From NCBI GenBank assembly GCA_944329195.1, contig CALVHX010000005.1, positions 1-47,006 on the forward strand: a DNA stretch of 47,006 nt, given 5' to 3'. Shown one piece after another: positions 1-47,006 of this stretch (positions are counted from its first letter, which is position 1; every line of letters starts with the position of its first letter). The position numbers were made by a program, and so were the translations under genes. The stretch comes from an uncultured Bacilli bacterium. GTDB taxonomy: Bacteria > Bacillota_I > Bacilli_A > RF39 > UBA660. A model generated the notes under the pieces. The model was not told the origin of the DNA and did no database searches. It saw only the letters and a list, made by a program, of their open reading frames with translations.

Positions 1-2
1 TC

Positions 3-833
3 TTCGACATATTCATTATACTACATAACCTTGTGTTTGAAAATACCTTTACCCCCTATAATCTAGTACACAGCGAAGTAAAAAAAGATAAAATAGAAAA
101 TACTTTTTTAGAAAATGTAATAAAGAAATTTCAAACTATAAGTGGGTATCATGTGTGGCTTGGTTTTATTGATAATTATAGACCGTTTAAAAATTCATCC
201 TTTGTTTTAAAAGAAAATAACAACATTCAAATTCCATTATCTAGTATTGGTTCTGGATTTGAAATGATTTTTTCCCTTATTTATTCTTATTATTTATCCA
301 AGCAGAACAATAAAAAAATGATCATACTAATAGATGAACCAGAATTACATTTACATCCTGATGTTAAAAAGAAATTTGTAGATTTTCTATTAGAAATATC
401 AAAAGACATTCAAGTAATAATAACTACACATTCGCCAATTTTGGTTAAACAATTAATGTATAATGAATTCGTAAAAAGCATTGTTATTCATAGCGATAAA
501 ACTATATCAGATATTAGTGATTTAAAATTATCTTATCTTTCTTCCAATGAAATAAATTATATTGCATTTGGATTGGCAACAGAAGAATGCCATAATGAAC
601 TTTACGAGGAAATTAAAAGTTTAAATGGAAATACATTAAAAATTAAAGATTTTGATAATCAATTCTTTGTAGTTACCAAAAATCAGCAAAAACTATACCC
701 ATGGATGGGCAACGCTAATGAAGTTAGTATACATACTTTTATTAGGAACCAGATACATCATAGAAAAGATAATGGAGAAGCAAAATATGATGATTTAAAA
801 TCATCAATTGATTTCATGAGAAGTTGCTTATAA
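3..833 (+). CDS. AAA/OLD-like ATPase, 5'-truncated by window edge
   Basis: This is the C-terminal part of an ABC-type (AAA_21/OLD-like) ATPase. The reading frame is open to the first base of the window, so the GTG at 33 is probably internal and the Walker A half lies outside. A Walker B/D-loop stretch (ILIDEPELHLHPD, about a third of the way in) and a switch histidine (TTHSP about 30 residues later) are visible, preceded by a signature-like segment (SSIGSGFE). The C-terminus has an N-Q-I-H-H motif followed by a helix, as I recall from ATPases of restriction or abortive-infection loci. It probably belonged to a defence or mobile-element locus that continues to the left, but its partner is not visible. 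It is moderately certain that this is an ATPase; its role is unknown. Confidence 0.8.
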   Translation, partial: FDIFIILHNLVFENTFTPYNLVHSEVKKDKIENTFLENVIKKFQTISGYHVWLGFIDNYRPFKNSSFVLKENNNIQIPLSSIGSGFEMIFSLIYSYYLSKQNNKKMIILIDEPELHLHPDVKKKFVDFLLEISKDIQVIITTHSPILVKQLMYNEFVKSIVIHSDKTISDISDLKLSYLSSNEINYIAFGLATEECHNELYEEIKSLNGNTLKIKDFDNQFFVVTKNQQKLYPWMGNANEVSIHTFIRNQIHHRKDNGEAKYDDLKSSIDFMRSCL

Positions 834-836
834 TTA

Positions 837-865
837 TTGCAGTTAAAAAAATAATGCGGTATAAT
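837..865 (+). promoter_or_regulatory. Strong sigma-A promoter for a small RNA
   Basis: TTGCAG (837-842), a 17-base spacer, then a perfect TATAAT (860-865). It starts 3 bases after the ATPase stop codon and no ORF with a ribosome binding site follows on this strand, so it seems to serve the structured RNA at about 872-976. Confidence 0.75.
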
Positions 866-871
866 TAATAC

Positions 872-976
872 ATCAAATACGAATGAACTTTTTACTAAAG
901 TGTGCGTAACCCCTTTAGTAAACGCTCCATTTGAAAACAACTTACGGACTAATTGAAGTTCGTGAGTTTTTATTTT
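872..976 (+). ncRNA. Predicted small structured RNA (orphan)
   Basis: This is a predicted transcript of about 105 nt running from the promoter at 837-865 to an intrinsic terminator. It contains a perfect 10-bp hairpin (TTTACTAAAG at 891-900 with CTTTAGTAAA at 913-922, 12-base loop). About 17 bases later comes a 12-bp stem (939-950 with 957-968, 6-base loop, two G-U wobbles) running into TTTTTATTTT. The wobble pairs make the second stem favourable as RNA on this strand rather than as a DNA palindrome. No coding frame is convincing. It matches no SRP RNA, 6S RNA, tmRNA or tRNA pattern that I recognise. It could be a regulatory or antitoxin RNA, or an RNA component of the element to the left. 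Confidence 0.6.
939..976 (+). terminator. Intrinsic terminator of the small RNA
   Basis: A 12-bp stem (939-950 / 957-968) with a 6-base loop and two G-U pairs, with a U-rich tail from about 967 to 976. It is oriented for plus-strand transcription. Confidence 0.7.
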
Positions 977-1193
977 ATATAAATCTAGTTGAAAAAATAT
1001 AACTGAAAACAAGCAGTACTTCAGAACTTAAACTTAAATATGTGTGAGGACAAATTAAACTTTATGTCTTAGCTAGCACTGAAAACATACTCCCGTAAGT
1101 TCTCTATTATGGTAAATCCCATACCTTAAATAAAAGAAAAGAAATCATATTTATAAAAATATTATTTAAATGAATCAGAAAAGAAAATGCTAA
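977..1193. other. Gene-free stretch with possible RNA helices
   Basis: No credible ORF. Three nested complementary pairs are visible: AGAACTTA (1023-1030) with TAAGTTCT (1096-1103), TATGT with ACATA inside it, and AGGACA with TGTCTT inside that. A short TATGG/CCATA hairpin follows near 1108-1124. In such AT-rich DNA these could be chance. Confidence 0.3.
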
Positions 1194-1226
1194 AATAAAG
1201 TCAGACTATTTAAGTCTAACTTTATT
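1194..1226 (-). terminator. Hairpin terminator of the PurZ-like operon
   Basis: AATAAAGT(C)AGACT at 1194-1207 pairs with AGTCT(A)ACTTTATT at 1213-1226: 13 bp, one mismatch and a 5-base loop, 40 bases after the PurZ-like stop codon. The minus-strand tail is T-rich. It is symmetrical enough to work in both directions. Confidence 0.65.
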
Positions 1227-1266
1227 AAAAATTAGTTATCCTTATAATTAAAATTATTGGTTCATA

Positions 1267-2643
1267 TCATCTTTTTTGTATGCTCTTAACCAAAGTTCTC
1301 TTTAAAATTCTATCACCATTTTTAGGCCCAGTTCCTAAGGCAGATATCTCAACATTAGTCTCTCTTTCAAGCCAACTAAAATATTCTCTTAAATATCTAT
1401 TAAAATAATACTCTTCAAAATTACCTTTTTCACCTTTAAAATCTAAATCTAATTGTTGAAAAAAGTTTAAATACAAACTAGAAGGAGTATTAATTTGACA
1501 ATTTGTTTTTAATTTTCTTATATCTAAATCGAATATTCTTCTTTCCATTTTTGTTACTGTCGTTTGTTCAGATTGATCAAATATAGTATTAGGTGGAAAA
1601 TCACTATCTACCATTGGAAGTTCAATCAACTTTGTTTCATATTCAGATAATCCCTTAGATTTATACATTAATCGTTCTAATTCTAGAGCTTCAATTAATG
1701 TTATAGTATCTAAATTTTTTGATTTATAATTTTCTCCAAAAACTTGTTTTAAATATATTGGAGGGCAATGACTGATAATTTTCTTTAATTTTTTAATATT
1801 TAAATGACTAGGAAAACATTCAACATCACCACGACAAGGATAGCATCCATACATTGCCGCAAGATTAACTTGTGTCCACATTAATTCATCGCCACTACCA
1901 TAACCACCTGTATAGATAACGTCTCCAGATTTAGTTACATTACTAATTCTTATTGGAAAAGGTCTTATCACCATAATAGTTTGTAATAGTCTTTCGGGTG
2001 AAATTCCTGAATCTGCAAGTAATTGCGCAGTAGAAACATTTCTACTAGTAACATAAGGATAATTACCACTATGATTTAAATCTAAATCACACCCTTGAGA
2101 TCCTTCTAACATTACATATTCTAAAGGGTTATCAAGATGATTATATAATCTCTCTATCCATTCGCCATTAGAACAAACAATTGCATTTTTAAACGTCTTA
2201 AAAAATTCTAATCTATTATCACGAAGAATTTTTTCACTTAAAACAGCTCCACATCCTTTAAATGTTGAACCACTTTTAATATGTTCTTTTTCATATTGTT
2301 TATGTCTTTCATCAATTAAAGGAACCATTTCATGAACATAAATTTTTCTATCCCCTAGATATTTACTAGCTTGTTCATATTCATTGCTAAATACTTCCAT
2401 ATCAATAGCAGAACCAGGACCTATAAATAACTCTGTATTAGGATTAACTGATGATACGGGGATATTTCTAAAAACAGTAGCATTACCATTTTCATCTACA
2501 AAAGTATGACCTGCATTTGGCATACAATTAGTAACAGAAGCACCTAGATTAATGGATTTATCAGTTGCTATTTCCCCAATAACTTTAGCCTTACCACAAC
2601 TACCAGCTTCTCCATCTATTACTGATATAACATTTTTAACCAT
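1267..2643 (-). CDS. PurZ-like adenylosuccinate synthetase paralogue
   Basis: A member of the adenylosuccinate synthetase superfamily, 458 residues. The P-loop reads GSCGKAK (14-20) where PurA has GDEGKGK, so the catalytic Asp is Ser15. His46 of NAGHT is kept. Other family blocks are GSTFKGCG (125-132), EGSQG (180-184), YPYVTSRN (195-202), TTVTKMERR (361-369) and a C-terminal GTGP (437-440). The last blocks resemble the archaeal/phage PurZ branch rather than housekeeping PurA. From memory, Asp-to-Ser is the hallmark of PurZ, which joins aspartate to dGMP on the way to diaminopurine nucleotides. An extra segment of roughly 100 residues (about 262-360) makes it longer than phage PurZ. It lies 20 bases behind the Ppx-like gene, in one operon. 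The substrate ((d)GMP or IMP) is not proven. Confidence 0.85.
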   Translation of the reverse strand: MVKNVISVIDGEAGSCGKAKVIGEIATDKSINLGASVTNCMPNAGHTFVDENGNATVFRNIPVSSVNPNTELFIGPGSAIDMEVFSNEYEQASKYLGDRKIYVHEMVPLIDERHKQYEKEHIKSGSTFKGCGAVLSEKILRDNRLEFFKTFKNAIVCSNGEWIERLYNHLDNPLEYVMLEGSQGCDLDLNHSGNYPYVTSRNVSTAQLLADSGISPERLLQTIMVIRPFPIRISNVTKSGDVIYTGGYGSGDELMWTQVNLAAMYGCYPCRGDVECFPSHLNIKKLKKIISHCPPIYLKQVFGENYKSKNLDTITLIEALELERLMYKSKGLSEYETKLIELPMVDSDFPPNTIFDQSEQTTVTKMERRIFDLDIRKLKTNCQINTPSSLYLNFFQQLDLDFKGEKGNFEEYYFNRYLREYFSWLERETNVEISALGTGPKNGDRILKRTLVKSIQKR

Positions 2644-2663
2644 AATATCTCCCTAAATAAGTT

Positions 2664-3560
2664 TTACTTTAAATCATTTATAACCCCATTTATTAAATTT
2701 AAATCTGACGGAATAATCCATTTTACATTTGCTATTTTAAATAATACTAAAGGTATAATGGCACCACTTCTTGCACCATCCATCCATTTAGGATTATTAG
2801 GCATTAATTTATATAATTCATCAAGAGAAATATCATAAAATACCTTTTTAGTACCTTCAATATAATCTTCTAAACTAAGCATATATTTATGAACATTATC
2901 ATTAAACAAAGTATTATCTACTAAATTAAATCCAGTTAGCAATTCAAATCTTTCTTCACCACCAGTAAATATTGCACAATCATAATCTTTATCTAATTCA
3001 ATATTAGATAATTTTTCTAGAGCAAACTTTTCCATCTCTTCAACAGTATTACCACTATATTTGTCATTAACTTTATCAAAATTATTTAATAAATCAGCGA
3101 CGCCAATCGTTAAATTTTTTGTATCAGTTATTTTATCACCTACAAAAGTTACTAACTCAGTAGTTTTACCACCCATATTAATAATTAAGACTTTCTTGTT
3201 GTTATAATCATTTTCCATAGCTTTGGCTAAATAATAATTCTCAATACCATGACTAATAATATTAAAATGTAAATCAAATTTTTCGTTAAACAACTTAACT
3301 AAATCTTGTTTTCTTTTTTGTGTTAAATTTCTAAATATACCAGTAACGAAAATATTTGTATTATAATACTTTAAATTATATTTGGTTTTTATTTTTTCAA
3401 AGTAATCGCATAGTTCTTTTAAATTATTTTCACTAATACCTTTTCCTCTATCAAAATCATTTTTAAAATATATAGAATGTTCTTCAATAAGTTTTAATTC
3501 ATTCTCATAACAATAAACTTTTATTGTTGATGAACCAAGATCTATATAATAATTTTTCAT
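2664..3560 (-). CDS. Ppx/GppA-like ASKHA phosphatase family protein
   Basis: 298 residues from the ATG at 3560, which has AGGAG 8 bases upstream; the in-frame start 10 codons earlier lacks such a site. The ASKHA phosphate-1 motif is YIDLGSSTIKV (5-15), phosphate-2 is NMGGKTTEL (128-136) with Asn in place of the usual Asp, and the adenosine-type motif is FTGGEE (198-203). A Glu in GIEN (107) sits where Ppx/GppA keep their catalytic Glu. The length fits a bare two-lobed Ppx/GppA domain without the C-terminal HD region. Family members hydrolyse polyphosphate or pppGpp. It is the first gene of an operon with the PurZ-like enzyme, which suggests a guanine-nucleotide substrate or regulator; that link is inference. 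Confidence 0.75.
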   Translation of the reverse strand: MKNYYIDLGSSTIKVYCYENELKLIEEHSIYFKNDFDRGKGISENNLKELCDYFEKIKTKYNLKYYNTNIFVTGIFRNLTQKRKQDLVKLFNEKFDLHFNIISHGIENYYLAKAMENDYNNKKVLIINMGGKTTELVTFVGDKITDTKNLTIGVADLLNNFDKVNDKYSGNTVEEMEKFALEKLSNIELDKDYDCAIFTGGEERFELLTGFNLVDNTLFNDNVHKYMLSLEDYIEGTKKVFYDISLDELYKLMPNNPKWMDGARSGAIIPLVLFKIANVKWIIPSDLNLINGVINDLK

Positions 3561-3611
3561 ATTATCAACTCCTATACAATATTTTATCATATAATTCTGC
3601 TATTTTAAAGG

Positions 3612-3633
3612 CTTTATAACAACTTTATAACAA
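3612..3633. repeat. Tandem 11-bp repeat upstream of the Ppx/PurZ-like operon
   Basis: CTTTATAACAA occurs twice head to tail (3612-3622 and 3623-3633), 52 bases before the Ppx-like start codon. The position fits a promoter or operator element. No repressor gene is adjacent. Confidence 0.5.
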
Positions 3634-3680
3634 ATTTTCAGTAAAAAAGAGTAAAGATTTTTCGCAAAAAATTTGATAAA

Positions 3681-3712
3681 TTACTACATAATAAAAAGAT
3701 GGTATGTAGTAA
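3681..3712 (+). promoter_or_regulatory. Inverted repeat over the transposase start codon
   Basis: TTACTACATA (3681-3690) and TATGTAGTAA (3703-3712) form a perfect 10-bp stem with a 12-base loop. Its right arm ends on the A of the ATG at 3712. It could sequester the start of the transposase in read-through mRNA, a usual way insertion sequences limit expression, or serve as an operator. Confidence 0.5.
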
Positions 3713-4995
3713 TGAATCGAAAAACAAGAAGAGAATTGAAAAAAGACAAAAATTTGATAAAAGAATTATATTCTATAATAGTAAAATATCTGTCGAAATT
3801 ATTAACAATGTTTAATAATTTAACTGATACTAGGCATCAAAGTTATGTAACATATTCAATGAAAACAATTTATGTTACCAGACTATTTCCACTTTTATGT
3901 GGCTTAACAACTATGACAGACATTTCAACAGATACATTTAATACAGATACTTGTATAAAAAATATATCTAAAATATGTAATCAAAATTTAAGCGAACTTC
4001 CTTATTGGGAAACTATCCAAGATGTATTTATGAATATTAAAACTAGTGAACTAAGAGACATTCAAAAGTATATTGTTAAAACTCTAATCCGTTCTAAAAT
4101 GTTTGATAGATATAAATATGATGGTTATTTTCAAATTGTTGTTGATGGAACCGGTCTTTCTAATCATAGTTATAATTTAAACGATAATTGCATTAAAAAG
4201 AAATATAAAGATGGAAAAATTGCTTATTGTAAATATGTTTTAGAATGTAAATTAATCGTCGGTAATATAGTTATTAGTTTAGATAGTGAATGGATAGAAA
4301 ATGCAGAAAACTTAAATGAAAATCAAAAACAAGATTGTGAAACTAAAGTTTTTGAAAGAATGGCAAAAAGAATTAAAAAGAAATATCCTAAGCAAAAATT
4401 CATTATTACTGCCGATGCTTTATATTGTACTTCTCCAATGATTTGTATTTGTAAAGAAAACCATTGGAAATATATATTTAATCTAAATGATAGATTACGA
4501 ACCGTTTTCAAGGGTTTTAATGATTATATTGAGTGTTTTAACGATTGTTCTATTGAAAACTATTTTTTAGATAACAATTATAAGTATAAAAATCATAAAT
4601 TTAATATAATAAAATTCACTGAGAGCAAAAAGAAAAAAACGACCAATTTTCATTATATTACCAACTTAAAAGTAACTAACAATAATATCAAAAAAATTGT
4701 ATGTTTAGGTAGAAATCGCTGGAAAATTGAAAATCAAGGTTTTTTATAATCAAAAGCATCGCACTTTTGATATTACTCATTTAAATTCTAGAAACGATAC
4801 GGCTTTAAAAAATCATTATTTCTTTATTCAATTTGCTCATACAATTAGACAACTGCTAGAAAAGGTAATAAATCAATTAAATTGTTAAATTTGAAAATAA
4901 AAGAAGTAAGTTACATTTTACTAAACAACCTTACTTCAACAATCTCAGATCTTAATAATTTAGAAACTAACTTTCAATTAAGATTTGATGAATAA
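3712..4995 (+). pseudogene. IS transposase (IS4/ISLre-type DDE) with two frameshifts
   Basis: The first frame (ATG 3712) gives 345 residues with DDE-transposase hallmarks: VVDGTGLS, ITADALY and RNRWKIENQGF near its end. At a run of six T's (about 4740) the frame breaks and hits TAA at 4747. Homology-like sequence continues in the next frame (YNQKHRTFDITHLNSRND... to the TAA at 4886). It then returns to the original frame (LKIKEVSYILLNNLTS... NFQLRFDE) and stops at 4993-4995. A single T gain at 4740 and a single-base change around 4870-4885 would restore a product of about 427 residues. I could not find convincing terminal inverted repeats, so the element borders are open. Slippage at T6 is an alternative for the first break but does not explain the second. 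Confidence 0.7.
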
Positions 4996-5294
4996 ATTAT
5001 ACTATAAATGTTCTTTGAAATCTAGTCTTTTCACCAAAAATTTTTTAGCCTTAGCAAAAGTTTTTTTGTCATGCTTTAAAATATAAGAACTTGAGAAGAA
5101 AAAATTTTAGAAATTATTTTTTCATCTTAATTTGTAATTTTTTTATACTTTTAATTTATTTACTCTTTTTATTGTGAATCTAAATGACAATATACGACAA
5201 CTCGAACATAAATTAAACATCAATATTTTGCCTTAAATTACTCAGAATCCTCTTCTAATCTTTTCTCTATATCTTCAATACTAGGTAAAGTATT

Positions 5295-6269
5295 CTATAA
5301 AAATTCTGGAATCTCAGATAATATTTTATACTCACTTACTCCAATTGGTTTATTGATATCCTTTAATGCTAATTCAGCAGTAACTCTCTTCTTATCTTTA
5401 CAAAGTAATATACCAAATGTTGGATTATCCTTTTCATCTTTAATACATTTGTCAACCGCACTTAAATAAAAGTTTAGTTTACCAGCATATTCAGGTTTAA
5501 ACACTGTTGTTTTAAGTTCAATAACTACATAACTTCTAACTTTTAGATTATAGAATAATAAATCTAAATAATAGTCTTCATTTTCAATTTCTAAATGATA
5601 TTGTCTACCAACAAAAGCAAAACCATTCCCTAACTCCAATAATAACTTGGTTATATTTGCTGTTAATTCTCTTTCGATATCAAGTTCTTTTAAATCTTTA
5701 TCGGTAGTTATAAAATCAAATATATATGGACTTTTTAATAATTCTTTTGCTTGTTCATTATTAGGAGAAGGCAATGTTTCATCAAAATTAGTTGTTTTAT
5801 TTTTTAATAGTGCCTGTCTTTCATATAATTTACTTGCTATTTGATGAACAATTACAGGTCTTGTCCAACCGTTTTGAAGAGATTCCTTAATATACCAGCT
5901 TCTTTGTTCTTTATCTTTTACTTGATCCATTATAGTTGTTATAGAAGACCAAGGTAATTTTGCAACATGATGTTGCAAAAATTCATCGTTATCAAATTCA
6001 GTAGCAAATTTTTGCATATATCTTAAGTTTCTTGCTGACATACCTTTTAATGCAGGAAACTCCATTTTTAAATCTTTTGCTAAAGTATCTATAAAAGATG
6101 AACCCCATTTATTGTTTTCAATTAGTTTTAAACCAATATTGTAATACATTAATACTAAATCTTTATTAGCATTTTCTACTATCCTATTTCTAGTAGTAAT
6201 TAAAGTTTTCTTAATGTCATTTAATACTTCAAAATATTTATCATTATTTTCTAACTTAACATCCTCCAT
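5295..6269 (-). CDS. YhcG-type PDDEXK nuclease (DUF1016), amber-truncated
   Basis: A DUF1016/YhcG protein of 324 residues. The N-terminal helical domain carries GSSFIDTLAKDLKMEFP and SARNLRYMQKF. The C-terminal PDDEXK fold has FAFVGRQYHLEIENEDYYLDLLFYN and then the E-x-K of VVIELKTTVFKPEYAGKLNFYL. The family is thought to be a nuclease and is common in defence islands and near restriction systems. The ORF ends at TAG (5295-5297), but 18 more in-frame codons (NTLPSIEDIEKRLEEDSE) follow to a TAA at 5238-5240. They match the usual end of the family, so one nonsense change has clipped the tail. The catalytic core is complete and the protein may still work. Confidence 0.85.
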   Translation of the reverse strand: MEDVKLENNDKYFEVLNDIKKTLITTRNRIVENANKDLVLMYYNIGLKLIENNKWGSSFIDTLAKDLKMEFPALKGMSARNLRYMQKFATEFDNDEFLQHHVAKLPWSSITTIMDQVKDKEQRSWYIKESLQNGWTRPVIVHQIASKLYERQALLKNKTTNFDETLPSPNNEQAKELLKSPYIFDFITTDKDLKELDIERELTANITKLLLELGNGFAFVGRQYHLEIENEDYYLDLLFYNLKVRSYVVIELKTTVFKPEYAGKLNFYLSAVDKCIKDEKDNPTFGILLCKDKKRVTAELALKDINKPIGVSEYKILSEIPEFL

Positions 6270-6312
6270 TTACAAGTGTTCTTGTTGATATAATTATACT
6301 ATAAATTTGTTA

Positions 6313-6380
6313 CTATTCACAGTCATTTTGCCCTTTATTTATGTTAAATTTAAAATTTGGATAAAAATAGGCTGTGAATA
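6313..6380. repeat. Spaced inverted repeat upstream of yhcG-like gene
   Basis: TATTCACAG (6314-6322) and CTGTGAATA (6372-6380) are perfect 9-bp inverted copies about 50 bases apart. The gene-proximal arm lies just upstream of a TATAAT-like box facing the nuclease gene. It could be a paired operator, or a chance match. Confidence 0.35.
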
Positions 6381-6509
6381 CTTGCTTTTTCACATATTTA
6401 TAAAATTAAAAATTCAATAAAAAAGACATATGTAATAATAACTGTGGATGCTTTCCTATATTCCTAATAATATTTATAATTACCATTCTCTTAACTATAA
6501 TCTAAATTA

Positions 6510-6914
6510 CTATCTCCTCTTTAATCCAACCTTCTTCTTAAACTCTATTACCTCATCTATACTACATACATCACTATCAAATAACATAGGAATAATATAA
6601 TCATCTTCTTTATATAAAATATTATATCCTAACTCTTTTAAAACAATATTAAGAAATATCTTTAAAGTCCTACTATTCCCATCATAAAAAGGCTGGTAAT
6701 ACAATAATTTTCCTACTAAATTAAGTAAATTTAATAATATCTTATCTATATCTTGTGTTGTCTTTAATACCTCATATAAATTTCTTAATAACCCATCAAA
6801 ATACTTTAAATCTTCCTCAGAATTAAGTCTAATATTGTTTTTATCATTAATAATACTACTATTTATCTTTACTAACTTACTAAAATAAGGATATTTTTTA
6901 TATATTTCTTCCAT
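6510..6914 (-). CDS. Small Fic/Doc-fold protein lacking the catalytic His
   Basis: 134 residues with a recognisable Fic core: QPFYDGNSR (74-82) followed by TLKIFLNIVLKELGYNI. Active Fic AMP-transferases have H-P-F-x-D/E-G-N-G/K-R; here the His is Gln74 and the second Gly is Ser81. Without the His base AMP transfer should be lost, so this is a degenerate, regulatory or differently acting member. Its ATG directly follows the TAG of the upstream 115-residue gene with no gap, so the two are translationally coupled as in toxin-antitoxin pairs. The short length fits a minimal Fic domain. The neighbourhood of disrupted genes also allows simple decay. Confidence 0.7.
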   Translation of the reverse strand: MEEIYKKYPYFSKLVKINSSIINDKNNIRLNSEEDLKYFDGLLRNLYEVLKTTQDIDKILLNLLNLVGKLLYYQPFYDGNSRTLKIFLNIVLKELGYNILYKEDDYIIPMLFDSDVCSIDEVIEFKKKVGLKRR

Positions 6915-7262
6915 CTAAACCACCCATTTATATATCTTATTTTCTTTCTTCTTGCACCTACTATAAACCAACCTTATCTGTCCCCGTATACTTATTAAAG
7001 TAGTATTTTCAAATATACTATCTATATTATCTATAAAATCATTATCTAAATATTGAAAAGTAAACTCATAATCATAGCCCATCTTTACTTCATTTGCTAA
7101 AGAACTTAATACCCTAACTCTACTACTTTCTCCTTGAAATTGCACTATATCTAAATACACATATTCTTCATCATCATCTATATAAATACTTTTAACATTA
7201 TAAGTCCTAGTAAAAGTCATATATTCATATTCATTCTTACAAAAACTAGTATCATACTCCAT
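6915..7262 (-). CDS. Hypothetical protein coupled to the Fic-like gene
   Basis: 115 residues, no family recognised. It is rich in Tyr, Asp and Glu, predicted mainly beta, with no membrane segment and a basic, Lys-rich end (RCKKKENKIYKW). No clear Shine-Dalgarno precedes the ATG at 7262. A TAGAAT box lies about 17 bases upstream, so the message could be nearly leaderless. The stop codon abuts the start of the Fic-like gene. By position it could be an antitoxin or inhibitor partner, but it shows no Fic-inhibitory helix motif (S/T-x-x-x-E-G-x-x), so the role stays open. Confidence 0.55.
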   Translation of the reverse strand: MEYDTSFCKNEYEYMTFTRTYNVKSIYIDDDEEYVYLDIVQFQGESSRVRVLSSLANEVKMGYDYEFTFQYLDNDFIDNIDSIFENTTLISIRGQIRLVYSRCKKKENKIYKWVV

Positions 7263-7322
7263 TCTATAGTATTACATTCTAATATCGTTAATCACCTATC
7301 TGTAAAACCATTAACCTGAGTG

Positions 7323-7742
7323 TTATCTAGTACCAGTGTGTCCAAAGCCACCGCCCCTGTTAATTCCTAATGTCTTAATAACACCTTTGTCGACTTGTTC
7401 AAATTTTATTTTCTCATATCTACTTAAAACAATTTGTGCTATTCTATCACCTTTTTGAATAATGTATATTCCATTTTTATTTCCCTTTTCACCAATTGTA
7501 TAAGTTTGTAAATCATCACAATTATTTGATGTATTGGAAATTATTATACCTATTTCATCACGATATCCACTATCTATTGTTCCAGGTGAGTTAGCTATTC
7601 GTAAAGGTGTATTTAAGGACAATCCACTTCTTGGTCTTACCTGAAGTTCATAATCTTCAGGAATAGCCATTTTTAATCCAGTTGGAATAATTTTTGTTTC
7701 ATTTGGGAAAATTGTAATATCTTCTGCTGCTCTAACATCCAT
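7323..7742 (-). CDS. dut: dUTPase, N-terminus interrupted by an in-frame TAA
   Basis: Trimeric dUTP diphosphatase: dUTP to dUMP and PPi, keeping uracil out of DNA and supplying dTMP synthesis. All five motifs are present: GMDVRAA, RPRSGL, GTIDSGYRDE, KGDRIAQIVL and RGGGFGHTG. The ORF from ATG 7742 (139 residues) starts inside motif 1. In the same frame the coding sequence runs back to an ATG at 7874 with a strong GGAGG, reading MTNEEKREIL, then TAA (7842-7844), then LLKKELIGGKKVYVEIC... up to motif 1. The family's first beta-strand is therefore encoded but separated from its start by one nonsense codon. Either the gene is freshly inactivated, or translation restarts, or the base is an assembly error. 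It lies 6 bases behind the radical SAM-dCMP deaminase gene, in one operon producing dUMP. Confidence 0.85.
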   Translation of the reverse strand: MDVRAAEDITIFPNETKIIPTGLKMAIPEDYELQVRPRSGLSLNTPLRIANSPGTIDSGYRDEIGIIISNTSNNCDDLQTYTIGEKGNKNGIYIIQKGDRIAQIVLSRYEKIKFEQVDKGVIKTLGINRGGGFGHTGTR

Positions 7743-7880
7743 ACCAGCGTCACCTTGATTTGCATATTTTGGTAGGTCAACACCATCTCTACAAATTTCA
7801 ACATATACTTTTTTACCCCCAATTAATTCTTTCTTTAATAATTATAATATTTCTCTTTTTTCTTCATTCGTCATAATAAT

Positions 7881-9362
7881 TTAAACCTCCAAACTTAATT
7901 TTAGTACTTTTTGTTTTTCGGGTGCTAGTCTACGATATGTGACACCACAAATATCAAACAGTCTTTTTGATGCAATTGTTTCTTTGGTTCCAGCATATTT
8001 ATCTGATAAGTAAATTACTTCTTTGATACCTGCTTGAATTATTTCTTTAGCGCATTCATTACATGGAAATAAGTCAACATATATTTTGGAATTTTCTAAT
8101 TCCTTACGACTTCCCCGATAATTTAAAATAGCATTTCTCTCAGCGTGAACGACATACATATATTTTGTATCTAATGGATTTCCATCTCTTTGCCATGGAA
8201 AACATTCATCTAAATAACCGTTTGGTGCTCCGTTGTAACCAATTGATAAAATGCGATTGTCAGCACTTACAATACATGCCCCCACCTGAGTATTAGGATC
8301 TTTACTGCGCATAGCGGATAACTTTGCTATAGCCATAAAATATTCATCCCAACTTAAATTATCATTGCGTTGTTGTTCTAAAACTCGATGTTTTAGAAAC
8401 CATTGTTTAAATCCTTTTCTTTCTTCTTCTGTTTCAATTTCTTCATGGTAATAATGTTTAGTAAACTCACCGCAAGAACTTCCTATTTCTCTTCCAGGTG
8501 GTGAATATGTTTTGATTCTAAGTCCTGGTAATTGTTTAGAAATTTCACTAACCCATATTTCCTCTTTGCCACTTATCTTTAAATCATTAATAGGATTAAA
8601 TCTAATGAATTTAATTGGTATATTATATTTTGATAATATCTGGCATACTTTATCTAATTCTTCTTGACTGTCATTAACACCCTTTATTAACGTATAATGA
8701 ATTTCTACAGGATCATTGGTTCTATGAAGTTCAATGTATTCACGCATTATTTCGTCATTTGCTTGAACACATTTTCGATATTTGATTAAGTACGCTAAAG
8801 CTTCTTCAATATTTACTTTTGTACTTGGTATTAAATCAAATCTTTTATTATCAATTGGGGTATGCATAGAAAAATGAACCTTTAGGGGAATGTTTAATCT
8901 ATCCACTAATGTAGTAAGGTCTAAGATATTTTTGTTAGGCATCATGGTAGCAAGTGCATAACCAATATGTTCATAACCTAACTTCTCTCTTAGAACTGTT
9001 TCCATGTTGTAAACATCTTCTATTAACTTAAGATTTAGTAATGGTTCTCCTACTCCCATGAATGATATGAGTAATCTCCTTTTATTAGTTCTTCGCACGC
9101 CATTTTTAGTTAGTGTTTGAATTAAGCAAGTGATAAAATCATTTGCTTTTATTGGCATCATAGCTTTATTTAACCCTTTATTTGTTAGATGACACATTTT
9201 ACAACCAAGATTACAAAAATGATGGGTTGGTACACATACAACATCAATTTCTTCTTTATTGGCTAATAATGTCATTTCGATTATTTGTTTGTTTCCTACA
9301 TCAAAAACTGATTTTAAGGAATTATCTGAAAAATCTTTAAAAACTCCAATATTTTTAATCAT
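7881..9362 (-). CDS. RlmN-like radical SAM enzyme fused to dCMP deaminase
   Basis: 493 residues from ATG 9362, preceded by GGAGGG; the longer ORF adds 16 hydrophobic residues without a binding site. Residues 1-310 are RlmN/Cfr-like. They carry a C-x3-C-x2-C cluster (Cys50, 54, 57), Cys43 seven residues before it, FMGVGEPLLN (101-110), HFSMH (163-167) and CGEF with Cys297. Cys43 and Cys297 match the two catalytic cysteines of RlmN, so the methyl-transfer machinery looks intact. Residues about 330-493 are a dCMP/cytidine deaminase with zinc ligands in HAE (406-408) and PCNEC (433-437). The deaminase step feeds dUMP to the dUTPase/thymidylate pathway, and the dUTPase gene follows directly. The radical SAM substrate (RNA or a nucleotide) is unknown. 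Confidence 0.88.
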   Translation of the reverse strand: MIKNIGVFKDFSDNSLKSVFDVGNKQIIEMTLLANKEEIDVVCVPTHHFCNLGCKMCHLTNKGLNKAMMPIKANDFITCLIQTLTKNGVRRTNKRRLLISFMGVGEPLLNLKLIEDVYNMETVLREKLGYEHIGYALATMMPNKNILDLTTLVDRLNIPLKVHFSMHTPIDNKRFDLIPSTKVNIEEALAYLIKYRKCVQANDEIMREYIELHRTNDPVEIHYTLIKGVNDSQEELDKVCQILSKYNIPIKFIRFNPINDLKISGKEEIWVSEISKQLPGLRIKTYSPPGREIGSSCGEFTKHYYHEEIETEEERKGFKQWFLKHRVLEQQRNDNLSWDEYFMAIAKLSAMRSKDPNTQVGACIVSADNRILSIGYNGAPNGYLDECFPWQRDGNPLDTKYMYVVHAERNAILNYRGSRKELENSKIYVDLFPCNECAKEIIQAGIKEVIYLSDKYAGTKETIASKRLFDICGVTYRRLAPEKQKVLKLSLEV

Positions 9363-9381
9363 ATTGTTCCCTCCTATAACA

Positions 9382-9410
9382 ATTATAAAAAAAATAAATA
9401 TTTTTGGCAA
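9382..9410 (-). promoter_or_regulatory. Promoter of the radical SAM-dCMP deaminase operon
   Basis: TTGCCA (9405-9410), 17 bases, TATAAT (9382-9387), read on the minus strand. It ends 20 bases before the ATG at 9362, leaving a short leader that just holds the GGAGGG site. This separates the operon from the upstream LysR gene. Confidence 0.7.
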
Positions 9411-9471
9411 ATACTTATTTTTTATTACTTTTATAATTTTTAATTATTACTATAACTTAAAATAATAATTG

Positions 9472-10386
9472 CTATAACTCTAAATTATAATCTATATAAT
9501 CTTCAATAAATCTTTTAGGAGCTGTTGTTAGAAAATATGGATCATATACGATGTTTATATCGACAGTAGGTAGTTTTTCTTTGATATTCAACACTTCAAT
9601 TTCATTACTTTTTATTTCATTTTCAACTAAATTATATATAACATAACCAATACCTAAATCTTTTTTAACAGCCGAAATAATCATTTCACTGGTATGGATA
9701 TTTATAACATTTTGAATATTTATATTATTGTCTTTTAGGATATTATCTAAATCATTACGATTAGCAGTACCTGATATTGGTAAGATTAGAGGATATTTTA
9801 CTAGATCTTTGAGAGAGGTTATATCACTAGTTTTTAGAATTCTGGTATCTTTTTTTACAATAAAGCAATATTGGACCGCTTTTAACTTAGTTACTTTCAT
9901 TCCTTCATCTAATCTAACATTAATTGGAGATGTATCAATTACAAAATCAACTTTGTGAGTATCTAATAAATTTATTAAATTAGATGTAGAGCCAGTGATG
10001 ATTGTAATTTCAATGTTTGGAAATTTTTGGTGAAAGTCCATTATTTTATCAAACAAGAAAAATGATCCGATATTGGATGGCATACCAATAGATAATTTTC
10101 CTCTTTCTAAATTTTCTGTTTCTAGCATACTTCTCTCTGCAATAATTAAATTGTTGAAAGATTTTTCAACAAAATATAATAATTCTCTACCTTTATCTGT
10201 TAATTCAACGCCACTTAAATTTCGATAAAATAATTGCGTATCTAATTCCTCTTCTAATTTCTTAATTGATTTACTGATTGCTGGCTGGGAAGTATAACAG
10301 CTTTTAGCAGCTTGTGAGATACTTCCACACTTGGCTACATCATAAAATGTTTTATATAAATTTAAGTTGATGTTACTTTTATACAT
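9472..10386 (-). CDS. LysR-family transcriptional regulator
   Basis: 304 residues, the usual LysR length. An N-terminal winged helix-turn-helix (about 5-65) reads YKTFYDVAKCGSISQAAKSC, QPAISKSIKKLEEEL and LFYRNLSGVELTDKGREL. It is followed by a periplasmic-binding-like effector domain (about 90-300). An extended -10 (TGTTATAAT) lies about 25-30 bases upstream and GGAGG precedes the ATG. LysR proteins often control a neighbouring gene. The nearest is the radical SAM-dCMP deaminase on the same strand downstream, which has its own promoter. The target and co-inducer cannot be read from the sequence. Confidence 0.92.
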   Translation of the reverse strand: MYKSNINLNLYKTFYDVAKCGSISQAAKSCYTSQPAISKSIKKLEEELDTQLFYRNLSGVELTDKGRELLYFVEKSFNNLIIAERSMLETENLERGKLSIGMPSNIGSFFLFDKIMDFHQKFPNIEITIITGSTSNLINLLDTHKVDFVIDTSPINVRLDEGMKVTKLKAVQYCFIVKKDTRILKTSDITSLKDLVKYPLILPISGTANRNDLDNILKDNNINIQNVINIHTSEMIISAVKKDLGIGYVIYNLVENEIKSNEIEVLNIKEKLPTVDINIVYDPYFLTTAPKRFIEDYIDYNLEL

Positions 10387-10635
10387 AATAATACCTCCAA
10401 ATTAGCTACTATTATAACACTTTTTAGTTATTTTTTTATTTTTTCTTTTATATTTTTCTTAATTTTTATATTTTATTTTATAACGAATACTACTAAAAAG
10501 ATATATAGAGGCAATTGCGAATATAAGTCGCCCATTAGATGTAAAATTGTAAAAGATCAAAAAACTGTTTTAATTATACTACTAAAAACATAATTTTGAA
10601 TAATCAATATCTAATTATTTTAACAGTTAAATCTT

Positions 10636-10670
10636 AAATAAGACAATATAAAAAATACATTGTCTTATTT
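10636..10670 (-). terminator. Perfect 12-bp hairpin after the UDG-like gene
   Basis: AAATAAGACAAT (10636-10647) pairs perfectly with ATTGTCTTATTT (10659-10670) around an 11-base loop, 3 bases after the stop codon of the UDG-like gene. The tail is only partly T-rich. It marks the end of the repair gene group. The remaining 10387-10635 holds only LysR promoter elements and AT-rich DNA. Confidence 0.6.
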
Positions 10671-10672
10671 AA

Positions 10673-11350
10673 TCATATAGAAAAAGATTTATCTGTTTTT
10701 CTTAGTTCGTGTTCCATTATCCATTTTATATCTTCAATTGATTTATCAATATTAAATCTTCCATTGCCAACAGGATAGTAGACAGAATAAAATTTATATT
10801 CTTTGCCATTTATTTCTTTTAGAAAACATTTTTTTCTTACCTGAGATACGGATATTTTTTGATTTAAAACGATAGAGCTTACTTGATTGCCAAAAAGGAT
10901 TATTACTTTGGGGTTAATAATAGTAAATTCTTTGTTTAATAAGTTTAAATATTCTTTGTATACAGAATCTGGTAATTCTCTAGCATCTACTTGGGTACAT
11001 TTACCTAGATTGGTAATGAAATATTTATGCCTTGTCACATCTTCATAGACTTCCCTAGCAAATTCTATAGTCCATTCACTTCCTTTAAGAGACTTTATTT
11101 TATTATATATGTCTTTGTCTAATAAATCTAAGTTAATGAATAAATCCCAAATATTCTTAGTACCAATCCAAGGCGCTTTTAAGCCTTTCCATGTTTTGGA
11201 TGAAGCAATATTTCTTCCGGTTGGGTTCATGAAAACAAAGCAAATATCAGGATGGTCTTCACAACCTCCATTGTAGATAGAATCTAATTCTTTAGCACCA
11301 TATTTCTTTTGTAGTTTATCATATTCTTTAGTCAATGATTTAATATTCAT
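10673..11350 (-). CDS. Uracil-DNA glycosylase superfamily protein
   Basis: 225 residues from ATG 11350, which has AGGAG 10 bases upstream; the TTG three codons earlier is too close to that site. The UDG-fold signature is seen as FVFMNPTG (38-45, in place of the GxxPG water-activating loop), HKYFITNLGKC (108-118), INPKVIILFGN (145-155) and VYYPVGNGRFN (190-200, where families 4-6 have the HPS loop). The motifs are divergent, so the base specificity is unsure. It is 55 bases behind an endonuclease-IV-like gene. The pair would do the first two steps of base excision repair: base removal, then cleavage at the abasic site. A role in uracil repair fits the nearby dUTPase. Confidence 0.7.
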   Translation of the reverse strand: MNIKSLTKEYDKLQKKYGAKELDSIYNGGCEDHPDICFVFMNPTGRNIASSKTWKGLKAPWIGTKNIWDLFINLDLLDKDIYNKIKSLKGSEWTIEFAREVYEDVTRHKYFITNLGKCTQVDARELPDSVYKEYLNLLNKEFTIINPKVIILFGNQVSSIVLNQKISVSQVRKKCFLKEINGKEYKFYSVYYPVGNGRFNIDKSIEDIKWIMEHELRKTDKSFSI

Positions 11351-11405
11351 AATAATCAAGCTCCTAATTTTAGTTTACATTTTTTCACTTCAATATATAA
11401 CCAAA

Positions 11406-12308
11406 TCACTTTTCATCAAAATATAAATTTTTCATCAACTTAGCACCTATATCCTGAGTATTATGAGCCTCACATATAGTTATAGGAGTAAGCTTCATTT
11501 CTTTAATTGCCAATATATAGTCTTGCGCCCTCGGCATATACTCATCATCTGTTTCAAATAAAGATAACTGATTAATTTCCTTTTTATCACCAAATGCTTT
11601 ATGAACTTTTTCACCTTTATCAGAATAGTCTACAGGATAAACATGAAAGTGTGTTTCTTCTAAAATATCTCTACCCAATTCCCTTTCTATCTTTTTCAAA
11701 ACATCAACTATTTTATTTTTTGATGACATACTTCCCAATTCTCTAGCATGCAAATGCGCTAAATCGATACAAGGTCTAGCATAATCCACATTTTTACAAA
11801 TTTGAATTATTTCATCCAAACTTCCAATCTGATTTACTTTCCCTCCAATTTCAGGATAAATCTTTATATTTTGAGTATCTATATCTTTTTTTATAGAATT
11901 TAAAGCATCAATAAGTTTTTTTAATCCTAACTTTCTTTCTTTTTCGGTCTTCCCATATCCCGCTCCAGGATGAAAAATAATTCTACTAACGCCAAGTAAT
12001 TCAGCTAGTTCAAAAGCTTTTTTAATTTCTAATTTTGATCTTTCTACTACTTCTTCTTTTTGAGAAGCAAGACTTATATAATACGGAGCATGCATCGTAA
12101 TCAATATCCCATGCTCTTCTGCAAGGCTACGATAAAGTACTGCTTGCTCTTTTTTCATTCTAATTCCATAAGTACATTGAAGCTCAATACAATCTAAATC
12201 AATTTCTTTTAACCAAGCAAAAATATTCTCTCTTTTTTTACCATACTTACTATCAAAAAAATTAATCGGAAACCCAGCAACACCAAATTTAATTTGCTTC
12301 CCCATCAT
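11406..12308 (-). CDS. Endonuclease IV-like/xylose-isomerase TIM barrel
   Basis: 300 residues in the AP endonuclease 2/xylose isomerase-like TIM-barrel superfamily. Metal-ligand-type residues are spread at strand ends as in Nfo: MHAPYY, IIFHPGAGYG, IYPEIGG, CIDLAHLHARE, ETHFHVYPVDY and TICEAHN. GGAG lies 6 bases before the ATG pair at 12308/12305. It overlaps the preceding FAD-oxidoreductase gene by 20 bases and is followed by the UDG-like gene. It may cut abasic sites or isomerise a sugar; the residues are compatible with a three-metal Nfo site but do not prove it. The repair reading is favoured because of its neighbour. Confidence 0.75.
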   Translation of the reverse strand: MMGKQIKFGVAGFPINFFDSKYGKKRENIFAWLKEIDLDCIELQCTYGIRMKKEQAVLYRSLAEEHGILITMHAPYYISLASQKEEVVERSKLEIKKAFELAELLGVSRIIFHPGAGYGKTEKERKLGLKKLIDALNSIKKDIDTQNIKIYPEIGGKVNQIGSLDEIIQICKNVDYARPCIDLAHLHARELGSMSSKNKIVDVLKKIERELGRDILEETHFHVYPVDYSDKGEKVHKAFGDKKEINQLSLFETDDEYMPRAQDYILAIKEMKLTPITICEAHNTQDIGAKLMKNLYFDEK

Positions 12309-13659
12309 AACTACTCCTTAATATATCATCACTAATAATTTTACCAGAAATCATAGCTTGCATTAACCCACGAAAATATCCGCTGGCATCTCCACCAATA
12401 TATAATCCTTTTATATTCGTTTCAAAATTACTATTAAGTTTATATTTATTAGCACCAAACTCAAATGAAGGTGCATAAATTATATTTTTTTCATTTGCAA
12501 AACCAGGTAAAACTTCATCTATGTCGATTATCATTTCTTTAATATATCTCAAGGTATCTGCTGGTAAATATTTATTAATATTACCACAAACATAGTCTTT
12601 CATTGTACAGTACTCATCATCAATAAAGCAATCCTCAGTATCATTGAGAAAGGACTTCATATTTTGAACAATGGGCTTCCTATTCTTATTAGAATCAAAA
12701 ATCATTTTATTAAAATCATCTATTTTTTTTACATCACTCTTTCTATGATGTATGGCTATATTTACACTTTTTGTATTATTATCTTCCGGTCCTAACACAC
12801 ATCCATCTAAAGAAGATAACTTTCTAGCATTAACATCAAAGACACATTTTCTAACAATACCTTTGTAATTTTGACAAAAAGTTCTAATTTCGTTGGCATC
12901 ATCTATTCTTCTTTTAAGTTTAATATCATTAAAAACATCATTAATTTTTTCAAATACTTTGCTTGGCATTTCAATTCTCACACCAATTTCACCAACTAAA
13001 TTATCACTTTCGTATTTTATTCCAATGTTATCAGCGAGTCTATTCAAAAACATACCGCCATATCTACCAGTTGCTAAGATAACTCTATGAGCACTGATCA
13101 TTTTTCTATCAGTATATACTTTAAAATCATTTTCATGTTTAATATCTAGTACTTTTTCACCCCATATGAATGAAACATTATTTTTGTCAAGTTTCTTCCT
13201 AATATTCAGTCCAATCTTCTGCATAATATTTTTATCTACTTTTTGAGCATTATAGTATTTAATATCTATATTATGAAGATTAAAATCATCTACTATATTA
13301 TTAATTAATACACTATCAACGTCTTCACGCAATGGCTTACCAAAATCTACCAACAAATCTTCAATTTCGTTATAATATTTACGAATATCTTCTTTAGACT
13401 TAAATTTTAATAATCCCGATCCTGCTGGATAAAAGCAAGCCTTAGTTCCATCTAAAAATTGACAACCACCATATCCAGAAATAATATTACATGGATTGCA
13501 ATTTTCTTTACACTTTAAGCCAAGATCCAAATTACAGATTCTTTGTTCAAAATTTCTTCCGGCCTCTATTACACAAACTTTAAAGTCTTTACTTAACTGT
13601 AACGCACTAATTAATCCGCATGGGCCAGCACCAACTATACAAATATCACAGCTTATCAT
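12289..13659 (-). CDS. FAD-dependent dehydrogenase (COG2509-like)
   Basis: 456 residues. An N-terminal Rossmann dinucleotide-binding motif, VGAGPCGLISALQL (9-22), is followed by the Glu that binds ribose. A Cys cluster (CNLDLGLKC, CNPC) comes just after it, then a second Rossmann-like strand (VILATGRYGG). The C-terminal FAD end motif is GLYIGGDASGYFRGLMQA. The order and length fit the uncharacterised FAD-dependent dehydrogenase family. It is the first gene of a three-gene unit with the TIM-barrel and UDG-like genes. The substrate is unknown and a link to DNA repair is not evident. Confidence 0.82.
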   Translation of the reverse strand: MISCDICIVGAGPCGLISALQLSKDFKVCVIEAGRNFEQRICNLDLGLKCKENCNPCNIISGYGGCQFLDGTKACFYPAGSGLLKFKSKEDIRKYYNEIEDLLVDFGKPLREDVDSVLINNIVDDFNLHNIDIKYYNAQKVDKNIMQKIGLNIRKKLDKNNVSFIWGEKVLDIKHENDFKVYTDRKMISAHRVILATGRYGGMFLNRLADNIGIKYESDNLVGEIGVRIEMPSKVFEKINDVFNDIKLKRRIDDANEIRTFCQNYKGIVRKCVFDVNARKLSSLDGCVLGPEDNNTKSVNIAIHHRKSDVKKIDDFNKMIFDSNKNRKPIVQNMKSFLNDTEDCFIDDEYCTMKDYVCGNINKYLPADTLRYIKEMIIDIDEVLPGFANEKNIIYAPSFEFGANKYKLNSNFETNIKGLYIGGDASGYFRGLMQAMISGKIISDDILRSSYDGEAN

Positions 13660-13878
13660 TTCACACCCTCTTAACTTAATATAAATAAAAAACCAATAGC
13701 TTTTCTAAAATAGCAGTTTATATATAAATTTATATAATATTATGGCTATTTTTAAATAACTTATATAACTATAAAATAAACCAACCTACTTAACTGCTTC
13801 TACAAAGCTTTGATTTAATATTATAACTAAACATTTTTTAATTGTAGAACTATTTCTATTAAAAAAAGAAAGATCAAA

Positions 13879-14283
13879 TTACTGACCTTCTTCATTGCTT
13901 TCGGAATCACTATTCATATCTTCTAGATCGACAAAGTTACAACTGTCATTTTCTTTACCTTTGGAAACTATGCATGACCAGCATCCTCTCCAATCATTAG
14001 TACCTGAAACTTCATCTCCATCAAATAAAGATGTCACGAAACTTAAAGCAAGTTGAACACCCCACACTACAGCAAAAACTAATACTGCATATAATAATCT
14101 TCTAAGAAAGGCAGATCTTGCTTTTTTAACTTCATCTTCCTTACTAGCAATAACAGCTTTTCCCAAATCGATCATACCAAGAATTATAAGTATTATTGGA
14201 ATTCCGATTTTTATGAACTCGATTATATATCCAATCAAAGTCATTACTGGTTTTAACTCACTAGCACAATCTAATATATACAT
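13879..14283 (-). CDS. Two-helix membrane protein, TrbC/VirB2-like
   Basis: 134 residues with two hydrophobic helices (about 14-45 and 67-95) separated by a short charged loop (KEDEVKKARSAFLRR), then an acidic, Cys-containing C-terminal tail. The layout resembles TrbC/VirB2-type pilins and small pore proteins of conjugation systems, but there is no long signal peptide. It is the last gene of the Tad-like locus, 53 bases after the TadZ-like gene, so it probably belongs to the same apparatus as a membrane subunit. The assignment rests on shape only. Confidence 0.6.
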   Translation of the reverse strand: MYILDCASELKPVMTLIGYIIEFIKIGIPIILIILGMIDLGKAVIASKEDEVKKARSAFLRRLLYAVLVFAVVWGVQLALSFVTSLFDGDEVSGTNDWRGCWSCIVSKGKENDSCNFVDLEDMNSDSESNEEGQ

Positions 14284-14336
14284 ATCACCACTCCTTCACA
14301 TAAGAATATTTTACATTATAAATCATTAAAAGTCAA

Positions 14337-15359
14337 TTATTTAAAGAAATTAAATAGCTTATTTATCTTTTTTTCTTGTTTTTCCACAGGCTCAGCTTGT
14401 TTTATATACCCTAATTTCTCCAATAGAGGAAGTAAAATATCACTACAATCTTCCTTATCATTTAATGGAGGAATAGTATAAAATAGCTTTAGCCCTGTTT
14501 CAACTTCAAAATCAGAAATATCATCTTCTTTTAATAAACTCTTATTAAGTACTACCTTTTTGTCTTTTAACTCCATAAATATATCTTTATTAATTAATAC
14601 TAATTCGTTCAGTTTTATAGTACTAGGTTCAATTAGAAATATAATATCCGTACAAATATCTTCTCTTTTTGATTTGTTCAAATCAATTAGAAAAATATCA
14701 ACAGCACTATATTTAGATATTGTACCTTCAAGCTCACTTTCTTTTATTGAAATAGAATCTTTATCATTTAAATAGGTAAAGTCTCTCTTATTTAGTTCCA
14801 AAGACATTACACTATAATAGTCACTTAAAGTTTTCTTTAATAGGTATATCAAAGTAGTAGCGCCCGCAGAGTCAGTAACATTTTTTATACCTAATATTTT
14901 TTGATGGTGGTCAGTATGAGAGACAGCAGTCGAAGCATCAGAAGATTTATTATCATCTTCTTCTTCTTCTAAATCTTGTAAATATGCAACATCACGATAT
15001 ATATTAGGATTTTTATAAAGATGCATAAGACTATTAACATCTTTAGTAAAATTATATATTCCCATATTAACAAGTTTTGATAAAAATTTTTTAGAATTAC
15101 TTATCTGATCATCTTTATCTAAAAGCAATATAACTTTATCCATGTTGATATTCATAGAAAGTTTTTGCAAATTAGATAGATTTTTATAATCTTCAATCGC
15201 TGTAATATCTAAAAACATTTTATTAAAGAAGAAATTGCCGAATTTCTTAATTATTTCATCGACAGTAAAAACGCCTTCCAGTTTTTTAGATACTTCAATA
15301 TTTAAAGAACTTAAAAACTCATTATATTTATTTGCTATTACTGTATCCAATGCAATCAT
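14337..15359 (-). CDS. TadZ/CpaE-like protein with defective P-loop
   Basis: 340 residues. The N-terminal half includes a receiver-like core (MDKVILLLDKDDQISNSKKF, about 73-92), then an acidic Ser/Asp/His linker (131-152). A MinD/ParA-like domain starts with ILGIKNVTDSAGATTL (155-170), the place of the deviant Walker A motif, but it has no Lys. The order (pseudoreceiver plus MinD-like ATPase) is that of TadZ/CpaE, which places Tad machines in the cell. With the Lys lost, ATP hydrolysis is doubtful. Its start overlaps the stop of the pseudopilin gene by 4 bases (ATGA). Confidence 0.65.
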   Translation of the reverse strand: MIALDTVIANKYNEFLSSLNIEVSKKLEGVFTVDEIIKKFGNFFFNKMFLDITAIEDYKNLSNLQKLSMNINMDKVILLLDKDDQISNSKKFLSKLVNMGIYNFTKDVNSLMHLYKNPNIYRDVAYLQDLEEEEDDNKSSDASTAVSHTDHHQKILGIKNVTDSAGATTLIYLLKKTLSDYYSVMSLELNKRDFTYLNDKDSISIKESELEGTISKYSAVDIFLIDLNKSKREDICTDIIFLIEPSTIKLNELVLINKDIFMELKDKKVVLNKSLLKEDDISDFEVETGLKLFYTIPPLNDKEDCSDILLPLLEKLGYIKQAEPVEKQEKKINKLFNFFK

Positions 15360-15796
15360 CCCCTCAAGTTAGTTATTTTTCTAGTTTCTCCGGTTATAGG
15401 AATAGTAAAACTAAGATTAAAAAACGGAAAATCCAATTTAATAAAAGTAGTTACCTTATAGTATGTTTCATCCAACCCAGAATTATTTACAGTAGCGGGT
15501 TCATCTATACAATAACCTTCATCGAAACAAGTACCGTATTCATCGTTAGTATTTCCACTTAATTGCACATAATAACTAACTGATCTTAAATAATCATTAA
15601 CTTGTCCTAAAACAGAGTTTTCACTAACATCAGTATAATCTCCAATTCCTTCATTTTGTTCTATGATATCAATTATTCTGTTTTTGACTCTAAAAGCTTT
15701 TGCATAATTTAAAGCTACCGCAATAAAAACAATATATACGGCAAGAAAAACCAATAACACATTTATCATAAATGTTCCACCTACTGCATCTCTCAT
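15356..15796 (-). CDS. TadE/F-like pseudopilin
   Basis: 146 residues. A very short N-terminal head (MRDAVGG) is followed by a hydrophobic helix (TFMINVLLVFLAVYIVFIAVALNYA), as in class III prepilins cut after Gly. The outer part has a pair of Cys (GTCFDEGYC, about 92-100) suitable for a disulfide. GGAGGT precedes the ATG. It sits between the 53-residue pilin and the TadZ-like gene. In Tad systems such minor pilins prime or decorate the fibre. The family match is by architecture. Confidence 0.65.
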   Translation of the reverse strand: MRDAVGGTFMINVLLVFLAVYIVFIAVALNYAKAFRVKNRIIDIIEQNEGIGDYTDVSENSVLGQVNDYLRSVSYYVQLSGNTNDEYGTCFDEGYCIDEPATVNNSGLDETYYKVTTFIKLDFPFFNLSFTIPITGETRKITNLRG

Positions 15797-15829
15797 TTTT
15801 TACCTCCATTTCATCATAGTAAGTTACTA

Positions 15830-15991
15830 TTAATCAGTACTTACACCAGTATTTTCTTCAAACGTATCTCTAATCCATTGTCTTCCAATAGAATCTTCTC
15901 CTGCAAATAACCAGGTTCCTATTCCTAATACTAGTGCCAAAATAACAATAGTAATTACTGTCATCGAAACTTCACCTGTAGCTTCTTTCAT
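15830..15991 (-). CDS. Small Flp-type pilin (53 aa)
   Basis: A 53-residue ORF from ATG 15991 to TAA 15830, with AAGGTG upstream. The product starts MKEATGEVSMTVITIVILAL, a Gly-Glu junction directly before a 20-residue hydrophobic helix, and ends in a short polar tail. That is the build of a Flp/Tad major pilin, cut after the Gly by a prepilin peptidase. It lies between TadC and the TadE/F-like gene, where a structural pilin would be expected. Its small size explains why it is easily missed. Confidence 0.7.
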   Translation of the reverse strand: MKEATGEVSMTVITIVILALVLGIGTWLFAGEDSIGRQWIRDTFEENTGVSTD

Positions 15992-16048
15992 TATTTTTCA
16001 CCTTCTTTCTCCCTTGTTACTATATTTCTTTTTATATATTTCAAATTT

Positions 16049-16840
16049 TTATACAGAAATTAGCATAAAAATTGAAATCAATAGTAATATTAGCGAACCT
16101 CCGCCCGTCACAACCATCATTATCATGGTTTTACTCTCCATCTTATTGAGCCTTGCCTGATATTTTTGTTCTCTTGCCTTAGCCTGCAAAGATGAAACGG
16201 ATTTAGAAAATGAAACCAATTGCTGATGTTTCTTTTCCTGTTCACCTAATCCCAATCTATATAACAATCTCATCATCCTCATCGAATCACGAACCGGATA
16301 TTCTTCGGCAAATTCCATATAAGGATCTATACTAGAGTCACCCTCTTCAATTTTCTCAACAAGCCTTTTCAATCCGGGTTTAAAAACTTCCGGAGCATCA
16401 TCAATACTTTTTGCAAGTGCCACTGGCACAGTATAATGATGAATTAATACCTCCAATGTTTTTAGATAATAAGGCAGTAACGAATCAATATAATTCAAAT
16501 GTTGTCTATACCATTTTTTTAAAGTCAAATACTGATTCTTATAAACTAGAAAACCTACCACTAATCCCGCAATTACCGTTAAATAATTTAATTGTGATAA
16601 AAATACAAAGATTAGAGCAACAGCCACTAAAACACCATTCCGTATTCTTTTCATAAATACTTCATTTGGATTATATACCCGATCTCCATATCTAGCTATT
16701 AAAAGAAAATCATAGTCTTTCTCCTTTAGAAGATTGCATAACTTATCATTATTACTAAAAATACCGTCTTTATCTATCTTACCATTAACAATAAATATAT
16801 ATATTACTATTATGGCAATCACTAACATTTCTATGAACAT
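16049..16840 (-). CDS. tadC: TadC-like inner-membrane platform protein
   Basis: 263 residues with a type II secretion F domain: N-terminal hydrophobic helix, paired helices around 70-105, a cytoplasmic helical region (YLKTLEVLIHHYTVPVALAKSID) and a C-terminal helix (MIMMVVTGGGSLILLLISIF). With TadB it forms the membrane platform that the CpaF ATPase turns to extrude pilin. Its ATG overlaps the TadB stop codon (TAATG), which shows coupled translation. The naming as TadC rather than TadB follows gene order. Confidence 0.75.
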   Translation of the reverse strand: MFIEMLVIAIIVIYIFIVNGKIDKDGIFSNNDKLCNLLKEKDYDFLLIARYGDRVYNPNEVFMKRIRNGVLVAVALIFVFLSQLNYLTVIAGLVVGFLVYKNQYLTLKKWYRQHLNYIDSLLPYYLKTLEVLIHHYTVPVALAKSIDDAPEVFKPGLKRLVEKIEEGDSSIDPYMEFAEEYPVRDSMRMMRLLYRLGLGEQEKKHQQLVSFSKSVSSLQAKAREQKYQARLNKMESKTMIMMVVTGGGSLILLLISIFMLISV

Positions 16841-17733
16841 TATTCAGCACCTACATTCTCGTTGTAATATTTTTCTCCAGAAAGAAGAAACCAACTATTA
16901 ATAATAACTATTGCATGAATAAGTATTTTAATAAAAGTATTATCAAGCATCGATATATATGTTTCCGAACTAATAAGTAATTGTATTAGAGCAATCATAC
17001 CATATAGAGCAATACCAAACGTTAAAAACTGTTTATGAAATCTAGCCCTATCACTTCGGTCTCGATATACCCCTTCAACTAATATGTCTATATCAGATAA
17101 CATATTTTCAAATGTCTCTTCCGTATCTTTAGCACCTTCTTTTGTTACTTGTAAAAATAACTGATGCATATTTTTTACCATATAGTATGGATACTTAGTA
17201 TCCATATATTTTATTGAATCATAGACATCTCCTTTTTCATAAGATAGCGCAATCATTGTCTTAACATCAGATAAAACAGGTTCTTCTAAAACGCCAGACT
17301 CAGCAACACCCTCTAGCGATTTAACAAATGCCTGTGTCGTAGCAAACTCCATAATAGTATTAGTACAATAGACTTGAACTTGCTCAAATATGTACTCACT
17401 GTACTGTCTTTTACATCTTAAATAAGTTATATAAGGAATAAACGACACCGCAACAACTGCGTATATTATAGTCACAACTAAATCGTAAAAATATAAGTAA
17501 CTGATACCACCAGCAAGTCCCGCAAAAGCAATTACTTGAAATAAGTATTGTCTAGGCGTATATTCTAATCCCAACTCTTTTACTTTTTCCCTCATTACCT
17601 TAAAAGAGTAAGGTTCAAACTTCTTATACGTATTTATAGCTTGTGTAGATATAAATTTATATACAGATTCGCCTCTTTTTGTACGATAAGAAACTATAAA
17701 TAATATTATTAAACCTATTAAAATTATCTCCAT
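16840..17733 (-). CDS. tadB: TadB-like inner-membrane platform protein
   Basis: 297 residues. A hydrophobic N-terminus, a second membrane pair (IAFAGLAGGISYLYFYDLVVTIIYAVVAVSFIPYITYL), a long cytoplasmic segment with the T2SSF-type pattern (TIMEFATTQAFVKSLEGVAESG) and two C-terminal helices. It follows CpaF by 18 bases and overlaps TadC by one base, the canonical cpaF-tadB-tadC order. It anchors the assembly ATPase at the membrane. Confidence 0.75.
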   Translation of the reverse strand: MEIILIGLIILFIVSYRTKRGESVYKFISTQAINTYKKFEPYSFKVMREKVKELGLEYTPRQYLFQVIAFAGLAGGISYLYFYDLVVTIIYAVVAVSFIPYITYLRCKRQYSEYIFEQVQVYCTNTIMEFATTQAFVKSLEGVAESGVLEEPVLSDVKTMIALSYEKGDVYDSIKYMDTKYPYYMVKNMHQLFLQVTKEGAKDTEETFENMLSDIDILVEGVYRDRSDRARFHKQFLTFGIALYGMIALIQLLISSETYISMLDNTFIKILIHAIVIINSWFLLSGEKYYNENVGAE

Positions 17734-17751
17734 TATATCACCTACCTTACT

Positions 17752-19068
17752 CTAAATACCATTATTTATACTTGTTATATTAACCGGTTGTGGATTTACT
17801 TGGTTTGCCACATAAGTATTAGATACTTGATTATTCATTTGATTAGAAAAATAATTCATATTTTTATTTACTTCACTTTGATAATTCATTTGATTAAGTC
17901 TATTAGTAGCGGCAATCTGACTTGCAGAGATACTACCCACATTTTGACCACTATTGTCAACTATAAAGCTATTATCCACAACTTCATTACCACTATTTTT
18001 TACTTCAGTAAACTCTTCTCTAACAAGAATATCGTTAGGTACAATAACGCCCTGACTTTCTAAATATCCAATTAAGTAACTAGATGGATTAGCAATCGAT
18101 TCTTTACCATCTGGAGTTTTCTTATAAAGAATTTTATATTTAGCTTCGTTGTTATCAGTCACATAAAACTCGACAACTTCCGAAACCTCGCGGTGGAATC
18201 TTTTATACCTTTGACTATAATAACCTTTGATATGAACACCCAATTGAACATAACGGTGGATTGTCTTTAAAAACTGTTCAATATCAATATTTGTTTCTAA
18301 CAAACTATACATTCTACTAGGAATCGATTCTGCTTTATCGGCGTGAATTGTCGACAAAATATTATGTCCAGAAGAAATAGAATTACGAACAGCCATTACT
18401 GCTTCTGCAGATCTTACTTCCGATAATAGAATCCATCTTGGATTCTGCCTCATACAAGTAACCAAAACATCCGAATACGAAGCAATATTATTTGTTTTCA
18501 TCGCTACAATATCCCTATGAGGAAAAATTCTATCTAAATGAAGTTCGAGTGTATCTTCTATAGTTATTAACTTTTCATTTTCTTTAGTATGCGCCGCTAA
18601 ATACTTAACAAATTCTGTCTTACCAGATCCAGTTTCACCACTCACGATTATATTACAATGGCCCTCGACACATTTAAGTAAAAAATCATGAATATTTAAC
18701 CTAATATAATCTTCAGCAATTATCTTTTCTTTTTGTAACCTTATTTTAGCAGGAGTTTTTCTTATTAACACTGCTATTCCATTTCGAGCAATCGAATCAT
18801 GAACAAAGTTCATTCTGAGTTCAGCAGATTCAGCATCTAGAAAAGGATTAGCCATATTAAAAGACTTTCCCATAGAATTTGCACACTGAAAAGCAATTTT
18901 CTCCATTAGTGTATTATTTATACCAGTATTTTGAGCACGGTATACACCTTGCGATAAAGATTTCAACCATACTTGTCCACTATTACTGTAAGAAATATCA
19001 GTTATATCATCATTATCTAAAAATTGTTTTAGCGGGCCAAAATCAACTTGAGTAAATTCAGTCTCCAT
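17752..19068 (-). CDS. cpaF: CpaF/TadA secretion ATPase with Asn-rich tail
   Basis: 438 residues, type II/IV secretion ATPase of the CpaF/TadA branch. Walker A is GETGSGKT (144-151), the Asp box is TIEDTLEL (169-176), Walker B is RWILLSEVR (211-219) and the His box is STIHAD (239-244). It powers assembly of the Tad/Flp fibre from the cytoplasm. The last 70 or so residues (about 368-438) are unlike the family: low complexity, rich in Asn, Gln, Ser and Val, ending in NITSINNGI. The gene is followed 18 bases later by tadB and preceded by the CpaB gene. Confidence 0.9.
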   Translation of the reverse strand: METEFTQVDFGPLKQFLDNDDITDISYSNSGQVWLKSLSQGVYRAQNTGINNTLMEKIAFQCANSMGKSFNMANPFLDAESAELRMNFVHDSIARNGIAVLIRKTPAKIRLQKEKIIAEDYIRLNIHDFLLKCVEGHCNIIVSGETGSGKTEFVKYLAAHTKENEKLITIEDTLELHLDRIFPHRDIVAMKTNNIASYSDVLVTCMRQNPRWILLSEVRSAEAVMAVRNSISSGHNILSTIHADKAESIPSRMYSLLETNIDIEQFLKTIHRYVQLGVHIKGYYSQRYKRFHREVSEVVEFYVTDNNEAKYKILYKKTPDGKESIANPSSYLIGYLESQGVIVPNDILVREEFTEVKNSGNEVVDNSFIVDNSGQNVGSISASQIAATNRLNQMNYQSEVNKNMNYFSNQMNNQVSNTYVANQVNPQPVNITSINNGI

Positions 19069-19085
19069 ATTTTGACCTCCTTTTA

Positions 19086-19913
19086 TTATTGATTATCTTG
19101 AGTATTTTCTTGAACTTGGTCACCAATATTTGGTAAATCATCTACTGAAACCAACACAGTTTTACTATTAATAAAGTTTTCAATATCACTACTACTTACA
19201 GTAACTTTATCTTCTTGTGATAAAGTAGCTGTATTAGGAATCAATATCAACTCTACATCATATTCTTCTAAATATAAAGCTTTACGAAGTAATAAATGTG
19301 TTTCTTCAGGAACAGCAAAGAGCATATATGCAGGTGTCCTTGTTTCTTCACTATTTTCAAAAACATGTTTTCCAGAAGAATCTTTAACATCTAATACCTC
19401 AATATTGCTGATAAATTTTCCAAACATAATTTCGCCATCATCATTTAATGACTTATAATAAATATTAATGTGACTACCGGGAGCCATCGAATTAGCATAT
19501 GTACTAGCGATAGTTACAGGATAGTTTATAACCGTATACCCTTCAGGAACATCAGAAAAAGCAGAATCAGGAAGTTCATCTTCAGTAACGACCAAATCAG
19601 TATAAAATATACTTCCCTTAGCAATAATAGTATTATAATTAGAATATTTACCAACAATATTCTCTTTTCTTGTGTAATACTCTCCTACTAAGAAAGATTC
19701 AGGAACACGCATAGTACCAATCATATCATCGCTTATATAAGTTCTCGGCTGAATAGTAGATTTTGCATATGGAACAGACACTAACTCGACAGCAGAATTT
19801 ATTCTATAGTTATAACCAACATATAATATAACTAAACACAATATTACCCCCAAAATAGTAACAGTATTTTTATTACCAAAAAATTTTTTCATTGAAGCTT
19901 TTAAATTATTCAT
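19086..19913 (-). CDS. cpaB: CpaB/RcpC-like SAF-domain protein
   Basis: 275 residues. A single N-terminal membrane anchor (VTILGVILCLVILYVGYNY, about 18-36) is followed by a SAF domain (VSVPYAKSTIQPRTYISDDMI ... VGKYSNYNTIIAKGSIFYTDLV) and an RcpC/CpaB-type beta region (GYTVINYPVTIASTYANSMAPGSHINIYY). CpaB sits outside the membrane and guides the Tad fibre or modifies pilin surfaces. Gram-positive Tad loci keep it although there is no outer membrane. It lies directly before the CpaF gene with GGAGG at its start. Confidence 0.8.
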   Translation of the reverse strand: MNNLKASMKKFFGNKNTVTILGVILCLVILYVGYNYRINSAVELVSVPYAKSTIQPRTYISDDMIGTMRVPESFLVGEYYTRKENIVGKYSNYNTIIAKGSIFYTDLVVTEDELPDSAFSDVPEGYTVINYPVTIASTYANSMAPGSHINIYYKSLNDDGEIMFGKFISNIEVLDVKDSSGKHVFENSEETRTPAYMLFAVPEETHLLLRKALYLEEYDVELILIPNTATLSQEDKVTVSSSDIENFINSKTVLVSVDDLPNIGDQVQENTQDNQ

Positions 19914-19942
19914 ATTTTTTCCTCCTTTTTATCAAAATAATT

Positions 19943-20857
19943 TTAATAAGCATATTCATATTCATCATAGGACCATGTTATGTCAAATTTTATTGTTGCA
20001 GCTTTTTTACCCGTATCATTAGTAGTACCACTCCATCTTATCCAATAATCATATTTAGTACAATCACTACCTACTAGTTTATCACCATTTTGAGAACAAT
20101 TTTCGAATAATATTTTATTGTCATTCATTAATGATAAATTACTAACCATATCATCAATTGATAACATATAATCTGTACTGTTTGTCTCAATATCAGGATA
20201 GTCAATTTCTCTTCTTAGAAGGGCAATATTTAATTCAGCTTGAGATGTAACAAGTCCTTTATATTCAATTTTTTTAATAGTAACATTTTTTATATTGCTT
20301 CTATTAAGTTCATCAGGCATATTAATTGGTCTTGTATCGACACCGACAGTATTTCCAACTAAAGAAGGAATAGAATAATAAGTACTTGTAAATTCCTTAC
20401 TAGTATATGGATTATTGTAATGTTCATCAGAAGGACCAACATCAGTATATTCACCATAATATTCCAAAATAGCATCGAGTCTATTGACAACATTAAAATC
20501 CATTTCTTCAGAATTTAAAACATAATCATTAGTACTATTTCTAATCAGTATTGACACTTTAGGCGGTGTTTCCATTACATCATAAAAGTTTACAGTATAT
20601 CCACTTCCCACTAATACAGTAGATTCAGAAAATCTCCTAGTGAAATTTTCAACAAACTTTTCCGTAATTATCTTCAAATCTCCAGTCTCACGATAATAAG
20701 AAATATCGATCGCATCGATCATCGACGCTTCAGTAATTTCTTTTAGTAAATAATAGTCACGTTCATTACTAGTAGTTATCTGCTGAAAAAGTAAAATTAT
20801 AGCCACACCAGTTATACCTAGAACAATTATTCCCAAACTCAAAAATGACCATTTCAT
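19943..20857 (-). CDS. Membrane-anchored Tad-locus protein, unknown
   Basis: 304 residues: one N-terminal hydrophobic helix (LSLGIIVLGITGVAIILLFQQI, about 5-26) and a large extracellular part with no recognised domain. It has a Cys pair in the last quarter (ENCSQNGDKLVGSDC) and an aromatic end. The start overlaps the stop of the 603-residue gene by 4 bases (ATGA). The build, a TadE/G-like anchor with a big outer domain, suggests a minor pilin or fibre-tip component. This is inferred from position. Confidence 0.6.
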   Translation of the reverse strand: MKWSFLSLGIIVLGITGVAIILLFQQITTSNERDYYLLKEITEASMIDAIDISYYRETGDLKIITEKFVENFTRRFSESTVLVGSGYTVNFYDVMETPPKVSILIRNSTNDYVLNSEEMDFNVVNRLDAILEYYGEYTDVGPSDEHYNNPYTSKEFTSTYYSIPSLVGNTVGVDTRPINMPDELNRSNIKNVTIKKIEYKGLVTSQAELNIALLRREIDYPDIETNSTDYMLSIDDMVSNLSLMNDNKILFENCSQNGDKLVGSDCTKYDYWIRWSGTTNDTGKKAATIKFDITWSYDEYEYAY

Positions 20858-22665
20858 CTCCTACCACCATCTTCGAAATATTCTCTTAAAAAAGAACTTT
20901 CTTCACCAATCATAGTATCCCAATCAAAATATCCTCCATTTGAATTTTGCATTTGATTATATCTTTTAATTTCAGCAATCTTTTGATTATCCAAAGTAAT
21001 AGAATACTGTAAATTATTATATGAATCTTCTAGTCTTTCCCTATTAATAGAAGAACTATACCATTCAAACCAATTCACACCGGCATTTCTATTAGGAAAA
21101 GGATTATCTAAATCTATTGGCCTATATATATATTGATTATGTCTATCAAGCTGATCAGTTGGGTAAAATAACGATTTAATATCTATCGAACAAGAATCTC
21201 CTCCAATGGTAATATCCCAATCACCAGTCCATTTTCTACTGCTGTCACTATCTTCAATAGCGGAAGAGTCCTTTAAAACACTCATATTATTTAGTACAGC
21301 AGAAATATTATATTTATCATCACCATAATCTAATGGAACATAATACTTATTATTTATACCGTAGTTTATACCCAAACTGTTACTATACGTCACATTTCCA
21401 GTAAAATCATCCATAATCGAATTAGGAAGAAAGAATGTACAAACAGTTGTAACTTCACTTCCAGATTCAAAACTACCTACTCGAGTACATGACTTATTAA
21501 TTAGACCAGAACTGACCGTTTCATTTCCAAATTTTATTGAAGATAAATTTATTTGTGCTTCAAAATTATCAACATCTTGTAACTTATTTTTCATAATTTT
21601 AGTTACTTCATTTCTTACAGCACTATTAGATACACTAGAAACATAATCCCAACTTATAGTATTAGTATACATAATTCCAAATTTAAAGCCTCCACCCGCA
21701 AATAAACTACTAGGAGTCAAAATATTAGAAACAGTGCCTCTCTGATCAATTTTAACATCGACAGAAGTATCATAATCAGGAAGGACTATGGAGGTCCTCT
21801 CACACGTACTTTCGATATTCAATCCATCATTACAAGCTAAATTTGTCACTTCTGGAGGGTCATAATCACACTTATTAGTAGTAATATCATATTTAAGCTT
21901 ATATAAAACAGGTGAAACAATAACTTTTGTATTGAGATTATTATCATGTGTTGCCAAAACATCGTCACTAGGACATCTACTCATGTTACCACTAGGTAAA
22001 GTATAATTCCAATCAACGCCAAACCCATCGACAATAGGTCTATCACTACTATAGAAATTTCTTCTTACAATCGTAGCATAAAAATTTTTACTATCAGAAA
22101 CCAAAGGTTCGACAGTAACCGTATTATTCGTAGCAAAAGCCGCACAAGACAAAGCAGCTTCCGCATTACTGCCATAAATATCTATCAATGTAGCAGTACT
22201 TCCCCCACGCCACTCACTAGACGTAGAAGGTCTCCACAACCCATGTGTATAATATGTCTTATTCCCTTCTCTATAATATTTAGTAGTAACAGGTTCAGAA
22301 CTACCACTGACATAATAATTGTATGAATAGCCATCTTCTTCTGTTTTAATGTACATATTAAAGAAATCAGAATAACTCCAACAGTCATCGCTCTTACCTT
22401 CTGGACAATTTCTAGATAGAGGAATTTCTTCAGCTTCCTGTAACGTCTTATCACCAATAACATTTGAACTCTCAAATAAAGGAAAAGAAGTATAATTTGA
22501 AGTACTCATTATATTGGGAAGATTTTGACTCTGATAAAATGTCTGTAAAAAGAAATAGTAATTCGTAAATGTCGTTTTCTTCTCGCCGGCCAAAACATTC
22601 GAAATAAATATCAAATTAGAAAAAGACAACAATAAAACAGCTAATATTGCTTTTCGTTTCTTCAT
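20854..22665 (-). CDS. Large secreted Tad-locus protein, unknown
   Basis: 603 residues with a clear signal peptide (KKRK, then AILAVLLLSFSNLIFISNVLA, cleavage after about residue 26). The mature part is rich in Asn, Ser, Tyr and Asp and has at least ten Cys, several in pairs (ENRNCPEGKSDDCW-type spacing near 90-100), suggesting disulfides. There is no C-terminal anchor or sortase motif. No known domain is recognised. It is second in the operon and coupled to the 304-residue protein. A fibre-associated adhesin or exported substrate of the Tad machine is the likely role, by context only. Confidence 0.6.
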   Translation of the reverse strand: MKKRKAILAVLLLSFSNLIFISNVLAGEKKTTFTNYYFFLQTFYQSQNLPNIMSTSNYTSFPLFESSNVIGDKTLQEAEEIPLSRNCPEGKSDDCWSYSDFFNMYIKTEEDGYSYNYYVSGSSEPVTTKYYREGNKTYYTHGLWRPSTSSEWRGGSTATLIDIYGSNAEAALSCAAFATNNTVTVEPLVSDSKNFYATIVRRNFYSSDRPIVDGFGVDWNYTLPSGNMSRCPSDDVLATHDNNLNTKVIVSPVLYKLKYDITTNKCDYDPPEVTNLACNDGLNIESTCERTSIVLPDYDTSVDVKIDQRGTVSNILTPSSLFAGGGFKFGIMYTNTISWDYVSSVSNSAVRNEVTKIMKNKLQDVDNFEAQINLSSIKFGNETVSSGLINKSCTRVGSFESGSEVTTVCTFFLPNSIMDDFTGNVTYSNSLGINYGINNKYYVPLDYGDDKYNISAVLNNMSVLKDSSAIEDSDSSRKWTGDWDITIGGDSCSIDIKSLFYPTDQLDRHNQYIYRPIDLDNPFPNRNAGVNWFEWYSSSINRERLEDSYNNLQYSITLDNQKIAEIKRYNQMQNSNGGYFDWDTMIGEESSFLREYFEDGGRR

Positions 22666-22693
22666 TTTTACCTCCTCTTCTAATTTTCTATTT

Positions 22694-23377
22694 TTATTTT
22701 AAAACCTTTCTCCTTCTACTTTTCGAAGTTATAAGTATTATTGAAATTATTAATAAGATTACCCCTAAAGATAACAATATATAAATCCTATATGTAGAAA
22801 TAAAATCTAAAACTTTATTTAATATATCGCTTAAAAAGTTTTCTTCATCATTACTATCTTCTATGTTATCTATATTATTTAAAGTACGATATGCAGTCAC
22901 TCTTTCCACAAAAGTTTCATAATCAACTTCGTATTTATAGTATTTACCACACAGAGAAAAATCATCTCCATCAATTCCTTCACATAAAGAATCCAAAGAA
23001 TAGATATTAAATCTAGGAAGATTGACCTCTATATCACTTATTTGCGTAGCACATTTCGAAGAATAGACAAGATAATGCCATGTCCCAGTAGTTAAATTAA
23101 TTTTAAGTGTTTCACCTTCAGTAACAAAATCCTCTGTAGCAAAAGGACTCAAATGAATATAAAAATCATCATTTATATTACTGGCAACTACCAAAAATTT
23201 ATCATAGACCTCTGTCCCGTTTTCTTCAAGCACACCCAAATGTTCATAAGTTATCTTTATCTCACGAGCTTCCTTTTTAAGGGCATCAATTTCCTCTTCA
23301 GAACAGGCTGCCTGAACATAAGAAAAATTTAAACAACTAATCATAATCACAAATATTAAGCACACAACTTTTCTCAT
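22694..23377 (-). CDS. Signal-peptide protein with C-terminal anchor, first Tad-locus gene
   Basis: 227 residues: signal peptide (1 to about 23, VCLIFVIMISCLNFSYVQA), a globular outer region of about 150 residues with four or five Cys, then a membrane helix (IYILLSLGVILLIISIILI) and a basic cytoplasmic tip (SKSRRRKVLK). This is the topology of a wall-facing anchor protein. It is the first of eleven co-directional genes, 28 bases before the 603-residue gene, so it probably anchors or primes the surface structure. No family is recognised. Confidence 0.6.
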   Translation of the reverse strand: MRKVVCLIFVIMISCLNFSYVQAACSEEEIDALKKEAREIKITYEHLGVLEENGTEVYDKFLVVASNINDDFYIHLSPFATEDFVTEGETLKINLTTGTWHYLVYSSKCATQISDIEVNLPRFNIYSLDSLCEGIDGDDFSLCGKYYKYEVDYETFVERVTAYRTLNNIDNIEDSNDEENFLSDILNKVLDFISTYRIYILLSLGVILLIISIILITSKSRRRKVLK

Positions 23378-23566
23378 GTGACCATCTCCTTATGTTCTCT
23401 ATTCTCTTTTAATGATATCATACTTTTTAATAAATTGAAAGTTTTTTTATATTTTTTTTCAATTTTCTCTATCATAAAAAGAAAAAAACAAATACAATAA
23501 ACAAATATTAAATATTAAAAAAGAAAATTATAATAAACTTACAATTTTCAGTCAAAATTCAAATAT

Positions 23567-24169
23567 CTAATTATCAGACGCAATAAAATAATCCTTTGAA
23601 ACTCCACACTTAGGACAAATAAAATCATCGGGAAGATTATCGCCATAATAAATATACCCACAAATTGAGCAAACATACGCCTTCTTCCCTTTTGCCATCT
23701 CCAGCTTCAATAAATCTTTCTTATTTTCTTGATAATAATTATAAGTCATCGGCTTAACATCATCGAACCTATTAGCGCGAATCATTTTTCCAATAAAAAC
23801 CGTATGAGTATCAACATCGACCATATCAGTTAATTCACAAACAATATATCCAATAGAACCCTTTATTATTTTAATATCATCTACAATATCGTAACTAATA
23901 TTCATAAATTTATCAATATCCCTAGAAGAGGCAAAACCAAATGTTTTTATAATTTCAGGATCAACATTCATACCAAGAATCGATATAGCAAATTTACCAT
24001 TTTCCTTTATTATATTATGTGTATAATTATTTTTATTAACAGAAACAGATATAAGTGGTATCTCTCCAGAAGATACCTGCATTACTGTATCGACCATACA
24101 ACCATAACCACCACTAGATAAAACATACATCCCTGCACTTATATCCCTTGTAATCTTTTTATCAAACAT
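23567..24169 (-). CDS. Flavin reductase-rubredoxin fusion (Hrb-like)
   Basis: 200 residues from ATG 24169, chosen because AAGGAAGG lies 7 bases upstream; the longer ORF adds 13 residues without a site. The first 150 or so residues are a flavin reductase-like FMN-binding split barrel (ISAGMYVLSSGG, MQVSSGEIPLISVSVNKNNYTHNII). The last 40 form a rubredoxin with two C-x2-C knuckles (CSICGY and CPKCGVSKDYF). High-molecular-weight rubredoxins of this type pass electrons from NAD(P)H to flavodiiron or rubrerythrin peroxide reductases in anaerobes. A rubrerythrin is encoded 5 kb away. Confidence 0.88.
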   Translation of the reverse strand: MFDKKITRDISAGMYVLSSGGYGCMVDTVMQVSSGEIPLISVSVNKNNYTHNIIKENGKFAISILGMNVDPEIIKTFGFASSRDIDKFMNISYDIVDDIKIIKGSIGYIVCELTDMVDVDTHTVFIGKMIRANRFDDVKPMTYNYYQENKKDLLKLEMAKGKKAYVCSICGYIYYGDNLPDDFICPKCGVSKDYFIASDN

Positions 24170-24220
24170 ATAAATACCTTCCTTACTAACAACATTTTTC
24201 AAAATCAACTAAAAATCTAC

Positions 24221-25441
24221 CTAAAACTCCAAATCCCCCGCTCTAATATTTCTATCATGCTTAATCTGATCCCAACTACAATCTCTCTTAAATAAACAAA
24301 GAAAACTTACAGGAATCCAACTAAACAAAAATATATCAAACCATAAAATTCCACCTAACATATCTTTAATTTTTTTGCCACATTTCTTAATTATCATCAT
24401 TCTAAATAACACTCCTATTATATAAAATGCAAATGTAAAACAAATACAAATAAAAACAAAATTAAAACTAATCTTTTGAGAATTAAATATTAAGAAAATT
24501 AAAGTCAAAATAGGAATAAAGACAGATATTATTTGTAATATAATAGAAAAATAAAAAAGTACTATATCTAAACATTCCAGTTTTTTATCTTTAATCCCCT
24601 TCTTAACAAGTGATAATCCATAATGCTTTAAGCACTGAATAGTCCCAAACGACCATCTTTTCCTTTGCTTTAACGAATCTCTAAATTTTACAACCTGCTC
24701 ATCATAAGTAATGGCATCTTCCACAAAAGCAATCTTTTCATCATTAACCGCACACATTGCAGTAAATTCTATATCTTCAGTCAAAGTTACAGGATTAAAA
24801 CCATGCTTATCGATCACTTCCTTCTTTACCATAAAGCCAGTCCCATTCAAAAATGATGATTTACCCAAATTAAATCTTGCTCTATTAATAAATAAACTTT
24901 GAATATAATAAAGAATCGTATAACTACTACTAAGCCAATTATCAGAAACATTTTTAGAATCTCTAAAACCTTGTGCCACAGAATAGCCACTATTTAAAAT
25001 ATCATTCATCTTTTTTAAAAACTCGCTATGAACAATATTATCAGCATCAAAAATAACATAAGCATCAATTTCTTTATTATTTTTAAGTTTTTCAAAAGCA
25101 AATTTAAGAACATCTCCCTTAGATTTTACTTTTTCATTACAGTCAATAACAGTTGCTCCAGCATCTTTTGCTACTTTTTTTGTATTATCCGTACAATTAT
25201 TCACAATAACAAATATCTCGTAACTGTCCTTTGGATAATTTTGCCTCTTCAGACTATCTATTAAATTACCAATAACAAGTTCCTCATTTCTAGCGGCTAC
25301 TAAAATAGCAAAAAAGCTATTCTTTTTAAACTTTAATTTAATCTCCCTTTTCCTAAAAACACCAAACGCCATAATGACAAAATAAGCTAAATACACAAAT
25401 AAAAAAACAGAAATAATATAAATAAATACTTCTAGCATCAT
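24221..25441 (-). CDS. Membrane glycosyltransferase family 2
   Basis: 406 residues. An N-terminal membrane helix, a GT-A domain with IFDADN (metal/nucleotide site), TEDIEF (catalytic-type Asp) and QRKRW (the Q-x-x-R-W of processive synthases), then three or four C-terminal membrane helices. The build is like BcsA/HasA-type or IcaA-type enzymes that make extracellular polysaccharide or glycolipid. No partner (export or c-di-GMP) genes are adjacent. Its ends are spaced 51 bases from the flavin reductase gene and 133 from the phosphatase gene. The sugar donor is unknown. Confidence 0.85.
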   Translation of the reverse strand: MMLEVFIYIISVFLFVYLAYFVIMAFGVFRKREIKLKFKKNSFFAILVAARNEELVIGNLIDSLKRQNYPKDSYEIFVIVNNCTDNTKKVAKDAGATVIDCNEKVKSKGDVLKFAFEKLKNNKEIDAYVIFDADNIVHSEFLKKMNDILNSGYSVAQGFRDSKNVSDNWLSSSYTILYYIQSLFINRARFNLGKSSFLNGTGFMVKKEVIDKHGFNPVTLTEDIEFTAMCAVNDEKIAFVEDAITYDEQVVKFRDSLKQRKRWSFGTIQCLKHYGLSLVKKGIKDKKLECLDIVLFYFSIILQIISVFIPILTLIFLIFNSQKISFNFVFICICFTFAFYIIGVLFRMMIIKKCGKKIKDMLGGILWFDIFLFSWIPVSFLCLFKRDCSWDQIKHDRNIRAGDLEF

Positions 25442-25574
25442 TTCACCTCATAGTCTAACTGTACTACTTACAATAGTACAACCATATCGTACTACAATAT
25501 AACATTTTTGTCAATATATTCTTCTAGCAAACGTAAATCAATTTAAGCTAGAAAACAAATAAAAATTATAGCAA

Positions 25575-26357
25575 TCATAATGTATATTTCTTAACTATAT
25601 TTAATATTTGATCATGTGATATACCATTTGTAATAATAGCACCCTTTATAGACGCATCATACCGCTGCTCACTGCCATATAAATCAGTCACTTTACCACC
25701 AGCCTCTGTAACGATAAGATATGATGCTGCTAGATCACAATGCCCATGTTCAGTACCGGGAAATATATCACACGAAAAATAACCAGTTGCAATAGCCATA
25801 CAACTCCTAGCAACACTTCCAATAGAAGATATTTTAGAAGACTCTTTTAATTCTTTAATTAGTAACACTTCATCAATTATATCATTACTAAATATTTCAA
25901 TGTTCGTTCTATATCCCAAATCACCTAACATTCTAGCATTGACACAAATCTTAACGCCATTACAATAAGCACCTCCCCCCTTGACAGAATAATACATTTT
26001 ATCTTCGTTTACATTGTACACTACTCCAACAATCGGCTCTCCATCATAAACCAAAGCCAGAGAAAAAACAAATACAGGAATATGATTAACATACATACCA
26101 GTTCCATCTAAAGGATCACATACCCATATGTATTTTGAGTTATTATTATAACTTTCTTCTTCACCGCTTACAGAATGATCGCTATACCTATCTTTTACCT
26201 TATCTATCAAATAACTATTTATTTTTTTATCTACTAAAGTGACAACTGTTTTATCCTCTTTATAGTTTAAAATAATATCATCATGATAAAAGTCCATCAT
26301 AACTTTACCCGCATACAAAGCAATCTCTTTTGCAAATTGTAAATAATCATTATACAT
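25575..26357 (-). CDS. Inositol monophosphatase-family phosphatase
   Basis: 260 residues from ATG 26357 (AGGAGG 11 bases upstream; the GTG four codons earlier lies within that site). Metal-site motifs: GEEE, CDPLDGTGMY (the D-P-L-D-G-T core) and HGHCDLAASYLIVTEAGG near the C-terminus. The family removes phosphate from inositol phosphate, PAP (CysQ) or fructose-1,6-bisphosphate; the substrate cannot be told here. It stands as a single gene. Confidence 0.88.
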   Translation of the reverse strand: MYNDYLQFAKEIALYAGKVMMDFYHDDIILNYKEDKTVVTLVDKKINSYLIDKVKDRYSDHSVSGEEESYNNNSKYIWVCDPLDGTGMYVNHIPVFVFSLALVYDGEPIVGVVYNVNEDKMYYSVKGGGAYCNGVKICVNARMLGDLGYRTNIEIFSNDIIDEVLLIKELKESSKISSIGSVARSCMAIATGYFSCDIFPGTEHGHCDLAASYLIVTEAGGKVTDLYGSEQRYDASIKGAIITNGISHDQILNIVKKYTL

Positions 26358-26418
26358 GTACCATAACACCTCCTCTTATTAACTTCCATAAACATGACGT
26401 ACTCTTAATATAAATATA

Positions 26419-27975
26419 CTATACGTTTACATTATAATTATATGTACTAAAATCATCTATAATCAAGCTAACAGAAGAAGAAATCCCATTACCTTGATTA
26501 GGTTTGATTAAATAAAAAGCAAAATCAATCATAAATAGAAAAAGCAAAATAATAGTTACTAATTTAATAAACTTTTTATCTATGTTATGAAATAACTTAA
26601 TTAAAAATGGTGATAGGAAATAAATACTAATACAACAGCCAAAACCAAAAACGAGAAGACCCTCCAAGCAGATTCTACCATTAATATTTAAAAAGTACCC
26701 TGTATAATCCCACCATCGCGCCTGATATAAAGCTTCCATATACCATGAAGTAAAGTATTCAATAACACCACAAGATATCATTGACAAAAAGAAAACCTTA
26801 ACTGGATTATCCCTGTATCTATAAAAGAGAAGAAAAGTAATAACACCACCAAATCCATATATTGTAAGCCAAGGCCCATATAAAGTTCCCCTATTGACAA
26901 AAACACCATCGAAAAATAAATGGAGCAAAACTTCCCATATATAACCAATTATTGAAAAAGAGAAAAAAAGTAATATAACATCCCAAAAATTATACTCAAC
27001 TTTTTCATCTTTAACTTTCTTGTTCACTTTCTTGATATTAGGATACTCATTCTCACAAACACTAACATTCAAATATTCAAGTAATAATAAATTATAATTC
27101 TCTTCTTTTTTATTAATATACTCATTTCTCCTGCACATATAAAGTTCTGCATATGTAGCTTCTCTATAAGGATTTGTGAACAACAAATTAAAAATATTTA
27201 AACTCATAAACCCAAGTATATAACACCATATAAAAGAAAGATCTAATAAAAACATCTTCCATTTATAACCCTTAACCATTTTAGCAGAAAGCCTTAAAAC
27301 ATCACGTGATTTCATCTGTGGATTTTCCGCTAAAATATAAGGAACAAAAAAATACGAATAATGTTTTACAATACCACCAATTATTGTAAGAGACCAAAGA
27401 AATGTATATAATTCTCTTTTAAACATAGTAACAGCTACACTTTTATAATTTTTATCTTGATAACAAAAAAGAATTCTCCCAAGTCTAGTCCGCCTATATC
27501 TTCTGTTTTCCAGAAAAAAGCGGGCCTTACCAACCTTAATAACATTACAAAATAAGTACCAATATAAAAAGCTAATAAAAGCACCTATCAATATTACAAT
27601 ACTAGATCCCAGCCTATTTTTAAATATTATCTGATTAAAAGCATTTAGAACACCAAATAAAAAAGAATCAGATTTATTAACATTATTAACAATAGTAGCC
27701 AAAACTCCTCTAGTTGCCTTCCCCAAATATTTATTCATATAACCTTTAATCTCATCAGAAGAAGCCATAAAATCATCAACAATTTCTGAATTACTCTTTA
27801 TACTTAGAGAATTATTTACTATTGGATAATTAGAACCAACATAGTCAAACCCTTTTCTAAAGAAGCTAATAGTAGTTCCTCCCGTAACAACAGTCACTAT
27901 AAAACAGACCGCTACTAACTTCCAATAATTACTACTAAATATTTTATATCCATCCCTCTTAATTTTCTTTATCAT
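26419..27975 (-). CDS. DUF975 / CmpB-type fused membrane protein
   Basis: 518 residues with about ten hydrophobic helices. The N-terminal half looks like a DUF975-type integral membrane region (LVAVCFIVTVVTGG ... RELYTFLWSLTIIGGIVKHYSYFFVPYILAENP). The C-terminal half (about 330-500) matches the CmpB family, annotated as putative ABC transporter permease (IIGYIWEVLLHL, RGTLYGPWLTIYGFGG, MEALYQARWWDYTG). No ATPase gene is adjacent, so transport is unproven. Joining both families in one chain is worth noting; I cannot tell how common it is. Confidence 0.7.
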   Translation of the reverse strand: MIKKIKRDGYKIFSSNYWKLVAVCFIVTVVTGGTTISFFRKGFDYVGSNYPIVNNSLSIKSNSEIVDDFMASSDEIKGYMNKYLGKATRGVLATIVNNVNKSDSFLFGVLNAFNQIIFKNRLGSSIVILIGAFISFLYWYLFCNVIKVGKARFFLENRRYRRTRLGRILFCYQDKNYKSVAVTMFKRELYTFLWSLTIIGGIVKHYSYFFVPYILAENPQMKSRDVLRLSAKMVKGYKWKMFLLDLSFIWCYILGFMSLNIFNLLFTNPYREATYAELYMCRRNEYINKKEENYNLLLLEYLNVSVCENEYPNIKKVNKKVKDEKVEYNFWDVILLFFSFSIIGYIWEVLLHLFFDGVFVNRGTLYGPWLTIYGFGGVITFLLFYRYRDNPVKVFFLSMISCGVIEYFTSWYMEALYQARWWDYTGYFLNINGRICLEGLLVFGFGCCISIYFLSPFLIKLFHNIDKKFIKLVTIILLFLFMIDFAFYLIKPNQGNGISSSVSLIIDDFSTYNYNVNV

Positions 27976-28023
27976 ACTACCAACTACTTCCTATTACATT
28001 TTATCACAAACATAATAAAAATA

Positions 28024-28869
28024 CTATTCTTTATCATAGTCATCCAAAAAACTATGTTTAACACCATTCTTTTTATAACTAATAACTCCATCTATATTAA
28101 CATTATCGAGAGCTTTAAAAATACTCATATCAACATTAGAATTAATTTTTTTAATATCATGTATAAGCATTTTAATTTCTTCTCTTTTACTACTTTTTTT
28201 ATCTGCGTCTTTAACAAATTTACAAGCGCAATCAATAAACTTTAAATTATTACTTCGCGCCCAAAATATAATAGAGTCCTCATGGACAAAATATAATGGT
28301 CTAATCAATTCTAAACCCGGAAAATTATCACTATGTAGTTTCGGAAGCATCGTCTTTACTTCCGAACCATAAAAAATATTAAGAAGCGTCGTCTCAATCA
28401 CATCATCAAAATGATGACCCAAAGCTATCTTATTACAACCATACTCTTTAGCTTTATTATATAAAGCTCCTCTTCTCATTCTAGCACACATATAACAAGG
28501 ACTATCTGCTTTCATATTGACAACACTTTCAAAAATATCCGACTCAAATATTTCTATGTTTAGATTTAATATTTTAGAAATATTTATAATATCCGCTCTA
28601 TGCTTTTCACTATATCCCGGATCCATAACCACATATTTAGCCTCAAAACAAAACTTACCATGTCTAATAAGCTCTTCAATGCACTTTGCTAGCAAAAAAG
28701 AATCTTTACCTCCAGATATACAAACCATTATTTTGTCATTTTCCTGTATCAAATTGTACTCCTGAACAGCCTTAACAAATTTACTCCATATATCTTTTCT
28801 AAACTTCTTAATAATACTTCTTTCGATCTTTTTATATCTTTCCACAAAATCACCAATAGTATTATACAC
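28024..28869 (-). CDS. ttcA: TtcA-like tRNA 2-thiolation PP-loop ATPase
   Basis: 281 residues. PP-loop SGGKDS (about 50-55) for ATP-dependent adenylation, CYMCARMRRG with the C-x2-C that holds an iron-sulfur cluster, GHHFDD, and a further Cys pair (DCACKF). This is the TtcA type that thiolates cytidine-32 of tRNA. Related PP-loop proteins act on other positions, so the tRNA target is likely but not sure. It is separate from the rubrerythrin operon by a terminator. Confidence 0.82.
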   Translation of the reverse strand: MYNTIGDFVERYKKIERSIIKKFRKDIWSKFVKAVQEYNLIQENDKIMVCISGGKDSFLLAKCIEELIRHGKFCFEAKYVVMDPGYSEKHRADIINISKILNLNIEIFESDIFESVVNMKADSPCYMCARMRRGALYNKAKEYGCNKIALGHHFDDVIETTLLNIFYGSEVKTMLPKLHSDNFPGLELIRPLYFVHEDSIIFWARSNNLKFIDCACKFVKDADKKSSKREEIKMLIHDIKKINSNVDMSIFKALDNVNIDGVISYKKNGVKHSFLDDYDKE

Positions 28870-28881
28870 TATATTAACATA

Positions 28882-28912
28882 AAAAAAAAGAAAAAGCCCA
28901 ATTTTGGACTTT
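28882..28912 (-). terminator. Terminator of the PerR-rubrerythrin operon
   Basis: On the minus strand AAAGTCC (28906-28912) pairs with GGGCTTT (28893-28899) around a 6-base loop, one G-U, followed by a long T-rich tail (28882-28892). Confidence 0.8.
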
Positions 28913-28952
28913 ACAAATCATATTAAACATAAAATTAAGTTTAATTTTTTCA

Positions 28953-29492
28953 CTAATAATTTTCTTTTTTAATTTCAAAATATGCCTGAGAATGATTACA
29001 TACAGGACAAACTTTAGGCGCTTCTTTACCAATAACAATATGTCCACAATTCCTACATTGCCATATTTTATCACCATCTCTAGAAAATACTAAACCATCC
29101 TTGACATTAGCAAGAAGTTTTCTATATCTCTCTTCGTGTTCCTTTTCTATTTTGGCAACTTCTTCAAACAAATATGCAATTCTCGTAAATCCCTCTTCTC
29201 TAGCAGTTTCTGCAAACTCTTTATACATATCTGTCCACTCGTAATTTTCTCCTTCTGCTGCTGCTAATAAATTTTCAGCAGTACCAGGAATATCGCCACC
29301 ATTAAGTTCTTTAAACCACATTTTAGCATGTTCCTTCTCATTATTAGCAGTCTCTTCAAATATCGCAGCAATTTGTTCATAACCATCTTTCCTTGCCTTT
29401 GAAGCAAAATATGTGTATTTATTTCTTGCTTGTGACTCACCAGCAAAAGCAGTCATTAAATTTGCTTCTGTTTTACTTCCCTTTAATTCCAT
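28953..29492 (-). CDS. rbr: Rubrerythrin
   Basis: 179 residues. An N-terminal ferritin-like diiron domain has the E-x-x-x-H-type pairs ([43 protein letters not shown]), and the C-terminal rubredoxin domain has CRNCGH and [11 protein letters not shown]. The enzyme reduces hydrogen peroxide to water in anaerobes. Its start lies inside the end of perR (20-base overlap) with AAGGAGG before the ATG, so the two are co-transcribed and PerR controls it. Confidence 0.95.
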
Positions 29493-29859
29493 ACTTTTTC
29501 TCCTCCTTTAAACATTTTTGACAAAAGCCTTTAAAATTAATTTCATAATCCATTACTAAATTATCACCAATATAATCCGTATCTTCAAAATAATTTTCGA
29601 AAACATCAATAACAGAACCACACTTGTCACATATAAAATGCGAATGTCGATTTTTTTTATCGAATCTGTCCACTCCGTCAATAATTAGCTTTCTTATCAT
29701 GCCGTTATCGACAAGCTGCGACAAATTACGATAAACTGTCCCCAAACTAATATTTGGAATTGTTTTCTTAGATAGTTCATATATTTGATAGGCACTTAAA
29801 TGCTCATTACTTTCATTAATAATAGATAAAATAAGATTTTTTTGTCTTGTATTACGCAT
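29473..29859 (-). CDS. perR: PerR/Fur-family peroxide regulator
   Basis: 128 residues. Fur-type winged helix ([27 protein letters not shown]), then the metal region with [10 protein letters not shown] and CQKC: both C-x2-C structural zinc knuckles are present. PerR senses peroxide by iron-catalysed His oxidation and represses peroxide-defence genes. It heads an operon with rubrerythrin, and a palindrome like a PerR box lies directly upstream, so it should repress itself and rbr. Fur or Zur cannot be fully excluded, but the rbr partner argues for PerR. Confidence 0.88.
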
Positions 29860-29873
29860 TTTAACTCCTTATC

Positions 29874-29886
29874 AGTAATGATTACT
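29874..29886. promoter_or_regulatory. PerR-box-like operator
   Basis: AGTAATGATTACT is a perfect 6-1-6 palindrome close to the Bacillus PerR box (TTATAATNATTATAA). It begins 15 bases before the perR start codon and just downstream of the -10 box at 29895-29900, so binding would block the transcription start. Confidence 0.75.
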
Positions 29887-29894
29887 ACTAATTA

Positions 29895-29924
29895 AGTATA
29901 ACATCTATCCACAACTTATGTCAA
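29895..29924 (-). promoter_or_regulatory. perR-rbr promoter
   Basis: TTGACA (29919-29924), an 18-base spacer, TATACT (29895-29900) on the minus strand, with the PerR-like operator directly after it. Confidence 0.75.
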
Positions 29925-29939
29925 TAACAATTAAATAAG

Positions 29940-29968
29940 TTTACAAATCAAAACATATACCATATACT
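29940..29968 (+). promoter_or_regulatory. Promoter of the DUF5661 gene
   Basis: TTTACA (29940-29945), a 17-base spacer, TATACT (29963-29968). It is divergent from the perR promoter and starts transcription about 10 bases before the ATG at 29983, so the leader is very short. Confidence 0.6.
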
Positions 29969-29982
29969 AAATTGGTGATAAA

Positions 29983-30249
29983 ATGTTTAACTTAGAAGAT
30001 GTTTTCTATGTAGCTAAAATATTAGATATTAAGTTTGAAAAGTTTACCCCAGAAGAATTGCTAATAGGAATGAATGTCGAATTAGAACACGGTTTAATTA
30101 ACCCTGGAACAAATGTCACAAACAATGATGCTATATTAACTGCTAAAATAGCTTTAGCACATCTAAATGAATATCCAAATTACTATAACAAAGATTACGG
30201 TCTTTTAGTATTCGAAAACTTTCTAAAATTTAAAATGAGTGAAAACTAA
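29983..30249 (+). CDS. DUF5661-like small protein
   Basis: 88 residues, soluble. The segment FTPEELLIGMNVELEHGLINPGTNVTNND followed by TAKIALAHLNEYPNYY matches, from memory, the DUF5661 family, which has no known function and keeps this N-V-E-L-E-H-G and A-H-L-N-E pattern. The His/Glu pairs could bind metal. It is a lone gene on the plus strand, divergent from perR and ending 1 base before the convergent MurD-MurC gene. Confidence 0.72.
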   Translation: MFNLEDVFYVAKILDIKFEKFTPEELLIGMNVELEHGLINPGTNVTNNDAILTAKIALAHLNEYPNYYNKDYGLLVFENFLKFKMSEN

Positions 30250-30250
30250 T

Positions 30251-32962
30251 TCATTCGTTTTTCTTTACTAACAAATCAGATAATTTTGTAATATTTCCCG
30301 CACCAAGAGTAAGAATCAAATCATCTTTTTGTACATACTGTTCCAAATAAATCTTAATCTTTTCATAATCACTAATATGAAAAGCCTCTTTTCCATATTT
30401 TTTAATTTCTCTAATTATATCTCCTACTTTAACACCATAACTATTAACTTCACGTGCTGCATATATATCGGTAATTATAATATGATCAAACTTACTTAAA
30501 ACCCTAGCAAAATCTTTTTTATGTCTATACACTCTAGAGTAAGTATGTGGTTCAAAAATAACCCATGATTTATTATACTTTTTACCATGAATCGCTTCAC
30601 AGGTTGCCTCTATTTCCGTAGGATGATGTCCATAATCATCAAATACCTTTGCCAATTTAAAATTACCCTTGTACTCAAGCCGCCTAGAAGCACCATTATA
30701 TTTTTTTAAACCCTCTACGATCATATCAAAACTAATACCATAAATATCTGCCATTGCAATTGCAGCCATAGCATTAGAAACATTATGCCTTCCAGGAACA
30801 GATAACTTTACATTTCCAAGTTCTTTACCAAATTTAATTACTGTAAAAAGGCCATAACCATCATCATCATAAGAAATATCTTTAGCCATATAGTCAGATT
30901 CATTTTCTACTCCATATGTAAAAACTTTTGCTTTAGTATGACTAGCAAGTTCATTAGAATTATCATCATCATTATTGATAACTAAATAACCATCATTAGG
31001 TAAATGACTTACATATCTATTAAATGATTTTTTAATATTACTCAAATTCTTAAAATAATCCAAATGATCATTATCTATATTCAAAACAATCGCAGCTTTT
31101 TGTTTAAAAGACAAAAAACTATCCGAATATTCACAAGCTTCCACAATAAAAGTATCACTACTTCCAATTCTATAATTACCACCAATATTACTTAAAATAC
31201 TCCCAACCTGTATAGTAGGATCATAACTACTTTCCAAAAAGATACAAGAAAGCATTGAAGTAGTACTAGTTTTACCATGAGTACCAGCAACACCTATCGT
31301 ATTTGAATAAAGTTTAGTAATCTCTCCTAAATATTTTCCCCTTTCCATCATAGGAATACTCCTACTTTTGGCCTCTATCATTTCTTCATTATCCTCTTTA
31401 ATAGCGGCAGTATAAACAATAAAATCAATGTCATCAGTAATATTCTCTTTTCTTTGAGGAATAAAAACCTTAATACCCTTCTTCTCTAACTTTTTAGTAA
31501 TATCAGTAGAGGCTCTATCACTACCACATACATTATATCCCATGCTCAATAGTATCTCGGCAATACCACTCATACTTATACCACCAATACCCATCATATA
31601 AATTTTATTATAATTACCAAGAACTTTTTTCTTACCGCACTTTAATATTAAACTTTTAAAAAGTTCCCCTCTTGTTTCAAAATTTGGAAATTGATCCCAA
31701 GAAGCGCAAGCAGGACTTAAGAGAATTATATCACCACTGACAGATTTACTATAAGCAAGATATGTAGCCTCTTCTAAAGTATCGACAGTATAACACTCAA
31801 CATCAAATCTTCTACAAAAATCATTAATTCTATTTTTTGTTTCACCATAACATATTATCAATTTTATATGTTTTAAATAATCACTCAATTCATCAAATAA
31901 GTGTCCTCTATCTAAACCACCCATAATTAATATAGTTGGTTCAGTAAAAGAAGAAAGAGCAATCTTAGTTGACTCTACATTAGTACTTTTAGAATCATTA
32001 TACACTTTTCTACCATTAATATTACCAACAAATTCAAGCCTGTGTTCCACACCACTAAAGCCTTTGATAACTTCTTTAATAATATCATCAGCCACCCCAT
32101 ACACCTTTGTAGCAAGAATAGCACACATAATATTTTCATAATTATGTTTACCTCTTAAAATCACATCTTTTGTATCAATAAATTTGACACCATCATAGTA
32201 AATAAAACCATTACTATAATAACATTTAGCGCCATCTATACAAGAAAAATAATACTTAGTACTAGCAATATCACCAGTCAATTCTATTTCCTCTTCATTG
32301 TCCTTATTAATAATAGCAACATCTCTATCAGTATGGTTCATAAAAATTTTCTTCTTAACCCTTTTATATTTCTCGTGTCCATCATGAAAATCAGTATGGC
32401 ATTCATAAATATTAGTCATAACCGAAACATTAGTTTTAAAATCATACATATCACATAACTGATGATCTGATATTTCCATAACCAAATAATCATCTTCTCT
32501 AATATCATTTACAAAATGACATAGAGGAGTCCCTATATTACCCGCTAGAAAAACTCTATCACCAAATGCTCTTCTCATTATTTGATATATAATACTAGTA
32601 GTGGTAGTCTTACCATTCGAACCAGTAATTCCGATAATATTTACGCTTTTATCTAAATAATGATAGGCAACTTCAACCTCATTTATAACAGGAATATTAA
32701 GCTCTTTAGCTTTTAAAACACAAGGATGGTTGTACTTAATCCCAGGATTTTTAACCATTATATCATAACTAGAATCCAATATATCTTCAGGATTATCGCA
32801 GACTTTGAAAGTAACACCTAAAGATTCTAACTCAATAACATTTTTTTTATCTTGCTCTTTCATATCAGTAATAAAAACATTATTATCTTTAGCCAAAATC
32901 TTTGCTACTTCATAACCACTTCTGGCCATTCCCAATATAAAAAAATTTTTATTTTTATACAT
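30251..32962 (-). CDS. MurD-MurC fusion (peptidoglycan precursor ligases)
   Basis: 903 residues carrying two complete Mur ligases in one frame. Residues 1 to about 440 are MurD: N-terminal ILGMARSGYEVA (9-20), ATP loop GITGSNGKTTTT (111-122), MEISDHQL (162-169), HRLEFVG (307-313), DSKSTN (323-328) and MGGLDRG (347-353). Residues about 453-903 are MurC: IYMMGIGGISMSGIAEIL (454-471), AGTHGKTSTTSM (559-570), EACEYSDSFL, NIDNDHLDYF, RRLEYKG and DDYGHHPTE. MurC adds L-Ala and MurD adds D-Glu to UDP-N-acetylmuramic acid, so the protein joins two consecutive cytoplasmic steps, with the later enzyme at the N-terminus. The linker is only about 12 residues and Lys-rich. No frameshift or spurious join is visible. 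Confidence 0.92.
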   Translation of the reverse strand: MYKNKNFFILGMARSGYEVAKILAKDNNVFITDMKEQDKKNVIELESLGVTFKVCDNPEDILDSSYDIMVKNPGIKYNHPCVLKAKELNIPVINEVEVAYHYLDKSVNIIGITGSNGKTTTTSIIYQIMRRAFGDRVFLAGNIGTPLCHFVNDIREDDYLVMEISDHQLCDMYDFKTNVSVMTNIYECHTDFHDGHEKYKRVKKKIFMNHTDRDVAIINKDNEEEIELTGDIASTKYYFSCIDGAKCYYSNGFIYYDGVKFIDTKDVILRGKHNYENIMCAILATKVYGVADDIIKEVIKGFSGVEHRLEFVGNINGRKVYNDSKSTNVESTKIALSSFTEPTILIMGGLDRGHLFDELSDYLKHIKLIICYGETKNRINDFCRRFDVECYTVDTLEEATYLAYSKSVSGDIILLSPACASWDQFPNFETRGELFKSLILKCGKKKVLGNYNKIYMMGIGGISMSGIAEILLSMGYNVCGSDRASTDITKKLEKKGIKVFIPQRKENITDDIDFIVYTAAIKEDNEEMIEAKSRSIPMMERGKYLGEITKLYSNTIGVAGTHGKTSTTSMLSCIFLESSYDPTIQVGSILSNIGGNYRIGSSDTFIVEACEYSDSFLSFKQKAAIVLNIDNDHLDYFKNLSNIKKSFNRYVSHLPNDGYLVINNDDDNSNELASHTKAKVFTYGVENESDYMAKDISYDDDGYGLFTVIKFGKELGNVKLSVPGRHNVSNAMAAIAMADIYGISFDMIVEGLKKYNGASRRLEYKGNFKLAKVFDDYGHHPTEIEATCEAIHGKKYNKSWVIFEPHTYSRVYRHKKDFARVLSKFDHIIITDIYAAREVNSYGVKVGDIIREIKKYGKEAFHISDYEKIKIYLEQYVQKDDLILTLGAGNITKLSDLLVKKNE

Positions 32963-33032
32963 ACCATCACCTAGATTAATTATATCACTTCTATAAAAAT
33001 AAGTAAAATCCTTATTTATAAAATAAAATTCA

Positions 33033-33062
33033 AGTATACTACCATTATAAATATAGTAACAA
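33033..33062 (-). promoter_or_regulatory. Promoter of the MurD-MurC gene
   Basis: TTGTTA (33057-33062), 18 bases, TATACT (33033-33038) on the minus strand, about 70 bases before the start codon. Confidence 0.5.
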
Positions 33063-33180
33063 ATTATCTAATTATTCACAAATTAGTAAAAAAATGCATC
33101 ATAAGCACAGTATATTGAACTAATAAAGCAAGCCTATAATCTTTTTATGTCATTTTTACTAAAGATTTTATAGTTTACAT

Positions 33181-33846
33181 TTAAATATACTTATCTTTTC
33201 CGCTAAGTGTTTTAGCCATTTTTTTACCCGAAGCGTCTTGGCCATAAGCACCTATTTCTTCATTCAAACCTGAAAAGTATTCTTCCCTATTAACACATTG
33301 TCCCCCCAAAAGCATTACAGTCTTCTTATCTATACTATCAAGATTAGCAATATTTCTAGCAATTAAAAGCTTTTCATCTAAACTAAACGTATAATTATTT
33401 AATAAAAATTTATATACAAACACAACGATTTTCGCTTGACTAATTATTTCTGCCCCTTCAAGTGCTATTCCTATTTTTATTGCATTCCTATCAGTTAAAA
33501 GTTTACATGCATAGTAAGCGTTATACTCTTCTTTCGCCGCATTAATTATTTTAGCGGCAGCAATTACAATATCATTATCAATTAAATCAGCATTAGTTAA
33601 AACTTTAATCAAATATGCCAACACTTCTTCTCGTGCACTAGTTAACAAATCACTAGCGGCAACAATATCACAATCATTCTTATACATTAGAATAATATCC
33701 GTAACCACATTAAATAGTCTCTTATCCACTAAAGCTAACTTTTCAAGTATAGCTTCATCCTTACTAAGTACAAACTTTATATCATCTATTGGCCGATTTG
33801 TCATCTTCAGTTTACCAATTAAACTATCCACAAGTTCTTTTCTCAT
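33181..33846 (-). CDS. Alpha-helical hypothetical protein
   Basis: 221 residues, almost wholly alpha-helical. It seems to consist of loosely repeated units of about 30 residues, each with small residues and charged ends (for example VAASDLLTSAREEVLAYLIKV and IAAAKIINAAKEEYNAYYACKLL), a shape like HEAT or TPR scaffolds. No catalytic motif, signal peptide or membrane segment. No family is recognised. It is 74 bases behind the next unknown gene and may share its transcript. Confidence 0.6.
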   Translation of the reverse strand: MRKELVDSLIGKLKMTNRPIDDIKFVLSKDEAILEKLALVDKRLFNVVTDIILMYKNDCDIVAASDLLTSAREEVLAYLIKVLTNADLIDNDIVIAAAKIINAAKEEYNAYYACKLLTDRNAIKIGIALEGAEIISQAKIVVFVYKFLLNNYTFSLDEKLLIARNIANLDSIDKKTVMLLGGQCVNREEYFSGLNEEIGAYGQDASGKKMAKTLSGKDKYI

Positions 33847-33920
33847 AATACTACCCTTTCTCTAACCGCTAATATCTATACACCAATATTCATAAGATCA
33901 TATTTACACGTTCTTAAAAA

Positions 33921-34526
33921 TCAACTTACAATATAACTTTTATAAACTATTGAATACCCAAGTTCATTAAAAAACTCCACATTTTTTTCAAAAATAATAA
34001 AACTAATATTATCAAAGTCTTGCTTTTTAAAATAATTATCAATCATTGAAATAGTAGTTTCATCTTGTATATTTTGTCTTACCAAATTACAATAAAACAT
34101 TTTTTTAAAAGCAAAATATCTTATTGTTTTCATCTCTATATCCACTAACTTTTCCTTTAAATTATTATTTTCAATATAACCAGTAAGTGAAACGCCTACT
34201 TCTTTGACTTTATATACAGAATCTAAAACAGAAATCAATTTCTTATCAAATACATCAATAATTAAGTGATTATTAAATGATAAACTCTTTGTCAAAAAAG
34301 ATATACAATCCTTTACCTCATTTTCTTTTATTTTATTTCTAACATAAATGATAGCAATTTTATCTTCATCACTTAAAGCATCAAATCCCATAATAAAAGT
34401 ATTATCATTCTTAATGCCAAAATAAGAAACTTTATCAATATTTTTTTCTAAATCATTAGCCTCATTTAGAGATAAATCTCTAATAAAAGCATCTATATTT
34501 TCCTTATTTAACTTTTCAATTTTCAT
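33921..34526 (-). CDS. Hypothetical protein, possibly GNAT fold
   Basis: 201 residues, soluble. The order of strands (YFGIKNDNTFIMGFDAL, KIAIIYV, HLIIDVF) and the C-terminal FFNELGYSIVYKSYIVS recall an N-acetyltransferase (GNAT) fold, but the acetyl-CoA binding motif (Q/R-x-x-G-x-G/A) is not seen. It may be a decayed or non-catalytic member. AGGAG lies before the ATG. It is divergent from the serine hydrolase gene. Confidence 0.5.
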   Translation of the reverse strand: MKIEKLNKENIDAFIRDLSLNEANDLEKNIDKVSYFGIKNDNTFIMGFDALSDEDKIAIIYVRNKIKENEVKDCISFLTKSLSFNNHLIIDVFDKKLISVLDSVYKVKEVGVSLTGYIENNNLKEKLVDIEMKTIRYFAFKKMFYCNLVRQNIQDETTISMIDNYFKKQDFDNISFIIFEKNVEFFNELGYSIVYKSYIVS

Positions 34527-34611
34527 AATTACTCCTCACCTAATATTATACACTATAATTACATAATTTCAAATACTAATATAAGAAACACTAAACAAAT
34601 AGATAATATAC

Positions 34612-34641
34612 TTGATTATGATAACAACAATGTGATAGAAT
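34612..34641 (+). promoter_or_regulatory. Promoter of the serine hydrolase gene
   Basis: TTGATT (34612-34617), 18 bases, TAGAAT (34636-34641), followed by AGAGG and the ATG at 34659. Confidence 0.55.
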
Positions 34642-34658
34642 TAAAATAGAGGTATAAT

Positions 34659-35723
34659 ATGAAGGTCATAAAAAATTTAGCAACCTATTTCAAAATAGGA
34701 TTGGAAACTATTCTTACTAACAGGATATTTTTAGTATCAGTAAGCACATTATCTCTCATCCTAGTATCAATTGTAGTCTACCGTGCTGTAAGTTTAAGAA
34801 ACAAAGTAGATACAATTGAGAACAATATTATAGAAAAAATGGAAAAAACAGTAAAAATAGATTATCCAGAATACAATATCACGACTAGTGAAGGAGCAAC
34901 TTTTATAACAGAATGTTTAAAAGCACCACTTACCAATTCTGAATTATCAGAGCAATTACTAAATATAAGTAATGAACTAGAAAACTTATTTAATGAATCA
35001 AATTATAATTTTGCTTTTAAATACAAAGACTTATACACCGGATTCACACTATCGTACAATAGTAATCAACCCATATTTGCCGCTTCTACAATAAAAGCAC
35101 CAGAAGCAATATATATTTATGAAGAAGCAGAGAAAGGAAACATTAATTTAAATGATACAATAACTTACACATCGAACTATTATAATACAGGAACAGGCAT
35201 CCTAAAAAATACCAGTTTCAATATTAACTATACCATAAGTAAATTAGTAGAATATTCGATAATATATAGTGATAATGCTGCCCATCTAATGTTAAATAAC
35301 AAGTATAAGCCAAATAACATGTATAACTATTGGCAAAATTTCGGTACGAGCAGCATATTCAGTCAAAATAATGCGTGGGGAAATATAAACGCTAACGACG
35401 CTACCATTTATATGGAAGAACTTTATAATTATTATATAGAAGAAAATAAATATAGTGATGAACTATTAAGTTACTTTGATAAATCATGGAAAATATTATC
35501 AACACCAAATAATGATATTAGAATAGCAAGTAAATCTGGTTGGAGTGGGAGTTCACTTCACGACATTGCTCTAATTTTCGATAAGAATCCATATACACTA
35601 GCAGTCCTCACTCAAAGAGGATATGTAGAATACCAAAGTTTTTTTGATGAAGTATCGACCCTAATATATAACTTCCACCAAGAATACTGGAATCAGAAAC
35701 TAAATATATGTCAAATAAATTAA
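34659..35723 (+). CDS. Membrane-anchored class A beta-lactamase-like serine hydrolase
   Basis: 354 residues. A cytoplasmic start and one membrane helix (about 23-43, uncleaved) are followed by a coiled stretch. The serine-hydrolase domain has S-T-I-K at 143-146 (S-x-x-K), S-D-N at 204-206 and K-S-G at 292-294: the three beta-lactamase/PBP motifs in proper order and spacing. The family (Beta-lactamase2) includes true lactamases and D,D-peptidases. The membrane anchor and K-S-G instead of K-T-G make a peptidoglycan-trimming role as likely as resistance. It stands alone with its own promoter and terminator and is the only long plus-strand gene in the right two thirds. Confidence 0.82.
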   Translation: MKVIKNLATYFKIGLETILTNRIFLVSVSTLSLILVSIVVYRAVSLRNKVDTIENNIIEKMEKTVKIDYPEYNITTSEGATFITECLKAPLTNSELSEQLLNISNELENLFNESNYNFAFKYKDLYTGFTLSYNSNQPIFAASTIKAPEAIYIYEEAEKGNINLNDTITYTSNYYNTGTGILKNTSFNINYTISKLVEYSIIYSDNAAHLMLNNKYKPNNMYNYWQNFGTSSIFSQNNAWGNINANDATIYMEELYNYYIEENKYSDELLSYFDKSWKILSTPNNDIRIASKSGWSGSSLHDIALIFDKNPYTLAVLTQRGYVEYQSFFDEVSTLIYNFHQEYWNQKLNICQIN

Positions 35724-35724
35724 G

Positions 35725-35742
35725 AGGACTTATGTCCTTTTT
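35725..35742 (+). terminator. Terminator of the serine hydrolase gene
   Basis: AGGAC (35725-35729), a 4-base loop, GTCCT (35734-35738) and a T run to 35742, right after the stop codon. The stem is short. Confidence 0.65.
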
Positions 35743-35901
35743 AATTTACGATATAGCTTCATCAAAACATACATAACTAATTTACAACAGCCACATAAAA
35801 ATACAAATAAATTCCATATAGTATGGTCTAAATTATGTTTTTAAACTTACAACAAGTGAAAAACGAATAAAATTTATATATTCAAACACAATATAAGTAT
35901 C

Positions 35902-35929
35902 AAAAAAGAGCCATGATAACATAGCTCTT
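35902..35929 (-). terminator. rpoBC operon terminator
   Basis: On the minus strand AAGAGCTATG pairs with CATGGCTCTT (35920-35929 / 35906-35915; one G-U, 4-base loop), followed by a T run (35902-35907). It begins 4 bases after the rpoC stop. Confidence 0.9.
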
Positions 35930-35932
35930 CAA

Positions 35933-38900
35933 TTAATCCATAAACTCTTCTTCTAATACTTCAGAAGCATCTTCATCATAAAACTCTTGTTCTAATGAGT
36001 ATCCGATGTCCATATATTCTTTAGCTCCAGTACCAGCAGGAATAAGCTTACCAATAATAACATTTTCCTTTAATCCCTGAAGTTTATCAACTTTACCCTT
36101 AACTGAAGCTTCTGTAAGAATTCTAGTAGTTTCTTGGAAAGAAGCCGCTGATAAGAAGGAATCAGTCTCAAGCGATGCCTTAGTAATACCCAGAAGAATA
36201 GGTTGCCCAATAGCAGGTTTTTTTCCTTGAATAATTACATCTTTATTACCTTTAGTAAACTCTTGCAATGATACTATCGTGCTAGGAATAAACGTAGTAT
36301 CACCAGCATCCATAATTCGAACTCTTGAAATCATTCTTCTTGCTATAATCTCAACATGTTTATCATTAATATCAACACCTTGTGATCTATATACTTTCTG
36401 AACTTCTTTCAAAATATACTGTTGAACAGTATTAGGATCAGTTACCGCTAATAGTTCTTTTGGAGATACAGAACCCTCTGTAAGTTTTTCACCGGCCTCA
36501 ACTGTTTGACCTTTTTCAACTCTAAGTTTAGCACCATACAAAGTCACGTGTTCTCTTGTTTCATTATCATTTTTAACATATATCTTGAACTTACCACCAG
36601 CATCTTCTATCTTCGAAATAACACCACTTATTTCCGAAATAGTAGCTTTTCCCTTAGGAATTCTTGCTTCAAATAGTTCTTCAACTCTAGGAAGACCTTG
36701 CGTAATATCCGCTCCGGCAACACCACCAGTATGGAAAGTTCTCATAGTAAGCTGTGTACCAGGTTCTCCTATAGACTGAGCTCCCATAATACCAACAGCT
36801 TCACCAATCTCAACCAAATTACCAGTTGCTAAATTTTTACCATAACATTTTTGGCAGACACCATGGTCAGTTTTACAAGTAAGAACAGTCCTAATTTCTA
36901 CTTCTGTGATACCAGCTTTAATAATTTTGTCGGCAATAGATTCAGTTATATATTCGTTTTTATCGACAATCATTTCTTTAGTTTCAGGATTAATTACCTT
37001 TTTATTTGTAAATCTACCAACAATCCTATCATATAAAGGCTCAATAATACCATCTTTCTCATCAGTAAAAGCACTTACAACAACACCTTGTATTGTTCCA
37101 CAATCTTCCTCTCTGACAATAATATCTTGCGCCACATCGACAAGTCTTCTTGTCATGTAACCAGAATCCGCCGTTTTTAAGGCAGTATCTGCACTACCCT
37201 TACGAGCGCTATGCGTAGATAAGAAGAATTCAGAAACAGACAAGCCATCACTAAATGAAGATAAAATTGGAATTTCGATAGTTTCACCATTAGGCTTTGC
37301 CATAAGGCCTCTCATACCAGCCAACTGTACAAAGTTAGATATAGATCCTCTTGCCTTAGAGTTCATCATAAGGAAAATTGGATTATCAATATATTCTTTA
37401 GCGTAGCCTTGAAGTTCATCCTGTATTTCTTCTTTGGCCTTTGTCCAAATATCTATTACTAACTCTAATCTTTCTCTATCTGTAATAAGACCTCTCTGAA
37501 ACTGTTTATTAACCTTTTTAATAGCTTCGTTAGACTTTTCAACAATAGCTTCCTTACTCTTACTTGTTATAACATCAGAAACAGCAATAGTAATACCAGA
37601 AAAAGTCGAATACTTAAAGCCTAAATCTTTTAATTTATCTAGATATATAGAAGTTTCTGTTGTCTTATATCTCTTAAACATTTGAGCAATAATTTTTTCC
37701 AGTGCACCCTTATTAAATGGAGCTGGAATAGGTATCTCCCTAATTTTCTCTTTTATGTTTTCGCCATATTCTATAAAATACTTGCTAGGAGTAATTCCTT
37801 CAATATTTTCACTAGTAGGCTCACACAAATAAGGAAATGAATCAGGTAAAATTTCATTAAATATAATCTTACCAGCTGTAGTTATTAAATATTTATTCTT
37901 ATCACTATCTAAAAATACCTTATATTTAAATGAGTTAACAGGAACAGCCACTCTTGTCTGAAGCTTAATTTCTCTTCTTTGATAAGCCATCAAAGCTTCA
38001 TTAGTATTTTTAAATACTCTTCCTTCTCCCTCTAAACCATTTTTTTCCATCGTAATGTAATAATTACCAAGAATCATATCCTGTGATGGAGTAACAATAG
38101 GCTCACCATTCTTTGGACTTAAAATATTATTAGCCCCTAGCATAAGAATTCTAGCTTCTGCTTTTGCCTCTTCCGACAAAGGAACATGAACAGCCATCTG
38201 ATCGCCATCAAAATCAGCGTTAAACGCAGTACAAACAAGAGGATGAAGTCTAATTGCCCTACCGCTAATTAATTTTGGTTCAAATGCTTGAATACCAAGT
38301 CTATGTAGTGTTGGAGCTCTATTAAGCATCACTGGATGTTCTTTAATAACTTCTTCGACAACATCCCAAACTTTAGGATCTTGATTATCAATCATTTTTT
38401 TAGCAGATTTAATATTATTGGCAAGACCTTTTTCAGTAAGGCCATGAATAACATGAGGTTTAAATAACTCTAGAGCCATTTCCTTTGGAATACCACATTG
38501 ATACATCTTTAAATCAGGCCCTACGACAATAACACTTCTACCAGAATAATCGACCCTTTTGCCAAGTAAGTTTTGTCTAAATCTTCCCTGTTTACTTTTT
38601 AGCATAGAAGATAAACTCTTAAGTGCTCTATTACCTGCACCAGTTACACTTCTTCCTCTACGACCATTATCAAATAGAGCATCGACAGCTTCCTGAAGCA
38701 TCCTCTTTTCATTCTGAATAATGATTGAAGGCGCACCAAGTTCTATTAGTTTCTTCAGTCTATTATTTCTGTTTATAACTCTTCTATATAAATCATTCAA
38801 ATCAGATGTTGCAAATCTACCGCCATCTAATTGAATCATAGGCCTAAGTTCTGGTGGAATAACAGGAAGTGCTTCAATAATCATCCACTCTGGCTTGTTA

Positions 38901-39559
38901 CCAGACTGAACAAAAGAATTAATAACATCCAATCTTTTTACAAGTCTTGTACGTTTCTGACCAGTAGCACCATCTAACTCCTTCTGTATTTCTTCTAATT
39001 CTTTATTTACATCTACTTCTGAAAGAAGCTCTTTAATAGCTTCAGCACCCATGCCGACTCTAAAAGTATTACCATACTTTTCATAGTAAGCACGATATTC
39101 TTTATCAGATAAAGTTTGCTTTTTAATCAAAGTAGTTGCTCCTGGGTCCAAAACGACATAAGAAACAAAGTAAATCACTTCCTCCAAATCTCTTGGAGAC
39201 ATATCGAGACAAAGCCCTATATAAGAAGGAATTCCTTTAACATACCAAATATGACTAACTGGTGTAGCAAGTTCAATATGTCCCATTCTCTCTCTTCTCA
39301 CAGATGATTTAGTAACTTCAACACCACATCTATCACAGACAATATTTTTATATCTAAGTCTCTTATATTTTCCACAAGAGCACTCATAATCTCTAGTTGG
39401 TCCAAATATTTTTTCACAAAACAAACCATCTCTTTCAGGCTTTAATGTTCTGTAATTTATGGTTTCAGGTTTTAACACTTCTCCATAAGACCAAGATCTA
39501 ATCCTTTCGGGTGAGGCAATTCCAATCTTCAAAGCCTTAAAATCATTTGCTTCTAACAT
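35933..39559 (-). CDS. rpoC: RNA polymerase beta' subunit
   Basis: 1208 residues. The N-terminal zinc finger [21 protein letters not shown], the catalytic Mg loop [12 protein letters not shown], the bridge/trigger region ([34 protein letters not shown], followed by the second zinc-site cysteines [11 protein letters not shown]) and an acidic end (EEEFMD) identify beta'. It carries the active site of RNA polymerase. Its ATG overlaps the rpoB stop codon (TAATG), with GGAGG inside rpoB, so translation is coupled. Length is typical of Firmicutes, with no large insertion. Confidence 0.99.
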
Positions 39560-42500
39560 TAGAATTCACCTCCTTCCTCAAAATCGTCATCAAAATCATC
39601 TATCAACTCTTCGCCTTCTTCTTCCATATCTTCATCAAAAGAGTCATCATCAAATCCTTTAAATAAATCATCTTTATTTGTAACTTCTTCAGCTATTGGC
39701 CCATCAGCCTCTTGTACAGTTTTTTCAAGTTCATCAAATCCAAGAACATCATCATTATTGTTTATAACAGATATGTCAAGACCTAATGCTTGAAATTCCT
39801 TAATAAGTACTCTAAATGCTTCTGGAATACCTGGTTTTGGAAGTGGTTGTCCTTTAACCAAAGCCTCATAGACTTTCACTCTTCCCACAACGTCATCAGA
39901 TTTATAAGTAAGAATTTCTTGAAGAACATGAGACGCTCCATATGCTTCAAGAGCCCAAACTTCCATCTCACCAAATCTTTGTCCACCAAATTGTGCTTTA
40001 CCACCAAGAGGTTGCTGAGTTACAAGTGAATAAGGTCCCGTCGCTCTAGCATGCAATTTATCATCAACCATATGATGAAGTTTTATCATGTACATGACGC
40101 CAACAGAAATTCTACTATCAAATGGTTCACCAGTTCTACCATCATATAAAACAGTCTTTCCATCTTCGTCCATGCCTGCTTCTTTTAACATTTCATTTAT
40201 ATCTTCTCTTTTAGCCCCATCTAATACAGGAGTGGCAAAATGTACCCCAAGCTTTTTAGCGGCCATACCAAGATGAAGCTCAAGAATTTGACCAATATTC
40301 ATACGCGAAGGAACACCTTGTGGATTAAGCATTATATCAACAGGAGTACCATCTGGTAGGAAAGGCATATCCTCACTAGGTAGTATAAGTGATATAACAC
40401 CCTTATTTCCATGACGTCCACTCATTTTATCACCCACAGAAATCTTTCTCTTTTGAATAATGTATACTCTAACAACTTTACTCACACCACTTGGTAAGTC
40501 ATCATTGTCTTCTTTTGTATAAACTTTAATATCATGGACAATACCACCACCGCCATGAGGAACGACAAGAGAGGAATTTCTAACTTCTCTAGTTTTTTCG
40601 CCAAAAATAGCATGTAATAGTTTTTCCTCACTAGTCAAATCGGCCATTCCCTTAGGTGTGACCTTACCAACTAAAATATCGCCTTCGTGAACCTCTGTTC
40701 CAATTTTAACAATTCCATTCTCATCTAAATTTTTACGAGCTTCCTCGCCAATATTAGGAATATCTCTAGTAATTTCTTCAGGCCCTAATTTTGTATCTCT
40801 ACATTGAACTTCGTAGTCCTCTATATGAAGCGAAGTATACACATCATCTTTGACAAGTCTCTCATTCATTATTACAGCATCTTCATAATTATAACCATTA
40901 AACGTAGTAAACGCCACCACTACATTCTTACCAAGTGCAAGTTCACCCATATCAGTACTAGGCCCATCTGCAATAATCTGACCTTTCTTTACTTTATCGC
41001 CAGCACGAACAATAGGGGTATGATTAAAAGTTTCACCCTGATTAGACCTTTCAAAAGATGATAAATAATAAACATCTTCTCCCTTAGCATTCTTAACAAC
41101 AATCTTTTTTGCATCAACATAAGTTGCTATACCATCGGCCTTTGCAACAACCACAGAGCCACTATCTCTAGCAGCAATATATTCGGCACCAGTTCCAACA
41201 AATGGTGCTTCAGTAGTAAGCAAAGGAAGCGCTTGTCTCTGCATATTAGCTCCCATAAGTGCACGAGTAGCATCGTCATGCTCCAAGAAAGGAATCAAAC
41301 TAGTTGTAACAGATACAACCTGTTGCGGAGAAACATCAATATAATCAATTTTATCTGGAGAAACCAAAACATTTTCTCCTTTATATCTACCCGCTACTGT
41401 ATTATCAGTAATCTTATTATTGTCATCAACATTGACAGTTGCTTGAGAAATATAGAAGTCTTCCTCTTCGTCAGCAGTCAAATATACAACTTCATCCGTA
41501 AGATGACTATCGACGACCTTTCGATATGGCGTTTGAATAAAGCCATATTCATTAATTTTAGCATAACTAGCAAGTGACGTAATAAGGCCAATATTAGGCC
41601 CTTCTGGAGATTCAATAGGGCAAATCCTACCATAATGAGACGAGTTAACATCTCTTACTTCGATACCCGCACGATCCCTAGACAATCCACCAGGACCTAA
41701 TGCAGATAGTCTTCTCTTATGAGTAAGCTCAGCAATAGGATTAGTTTGATCCATAAACTGTGATAACTGACTGCTACCAAAAAACTCTTTAATAACCGCA
41801 GTTACAGGTCTTATATTAATTAAAGTTTTAGGAGTAACAGTATCAATATCCTGAGTGGTCATTCTTTCTCTAATGACCCTTTCCATCCTACTTACGCCAA
41901 TTTTAAATTGATTTTGAAGTAATTCTCCCACTTGTTTAACTCTTCTGTTACCTAAGTGATCTATTTCATCATCTTTTCCAATACCATCATTTAAATTCAA
42001 ATAATAACTAACAGTAGCATAGAAATCAGAAACAGTTAAGTTCATAATGTTGCATTTAGGATTATTACCTATTACTTTGACAATTTTTTTATCATCGACA
42101 TTAGAATATAGATGAATAACCTGAATCTTATTATGTTCATCTACTCCGGCATTAATAGTAAGGTCTTCATTAACCTTACACTCACACATACCATATCCAT
42201 TATCTAAATAAGAACATAACTCCTCATAAGCCTCTTTATTAATTAAAGTGCCCTTTTCTATTTTTATCTCACCATCGATAATAACATCTTCAGCGATTCT
42301 ATTACCGAAAATCCTATCTTTAACACTCAACTTCTTATTAAATTTGTATCTTCCAACTTTAGCAAGATCATAATGAAAATCATCAAAGAAACGTGTAATA
42401 AGTTGATTCTTTGAACTATCTAAAGTAGTTGGCTCTCCCGGTCTAAGCTTTTCATATATTTCAATAAGTGCTTCATCAGTATCATGCGAAGAATCTTTCT

Positions 42501-43164
42501 CAATAGTATTCTTCAAATAAATATCATTATCAAATAGTGACAATATATCACTATCTGAAGATAATCCCACTGCTCTCAAAAGAGTAGTCATTGGAACCTT
42601 TCTATTTCTATCAATTCTTACATAGATAACATCTTTTGCATCAGTTTCGTATTCTAACCATGTACCTCTAGAAGGTATAACCTTAGACGCAAAAACAGGT
42701 TTACCATTTTTATCAATTTCCTTTGAAAAGTAAACACTTGGTGATCTTACAAGTTGTGATACCACTACTCTTTCAGCACCATTAATAATAAAGGTTCCAC
42801 TTTCAGTCATTAAAGGCATATCGCCCAAAAATATTTCCTGTTCCTTAACTTCTCCCGTTTCATTGTTAAAAAGTCTTGTCTGAACTTTTAAAGGAGCAGC
42901 ATAAGTAATCTGTCTATCTTTGCACTCTTTAATAGAATACCTAGGAGTACCAAATTCATATTCACCAAATTCCAAAGATAAACTACCAGAAAAACTTTCA
43001 ATAGGTGAAAATGTCTCAAAAACTTCCTTAACCCCTTCTGTAGCAAACCACTTATACGATTCGGTTTGCACTTCTAGCAAATCGCTGATTGCTAGTGAAT
43101 TTTTAATCATAGAAAAGTTTCTTCTTTTTCTATAATCACCGCTTTGCTTTAATTTATAAGCCAT
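39559..43164 (-). CDS. rpoB: RNA polymerase beta subunit
   Basis: 1201 residues. The rifampicin region is clear ([40 protein letters not shown]). Other conserved blocks are [28 protein letters not shown] and [24 protein letters not shown]. The tail is long and acidic ([10 protein letters not shown]), as in other low-G+C Gram-positives. At the rif positions the visible residues (Ser-Gln-Leu-Ser-Gln, His, Arg, Ser) look like the sensitive consensus. It has its own promoter at 43234-43262 and is followed by rpoC. Confidence 0.99.
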
Positions 43165-43233
43165 TAATTATTTCACCCCTATACCTAGATTTTATAAAAT
43201 CAGCCACATAAAAAGATGTGTTACCAATATATA

Positions 43234-43262
43234 ATTCTATCAGCATTTTGTGAATAAGTCAA
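43234..43262 (-). promoter_or_regulatory. rpoB promoter
   Basis: TTGACT (43257-43262), 17 bases, TAGAAT (43234-43239), minus strand, about 70 bases before the rpoB start. The leader begins with a small hairpin (CACAT/ATGTG). The rest of the 325-base rplL-rpoB gap holds the rplL terminator and AT-rich DNA, with no ORF. Confidence 0.7.
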
Positions 43263-43448
43263 TTGATTTTCAAACTTTTTCTAAACTTTTTCAAAATTCT
43301 TAAAATTAAAATCAAACAATTACCAGCTATATAAATATCATGATCTTTTTTTTATAAAAAAGTATACAATAAAAATATTAAGTATTGATTGCAAAGATGT
43401 CTACATTCTACTATTTTCTATCAAATCTTTCTTAAATTAATTACATAG

Positions 43449-43475
43449 AAAAAAGCAACCAAACGATTGCCTTTT
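43449..43475 (-). terminator. Terminator/attenuator between rplL and rpoB
   Basis: On the minus strand GCAATC (43465-43470) pairs with GGTTGC (43455-43460), one G-U, 4-base loop, then a T run. It starts 20 bases after the rplL stop and limits ribosomal-protein transcription into rpoBC. Confidence 0.8.
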
Positions 43476-43489
43476 TATCATTAACAAAA

Positions 43490-43855
43490 TTACTTAAGTT
43501 CAACAGTAGCGCCAGCTTCTTCAAATTGAGCTTTAATCTTTTCAGCTTCTTCTTTGTCGATGCCTTCTTTAACATTACCACCATTATCAGCTATGTCTTT
43601 AGCTTCTTTTAATCCAAGTCCAGTTAAATCTCTAACGATCTTAATAACTGCAATCTTGTTAGAGCCAGCCGAAGTAAGAACTACATTTACTTTTGAAGGT
43701 CCTTCTTCAGTAGCAACCTGAACAGGTCCAGCAACAGCTACTGCTGATGGATCAACACCATACTCCTCCTTCATTGCATCTACTAATTCTTTGACTTCAA
43801 GAATAGACATTTCATTTAATGATTTAATAAATTCTTCTTTTGTTAATTTAGCCAT
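43490..43855 (-). CDS. rplL: Ribosomal protein L7/L12
   Basis: 121 residues. The N-terminal dimerisation helix (LNEMSILEVKELVDAMKEEYGV), an Ala/Val-rich hinge and the C-terminal factor-binding domain (NKIAVIKIVRDLTGLGLKEAKDIADNGG) are complete. It forms the flexible ribosomal stalk that recruits elongation factors and is bound to L10, whose gene is 37 bases upstream. Confidence 0.98.
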   Translation of the reverse strand: MAKLTKEEFIKSLNEMSILEVKELVDAMKEEYGVDPSAVAVAGPVQVATEEGPSKVNVVLTSAGSNKIAVIKIVRDLTGLGLKEAKDIADNGGNVKEGIDKEEAEKIKAQFEEAGATVELK

Positions 43856-43892
43856 ATTTTATCCTTCCTTTCTTAATTATCTAATTTTAAAA

Positions 43893-44387
43893 CTAATTTT
43901 CTTCTTTTTGTTTAGCATATAAATCCAAACAGATCGATAAATCTTTAACAGTTCCCATAAGACCCGCTGCAAGCATTGTAAGAAGACCCTCTCTAGATGG
44001 AATAGCAGCATAAACAGATAATTCACCAGCATCTACTACTTTTCCTTCAACTATACCAGCCTTCAATTCAAGTGCCTCATGTTTTTTAGCAAAATCACTA
44101 ATTATTTTAACAGGGGCAAGTTCATCATCAGAAAAGCTAATAGCGGTAGGTCCCCCAAGATAATCATCAAGTTTGATATCAAGCGCATCGACAGCCCTCT
44201 TTGTCAAAGTATTTTTATACACTTTATATGAAGAGCCAGATTCTCTAAGTGCTTTTCTAAGTTCAGTAACTTCCGCAACATTAAGACCTCTAGGATCAAA
44301 AATAACAACTGATTTAGCATTCTCAAACTTGTCTTTTATTTCGTTTACAACTTCAGTCTTTTTTTCGATAATCTTTGCGTTTGCCAT
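43893..44387 (-). CDS. rplJ: Ribosomal protein L10
   Basis: 164 residues with the L10 start (ANAKIIEKKTEVVNEIKDKFENAKSVVIFDPRGLNVAEVTELRKALRE) and a C-terminal helix for L7/L12 dimers. It is the base of the ribosomal stalk and, bound to L7/L12, the usual autorepressor of the rplJL message through the leader just upstream. Confidence 0.98.
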   Translation of the reverse strand: MANAKIIEKKTEVVNEIKDKFENAKSVVIFDPRGLNVAEVTELRKALRESGSSYKVYKNTLTKRAVDALDIKLDDYLGGPTAISFSDDELAPVKIISDFAKKHEALELKAGIVEGKVVDAGELSVYAAIPSREGLLTMLAAGLMGTVKDLSICLDLYAKQKEEN

Positions 44388-44399
44388 AGCATCATCCTT

Positions 44400-44510
44400 T
44401 CCTATACCAAAATTAAATCCCTCTTAATCGAGGGATAAAAAAACATACATTTTATTCCTCGGTAAGATTTTCAAGCTATTTTAGCCCTTACTGTCTTTGG
44501 CATAATATTT
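44400..44510 (-). ncRNA. L10 leader (rplJL autoregulatory RNA)
   Basis: The minus-strand RNA has CCAAAGACAGTAAGGGC and later CTTACCGAGGA, which pair across and match the Firmicutes L10-leader consensus. It ends in a 7-bp stem ATCCCTC/GAGGGAT (44430-44436 / 44417-44423) followed by a T-rich tract, a likely attenuator. It lies between its own promoter and the rplJ start. L10(L12)4 binding should lower rplJL expression. Confidence 0.85.
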
Positions 44511-44516
44511 AAAAAA

Positions 44517-44545
44517 TTTATATATTAAATTCATTTATTTGTCAA
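44517..44545 (-). promoter_or_regulatory. rplJL promoter
   Basis: TTGACA (44540-44545), 17 bases, TATAAA (44517-44522), minus strand. The -35 lies within the last codons of rplA. Confidence 0.7.
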
Positions 44546-45230
44546 ATGAATTTAAATCAATTTTAATACCAGGGCCCATTGTTGAAGAAATACTAATATT
44601 CTTAACATAAGCACCTTTAACAGTTGAAGGCTTAACTTTCATTATCGCTTCAACAAAAGCTTTAAGATTTTCAACTAATTTATTATCCTCAAAGCTAGCT
44701 TTACCAACAATCCCATGAACATTACCAAAACTATCAGTTCTGTAATTAACTTTGCCTCTTTTAGTCTCTAGTACTGCTTTAGCGGTATCCGTAGTCACCG
44801 TACCAGTTTTAGGATTTGGCATCAACCCTTTAGGTCCAAGTAATTTACCAATTTTACCAAGAAGTGGCATCATCTCTGGAGTAGCAATGATAACATCATA
44901 TTCAAACCAATTTTCTTGTTCAATTTTCTGAATCATGTCAACATCGCCAACAAAGTCAGCTCCAGCTTCACGAGCCGCCTTTGCAGCATCACCCTTAGCA
45001 AGCACTAGTATTTTTTTAGTTTTACCAGTGCCATGAGGTAAAACAACTGCACCTCTCAATTGCTGATCATTCTTTTTAGTATCTAAATTCAAGTTCATGG
45101 CAATTTCAATAGATCCATCAAACTTTGAGTTAGAAGTTTCTTTAGCAAGCTTTACAGCATCTTCTATTGTATAAAATTTAGACTTGTCAACTTTCTCTAA
45201 ATTAGCGACATATCTCTTACTTCTTTTCAT
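44535..45230 (-). CDS. rplA: Ribosomal protein L1
   Basis: 231 residues with the L1 rRNA-binding blocks ([35 protein letters not shown] and [14 protein letters not shown]). L1 sits at the L1 stalk and binds its own mRNA as a repressor. A GTGGAAGG-containing hairpin, similar to the one before rplK, lies in the 76-base gap upstream. Confidence 0.98.
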
Positions 45231-45246
45231 TATTCATCCCTCCTTA

Positions 45247-45279
45247 TGTGGTATTTGCGGACTTTTCTATCCTTCCACA
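45247..45279 (-). promoter_or_regulatory. Putative L1-binding leader before rplA
   Basis: The minus-strand RNA TGTGGAAGG ... ACCACA folds with TGTGG/CCACA as outer stem and GGA/TCC inside. It shares GTGGAAGG and the closing CCAC with the hairpin before rplK. An adjacent ATAGGT/ACCTAT hairpin follows (45279-45294). This is probably an L1 autoregulatory site. Confidence 0.55.
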
Positions 45280-45306
45280 TAGGTATAAACCTATATGACA
45301 TATTAA

Positions 45307-45726
45307 TTATTCTTCTACTTTAATTCCCATATTGCGGGCAGTACCCTCAATAATCTTCATAGCTTCTTCTACAGTATATGCATTTAAATCTGGTAATTTA
45401 GTTTCAGCAATTTCTTTTAATTTATCTCTAGATATAGTTGCAACAGTTTCTCCCTTGCTAGATCCAGATTTAATTCCAGCAGCCTTTTTAAGTAAAAATG
45501 GAGCTGGTGGAGTCTTAAGTACAAAATCAAAACTTCTATCATCATAAATAGTAATCTCTACTGGAAGCACATCCCCCATCTTATCTCTAGAAGCATCATT
45601 AAACTTTGTACAAAATTCCTGCAAATTAATTCCCGCTGGTCCTAAAACAGTTCCTACTGGAGGAGCCGGTGTTGCTTTACCTGCCGGAATCTGTAATTTA
45701 ATTTTTTTAGTAACTTCTTTAGCCAC
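45307..45726 (-). CDS. rplK: Ribosomal protein L11
   Basis: 139 residues from the GTG at 45726 ([38 protein letters not shown]). An earlier GTG at 45735 lies inside the GGAGGTG binding site and is not the start. The rRNA-binding C-terminal domain ([56 protein letters not shown]) is complete. L11 forms the GTPase-associated centre needed for the RelA/Rel stringent response. Confidence 0.97.
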
Positions 45727-45756
45727 GAAAAACACCTCCTATATTTTTTTTCGCGT

Positions 45757-45784
45757 GTGGTCCTATCAGCTGTCCGCCTTCCAC
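45757..45784 (-). promoter_or_regulatory. Putative L1-binding leader before rplK
   Basis: The minus-strand RNA GTGGAAGG ... GGACCAC has a GTGG/CCAC outer stem, 31 bases before the rplK start codon. The same GTGGAAGG block recurs before rplA. It matches the rplKA leader known in Firmicutes in shape. Confidence 0.55.
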
Positions 45785-45816
45785 TTACTAACATAATAAT
45801 ATGTCTCGCAAAGGTA

Positions 45817-45845
45817 ATGATAGCACACTTTTTTTTAAATTTCAA
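45817..45845 (-). promoter_or_regulatory. rplKA promoter
   Basis: TTGAAA (45840-45845), 17 bases, TATCAT (45817-45822) with an extended TGC just before the -10, minus strand. It lies in the 164-base nusG-rplK gap. Confidence 0.65.
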
Positions 45846-45890
45846 CTATTTTTCTATTTTTTTAACAATAATGTTTTTATTTAAATAAAT

Positions 45891-46424
45891 TTATAAAGTT
45901 TCAACTTCGCCCATATCGACTTCTACAGATGTTTCTTGGCCAAACAAATCTATTAAAACAGTAAGCTTTTGCTCTTTTAAATCCACACTATCAATTTTAG
46001 CAGTCATATCTTTAAATGGTCCAGATATAATTTTAACTTTTCGTCCCTCTGCTAAATCTTTACTTACATCTACTCTGCTCATTCCCATACTAGATAAAAT
46101 CCTATCAACTTCTTGTGGAAGTAATGGTATTGGTTTAGCACCCTTTCCAGATGAACCAATAAATCCCGTTACTCCTTGCGTATTTCTAACAATATACCAT
46201 GCTTCATCTGACATTACCATTTCGACAAGAACATACCCAGGAAACATTTTCTTGATTTTCTCTTTCTTGACACCATTTTTATATTCAATCTCTTTTTGTT
46301 CAGGGACAATAACTCTAAAGATATTTTCTTGCAAATCCATAGAGTTAATTCTCATTTCTAATTTTTCTTTTACTTTATACTCGTGTCCACTTACAGTATT
46401 TACTACATACCATTCCTTTTTCAT
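45891..46424 (-). CDS. nusG: Transcription factor NusG
   Basis: 177 residues. NGN domain (WYVVNTVSGHEYKVKEKLEMRI, MFPGYVLVEMVMSDEAWYIVRNTQGVTGF) and C-terminal KOW domain (DLAEGRKVKIISGPFKDMTAKIDSVD). It rides on RNA polymerase and affects pausing and termination. Its ATG overlaps the secE stop by one base (TAATG). Confidence 0.98.
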   Translation of the reverse strand: MKKEWYVVNTVSGHEYKVKEKLEMRINSMDLQENIFRVIVPEQKEIEYKNGVKKEKIKKMFPGYVLVEMVMSDEAWYIVRNTQGVTGFIGSSGKGAKPIPLLPQEVDRILSSMGMSRVDVSKDLAEGRKVKIISGPFKDMTAKIDSVDLKEQKLTVLIDLFGQETSVEVDMGEVETL

Positions 46425-46600
46425 TATAAACTACTCCTCAATATTGCCACCAACAAATCAATTACGTAGAAGAAAACACCAAAAAACGTCATAAAAACAA
46501 TTGTAGAAAGCGAATACTTGACAAGTTCTTTTTTGCTTGTCCATCTAATTCGAGAAATTTCCTTTTTAACACCCTTAAAATAATCACTTATTTTACTCAT
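46424..46600 (-). CDS. secE: Preprotein translocase subunit SecE
   Basis: A 58-residue ORF from ATG 46600 (AGGAGG upstream) to TAA 46424. MSKISDYFKGVKKEISRIRW is the conserved amphipathic start of SecE and a single membrane helix follows (STIVFMTFFGVFFYVIDLLVAIL). It stabilises SecY in the membrane. It overlaps nusG by one base. The rpmG gene that often precedes it is absent here. Confidence 0.93.
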   Translation of the reverse strand: MSKISDYFKGVKKEISRIRWTSKKELVKYSLSTIVFMTFFGVFFYVIDLLVAILRSSL

Positions 46601-46650
46601 AAATCCTCCTAAATTTAATTAAAATAAAAACACCTTAATTGGCTGATATA

Positions 46651-46680
46651 AATATACCATAGCCTTTTTGATTTTGTCAA
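46651..46680 (-). promoter_or_regulatory. secE-nusG promoter
   Basis: Consensus TTGACA (46675-46680), 18 bases, TATATT (46651-46656) with an extended TGG before the -10, minus strand, about 50 bases before secE. Confidence 0.75.
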
Positions 46681-46742
46681 TAGTTTTTCATCATGAACAT
46701 ATACTTCAGTTAAAAAATTATTTTGTTAAGTTCCTATTATAT

Positions 46743-46774
46743 TAAAAAACCTCTAATACATAAGTACAGAGGTT
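46743..46774 (-). terminator. Terminator of tRNA-Asn
   Basis: On the minus strand AACCTCT (46768-46774) pairs with AGAGGTT (46748-46754) around a 13-base loop, followed by TTTT. It lies 10 bases after the CCA end of the tRNA. Confidence 0.8.
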
Positions 46775-46783
46775 AAACTCACG

Positions 46784-46859
46784 TGGCGGCCAATGTAGGG
46801 CTCGAACCTACGACCTATCGGTTAACAGCCGAGTGCTCTACCGACTGAGCTAATTGGCC
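46784..46859 (-). tRNA. tRNA-Asn (GTT), CCA encoded
   Basis: 76 bases including an encoded CCA. Acceptor stem GGCCAAT/ATTGGCC, D stem GCTC/GAGC, anticodon loop CTGTTAA (anticodon GTT), T arm GTAGG-TTCGAGC-CCTAC, discriminator G. The anticodon stem CTCGG/CCGAT has a C-U mismatch at its outer pair (27-43); all other stems pair fully. ACGTGG and CCACGT flank the gene and extend the acceptor helix in the precursor. Confidence 0.97.
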
Positions 46860-46882
46860 ACGTCTTTTCATAAGACTTCTTA

Positions 46883-46911
46883 ATTATATAATAATTTTTA
46901 TCAATAATCAA
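46883..46911 (-). promoter_or_regulatory. tRNA-Asn promoter
   Basis: TTGATT (46906-46911), 17 bases, TATAAT (46883-46888), minus strand, about 17 bases before the mature 5' end. Confidence 0.75.
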
Positions 46912-47006
46912 GTACTTTTTAAAATTTTTCTTCAATTCGTAAATTTTGAAAAAAATAATTAGTTTACTAAACACCTGTTTTAATGTACAATATATATAAT
47001 AAAGTA

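Follow-up and report, generated by a model that had tools for sequence, protein, structure and literature searches.

By comparison with its sequence relatives, the feature at positions 837-976 consists of two unrelated element ends joined at the hexamer GCTCCA (924-929). Its larger part, 837-929, probably constitutes the right-hand half of a two-part RNA switch. This switch would be a terminator-antiterminator pair which is split by integration of a mobile element and rejoined by its excision. The feature lies in a stretch of 47,006 nt from an uncultured Bacilli bacterium (contig CALVHX010000005.1, forward strand), referred to as the window. It had originally been predicted as an orphan small RNA with its own promoter and terminator and with a possible role in an ATPase defence system.

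All parts of the feature are located on the plus strand. Upstream lies an AAA ATPase gene (3-833, Pfam AAA_15/AAA_21), the cargo gene adjoining the right end. Its 5' end is lost at the contig edge, as the contig begins inside it, and it shows a weak likeness to many PADLOC ATPases (AriA, PtuA, others). The right-end promoter TTGCAG-17-TATAAT (837-865) follows the ATPase stop at 833 and consists of TTGCAG at 837-842, a spacer of 17 nt and TATAAT at 860-865. The anti-T2 box ATCAAATACGAATGAACTT (872-890) begins at the predicted transcription start. It is followed by stem S1 (891-922), a perfect 10-bp hairpin of 891-900 with 913-922 and a 12-nt loop. Within the loop, TGTGC (901-905) may serve as an anti-T1 seed, its complementarity to T1 being suggestive only. 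The attachment core GCTCCA (924-929) is identical to the 3' end letters of tRNA-Gly. The spacer and terminator T1 of an MLEF-type left end occupy 930-976 (model R1), whereby the T1 stem comprises 12 bp (939-950 with 957-968) including two G-U pairs and is followed by a T-rich tract. Promoter, both hairpins and U tract were thus located as originally described. The 140 nt fold with a z-score of -3.4, and the whole feature is present once in the window's genome.

The remainder of the MLEF-type left end (977-1110) matches L041, whose left end follows a tRNA-Gly, as well as L170 and, by eye, L016, where the likeness concerns the stretch that follows the small ORF. In the window, neither the small ORF nor the second hairpin, T2, is present, while the shared downstream motif is retained. 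This motif, GTC(T/C)TAGC(C/T)AGCACTGAA...ACTCCCGT, is located at ~1060-1105 and is repeated 3' of many left ends (L016, L041, L043, L046, L063 and L012). Directly after the left-end remnant we observed a divergent adenylosuccinate-synthetase-like gene beside a Ppx/GppA-like gene (1267-3590). A DDE transposase is located at 3673-4749, and a YhcG-type PDDEXK nuclease at 5295-6269 represents a match to the PADLOC candidate PDC-S02.

The likeness to other right ends halts just past 929, and the likeness to other left ends begins at ~925. Of the 291 family genomes, 94 contain a match to the 3' half (model R1) and 34 one to the 5' half (model R2); in 395 genomes drawn from the class, matches were confined to the same family. 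Copies of the 3' half often directly follow tRNA-Gly or tRNA-Cys, and in many of them GCTCCA is the end of the tRNA-Gly (TCC or GCC) or tRNA-Cys gene itself. The order is tRNA end, conserved terminator, second hairpin, small ORF of ~95 aa (MLEF...) and large serine recombinase. Therefore 930-976 was assigned to the left end of one tRNA-targeting element type. In copies of the 5' half, the TTG-17-TATAAT promoter is followed by the box ATCAAATACAAATGAACTT, located where transcription should start, by a stem with covariation and by the core GC[T/A/C]CCA. As a tRNA lies upstream, the RNA downstream and the core repeats the target, 837-929 was assigned to another element type, as its right end. A parallel junction of a right and a left end of different types is found in another genome (L016). 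The terminators beyond the core differ among the 5'-half copies. Judged by these copies, the terminator at 930-976 is not native to the RNA of the 5' half. The original view of a single RNA holds insofar as promoter and terminator are both present, but the terminator belongs to the left end of the other element.

Promoter and 10-bp hairpin are kept in about 45 copies. The -10 element reads TATAAT in 26 and TATGAT in 5 of 34 aligned promoter rows. Of the 33 rows that extend far enough upstream, 21 have TTG exactly 17 nt from the -10 element, at a background TTG frequency of 2%, and about five more have it at spacing 18. The -35 element of the window scores 3 of 6 matches, which is below the -35 cut-off of the promoter tool; the promoter was nevertheless accepted because it is conserved across copies. 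S1 is paired in 90% of the cells versus 42-55% when slid by 1-3 columns, and G-U pairs are common. Double-change cells amount to 21 versus 7.8 in shuffles, in an alignment that had been fitted to the model. The T1 stem (930-976) shows little covariation among 17 sequences. Rfam gave no relevant match for the window or eight relatives, in agreement with the original remark that no known RNA family was recognised. A plasmid database gave no match and a phage database low-complexity matches only.

We regard the small RNA at 837-976 as real, a structured RNA gene that is transcribed from a conserved promoter belonging to it. The original proposal of a regulatory RNA of ~105 nt on this strand is supported to this extent. 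It is very improbable that the feature is a non-functional by-product, with outward promoter and hairpin kept as DNA that the integrase requires. Element ends are indeed often conserved for recombination. Conserved promoter spacing and double changes in S1 are however not explained in this way, nor is a specific complementarity to the other end in element types unrelated in sequence (see below). A coding micro-ORF was rejected, as the short ATG frames read from the alignment are inconsistent among copies owing to a varying length of the T-run. A pseudoknot between the loop GUGC and the core GCNC was also rejected, with one pair broken in 20 copies and the rest barely varying; complementarity of the loop to T1 is a weak alternative cause for the conservation of the S1 loop. 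A tRNA-like RNA ending in CCA was discarded since the CCA is accounted for by the attachment core.

The neighbouring ATPase had led to the proposal that the RNA belongs to an ATPase defence cargo as its component or regulator. The RNA feature does start 3 nt past the ATPase stop. However, its relatives follow many different genes, among them acetyltransferase/ASCH-type genes, other ATPases and a methyltransferase, without an ATPase relative of the window's kind beside them. None of the other fetched loci had the window ATPase, in conflict with the expectation that homologues always follow the same ATPase. This distribution contradicts the proposal, to which we give hardly any credence. The constant partners of the RNA are instead a tRNA-type core, an element end and a serine recombinase operon at the other end.

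The family of 837-929 accordingly belongs, as read from its genomic surroundings, to tRNA-targeting integrative elements with a large serine recombinase, here termed type MKTT, with a small ORF MKTT... and a recombinase of the L092 kind. The elements span from the 3' end of a tRNA or tmRNA to the right-end RNA, and same-strand tRNA or tmRNA genes are found at element-length distance upstream in L089, L092, L093 and L094. Left ends are preceded by tRNA-Gly, Leu, Thr, His or tmRNA, and GC[T/A/C]CCA is repeated at both ends. The core follows the target: GCTCCA with tRNA-Gly, GCACCA with tRNA-Leu and tRNA-Thr, GCCCCA with tRNA-His. The left end consists of one or two predicted hairpins (T1, T2), then a small ORF, then the recombinase. 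The recombinases of L092 and L017, encoded at one element end, match PF00239 and PF07508 (Resolvase and Recombinase domains). The elements are probably mobilizable: a Mob_Pre relaxase is present in the L092 element, for which mobilization genes were checked, and small elements are without it. A search with the L092 recombinase in named genomes yielded 21 loci, all of them in MAGs labelled Bacilli, Bacillales, Tenericutes or Clostridia. In 14 of the 21 the recombinase is preceded by a tRNA gene (Gly, Leu, Thr or His). In most loci with enough sequence the right-end RNA is located downstream on the same strand (L173, L176, L177, L179, L180, L181, L184, L185 and L188, weakly in L183). The small proteins MLEF, MKTT and MVNI (~95 aa; L017, L092, L027) gave no significant Pfam match.

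Several further observations concern these elements. The three small proteins share by eye the pattern.TNL..(I/V).EP....I. A third terminator-like hairpin (ACACAAGGGAATTTTCTCTTGTGTTTTTT) lies between small ORF and recombinase in L176, L177, L184 and L092; by this hairpin and its U tract the recombinase itself may be separately controlled in MKTT types. Units of 1.6-1.7 kb with one or few cargo genes and no recombinase extend from tRNA-Thr or tmRNA to the right-end RNA in L093 and L094, and are integron-cassette-like and probably mobilised in trans. In L092 the stretch from tRNA-Gly to the serine-recombinase element is occupied by a separate, stacked tyrosine-integrase element (11400-14550), which has a Rep-like gene of its own and a tRNA-Gly repeat of 16 nt. 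In some left ends the first terminator is immediately followed by ~20 nt that are antisense to the anticodon arm of tRNA-Gly (e.g. TCACGCAGTCAGCTTGGAAGG; L089 at ~8772-8751 on the minus strand, similarly just after T1 in L018, L049 and L050). If transcription reads through, this segment could base-pair with the tRNA upstream of it on the same RNA.

The link between both ends is the box. Its antisense partner, AAGTTCATAGTATTTGAT, makes up the 5' arm and loop of the left-leader hairpin T2 (...ATTATGGGCTTTTTT). This relation is present in all 13 elements in which both ends are readable, with duplex energies of -16 to -24 kcal/mol. In 9 of the 13, none of 200 dinucleotide shuffles of the leader gave an equally good duplex, and in 12 of 13 at most 2 of 200 did. 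Both sides are changed in L179, L183, L155 and L098, at ends that lie kilobases apart. The matched changes read GTCCACATATTTGAT / ATCAGATATGTGGAT in L179, GCTCAT / ATGAGC in L098 and GGTTCATAACATTTGAT / ATCAAATGTGATGAATT in L155, while L183 exhibits a long match of different sequence. In L179 the 3' arm of T2 is changed too, so that three segments move together. We consider the matching changes in divergent elements, as read from the alignments, the strongest evidence for a relation between box and T2. A G-U count on the box-arm pairs was left unused as the segments had been chosen by eye and mismatches excluded. Pairing against T1 is significant only in L155 and L143 and marginally in the MLEF element L029; S1 and its loop may weaken T1 as well.

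Complementary boxes on either side of the core could also represent a DNA inverted repeat without any role at the RNA level, bound by the recombinase, a directionality factor or the small protein. Both boxes are about equidistant from the core (about 45 nt), like arm-type sites, and two copies of one protein site would co-vary alike. Yet in all types the right box starts at the predicted start of a conserved promoter, and the left box coincides exactly with a hairpin's 5' arm, the hairpin being followed by a U tract. Moreover box, 5' arm and 3' arm change together (e.g. in L179) and G-U pairs are common in S1. We thus regard a pure DNA site as unlikely.

The antisense relation recurs in element types unrelated in sequence. 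From the MLEF T2 arm TGTTCTCTTTCTA we predicted TAGAAAGAGAACA upstream of the right core before the search. It was then found at +1, a few bases past TATAAT and shortly before GC[TC]CCA, in L170, L102 and L031, and with changes in L029, L103, L107 and L027. The next segment of the MLEF right ends, AGTTCGTAA..., is antisense to the T1 arm. L032 and L027 have box/T2 pairs of their own (AATTGAGTTTTATCTCA / TGAGATAAAGCTCAATT and TAGTTAGTAGTTATTACT / AGTAATAAATGCTAACTA), whereas the same examination gave no clear pair in L100. The box is located at the predicted start in each type.

Folding of the left leader alone gave T2 pairing probabilities of 0.72-1.00, and T2 also forms after a tRNA in two cases from the window's own genome. 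When the circle junction was folded with the cognate right half, 14 of 15 elements showed a T2 probability under 0.2; in silico switching was obtained for two complete MLEF elements. Non-cognate right halves left a mean T2 of 0.68, and shuffled right halves led to values below 0.2 in 6% of trials. Many non-cognate pairs work because closely related elements share boxes, while few or no non-cognate halves open L179, L183, L156 or two MLEF left halves. The exception is L180, where T2 is still folded at equilibrium with the cognate half. As the tRNA-Gly left end in the window's own genome also keeps T2 (see below), the model leans on the co-transcriptional order of events.

Element anatomy, promoter conservation, antisense relation, co-variation and thermodynamic plausibility are derived from the sequence. 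We infer that T1 and T2 terminate, that pairing occurs in cis and co-transcriptionally, and that small protein and recombinase are expressed. In the integrated state T1 and T2 would form in the left leader behind the tRNA gene and the operon would be off, while the right-end RNA would stop at any terminator past the core. Excision would join the ends such that promoter, box, S1, core, T1, T2 and operon constitute one transcript. The box would then occupy the 5' arm of T2 as soon as it emerges and ahead of the synthesis of the 3' arm, T2 would fail, and the operon of small protein and recombinase would be read. Integration genes would hence be readable only once the element is excised and circular. 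A separate RNA of ~100 nt is expected even from the integrated right end, which has a promoter and a terminator there. Together with duplex energies of -16 to -24 kcal/mol this would allow a small RNA acting in trans on the left leader, with the integrase going up or down. Relief of T2 in trans would however open the operon in the integrated state too, and the way in which boxes and arms are nested agrees with a single continuous transcript. Action in trans is therefore, in our estimate, even less likely than a DNA site, and the split switch acting in cis is preferred.

Two MKTT-type left ends with intact T2 are present in the window's genome (contigs C56 and C21). The one on C56 follows tRNA-Leu and has a recombinase fragment 78% identical to that of L092; the one on C21 follows tRNA-Gly and is truncated by the end of its contig. 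For the duplex of the window box with C56 and C21 we obtained -16.3 and -21.5 kcal/mol, respectively. With the window RNA, T2 is reduced to 0.01 in C56, where shuffled RNAs gave values below 0.2 in 12 of 100 cases. In C21 it remains at 0.73 at equilibrium versus 1.00 for shuffled RNA. The core letter T points to tRNA-Gly as the site of the window right end. Folding with the adjacent MLEF-type left end leaves T1 folded. The left half adjoining the window RNA is non-cognate, with C21 and C56 as candidate left ends of the cognate type. The window copy would give a terminated RNA of ~105 nt without activating its neighbour, because its right half adjoins a non-cognate left end.

We lean towards the view that several unrelated tRNA-targeting kinds carry a two-part switch, assembled by recombination, which reports excision to the reintegration operon. 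If so, cognate boxes would confer type specificity and tandem neighbours of other types would stay silent. A class of orphan RNAs at genomic-island ends would be explained, and the signature of a right-end box antisense to a left-end terminator would give the exact ends of tRNA-targeting elements, whose cargo resembles defence genes in some cases.

In terminator-antiterminator attenuators and riboswitches one RNA arm chooses between two partners. Unlike there, the two halves considered here reside at opposite ends of an element and meet only by site-specific recombination. Retroregulation of lambda int by sib works via RNase III, which processes the RNA downstream of int, and its effect in the circle is negative. 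With the present switch it shares control of the integrase at the RNA level, set by whether att is intact or split; sib is negative and downstream of int, whereas the present switch would be positive and located at the leader terminator. In the open-licence literature we found no description of an antiterminator split across att. Tn916 has a terminator T1 near one end which insulates the integrated element, and canT at the other end, probably a cis-acting RNA, allows read-through only after circularisation (PMC11658703). The present elements resemble it in that an end terminator would insulate and an RNA from the other end is predicted to antiterminate after excision. For canT, sequences of 232-341 nt were tested; it is processive, acts on heterologous terminators and has no defined pairing (PMC11658703). 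The present box is smaller, ~20 nt, and specific to its own T2, and for this reason processivity of the canT, put or EAR kind is not expected. In ICEKp1, as in ICEclc and ICEEc1, the integrase promoter switches with the state of the element (PMC13023037); analogous behaviour has been measured in ICEKp1 and in Tn916 (PMC13023037, PMC11658703). ICEKp1 integrates at a tRNA 3' end, and in the integrated state transcription from the tRNA promoter enters the int leader with its attenuating stem-loops, the tRNA terminator being displaced to the far end; once excised, the element employs a promoter at its 3' end, where a stretch of 15 bp relieves the terminator (PMC13023037). Insertion at a tRNA 3' end, an outward promoter opposite the integrase and leader stem-loops (here predicted) are common to both, and for the present elements relief of termination in the excised form is predicted by folding. 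The text considered gives no base-pairing explanation for the 15 bp and nothing relevant on antisense or complementarity (PMC13023037). The class described there are ICEs, whereas here serine recombinases with a small ORF ahead of them are concerned, and the antisense boxes change in step with the leader hairpin across several unrelated types. Both recent experimental papers left open by what means integrase or transfer genes come on only after excision although the leader contains terminators (PMC13023037, PMC11658703); base pairing is offered here as a simple mechanism. The regulatory idea as such is already known from ICEKp1 and Tn916 canT; what differs here is the recombinase class and the explicit pairing mechanism.

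Follow-up and report, generated by a model that had tools for sequence, protein, structure and literature searches.

A chromosomal PurZ-like enzyme of RF39-like Bacilli and its Ppx/GppA-like partner: a possible nucleotide-conflict or signalling cassette

Described PurZ enzymes and a chromosomal relative

The synthesis of AMP and that of dZMP both require the removal of fumarate from a succinyl intermediate, and in Z phages MazZ supplies (d)GMP from guanine nucleotides. PurZ has been described as a phage enzyme, its published tree consisting of 147 phage and four archaeal sequences, with no prokaryotic phylum sampled by more than two sequences (PMC12884076). In Z phages the conversion of the succinyl intermediate is performed by host enzymes, and PurZ0, a relative found among Gordonia, Arthrobacter and Microbacterium phages, is accompanied in the phage genomes by DutZ/DmtZ (PMC12884076). 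For the PurZ of cyanophage S-2L, the individual residues that form the dGMP pocket and the aspartate loop, and those in contact with ATP, have been described (PMC8342488).

The window examined here (47,006 nt) is the entire contig C5 of an uncultured Bacilli bacterium with a genome of 1.12 Mb that is 94% complete. A gene for a PurZ-like enzyme was identified on it, with a gene for a Ppx/GppA-like protein directly upstream (Table 1). A plus-strand reading of positions 1267-2643 was rejected due to the presence of stops throughout, the ORF running on the minus strand from 2643 down to 1267. As the contig also holds rpoB and rpoC, the PurZ-like gene is chromosomal, in agreement with a preliminary description of this DNA, which had stated that the gene is not among phage genes. 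Its assignment as a prophage gene was rejected on the same grounds, along with the lack of a close copy of the gene, and of its Ppx-like partner, among viral contigs.

Comparison to PurZ/DgsS of Vibrio phage phiVC8 and cyanophage S-2L (6tnh, 6fm1, 7odx) showed that the replacement of Asp13 by Ser, the fold, the pocket for dGMP, Asp and ATP, the TTVTK..RR loop and the LNF motif are shared. The enzyme of the window differs in being encoded on a bacterial chromosome, in possessing a helical insert of approximately 95 residues, in having a host that lacks PurB and in its association with a Ppx-like partner rather than with DatZ/MazZ, with identity to PurZ/DgsS being approximately 32% across half of the length. 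PurZ0 (7vf6) is likewise a Ser-type relative of adenylosuccinate synthetase, but it forms a separate branch and possesses a GSEAKG motif. Bacterial PurA and archaeal PurA (PH0438, 5k7x/2d7u) share the overall fold and most of the motifs with the enzyme; however, they retain the catalytic Asp, lie on the other side of the tree and work with PurB.

Table 1. Coordinates of the PurZ-like and Ppx-like genes, their sequence features and UDG-like copies at other loci (positions in the window unless a locus is named).
Feature	Position	Strand	Remarks
PurZ-like (succino-2-amino-(d)adenylate synthetase-like) gene	1267..2643	(-)	458 aa, Asp13-to-Ser type
GSCGK P-loop, residues 14-18, Ser15 replacing PurA Asp13	2590..2604	(-)	invariant in 45 homologues
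Aspartate-binding loop TTVTKMERR, residues 361-369	1537..1563	(-)	corresponds to S-2L T273-R281 by alignment
Helical insert, approximately residues 262-356, between PIRIS strand and aspartate loop	1576..1860	(-)	
Intergenic gap of 20 nt between Ppx-like and PurZ-like genes	2644..2663	(-)	ribosome-binding site AGGGAG
Ppx/GppA-like ASKHA-fold partner	2664..3560	(-)	298 aa from Met at 3560; mechanical ORF to 3590
UDG-like copy near PurZ-like gene, locus L046	4281-4970		directly downstream
UDG-like copy near PurZ-like gene, locus L071	304-966		
UDG-like copy near PurZ-like gene, locus L072	1780-2445		

Clade, fold and active-site residues

A maximum-likelihood tree of 70 rows, combining PurA, archaeal PurA, PurZ and PurZ0 as had been proposed in the preliminary description, placed the enzyme in the Ser-type clade and apart from PurA. 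All Bacilli members formed one branch (100/100) within this clade (100/99), which contains phage PurZ, PurZ0 and plasmid relatives, with bacterial PurA and archaeal PH0438 lying outside. The sister of the Bacilli branch was found to consist of IMG/VR phage PurZ with a GSCGKGK motif (L118, L127, L128) and a second copy in the bacterial genome G077 (L095/L115). These share the GSC motif and the PIRIS strand with the Bacilli enzymes but are without the insert, and the phage members lie in an early-gene context with neighbours that were read by eye as ThyX-, nuclease- and helicase-like. Since some of the phage rows are long-branched, the branching order within the phage part of the tree is less certain than the split from PurA. 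The AF2 model of the enzyme (pLDDT 90) gave 6tnh, the PurZ of phiVC8 with dGMP, Asp and AMPPCP, as its top PDB fold match by E-value (7.7e-24), with archaeal PurA a close second. The best family matches were those to NCBIfam PurZ (3e-51) and PHROG 1211 (1e-49), the curated cut-off of the former not being reached (174 against 300 bits). The enzyme genuinely belongs to the Ser-type (PurZ) clade.

Other Ser-type genes were observed beyond the Bacilli family. The second copy of G077 (L115 2363-3883, contig C6) is insert-free and related to phage PurZ, and it is situated 12 nt behind a NUDIX gene. Bacillus phage vB_BpsS-140 encodes a PurZ-like protein with a GSEGKGK motif (L102 7962-9083) that branches off basally to the PurZ/GSC group, and neither DatZ nor MazZ is annotated within 8 kb of it. 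Plasmid-borne enzymes were identified on Sinorhizobium medicae pMl5 (L112 7986-10048), on A. fabrum plasmid pAt1D132a (L113 5437-7720) and at L114. The two rhizobial plasmid genes resemble that of the window in being cell-encoded and of the Ser type (GSEGKG), in lying at accessory loci and in having a partner gene directly after them; however, they form separate branches, and their partners differ, that of S. medicae giving a weak dCTP-deaminase-like match and probably possessing a membrane helix, and that of A. fabrum containing DUF7002. The A. fabrum enzyme further differs by an N-terminal kinase-like P-loop region, which was also observed in a Ser-type enzyme of Methylobacterium. Other cell-encoded Ser-type enzymes are likewise found next to nucleotide-related genes, and, though the cases are few, they point to more than one recruitment of PurZ-like enzymes in bacteria.

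A homologue scan of 84,980 species genomes identified 60 loci, almost all of them in Bacilli/RF39-like gut metagenome genomes. In an alignment of 45 homologues that derive from gut genomes of RF39-like Bacilli, with identities of 49-86%, residues S15, N43, G45, H46, T47, G125-T127, Q183, R232, T361, V363, T364, R368, R369, N393, F394 and G439 were invariant, with GSCGK, N.GHT, GST, the Q of EG.QG, T.VT...RR and NF being constant across all members. The residue at the position of PurA Asp13 was found to be Ser in all phage, plasmid and IMG/VR relatives examined and Asp in PurA. These results bear out the preliminary description, which had noted a GSCGKAK motif with Ser15 in place of the catalytic Asp of PurA, and the other motifs that it had listed as kept were all located: NAGHT (43-47), GSTFKGCG (125-132), EGSQG (180-184), TTVTKMERR (361-369) and GTGP (437-440).

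The dGMP pocket of S-2L PurZ is formed by G22/S23/N49/A50/G130/S131/T132/R146/Q190/R240 (PMC8342488), for which alignment identified the counterparts G14/S15/N43/A44/G125/S126/T127/R141/Q183/R232 in the window protein. T199, T361-T364 and R368 are also kept relative to S-2L PurZ, and N393/F394 are the counterparts of its ATP residues N305/F306. S-2L V241, for which a clash with the 2'-OH of a ribose has been proposed (PMC8342488), is replaced by I233, an Ile that is invariant in the Bacilli family. At the position of S-2L P336, most family members possess Ala and the window protein Pro. The LNFF.Q motif agrees with the residues that contact ATP in PurZ, which suggests that the phosphate donor is an adenine rather than a guanine nucleotide. 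The insert, which the preliminary description had given as roughly 100 residues (262-360), was recovered with nearly the same extent and is well predicted and helical in the AF2 model; searches of Pfam and the PDB returned no match to it and no origin was found. Neither the members of a short sub-branch (L075-L078) nor phage PurZ possess it.

The Ppx/GppA-like gene and the spread of the pair

The pairing with a Ppx/GppA-like gene, also noted in the preliminary description, was supported both by domain content and by gene order. The partner protein matched PF02541 with 31.4 bits, over the cut-off of 27, and its moderate model (pLDDT 80) matched 1t6c with Foldseek (E 5e-17, TM approximately 0.5). 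It probably starts at Met11 at position 3560 rather than at 3590, given that almost all relatives start there or near and that this start has a good ribosome-binding site. In common with Ppx/GppA phosphatases (1t6c, 6pc0), to which it was aligned, it possesses the ASKHA fold, GG motifs and the residues E117 and E145 (numbered on the 308-aa ORF), but it is a single unit, it reached only 48 bits against the TIGR03706 cut-off of 307, and Asn138 takes the place of the Asp in the DxGGGSTE motif, as in 26 of 26 partner sequences. Glu/Asp/Glu is presumably the catalytic set of these phosphatases, the Asp being metal-binding in family members, and this full set is thus not present in the partner, with the two Glu kept. 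Due to this replacement, the protein may be a hydrolase of altered function or one that binds nucleotides, perhaps without any hydrolase activity.

The Ppx-like gene was found directly upstream of the PurZ-like gene in 29 loci, with a spacing of 14-24 nt. In seven further carriers it is present elsewhere, at 480 bits or more (G044, G074, G075, G079, G080, G083, G084), and in 17 of 50 carriers it is absent or represented distantly only. A survey of 395 genomes of the class identified the PurZ-like gene in seven, all of a single family, and in none of ten congeners. Ppx-like matches of over 500 bits were confined to three carriers, with no close homologue in any non-carrier of this survey, the single non-carrier match being a distant relative at 108 bits. 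Nor was the partner found among 2.9 million viral contigs. A distant Ppx-like protein in G017 adjoins FtsK/EssC-like genes and was rejected as a member of the cassette.

At loci without the Ppx-like gene, the upstream neighbours are mostly unrelated housekeeping genes, and an exchange of upstream effectors in the manner of CBASS was rejected on this basis. The exceptions are NUDIX genes upstream in L055 (21 nt) and of the second copy in G077, and an HD_4/HD/AAA protein in L038. Few of the genes flanking the PurZ-like loci are common to different loci, and this, combined with the sporadic distribution, is typical of an accessory cassette that undergoes horizontal exchange. A DDE transposase gene, probably truncated, lies directly divergent from the Ppx-like gene (window 3673-4749, plus strand), with none observed in the other loci. 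When the window was compared with seven relatives, dN/dS was 0.10-0.22 for the PurZ-like and 0.07-0.12 for the Ppx-like protein, from which it follows that both are under purifying selection.

Missing lyases and the possible role of the pair

PurB (TIGR00928) was not found in the genome of the window or in G013, and among 50 carriers it scored above the cut-off in one only. The superfamily of fumarase, PurB and argininosuccinate lyase (PF00206) was missing in 38 of 40 genomes tested, including that of the window, with a match in all 14 control genomes. Since both are missing, neither AMP nor Z-DNA would be made by the known route. Canonical PurA was identified in five of the 50 carriers, where it exists alongside the PurZ-like enzyme (G072, G079, G086-G088). 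Separately, canonical PurA with the GDEGKGK motif was observed with no detected PurB in G016, G079, G086, G087 and G088 (L005, L094, L090, L092 and L091, respectively). PF00206 was also missing in those orphan-PurA genomes in which it was searched, and nothing obvious as a lyase was found beside the orphan PurA genes in the neighbourhoods examined (G016, G079 and G086). As these five genomes keep an orphan PurA, a lyase of another kind is possible in this lineage, and this is the main caveat to the reading preferred below.

Such a lyase is what would be needed if the enzyme were a diverged PurA that still converts IMP to adenylosuccinate on the way to AMP, the step of PurB being taken over by a lyase that has escaped recognition. 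The preliminary description had named two findings that would together favour an ordinary PurA, namely the enzyme being the only PurA of its genome and its grouping with ordinary PurA; the former was found, as it is the sole PF00709 protein of its genome, but the latter was not, given its placement in the Ser-type clade. Besides this placement, the Ser at the catalytic position in all members, the absence of the gene from congeners and from approximately 98% of class genomes, and its coexistence with canonical PurA in the five genomes named above make a diverged PurA improbable, and the view that it is simply the usual PurA in a reduced genome was rejected on account of the tree and the lack of the lyase. 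The use of the enzyme as a maker of dZMP for DNA that contains Z wholly or in part, as in Z phages, would fit its clade and its conserved dGMP-pocket residues, yet a PurB-type lyase for the conversion of dSMP to dZMP is missing. Furthermore, no MazZ/DUF550, DatZ or DpoZ was found beside the PurZ-like gene at the locus, and a genome search for DatZ, conducted without a positive control, gave no match. This role is accordingly most improbable, and the Z-type DNA modification envisaged in the preliminary description, at least by the known pathway, is unlikely, with adenylosuccinate lyase and its whole superfamily absent from the genome and from nearly all carriers.

A further alternative is that the gene is a relic of a captured phage purZ that has been retained by drift. 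Its nearest relatives outside the family are indeed phage PurZ, and broken or fragmentary copies exist (L054, L079, L080, L081), but drift is contradicted by the strong purifying selection on both genes across distant members, by numerous intact copies with 49-90% identity, and by the chromosomal rpoB/rpoC context and a conserved partner that is missing from viral contigs; there is very little chance that this is the case.

The reading that is preferred here, with a probability of about one half for it as a whole, is that of a chromosomal bacterial branch of PurZ whose end product would be a succinylated 2-amino-(deoxy)adenylate, made within an accessory cassette for nucleotide conflict or signalling. 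The enzyme would join aspartate to a guanine mononucleotide (dGMP, possibly GMP) with the expenditure of ATP, resulting in N6-succino-2-amino-(deoxy)adenylate, a chemistry that is probable in view of the conserved pocket. That this nucleotide is the end product, rather than an intermediate toward AMP or Z, is fairly likely, since the carriers are without adenylosuccinate lyase. The Ppx/GppA-like protein would work with the enzyme, either supplying (d)GMP by stripping phosphates off guanine nucleotides or binding or hydrolysing the product of the enzyme. The pair would alter the guanine (deoxy)nucleotide pool or yield a nucleotide that serves as a signal or an antimetabolite, with conflict with phages being the most plausible setting. 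A role in conflict or signalling that is exercised jointly with the Ppx-like protein is put forward tentatively. Somewhat more doubtful is a two-gene immune system that acts by signalling or by altering the pool, in which the PurZ product would be final and the Ppx/GppA-fold protein would supply the substrate, sense the product or serve as effector. Signalling or defence was the better half of the guess made in the preliminary description, and the idea survives in the reading preferred here.

A specific form of this reading is a defence by depletion, in which (d)GMP from the phosphatase-like partner would be trapped as a dead-end succinylated nucleotide in the course of infection, starving the replicating phage of dGTP. 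A product that is a dead end for want of a lyase, the patchy accessory distribution and the pairing with a NUDIX hydrolase instead (L055 at 21 nt, the second copy of G077 at 12 nt) are all consistent with it, and defence through the nucleotide pool is established, for example in Clover, which combines a dGTPase with a nucleotide-signal partner (PMC12265719). Like the pair described here, Clover (CloA dGTPase and CloB) is a two-gene system of a nucleotide phosphohydrolase and a nucleotide-making enzyme (PMC12265719), but the families are unrelated and the likeness is one of analogy only. However, stoichiometric trapping would consume one ATP and one Asp for each nucleotide and may lack the strength required, the catalysis of the partner may have changed, and no direct link to defence was found with PADLOC or among the neighbours, so that depletion in this form is rather unlikely.

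With PADLOC, neither the PurZ-like nor the Ppx-like protein was matched. The neighbours of the loci are lightly scattered with matches to defence models (AbiA, DUF1016, AAA/AriA-like), these counts being without a background rate, and in the literature no defence link of adenylosuccinate synthetase and nothing relevant on RF39 was found. A defence role is therefore no more than plausible. In the window, the cassette is flanked by genes for a DUF1016/YhcG PDDEXK nuclease (PADLOC PDC-S02; 5295-6269, minus strand), a small Doc/Fic-like protein (6510-6914, minus strand) and a 5'-cut OLD/AriA-like AAA protein (3-833, plus strand).

Other genes of the window were also observed. A row on the minus strand at 7323-13659 encodes a dUTPase-like protein, a fusion of RlmN-like radical-SAM and dCMP-deaminase (509 aa), a LysR regulator, a family-4-like UDG, an Nfo-like TIM barrel and an FAD oxidoreductase, and is possibly a separate cluster for nucleotide or DNA-base modification or defence. 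Copies with 66-75% identity to its UDG-like gene (10673-11359, minus strand) are situated near PurZ-like genes in three other loci (Table 1). The UDG-like gene was present in 32 of 50 carriers and in 9 of 35 non-carriers of the same family (Fisher p approximately 0.001, with kinship uncorrected and the three loci having been chosen for their UDG-like gene). A protein of 903 aa with a MurD-like N-terminal part and full Mur-ligase domains, apparently two fused Mur ligases, is encoded at 30251-32962 (minus strand).

The existence of a populous bacterial branch of PurZ in genomes that are free of the lyase suggests that succinylation of the dGMP type is used for something besides Z-DNA. With a defined enzyme, a partner and the prediction that the succinylated nucleotide accumulates, this is open to direct testing.
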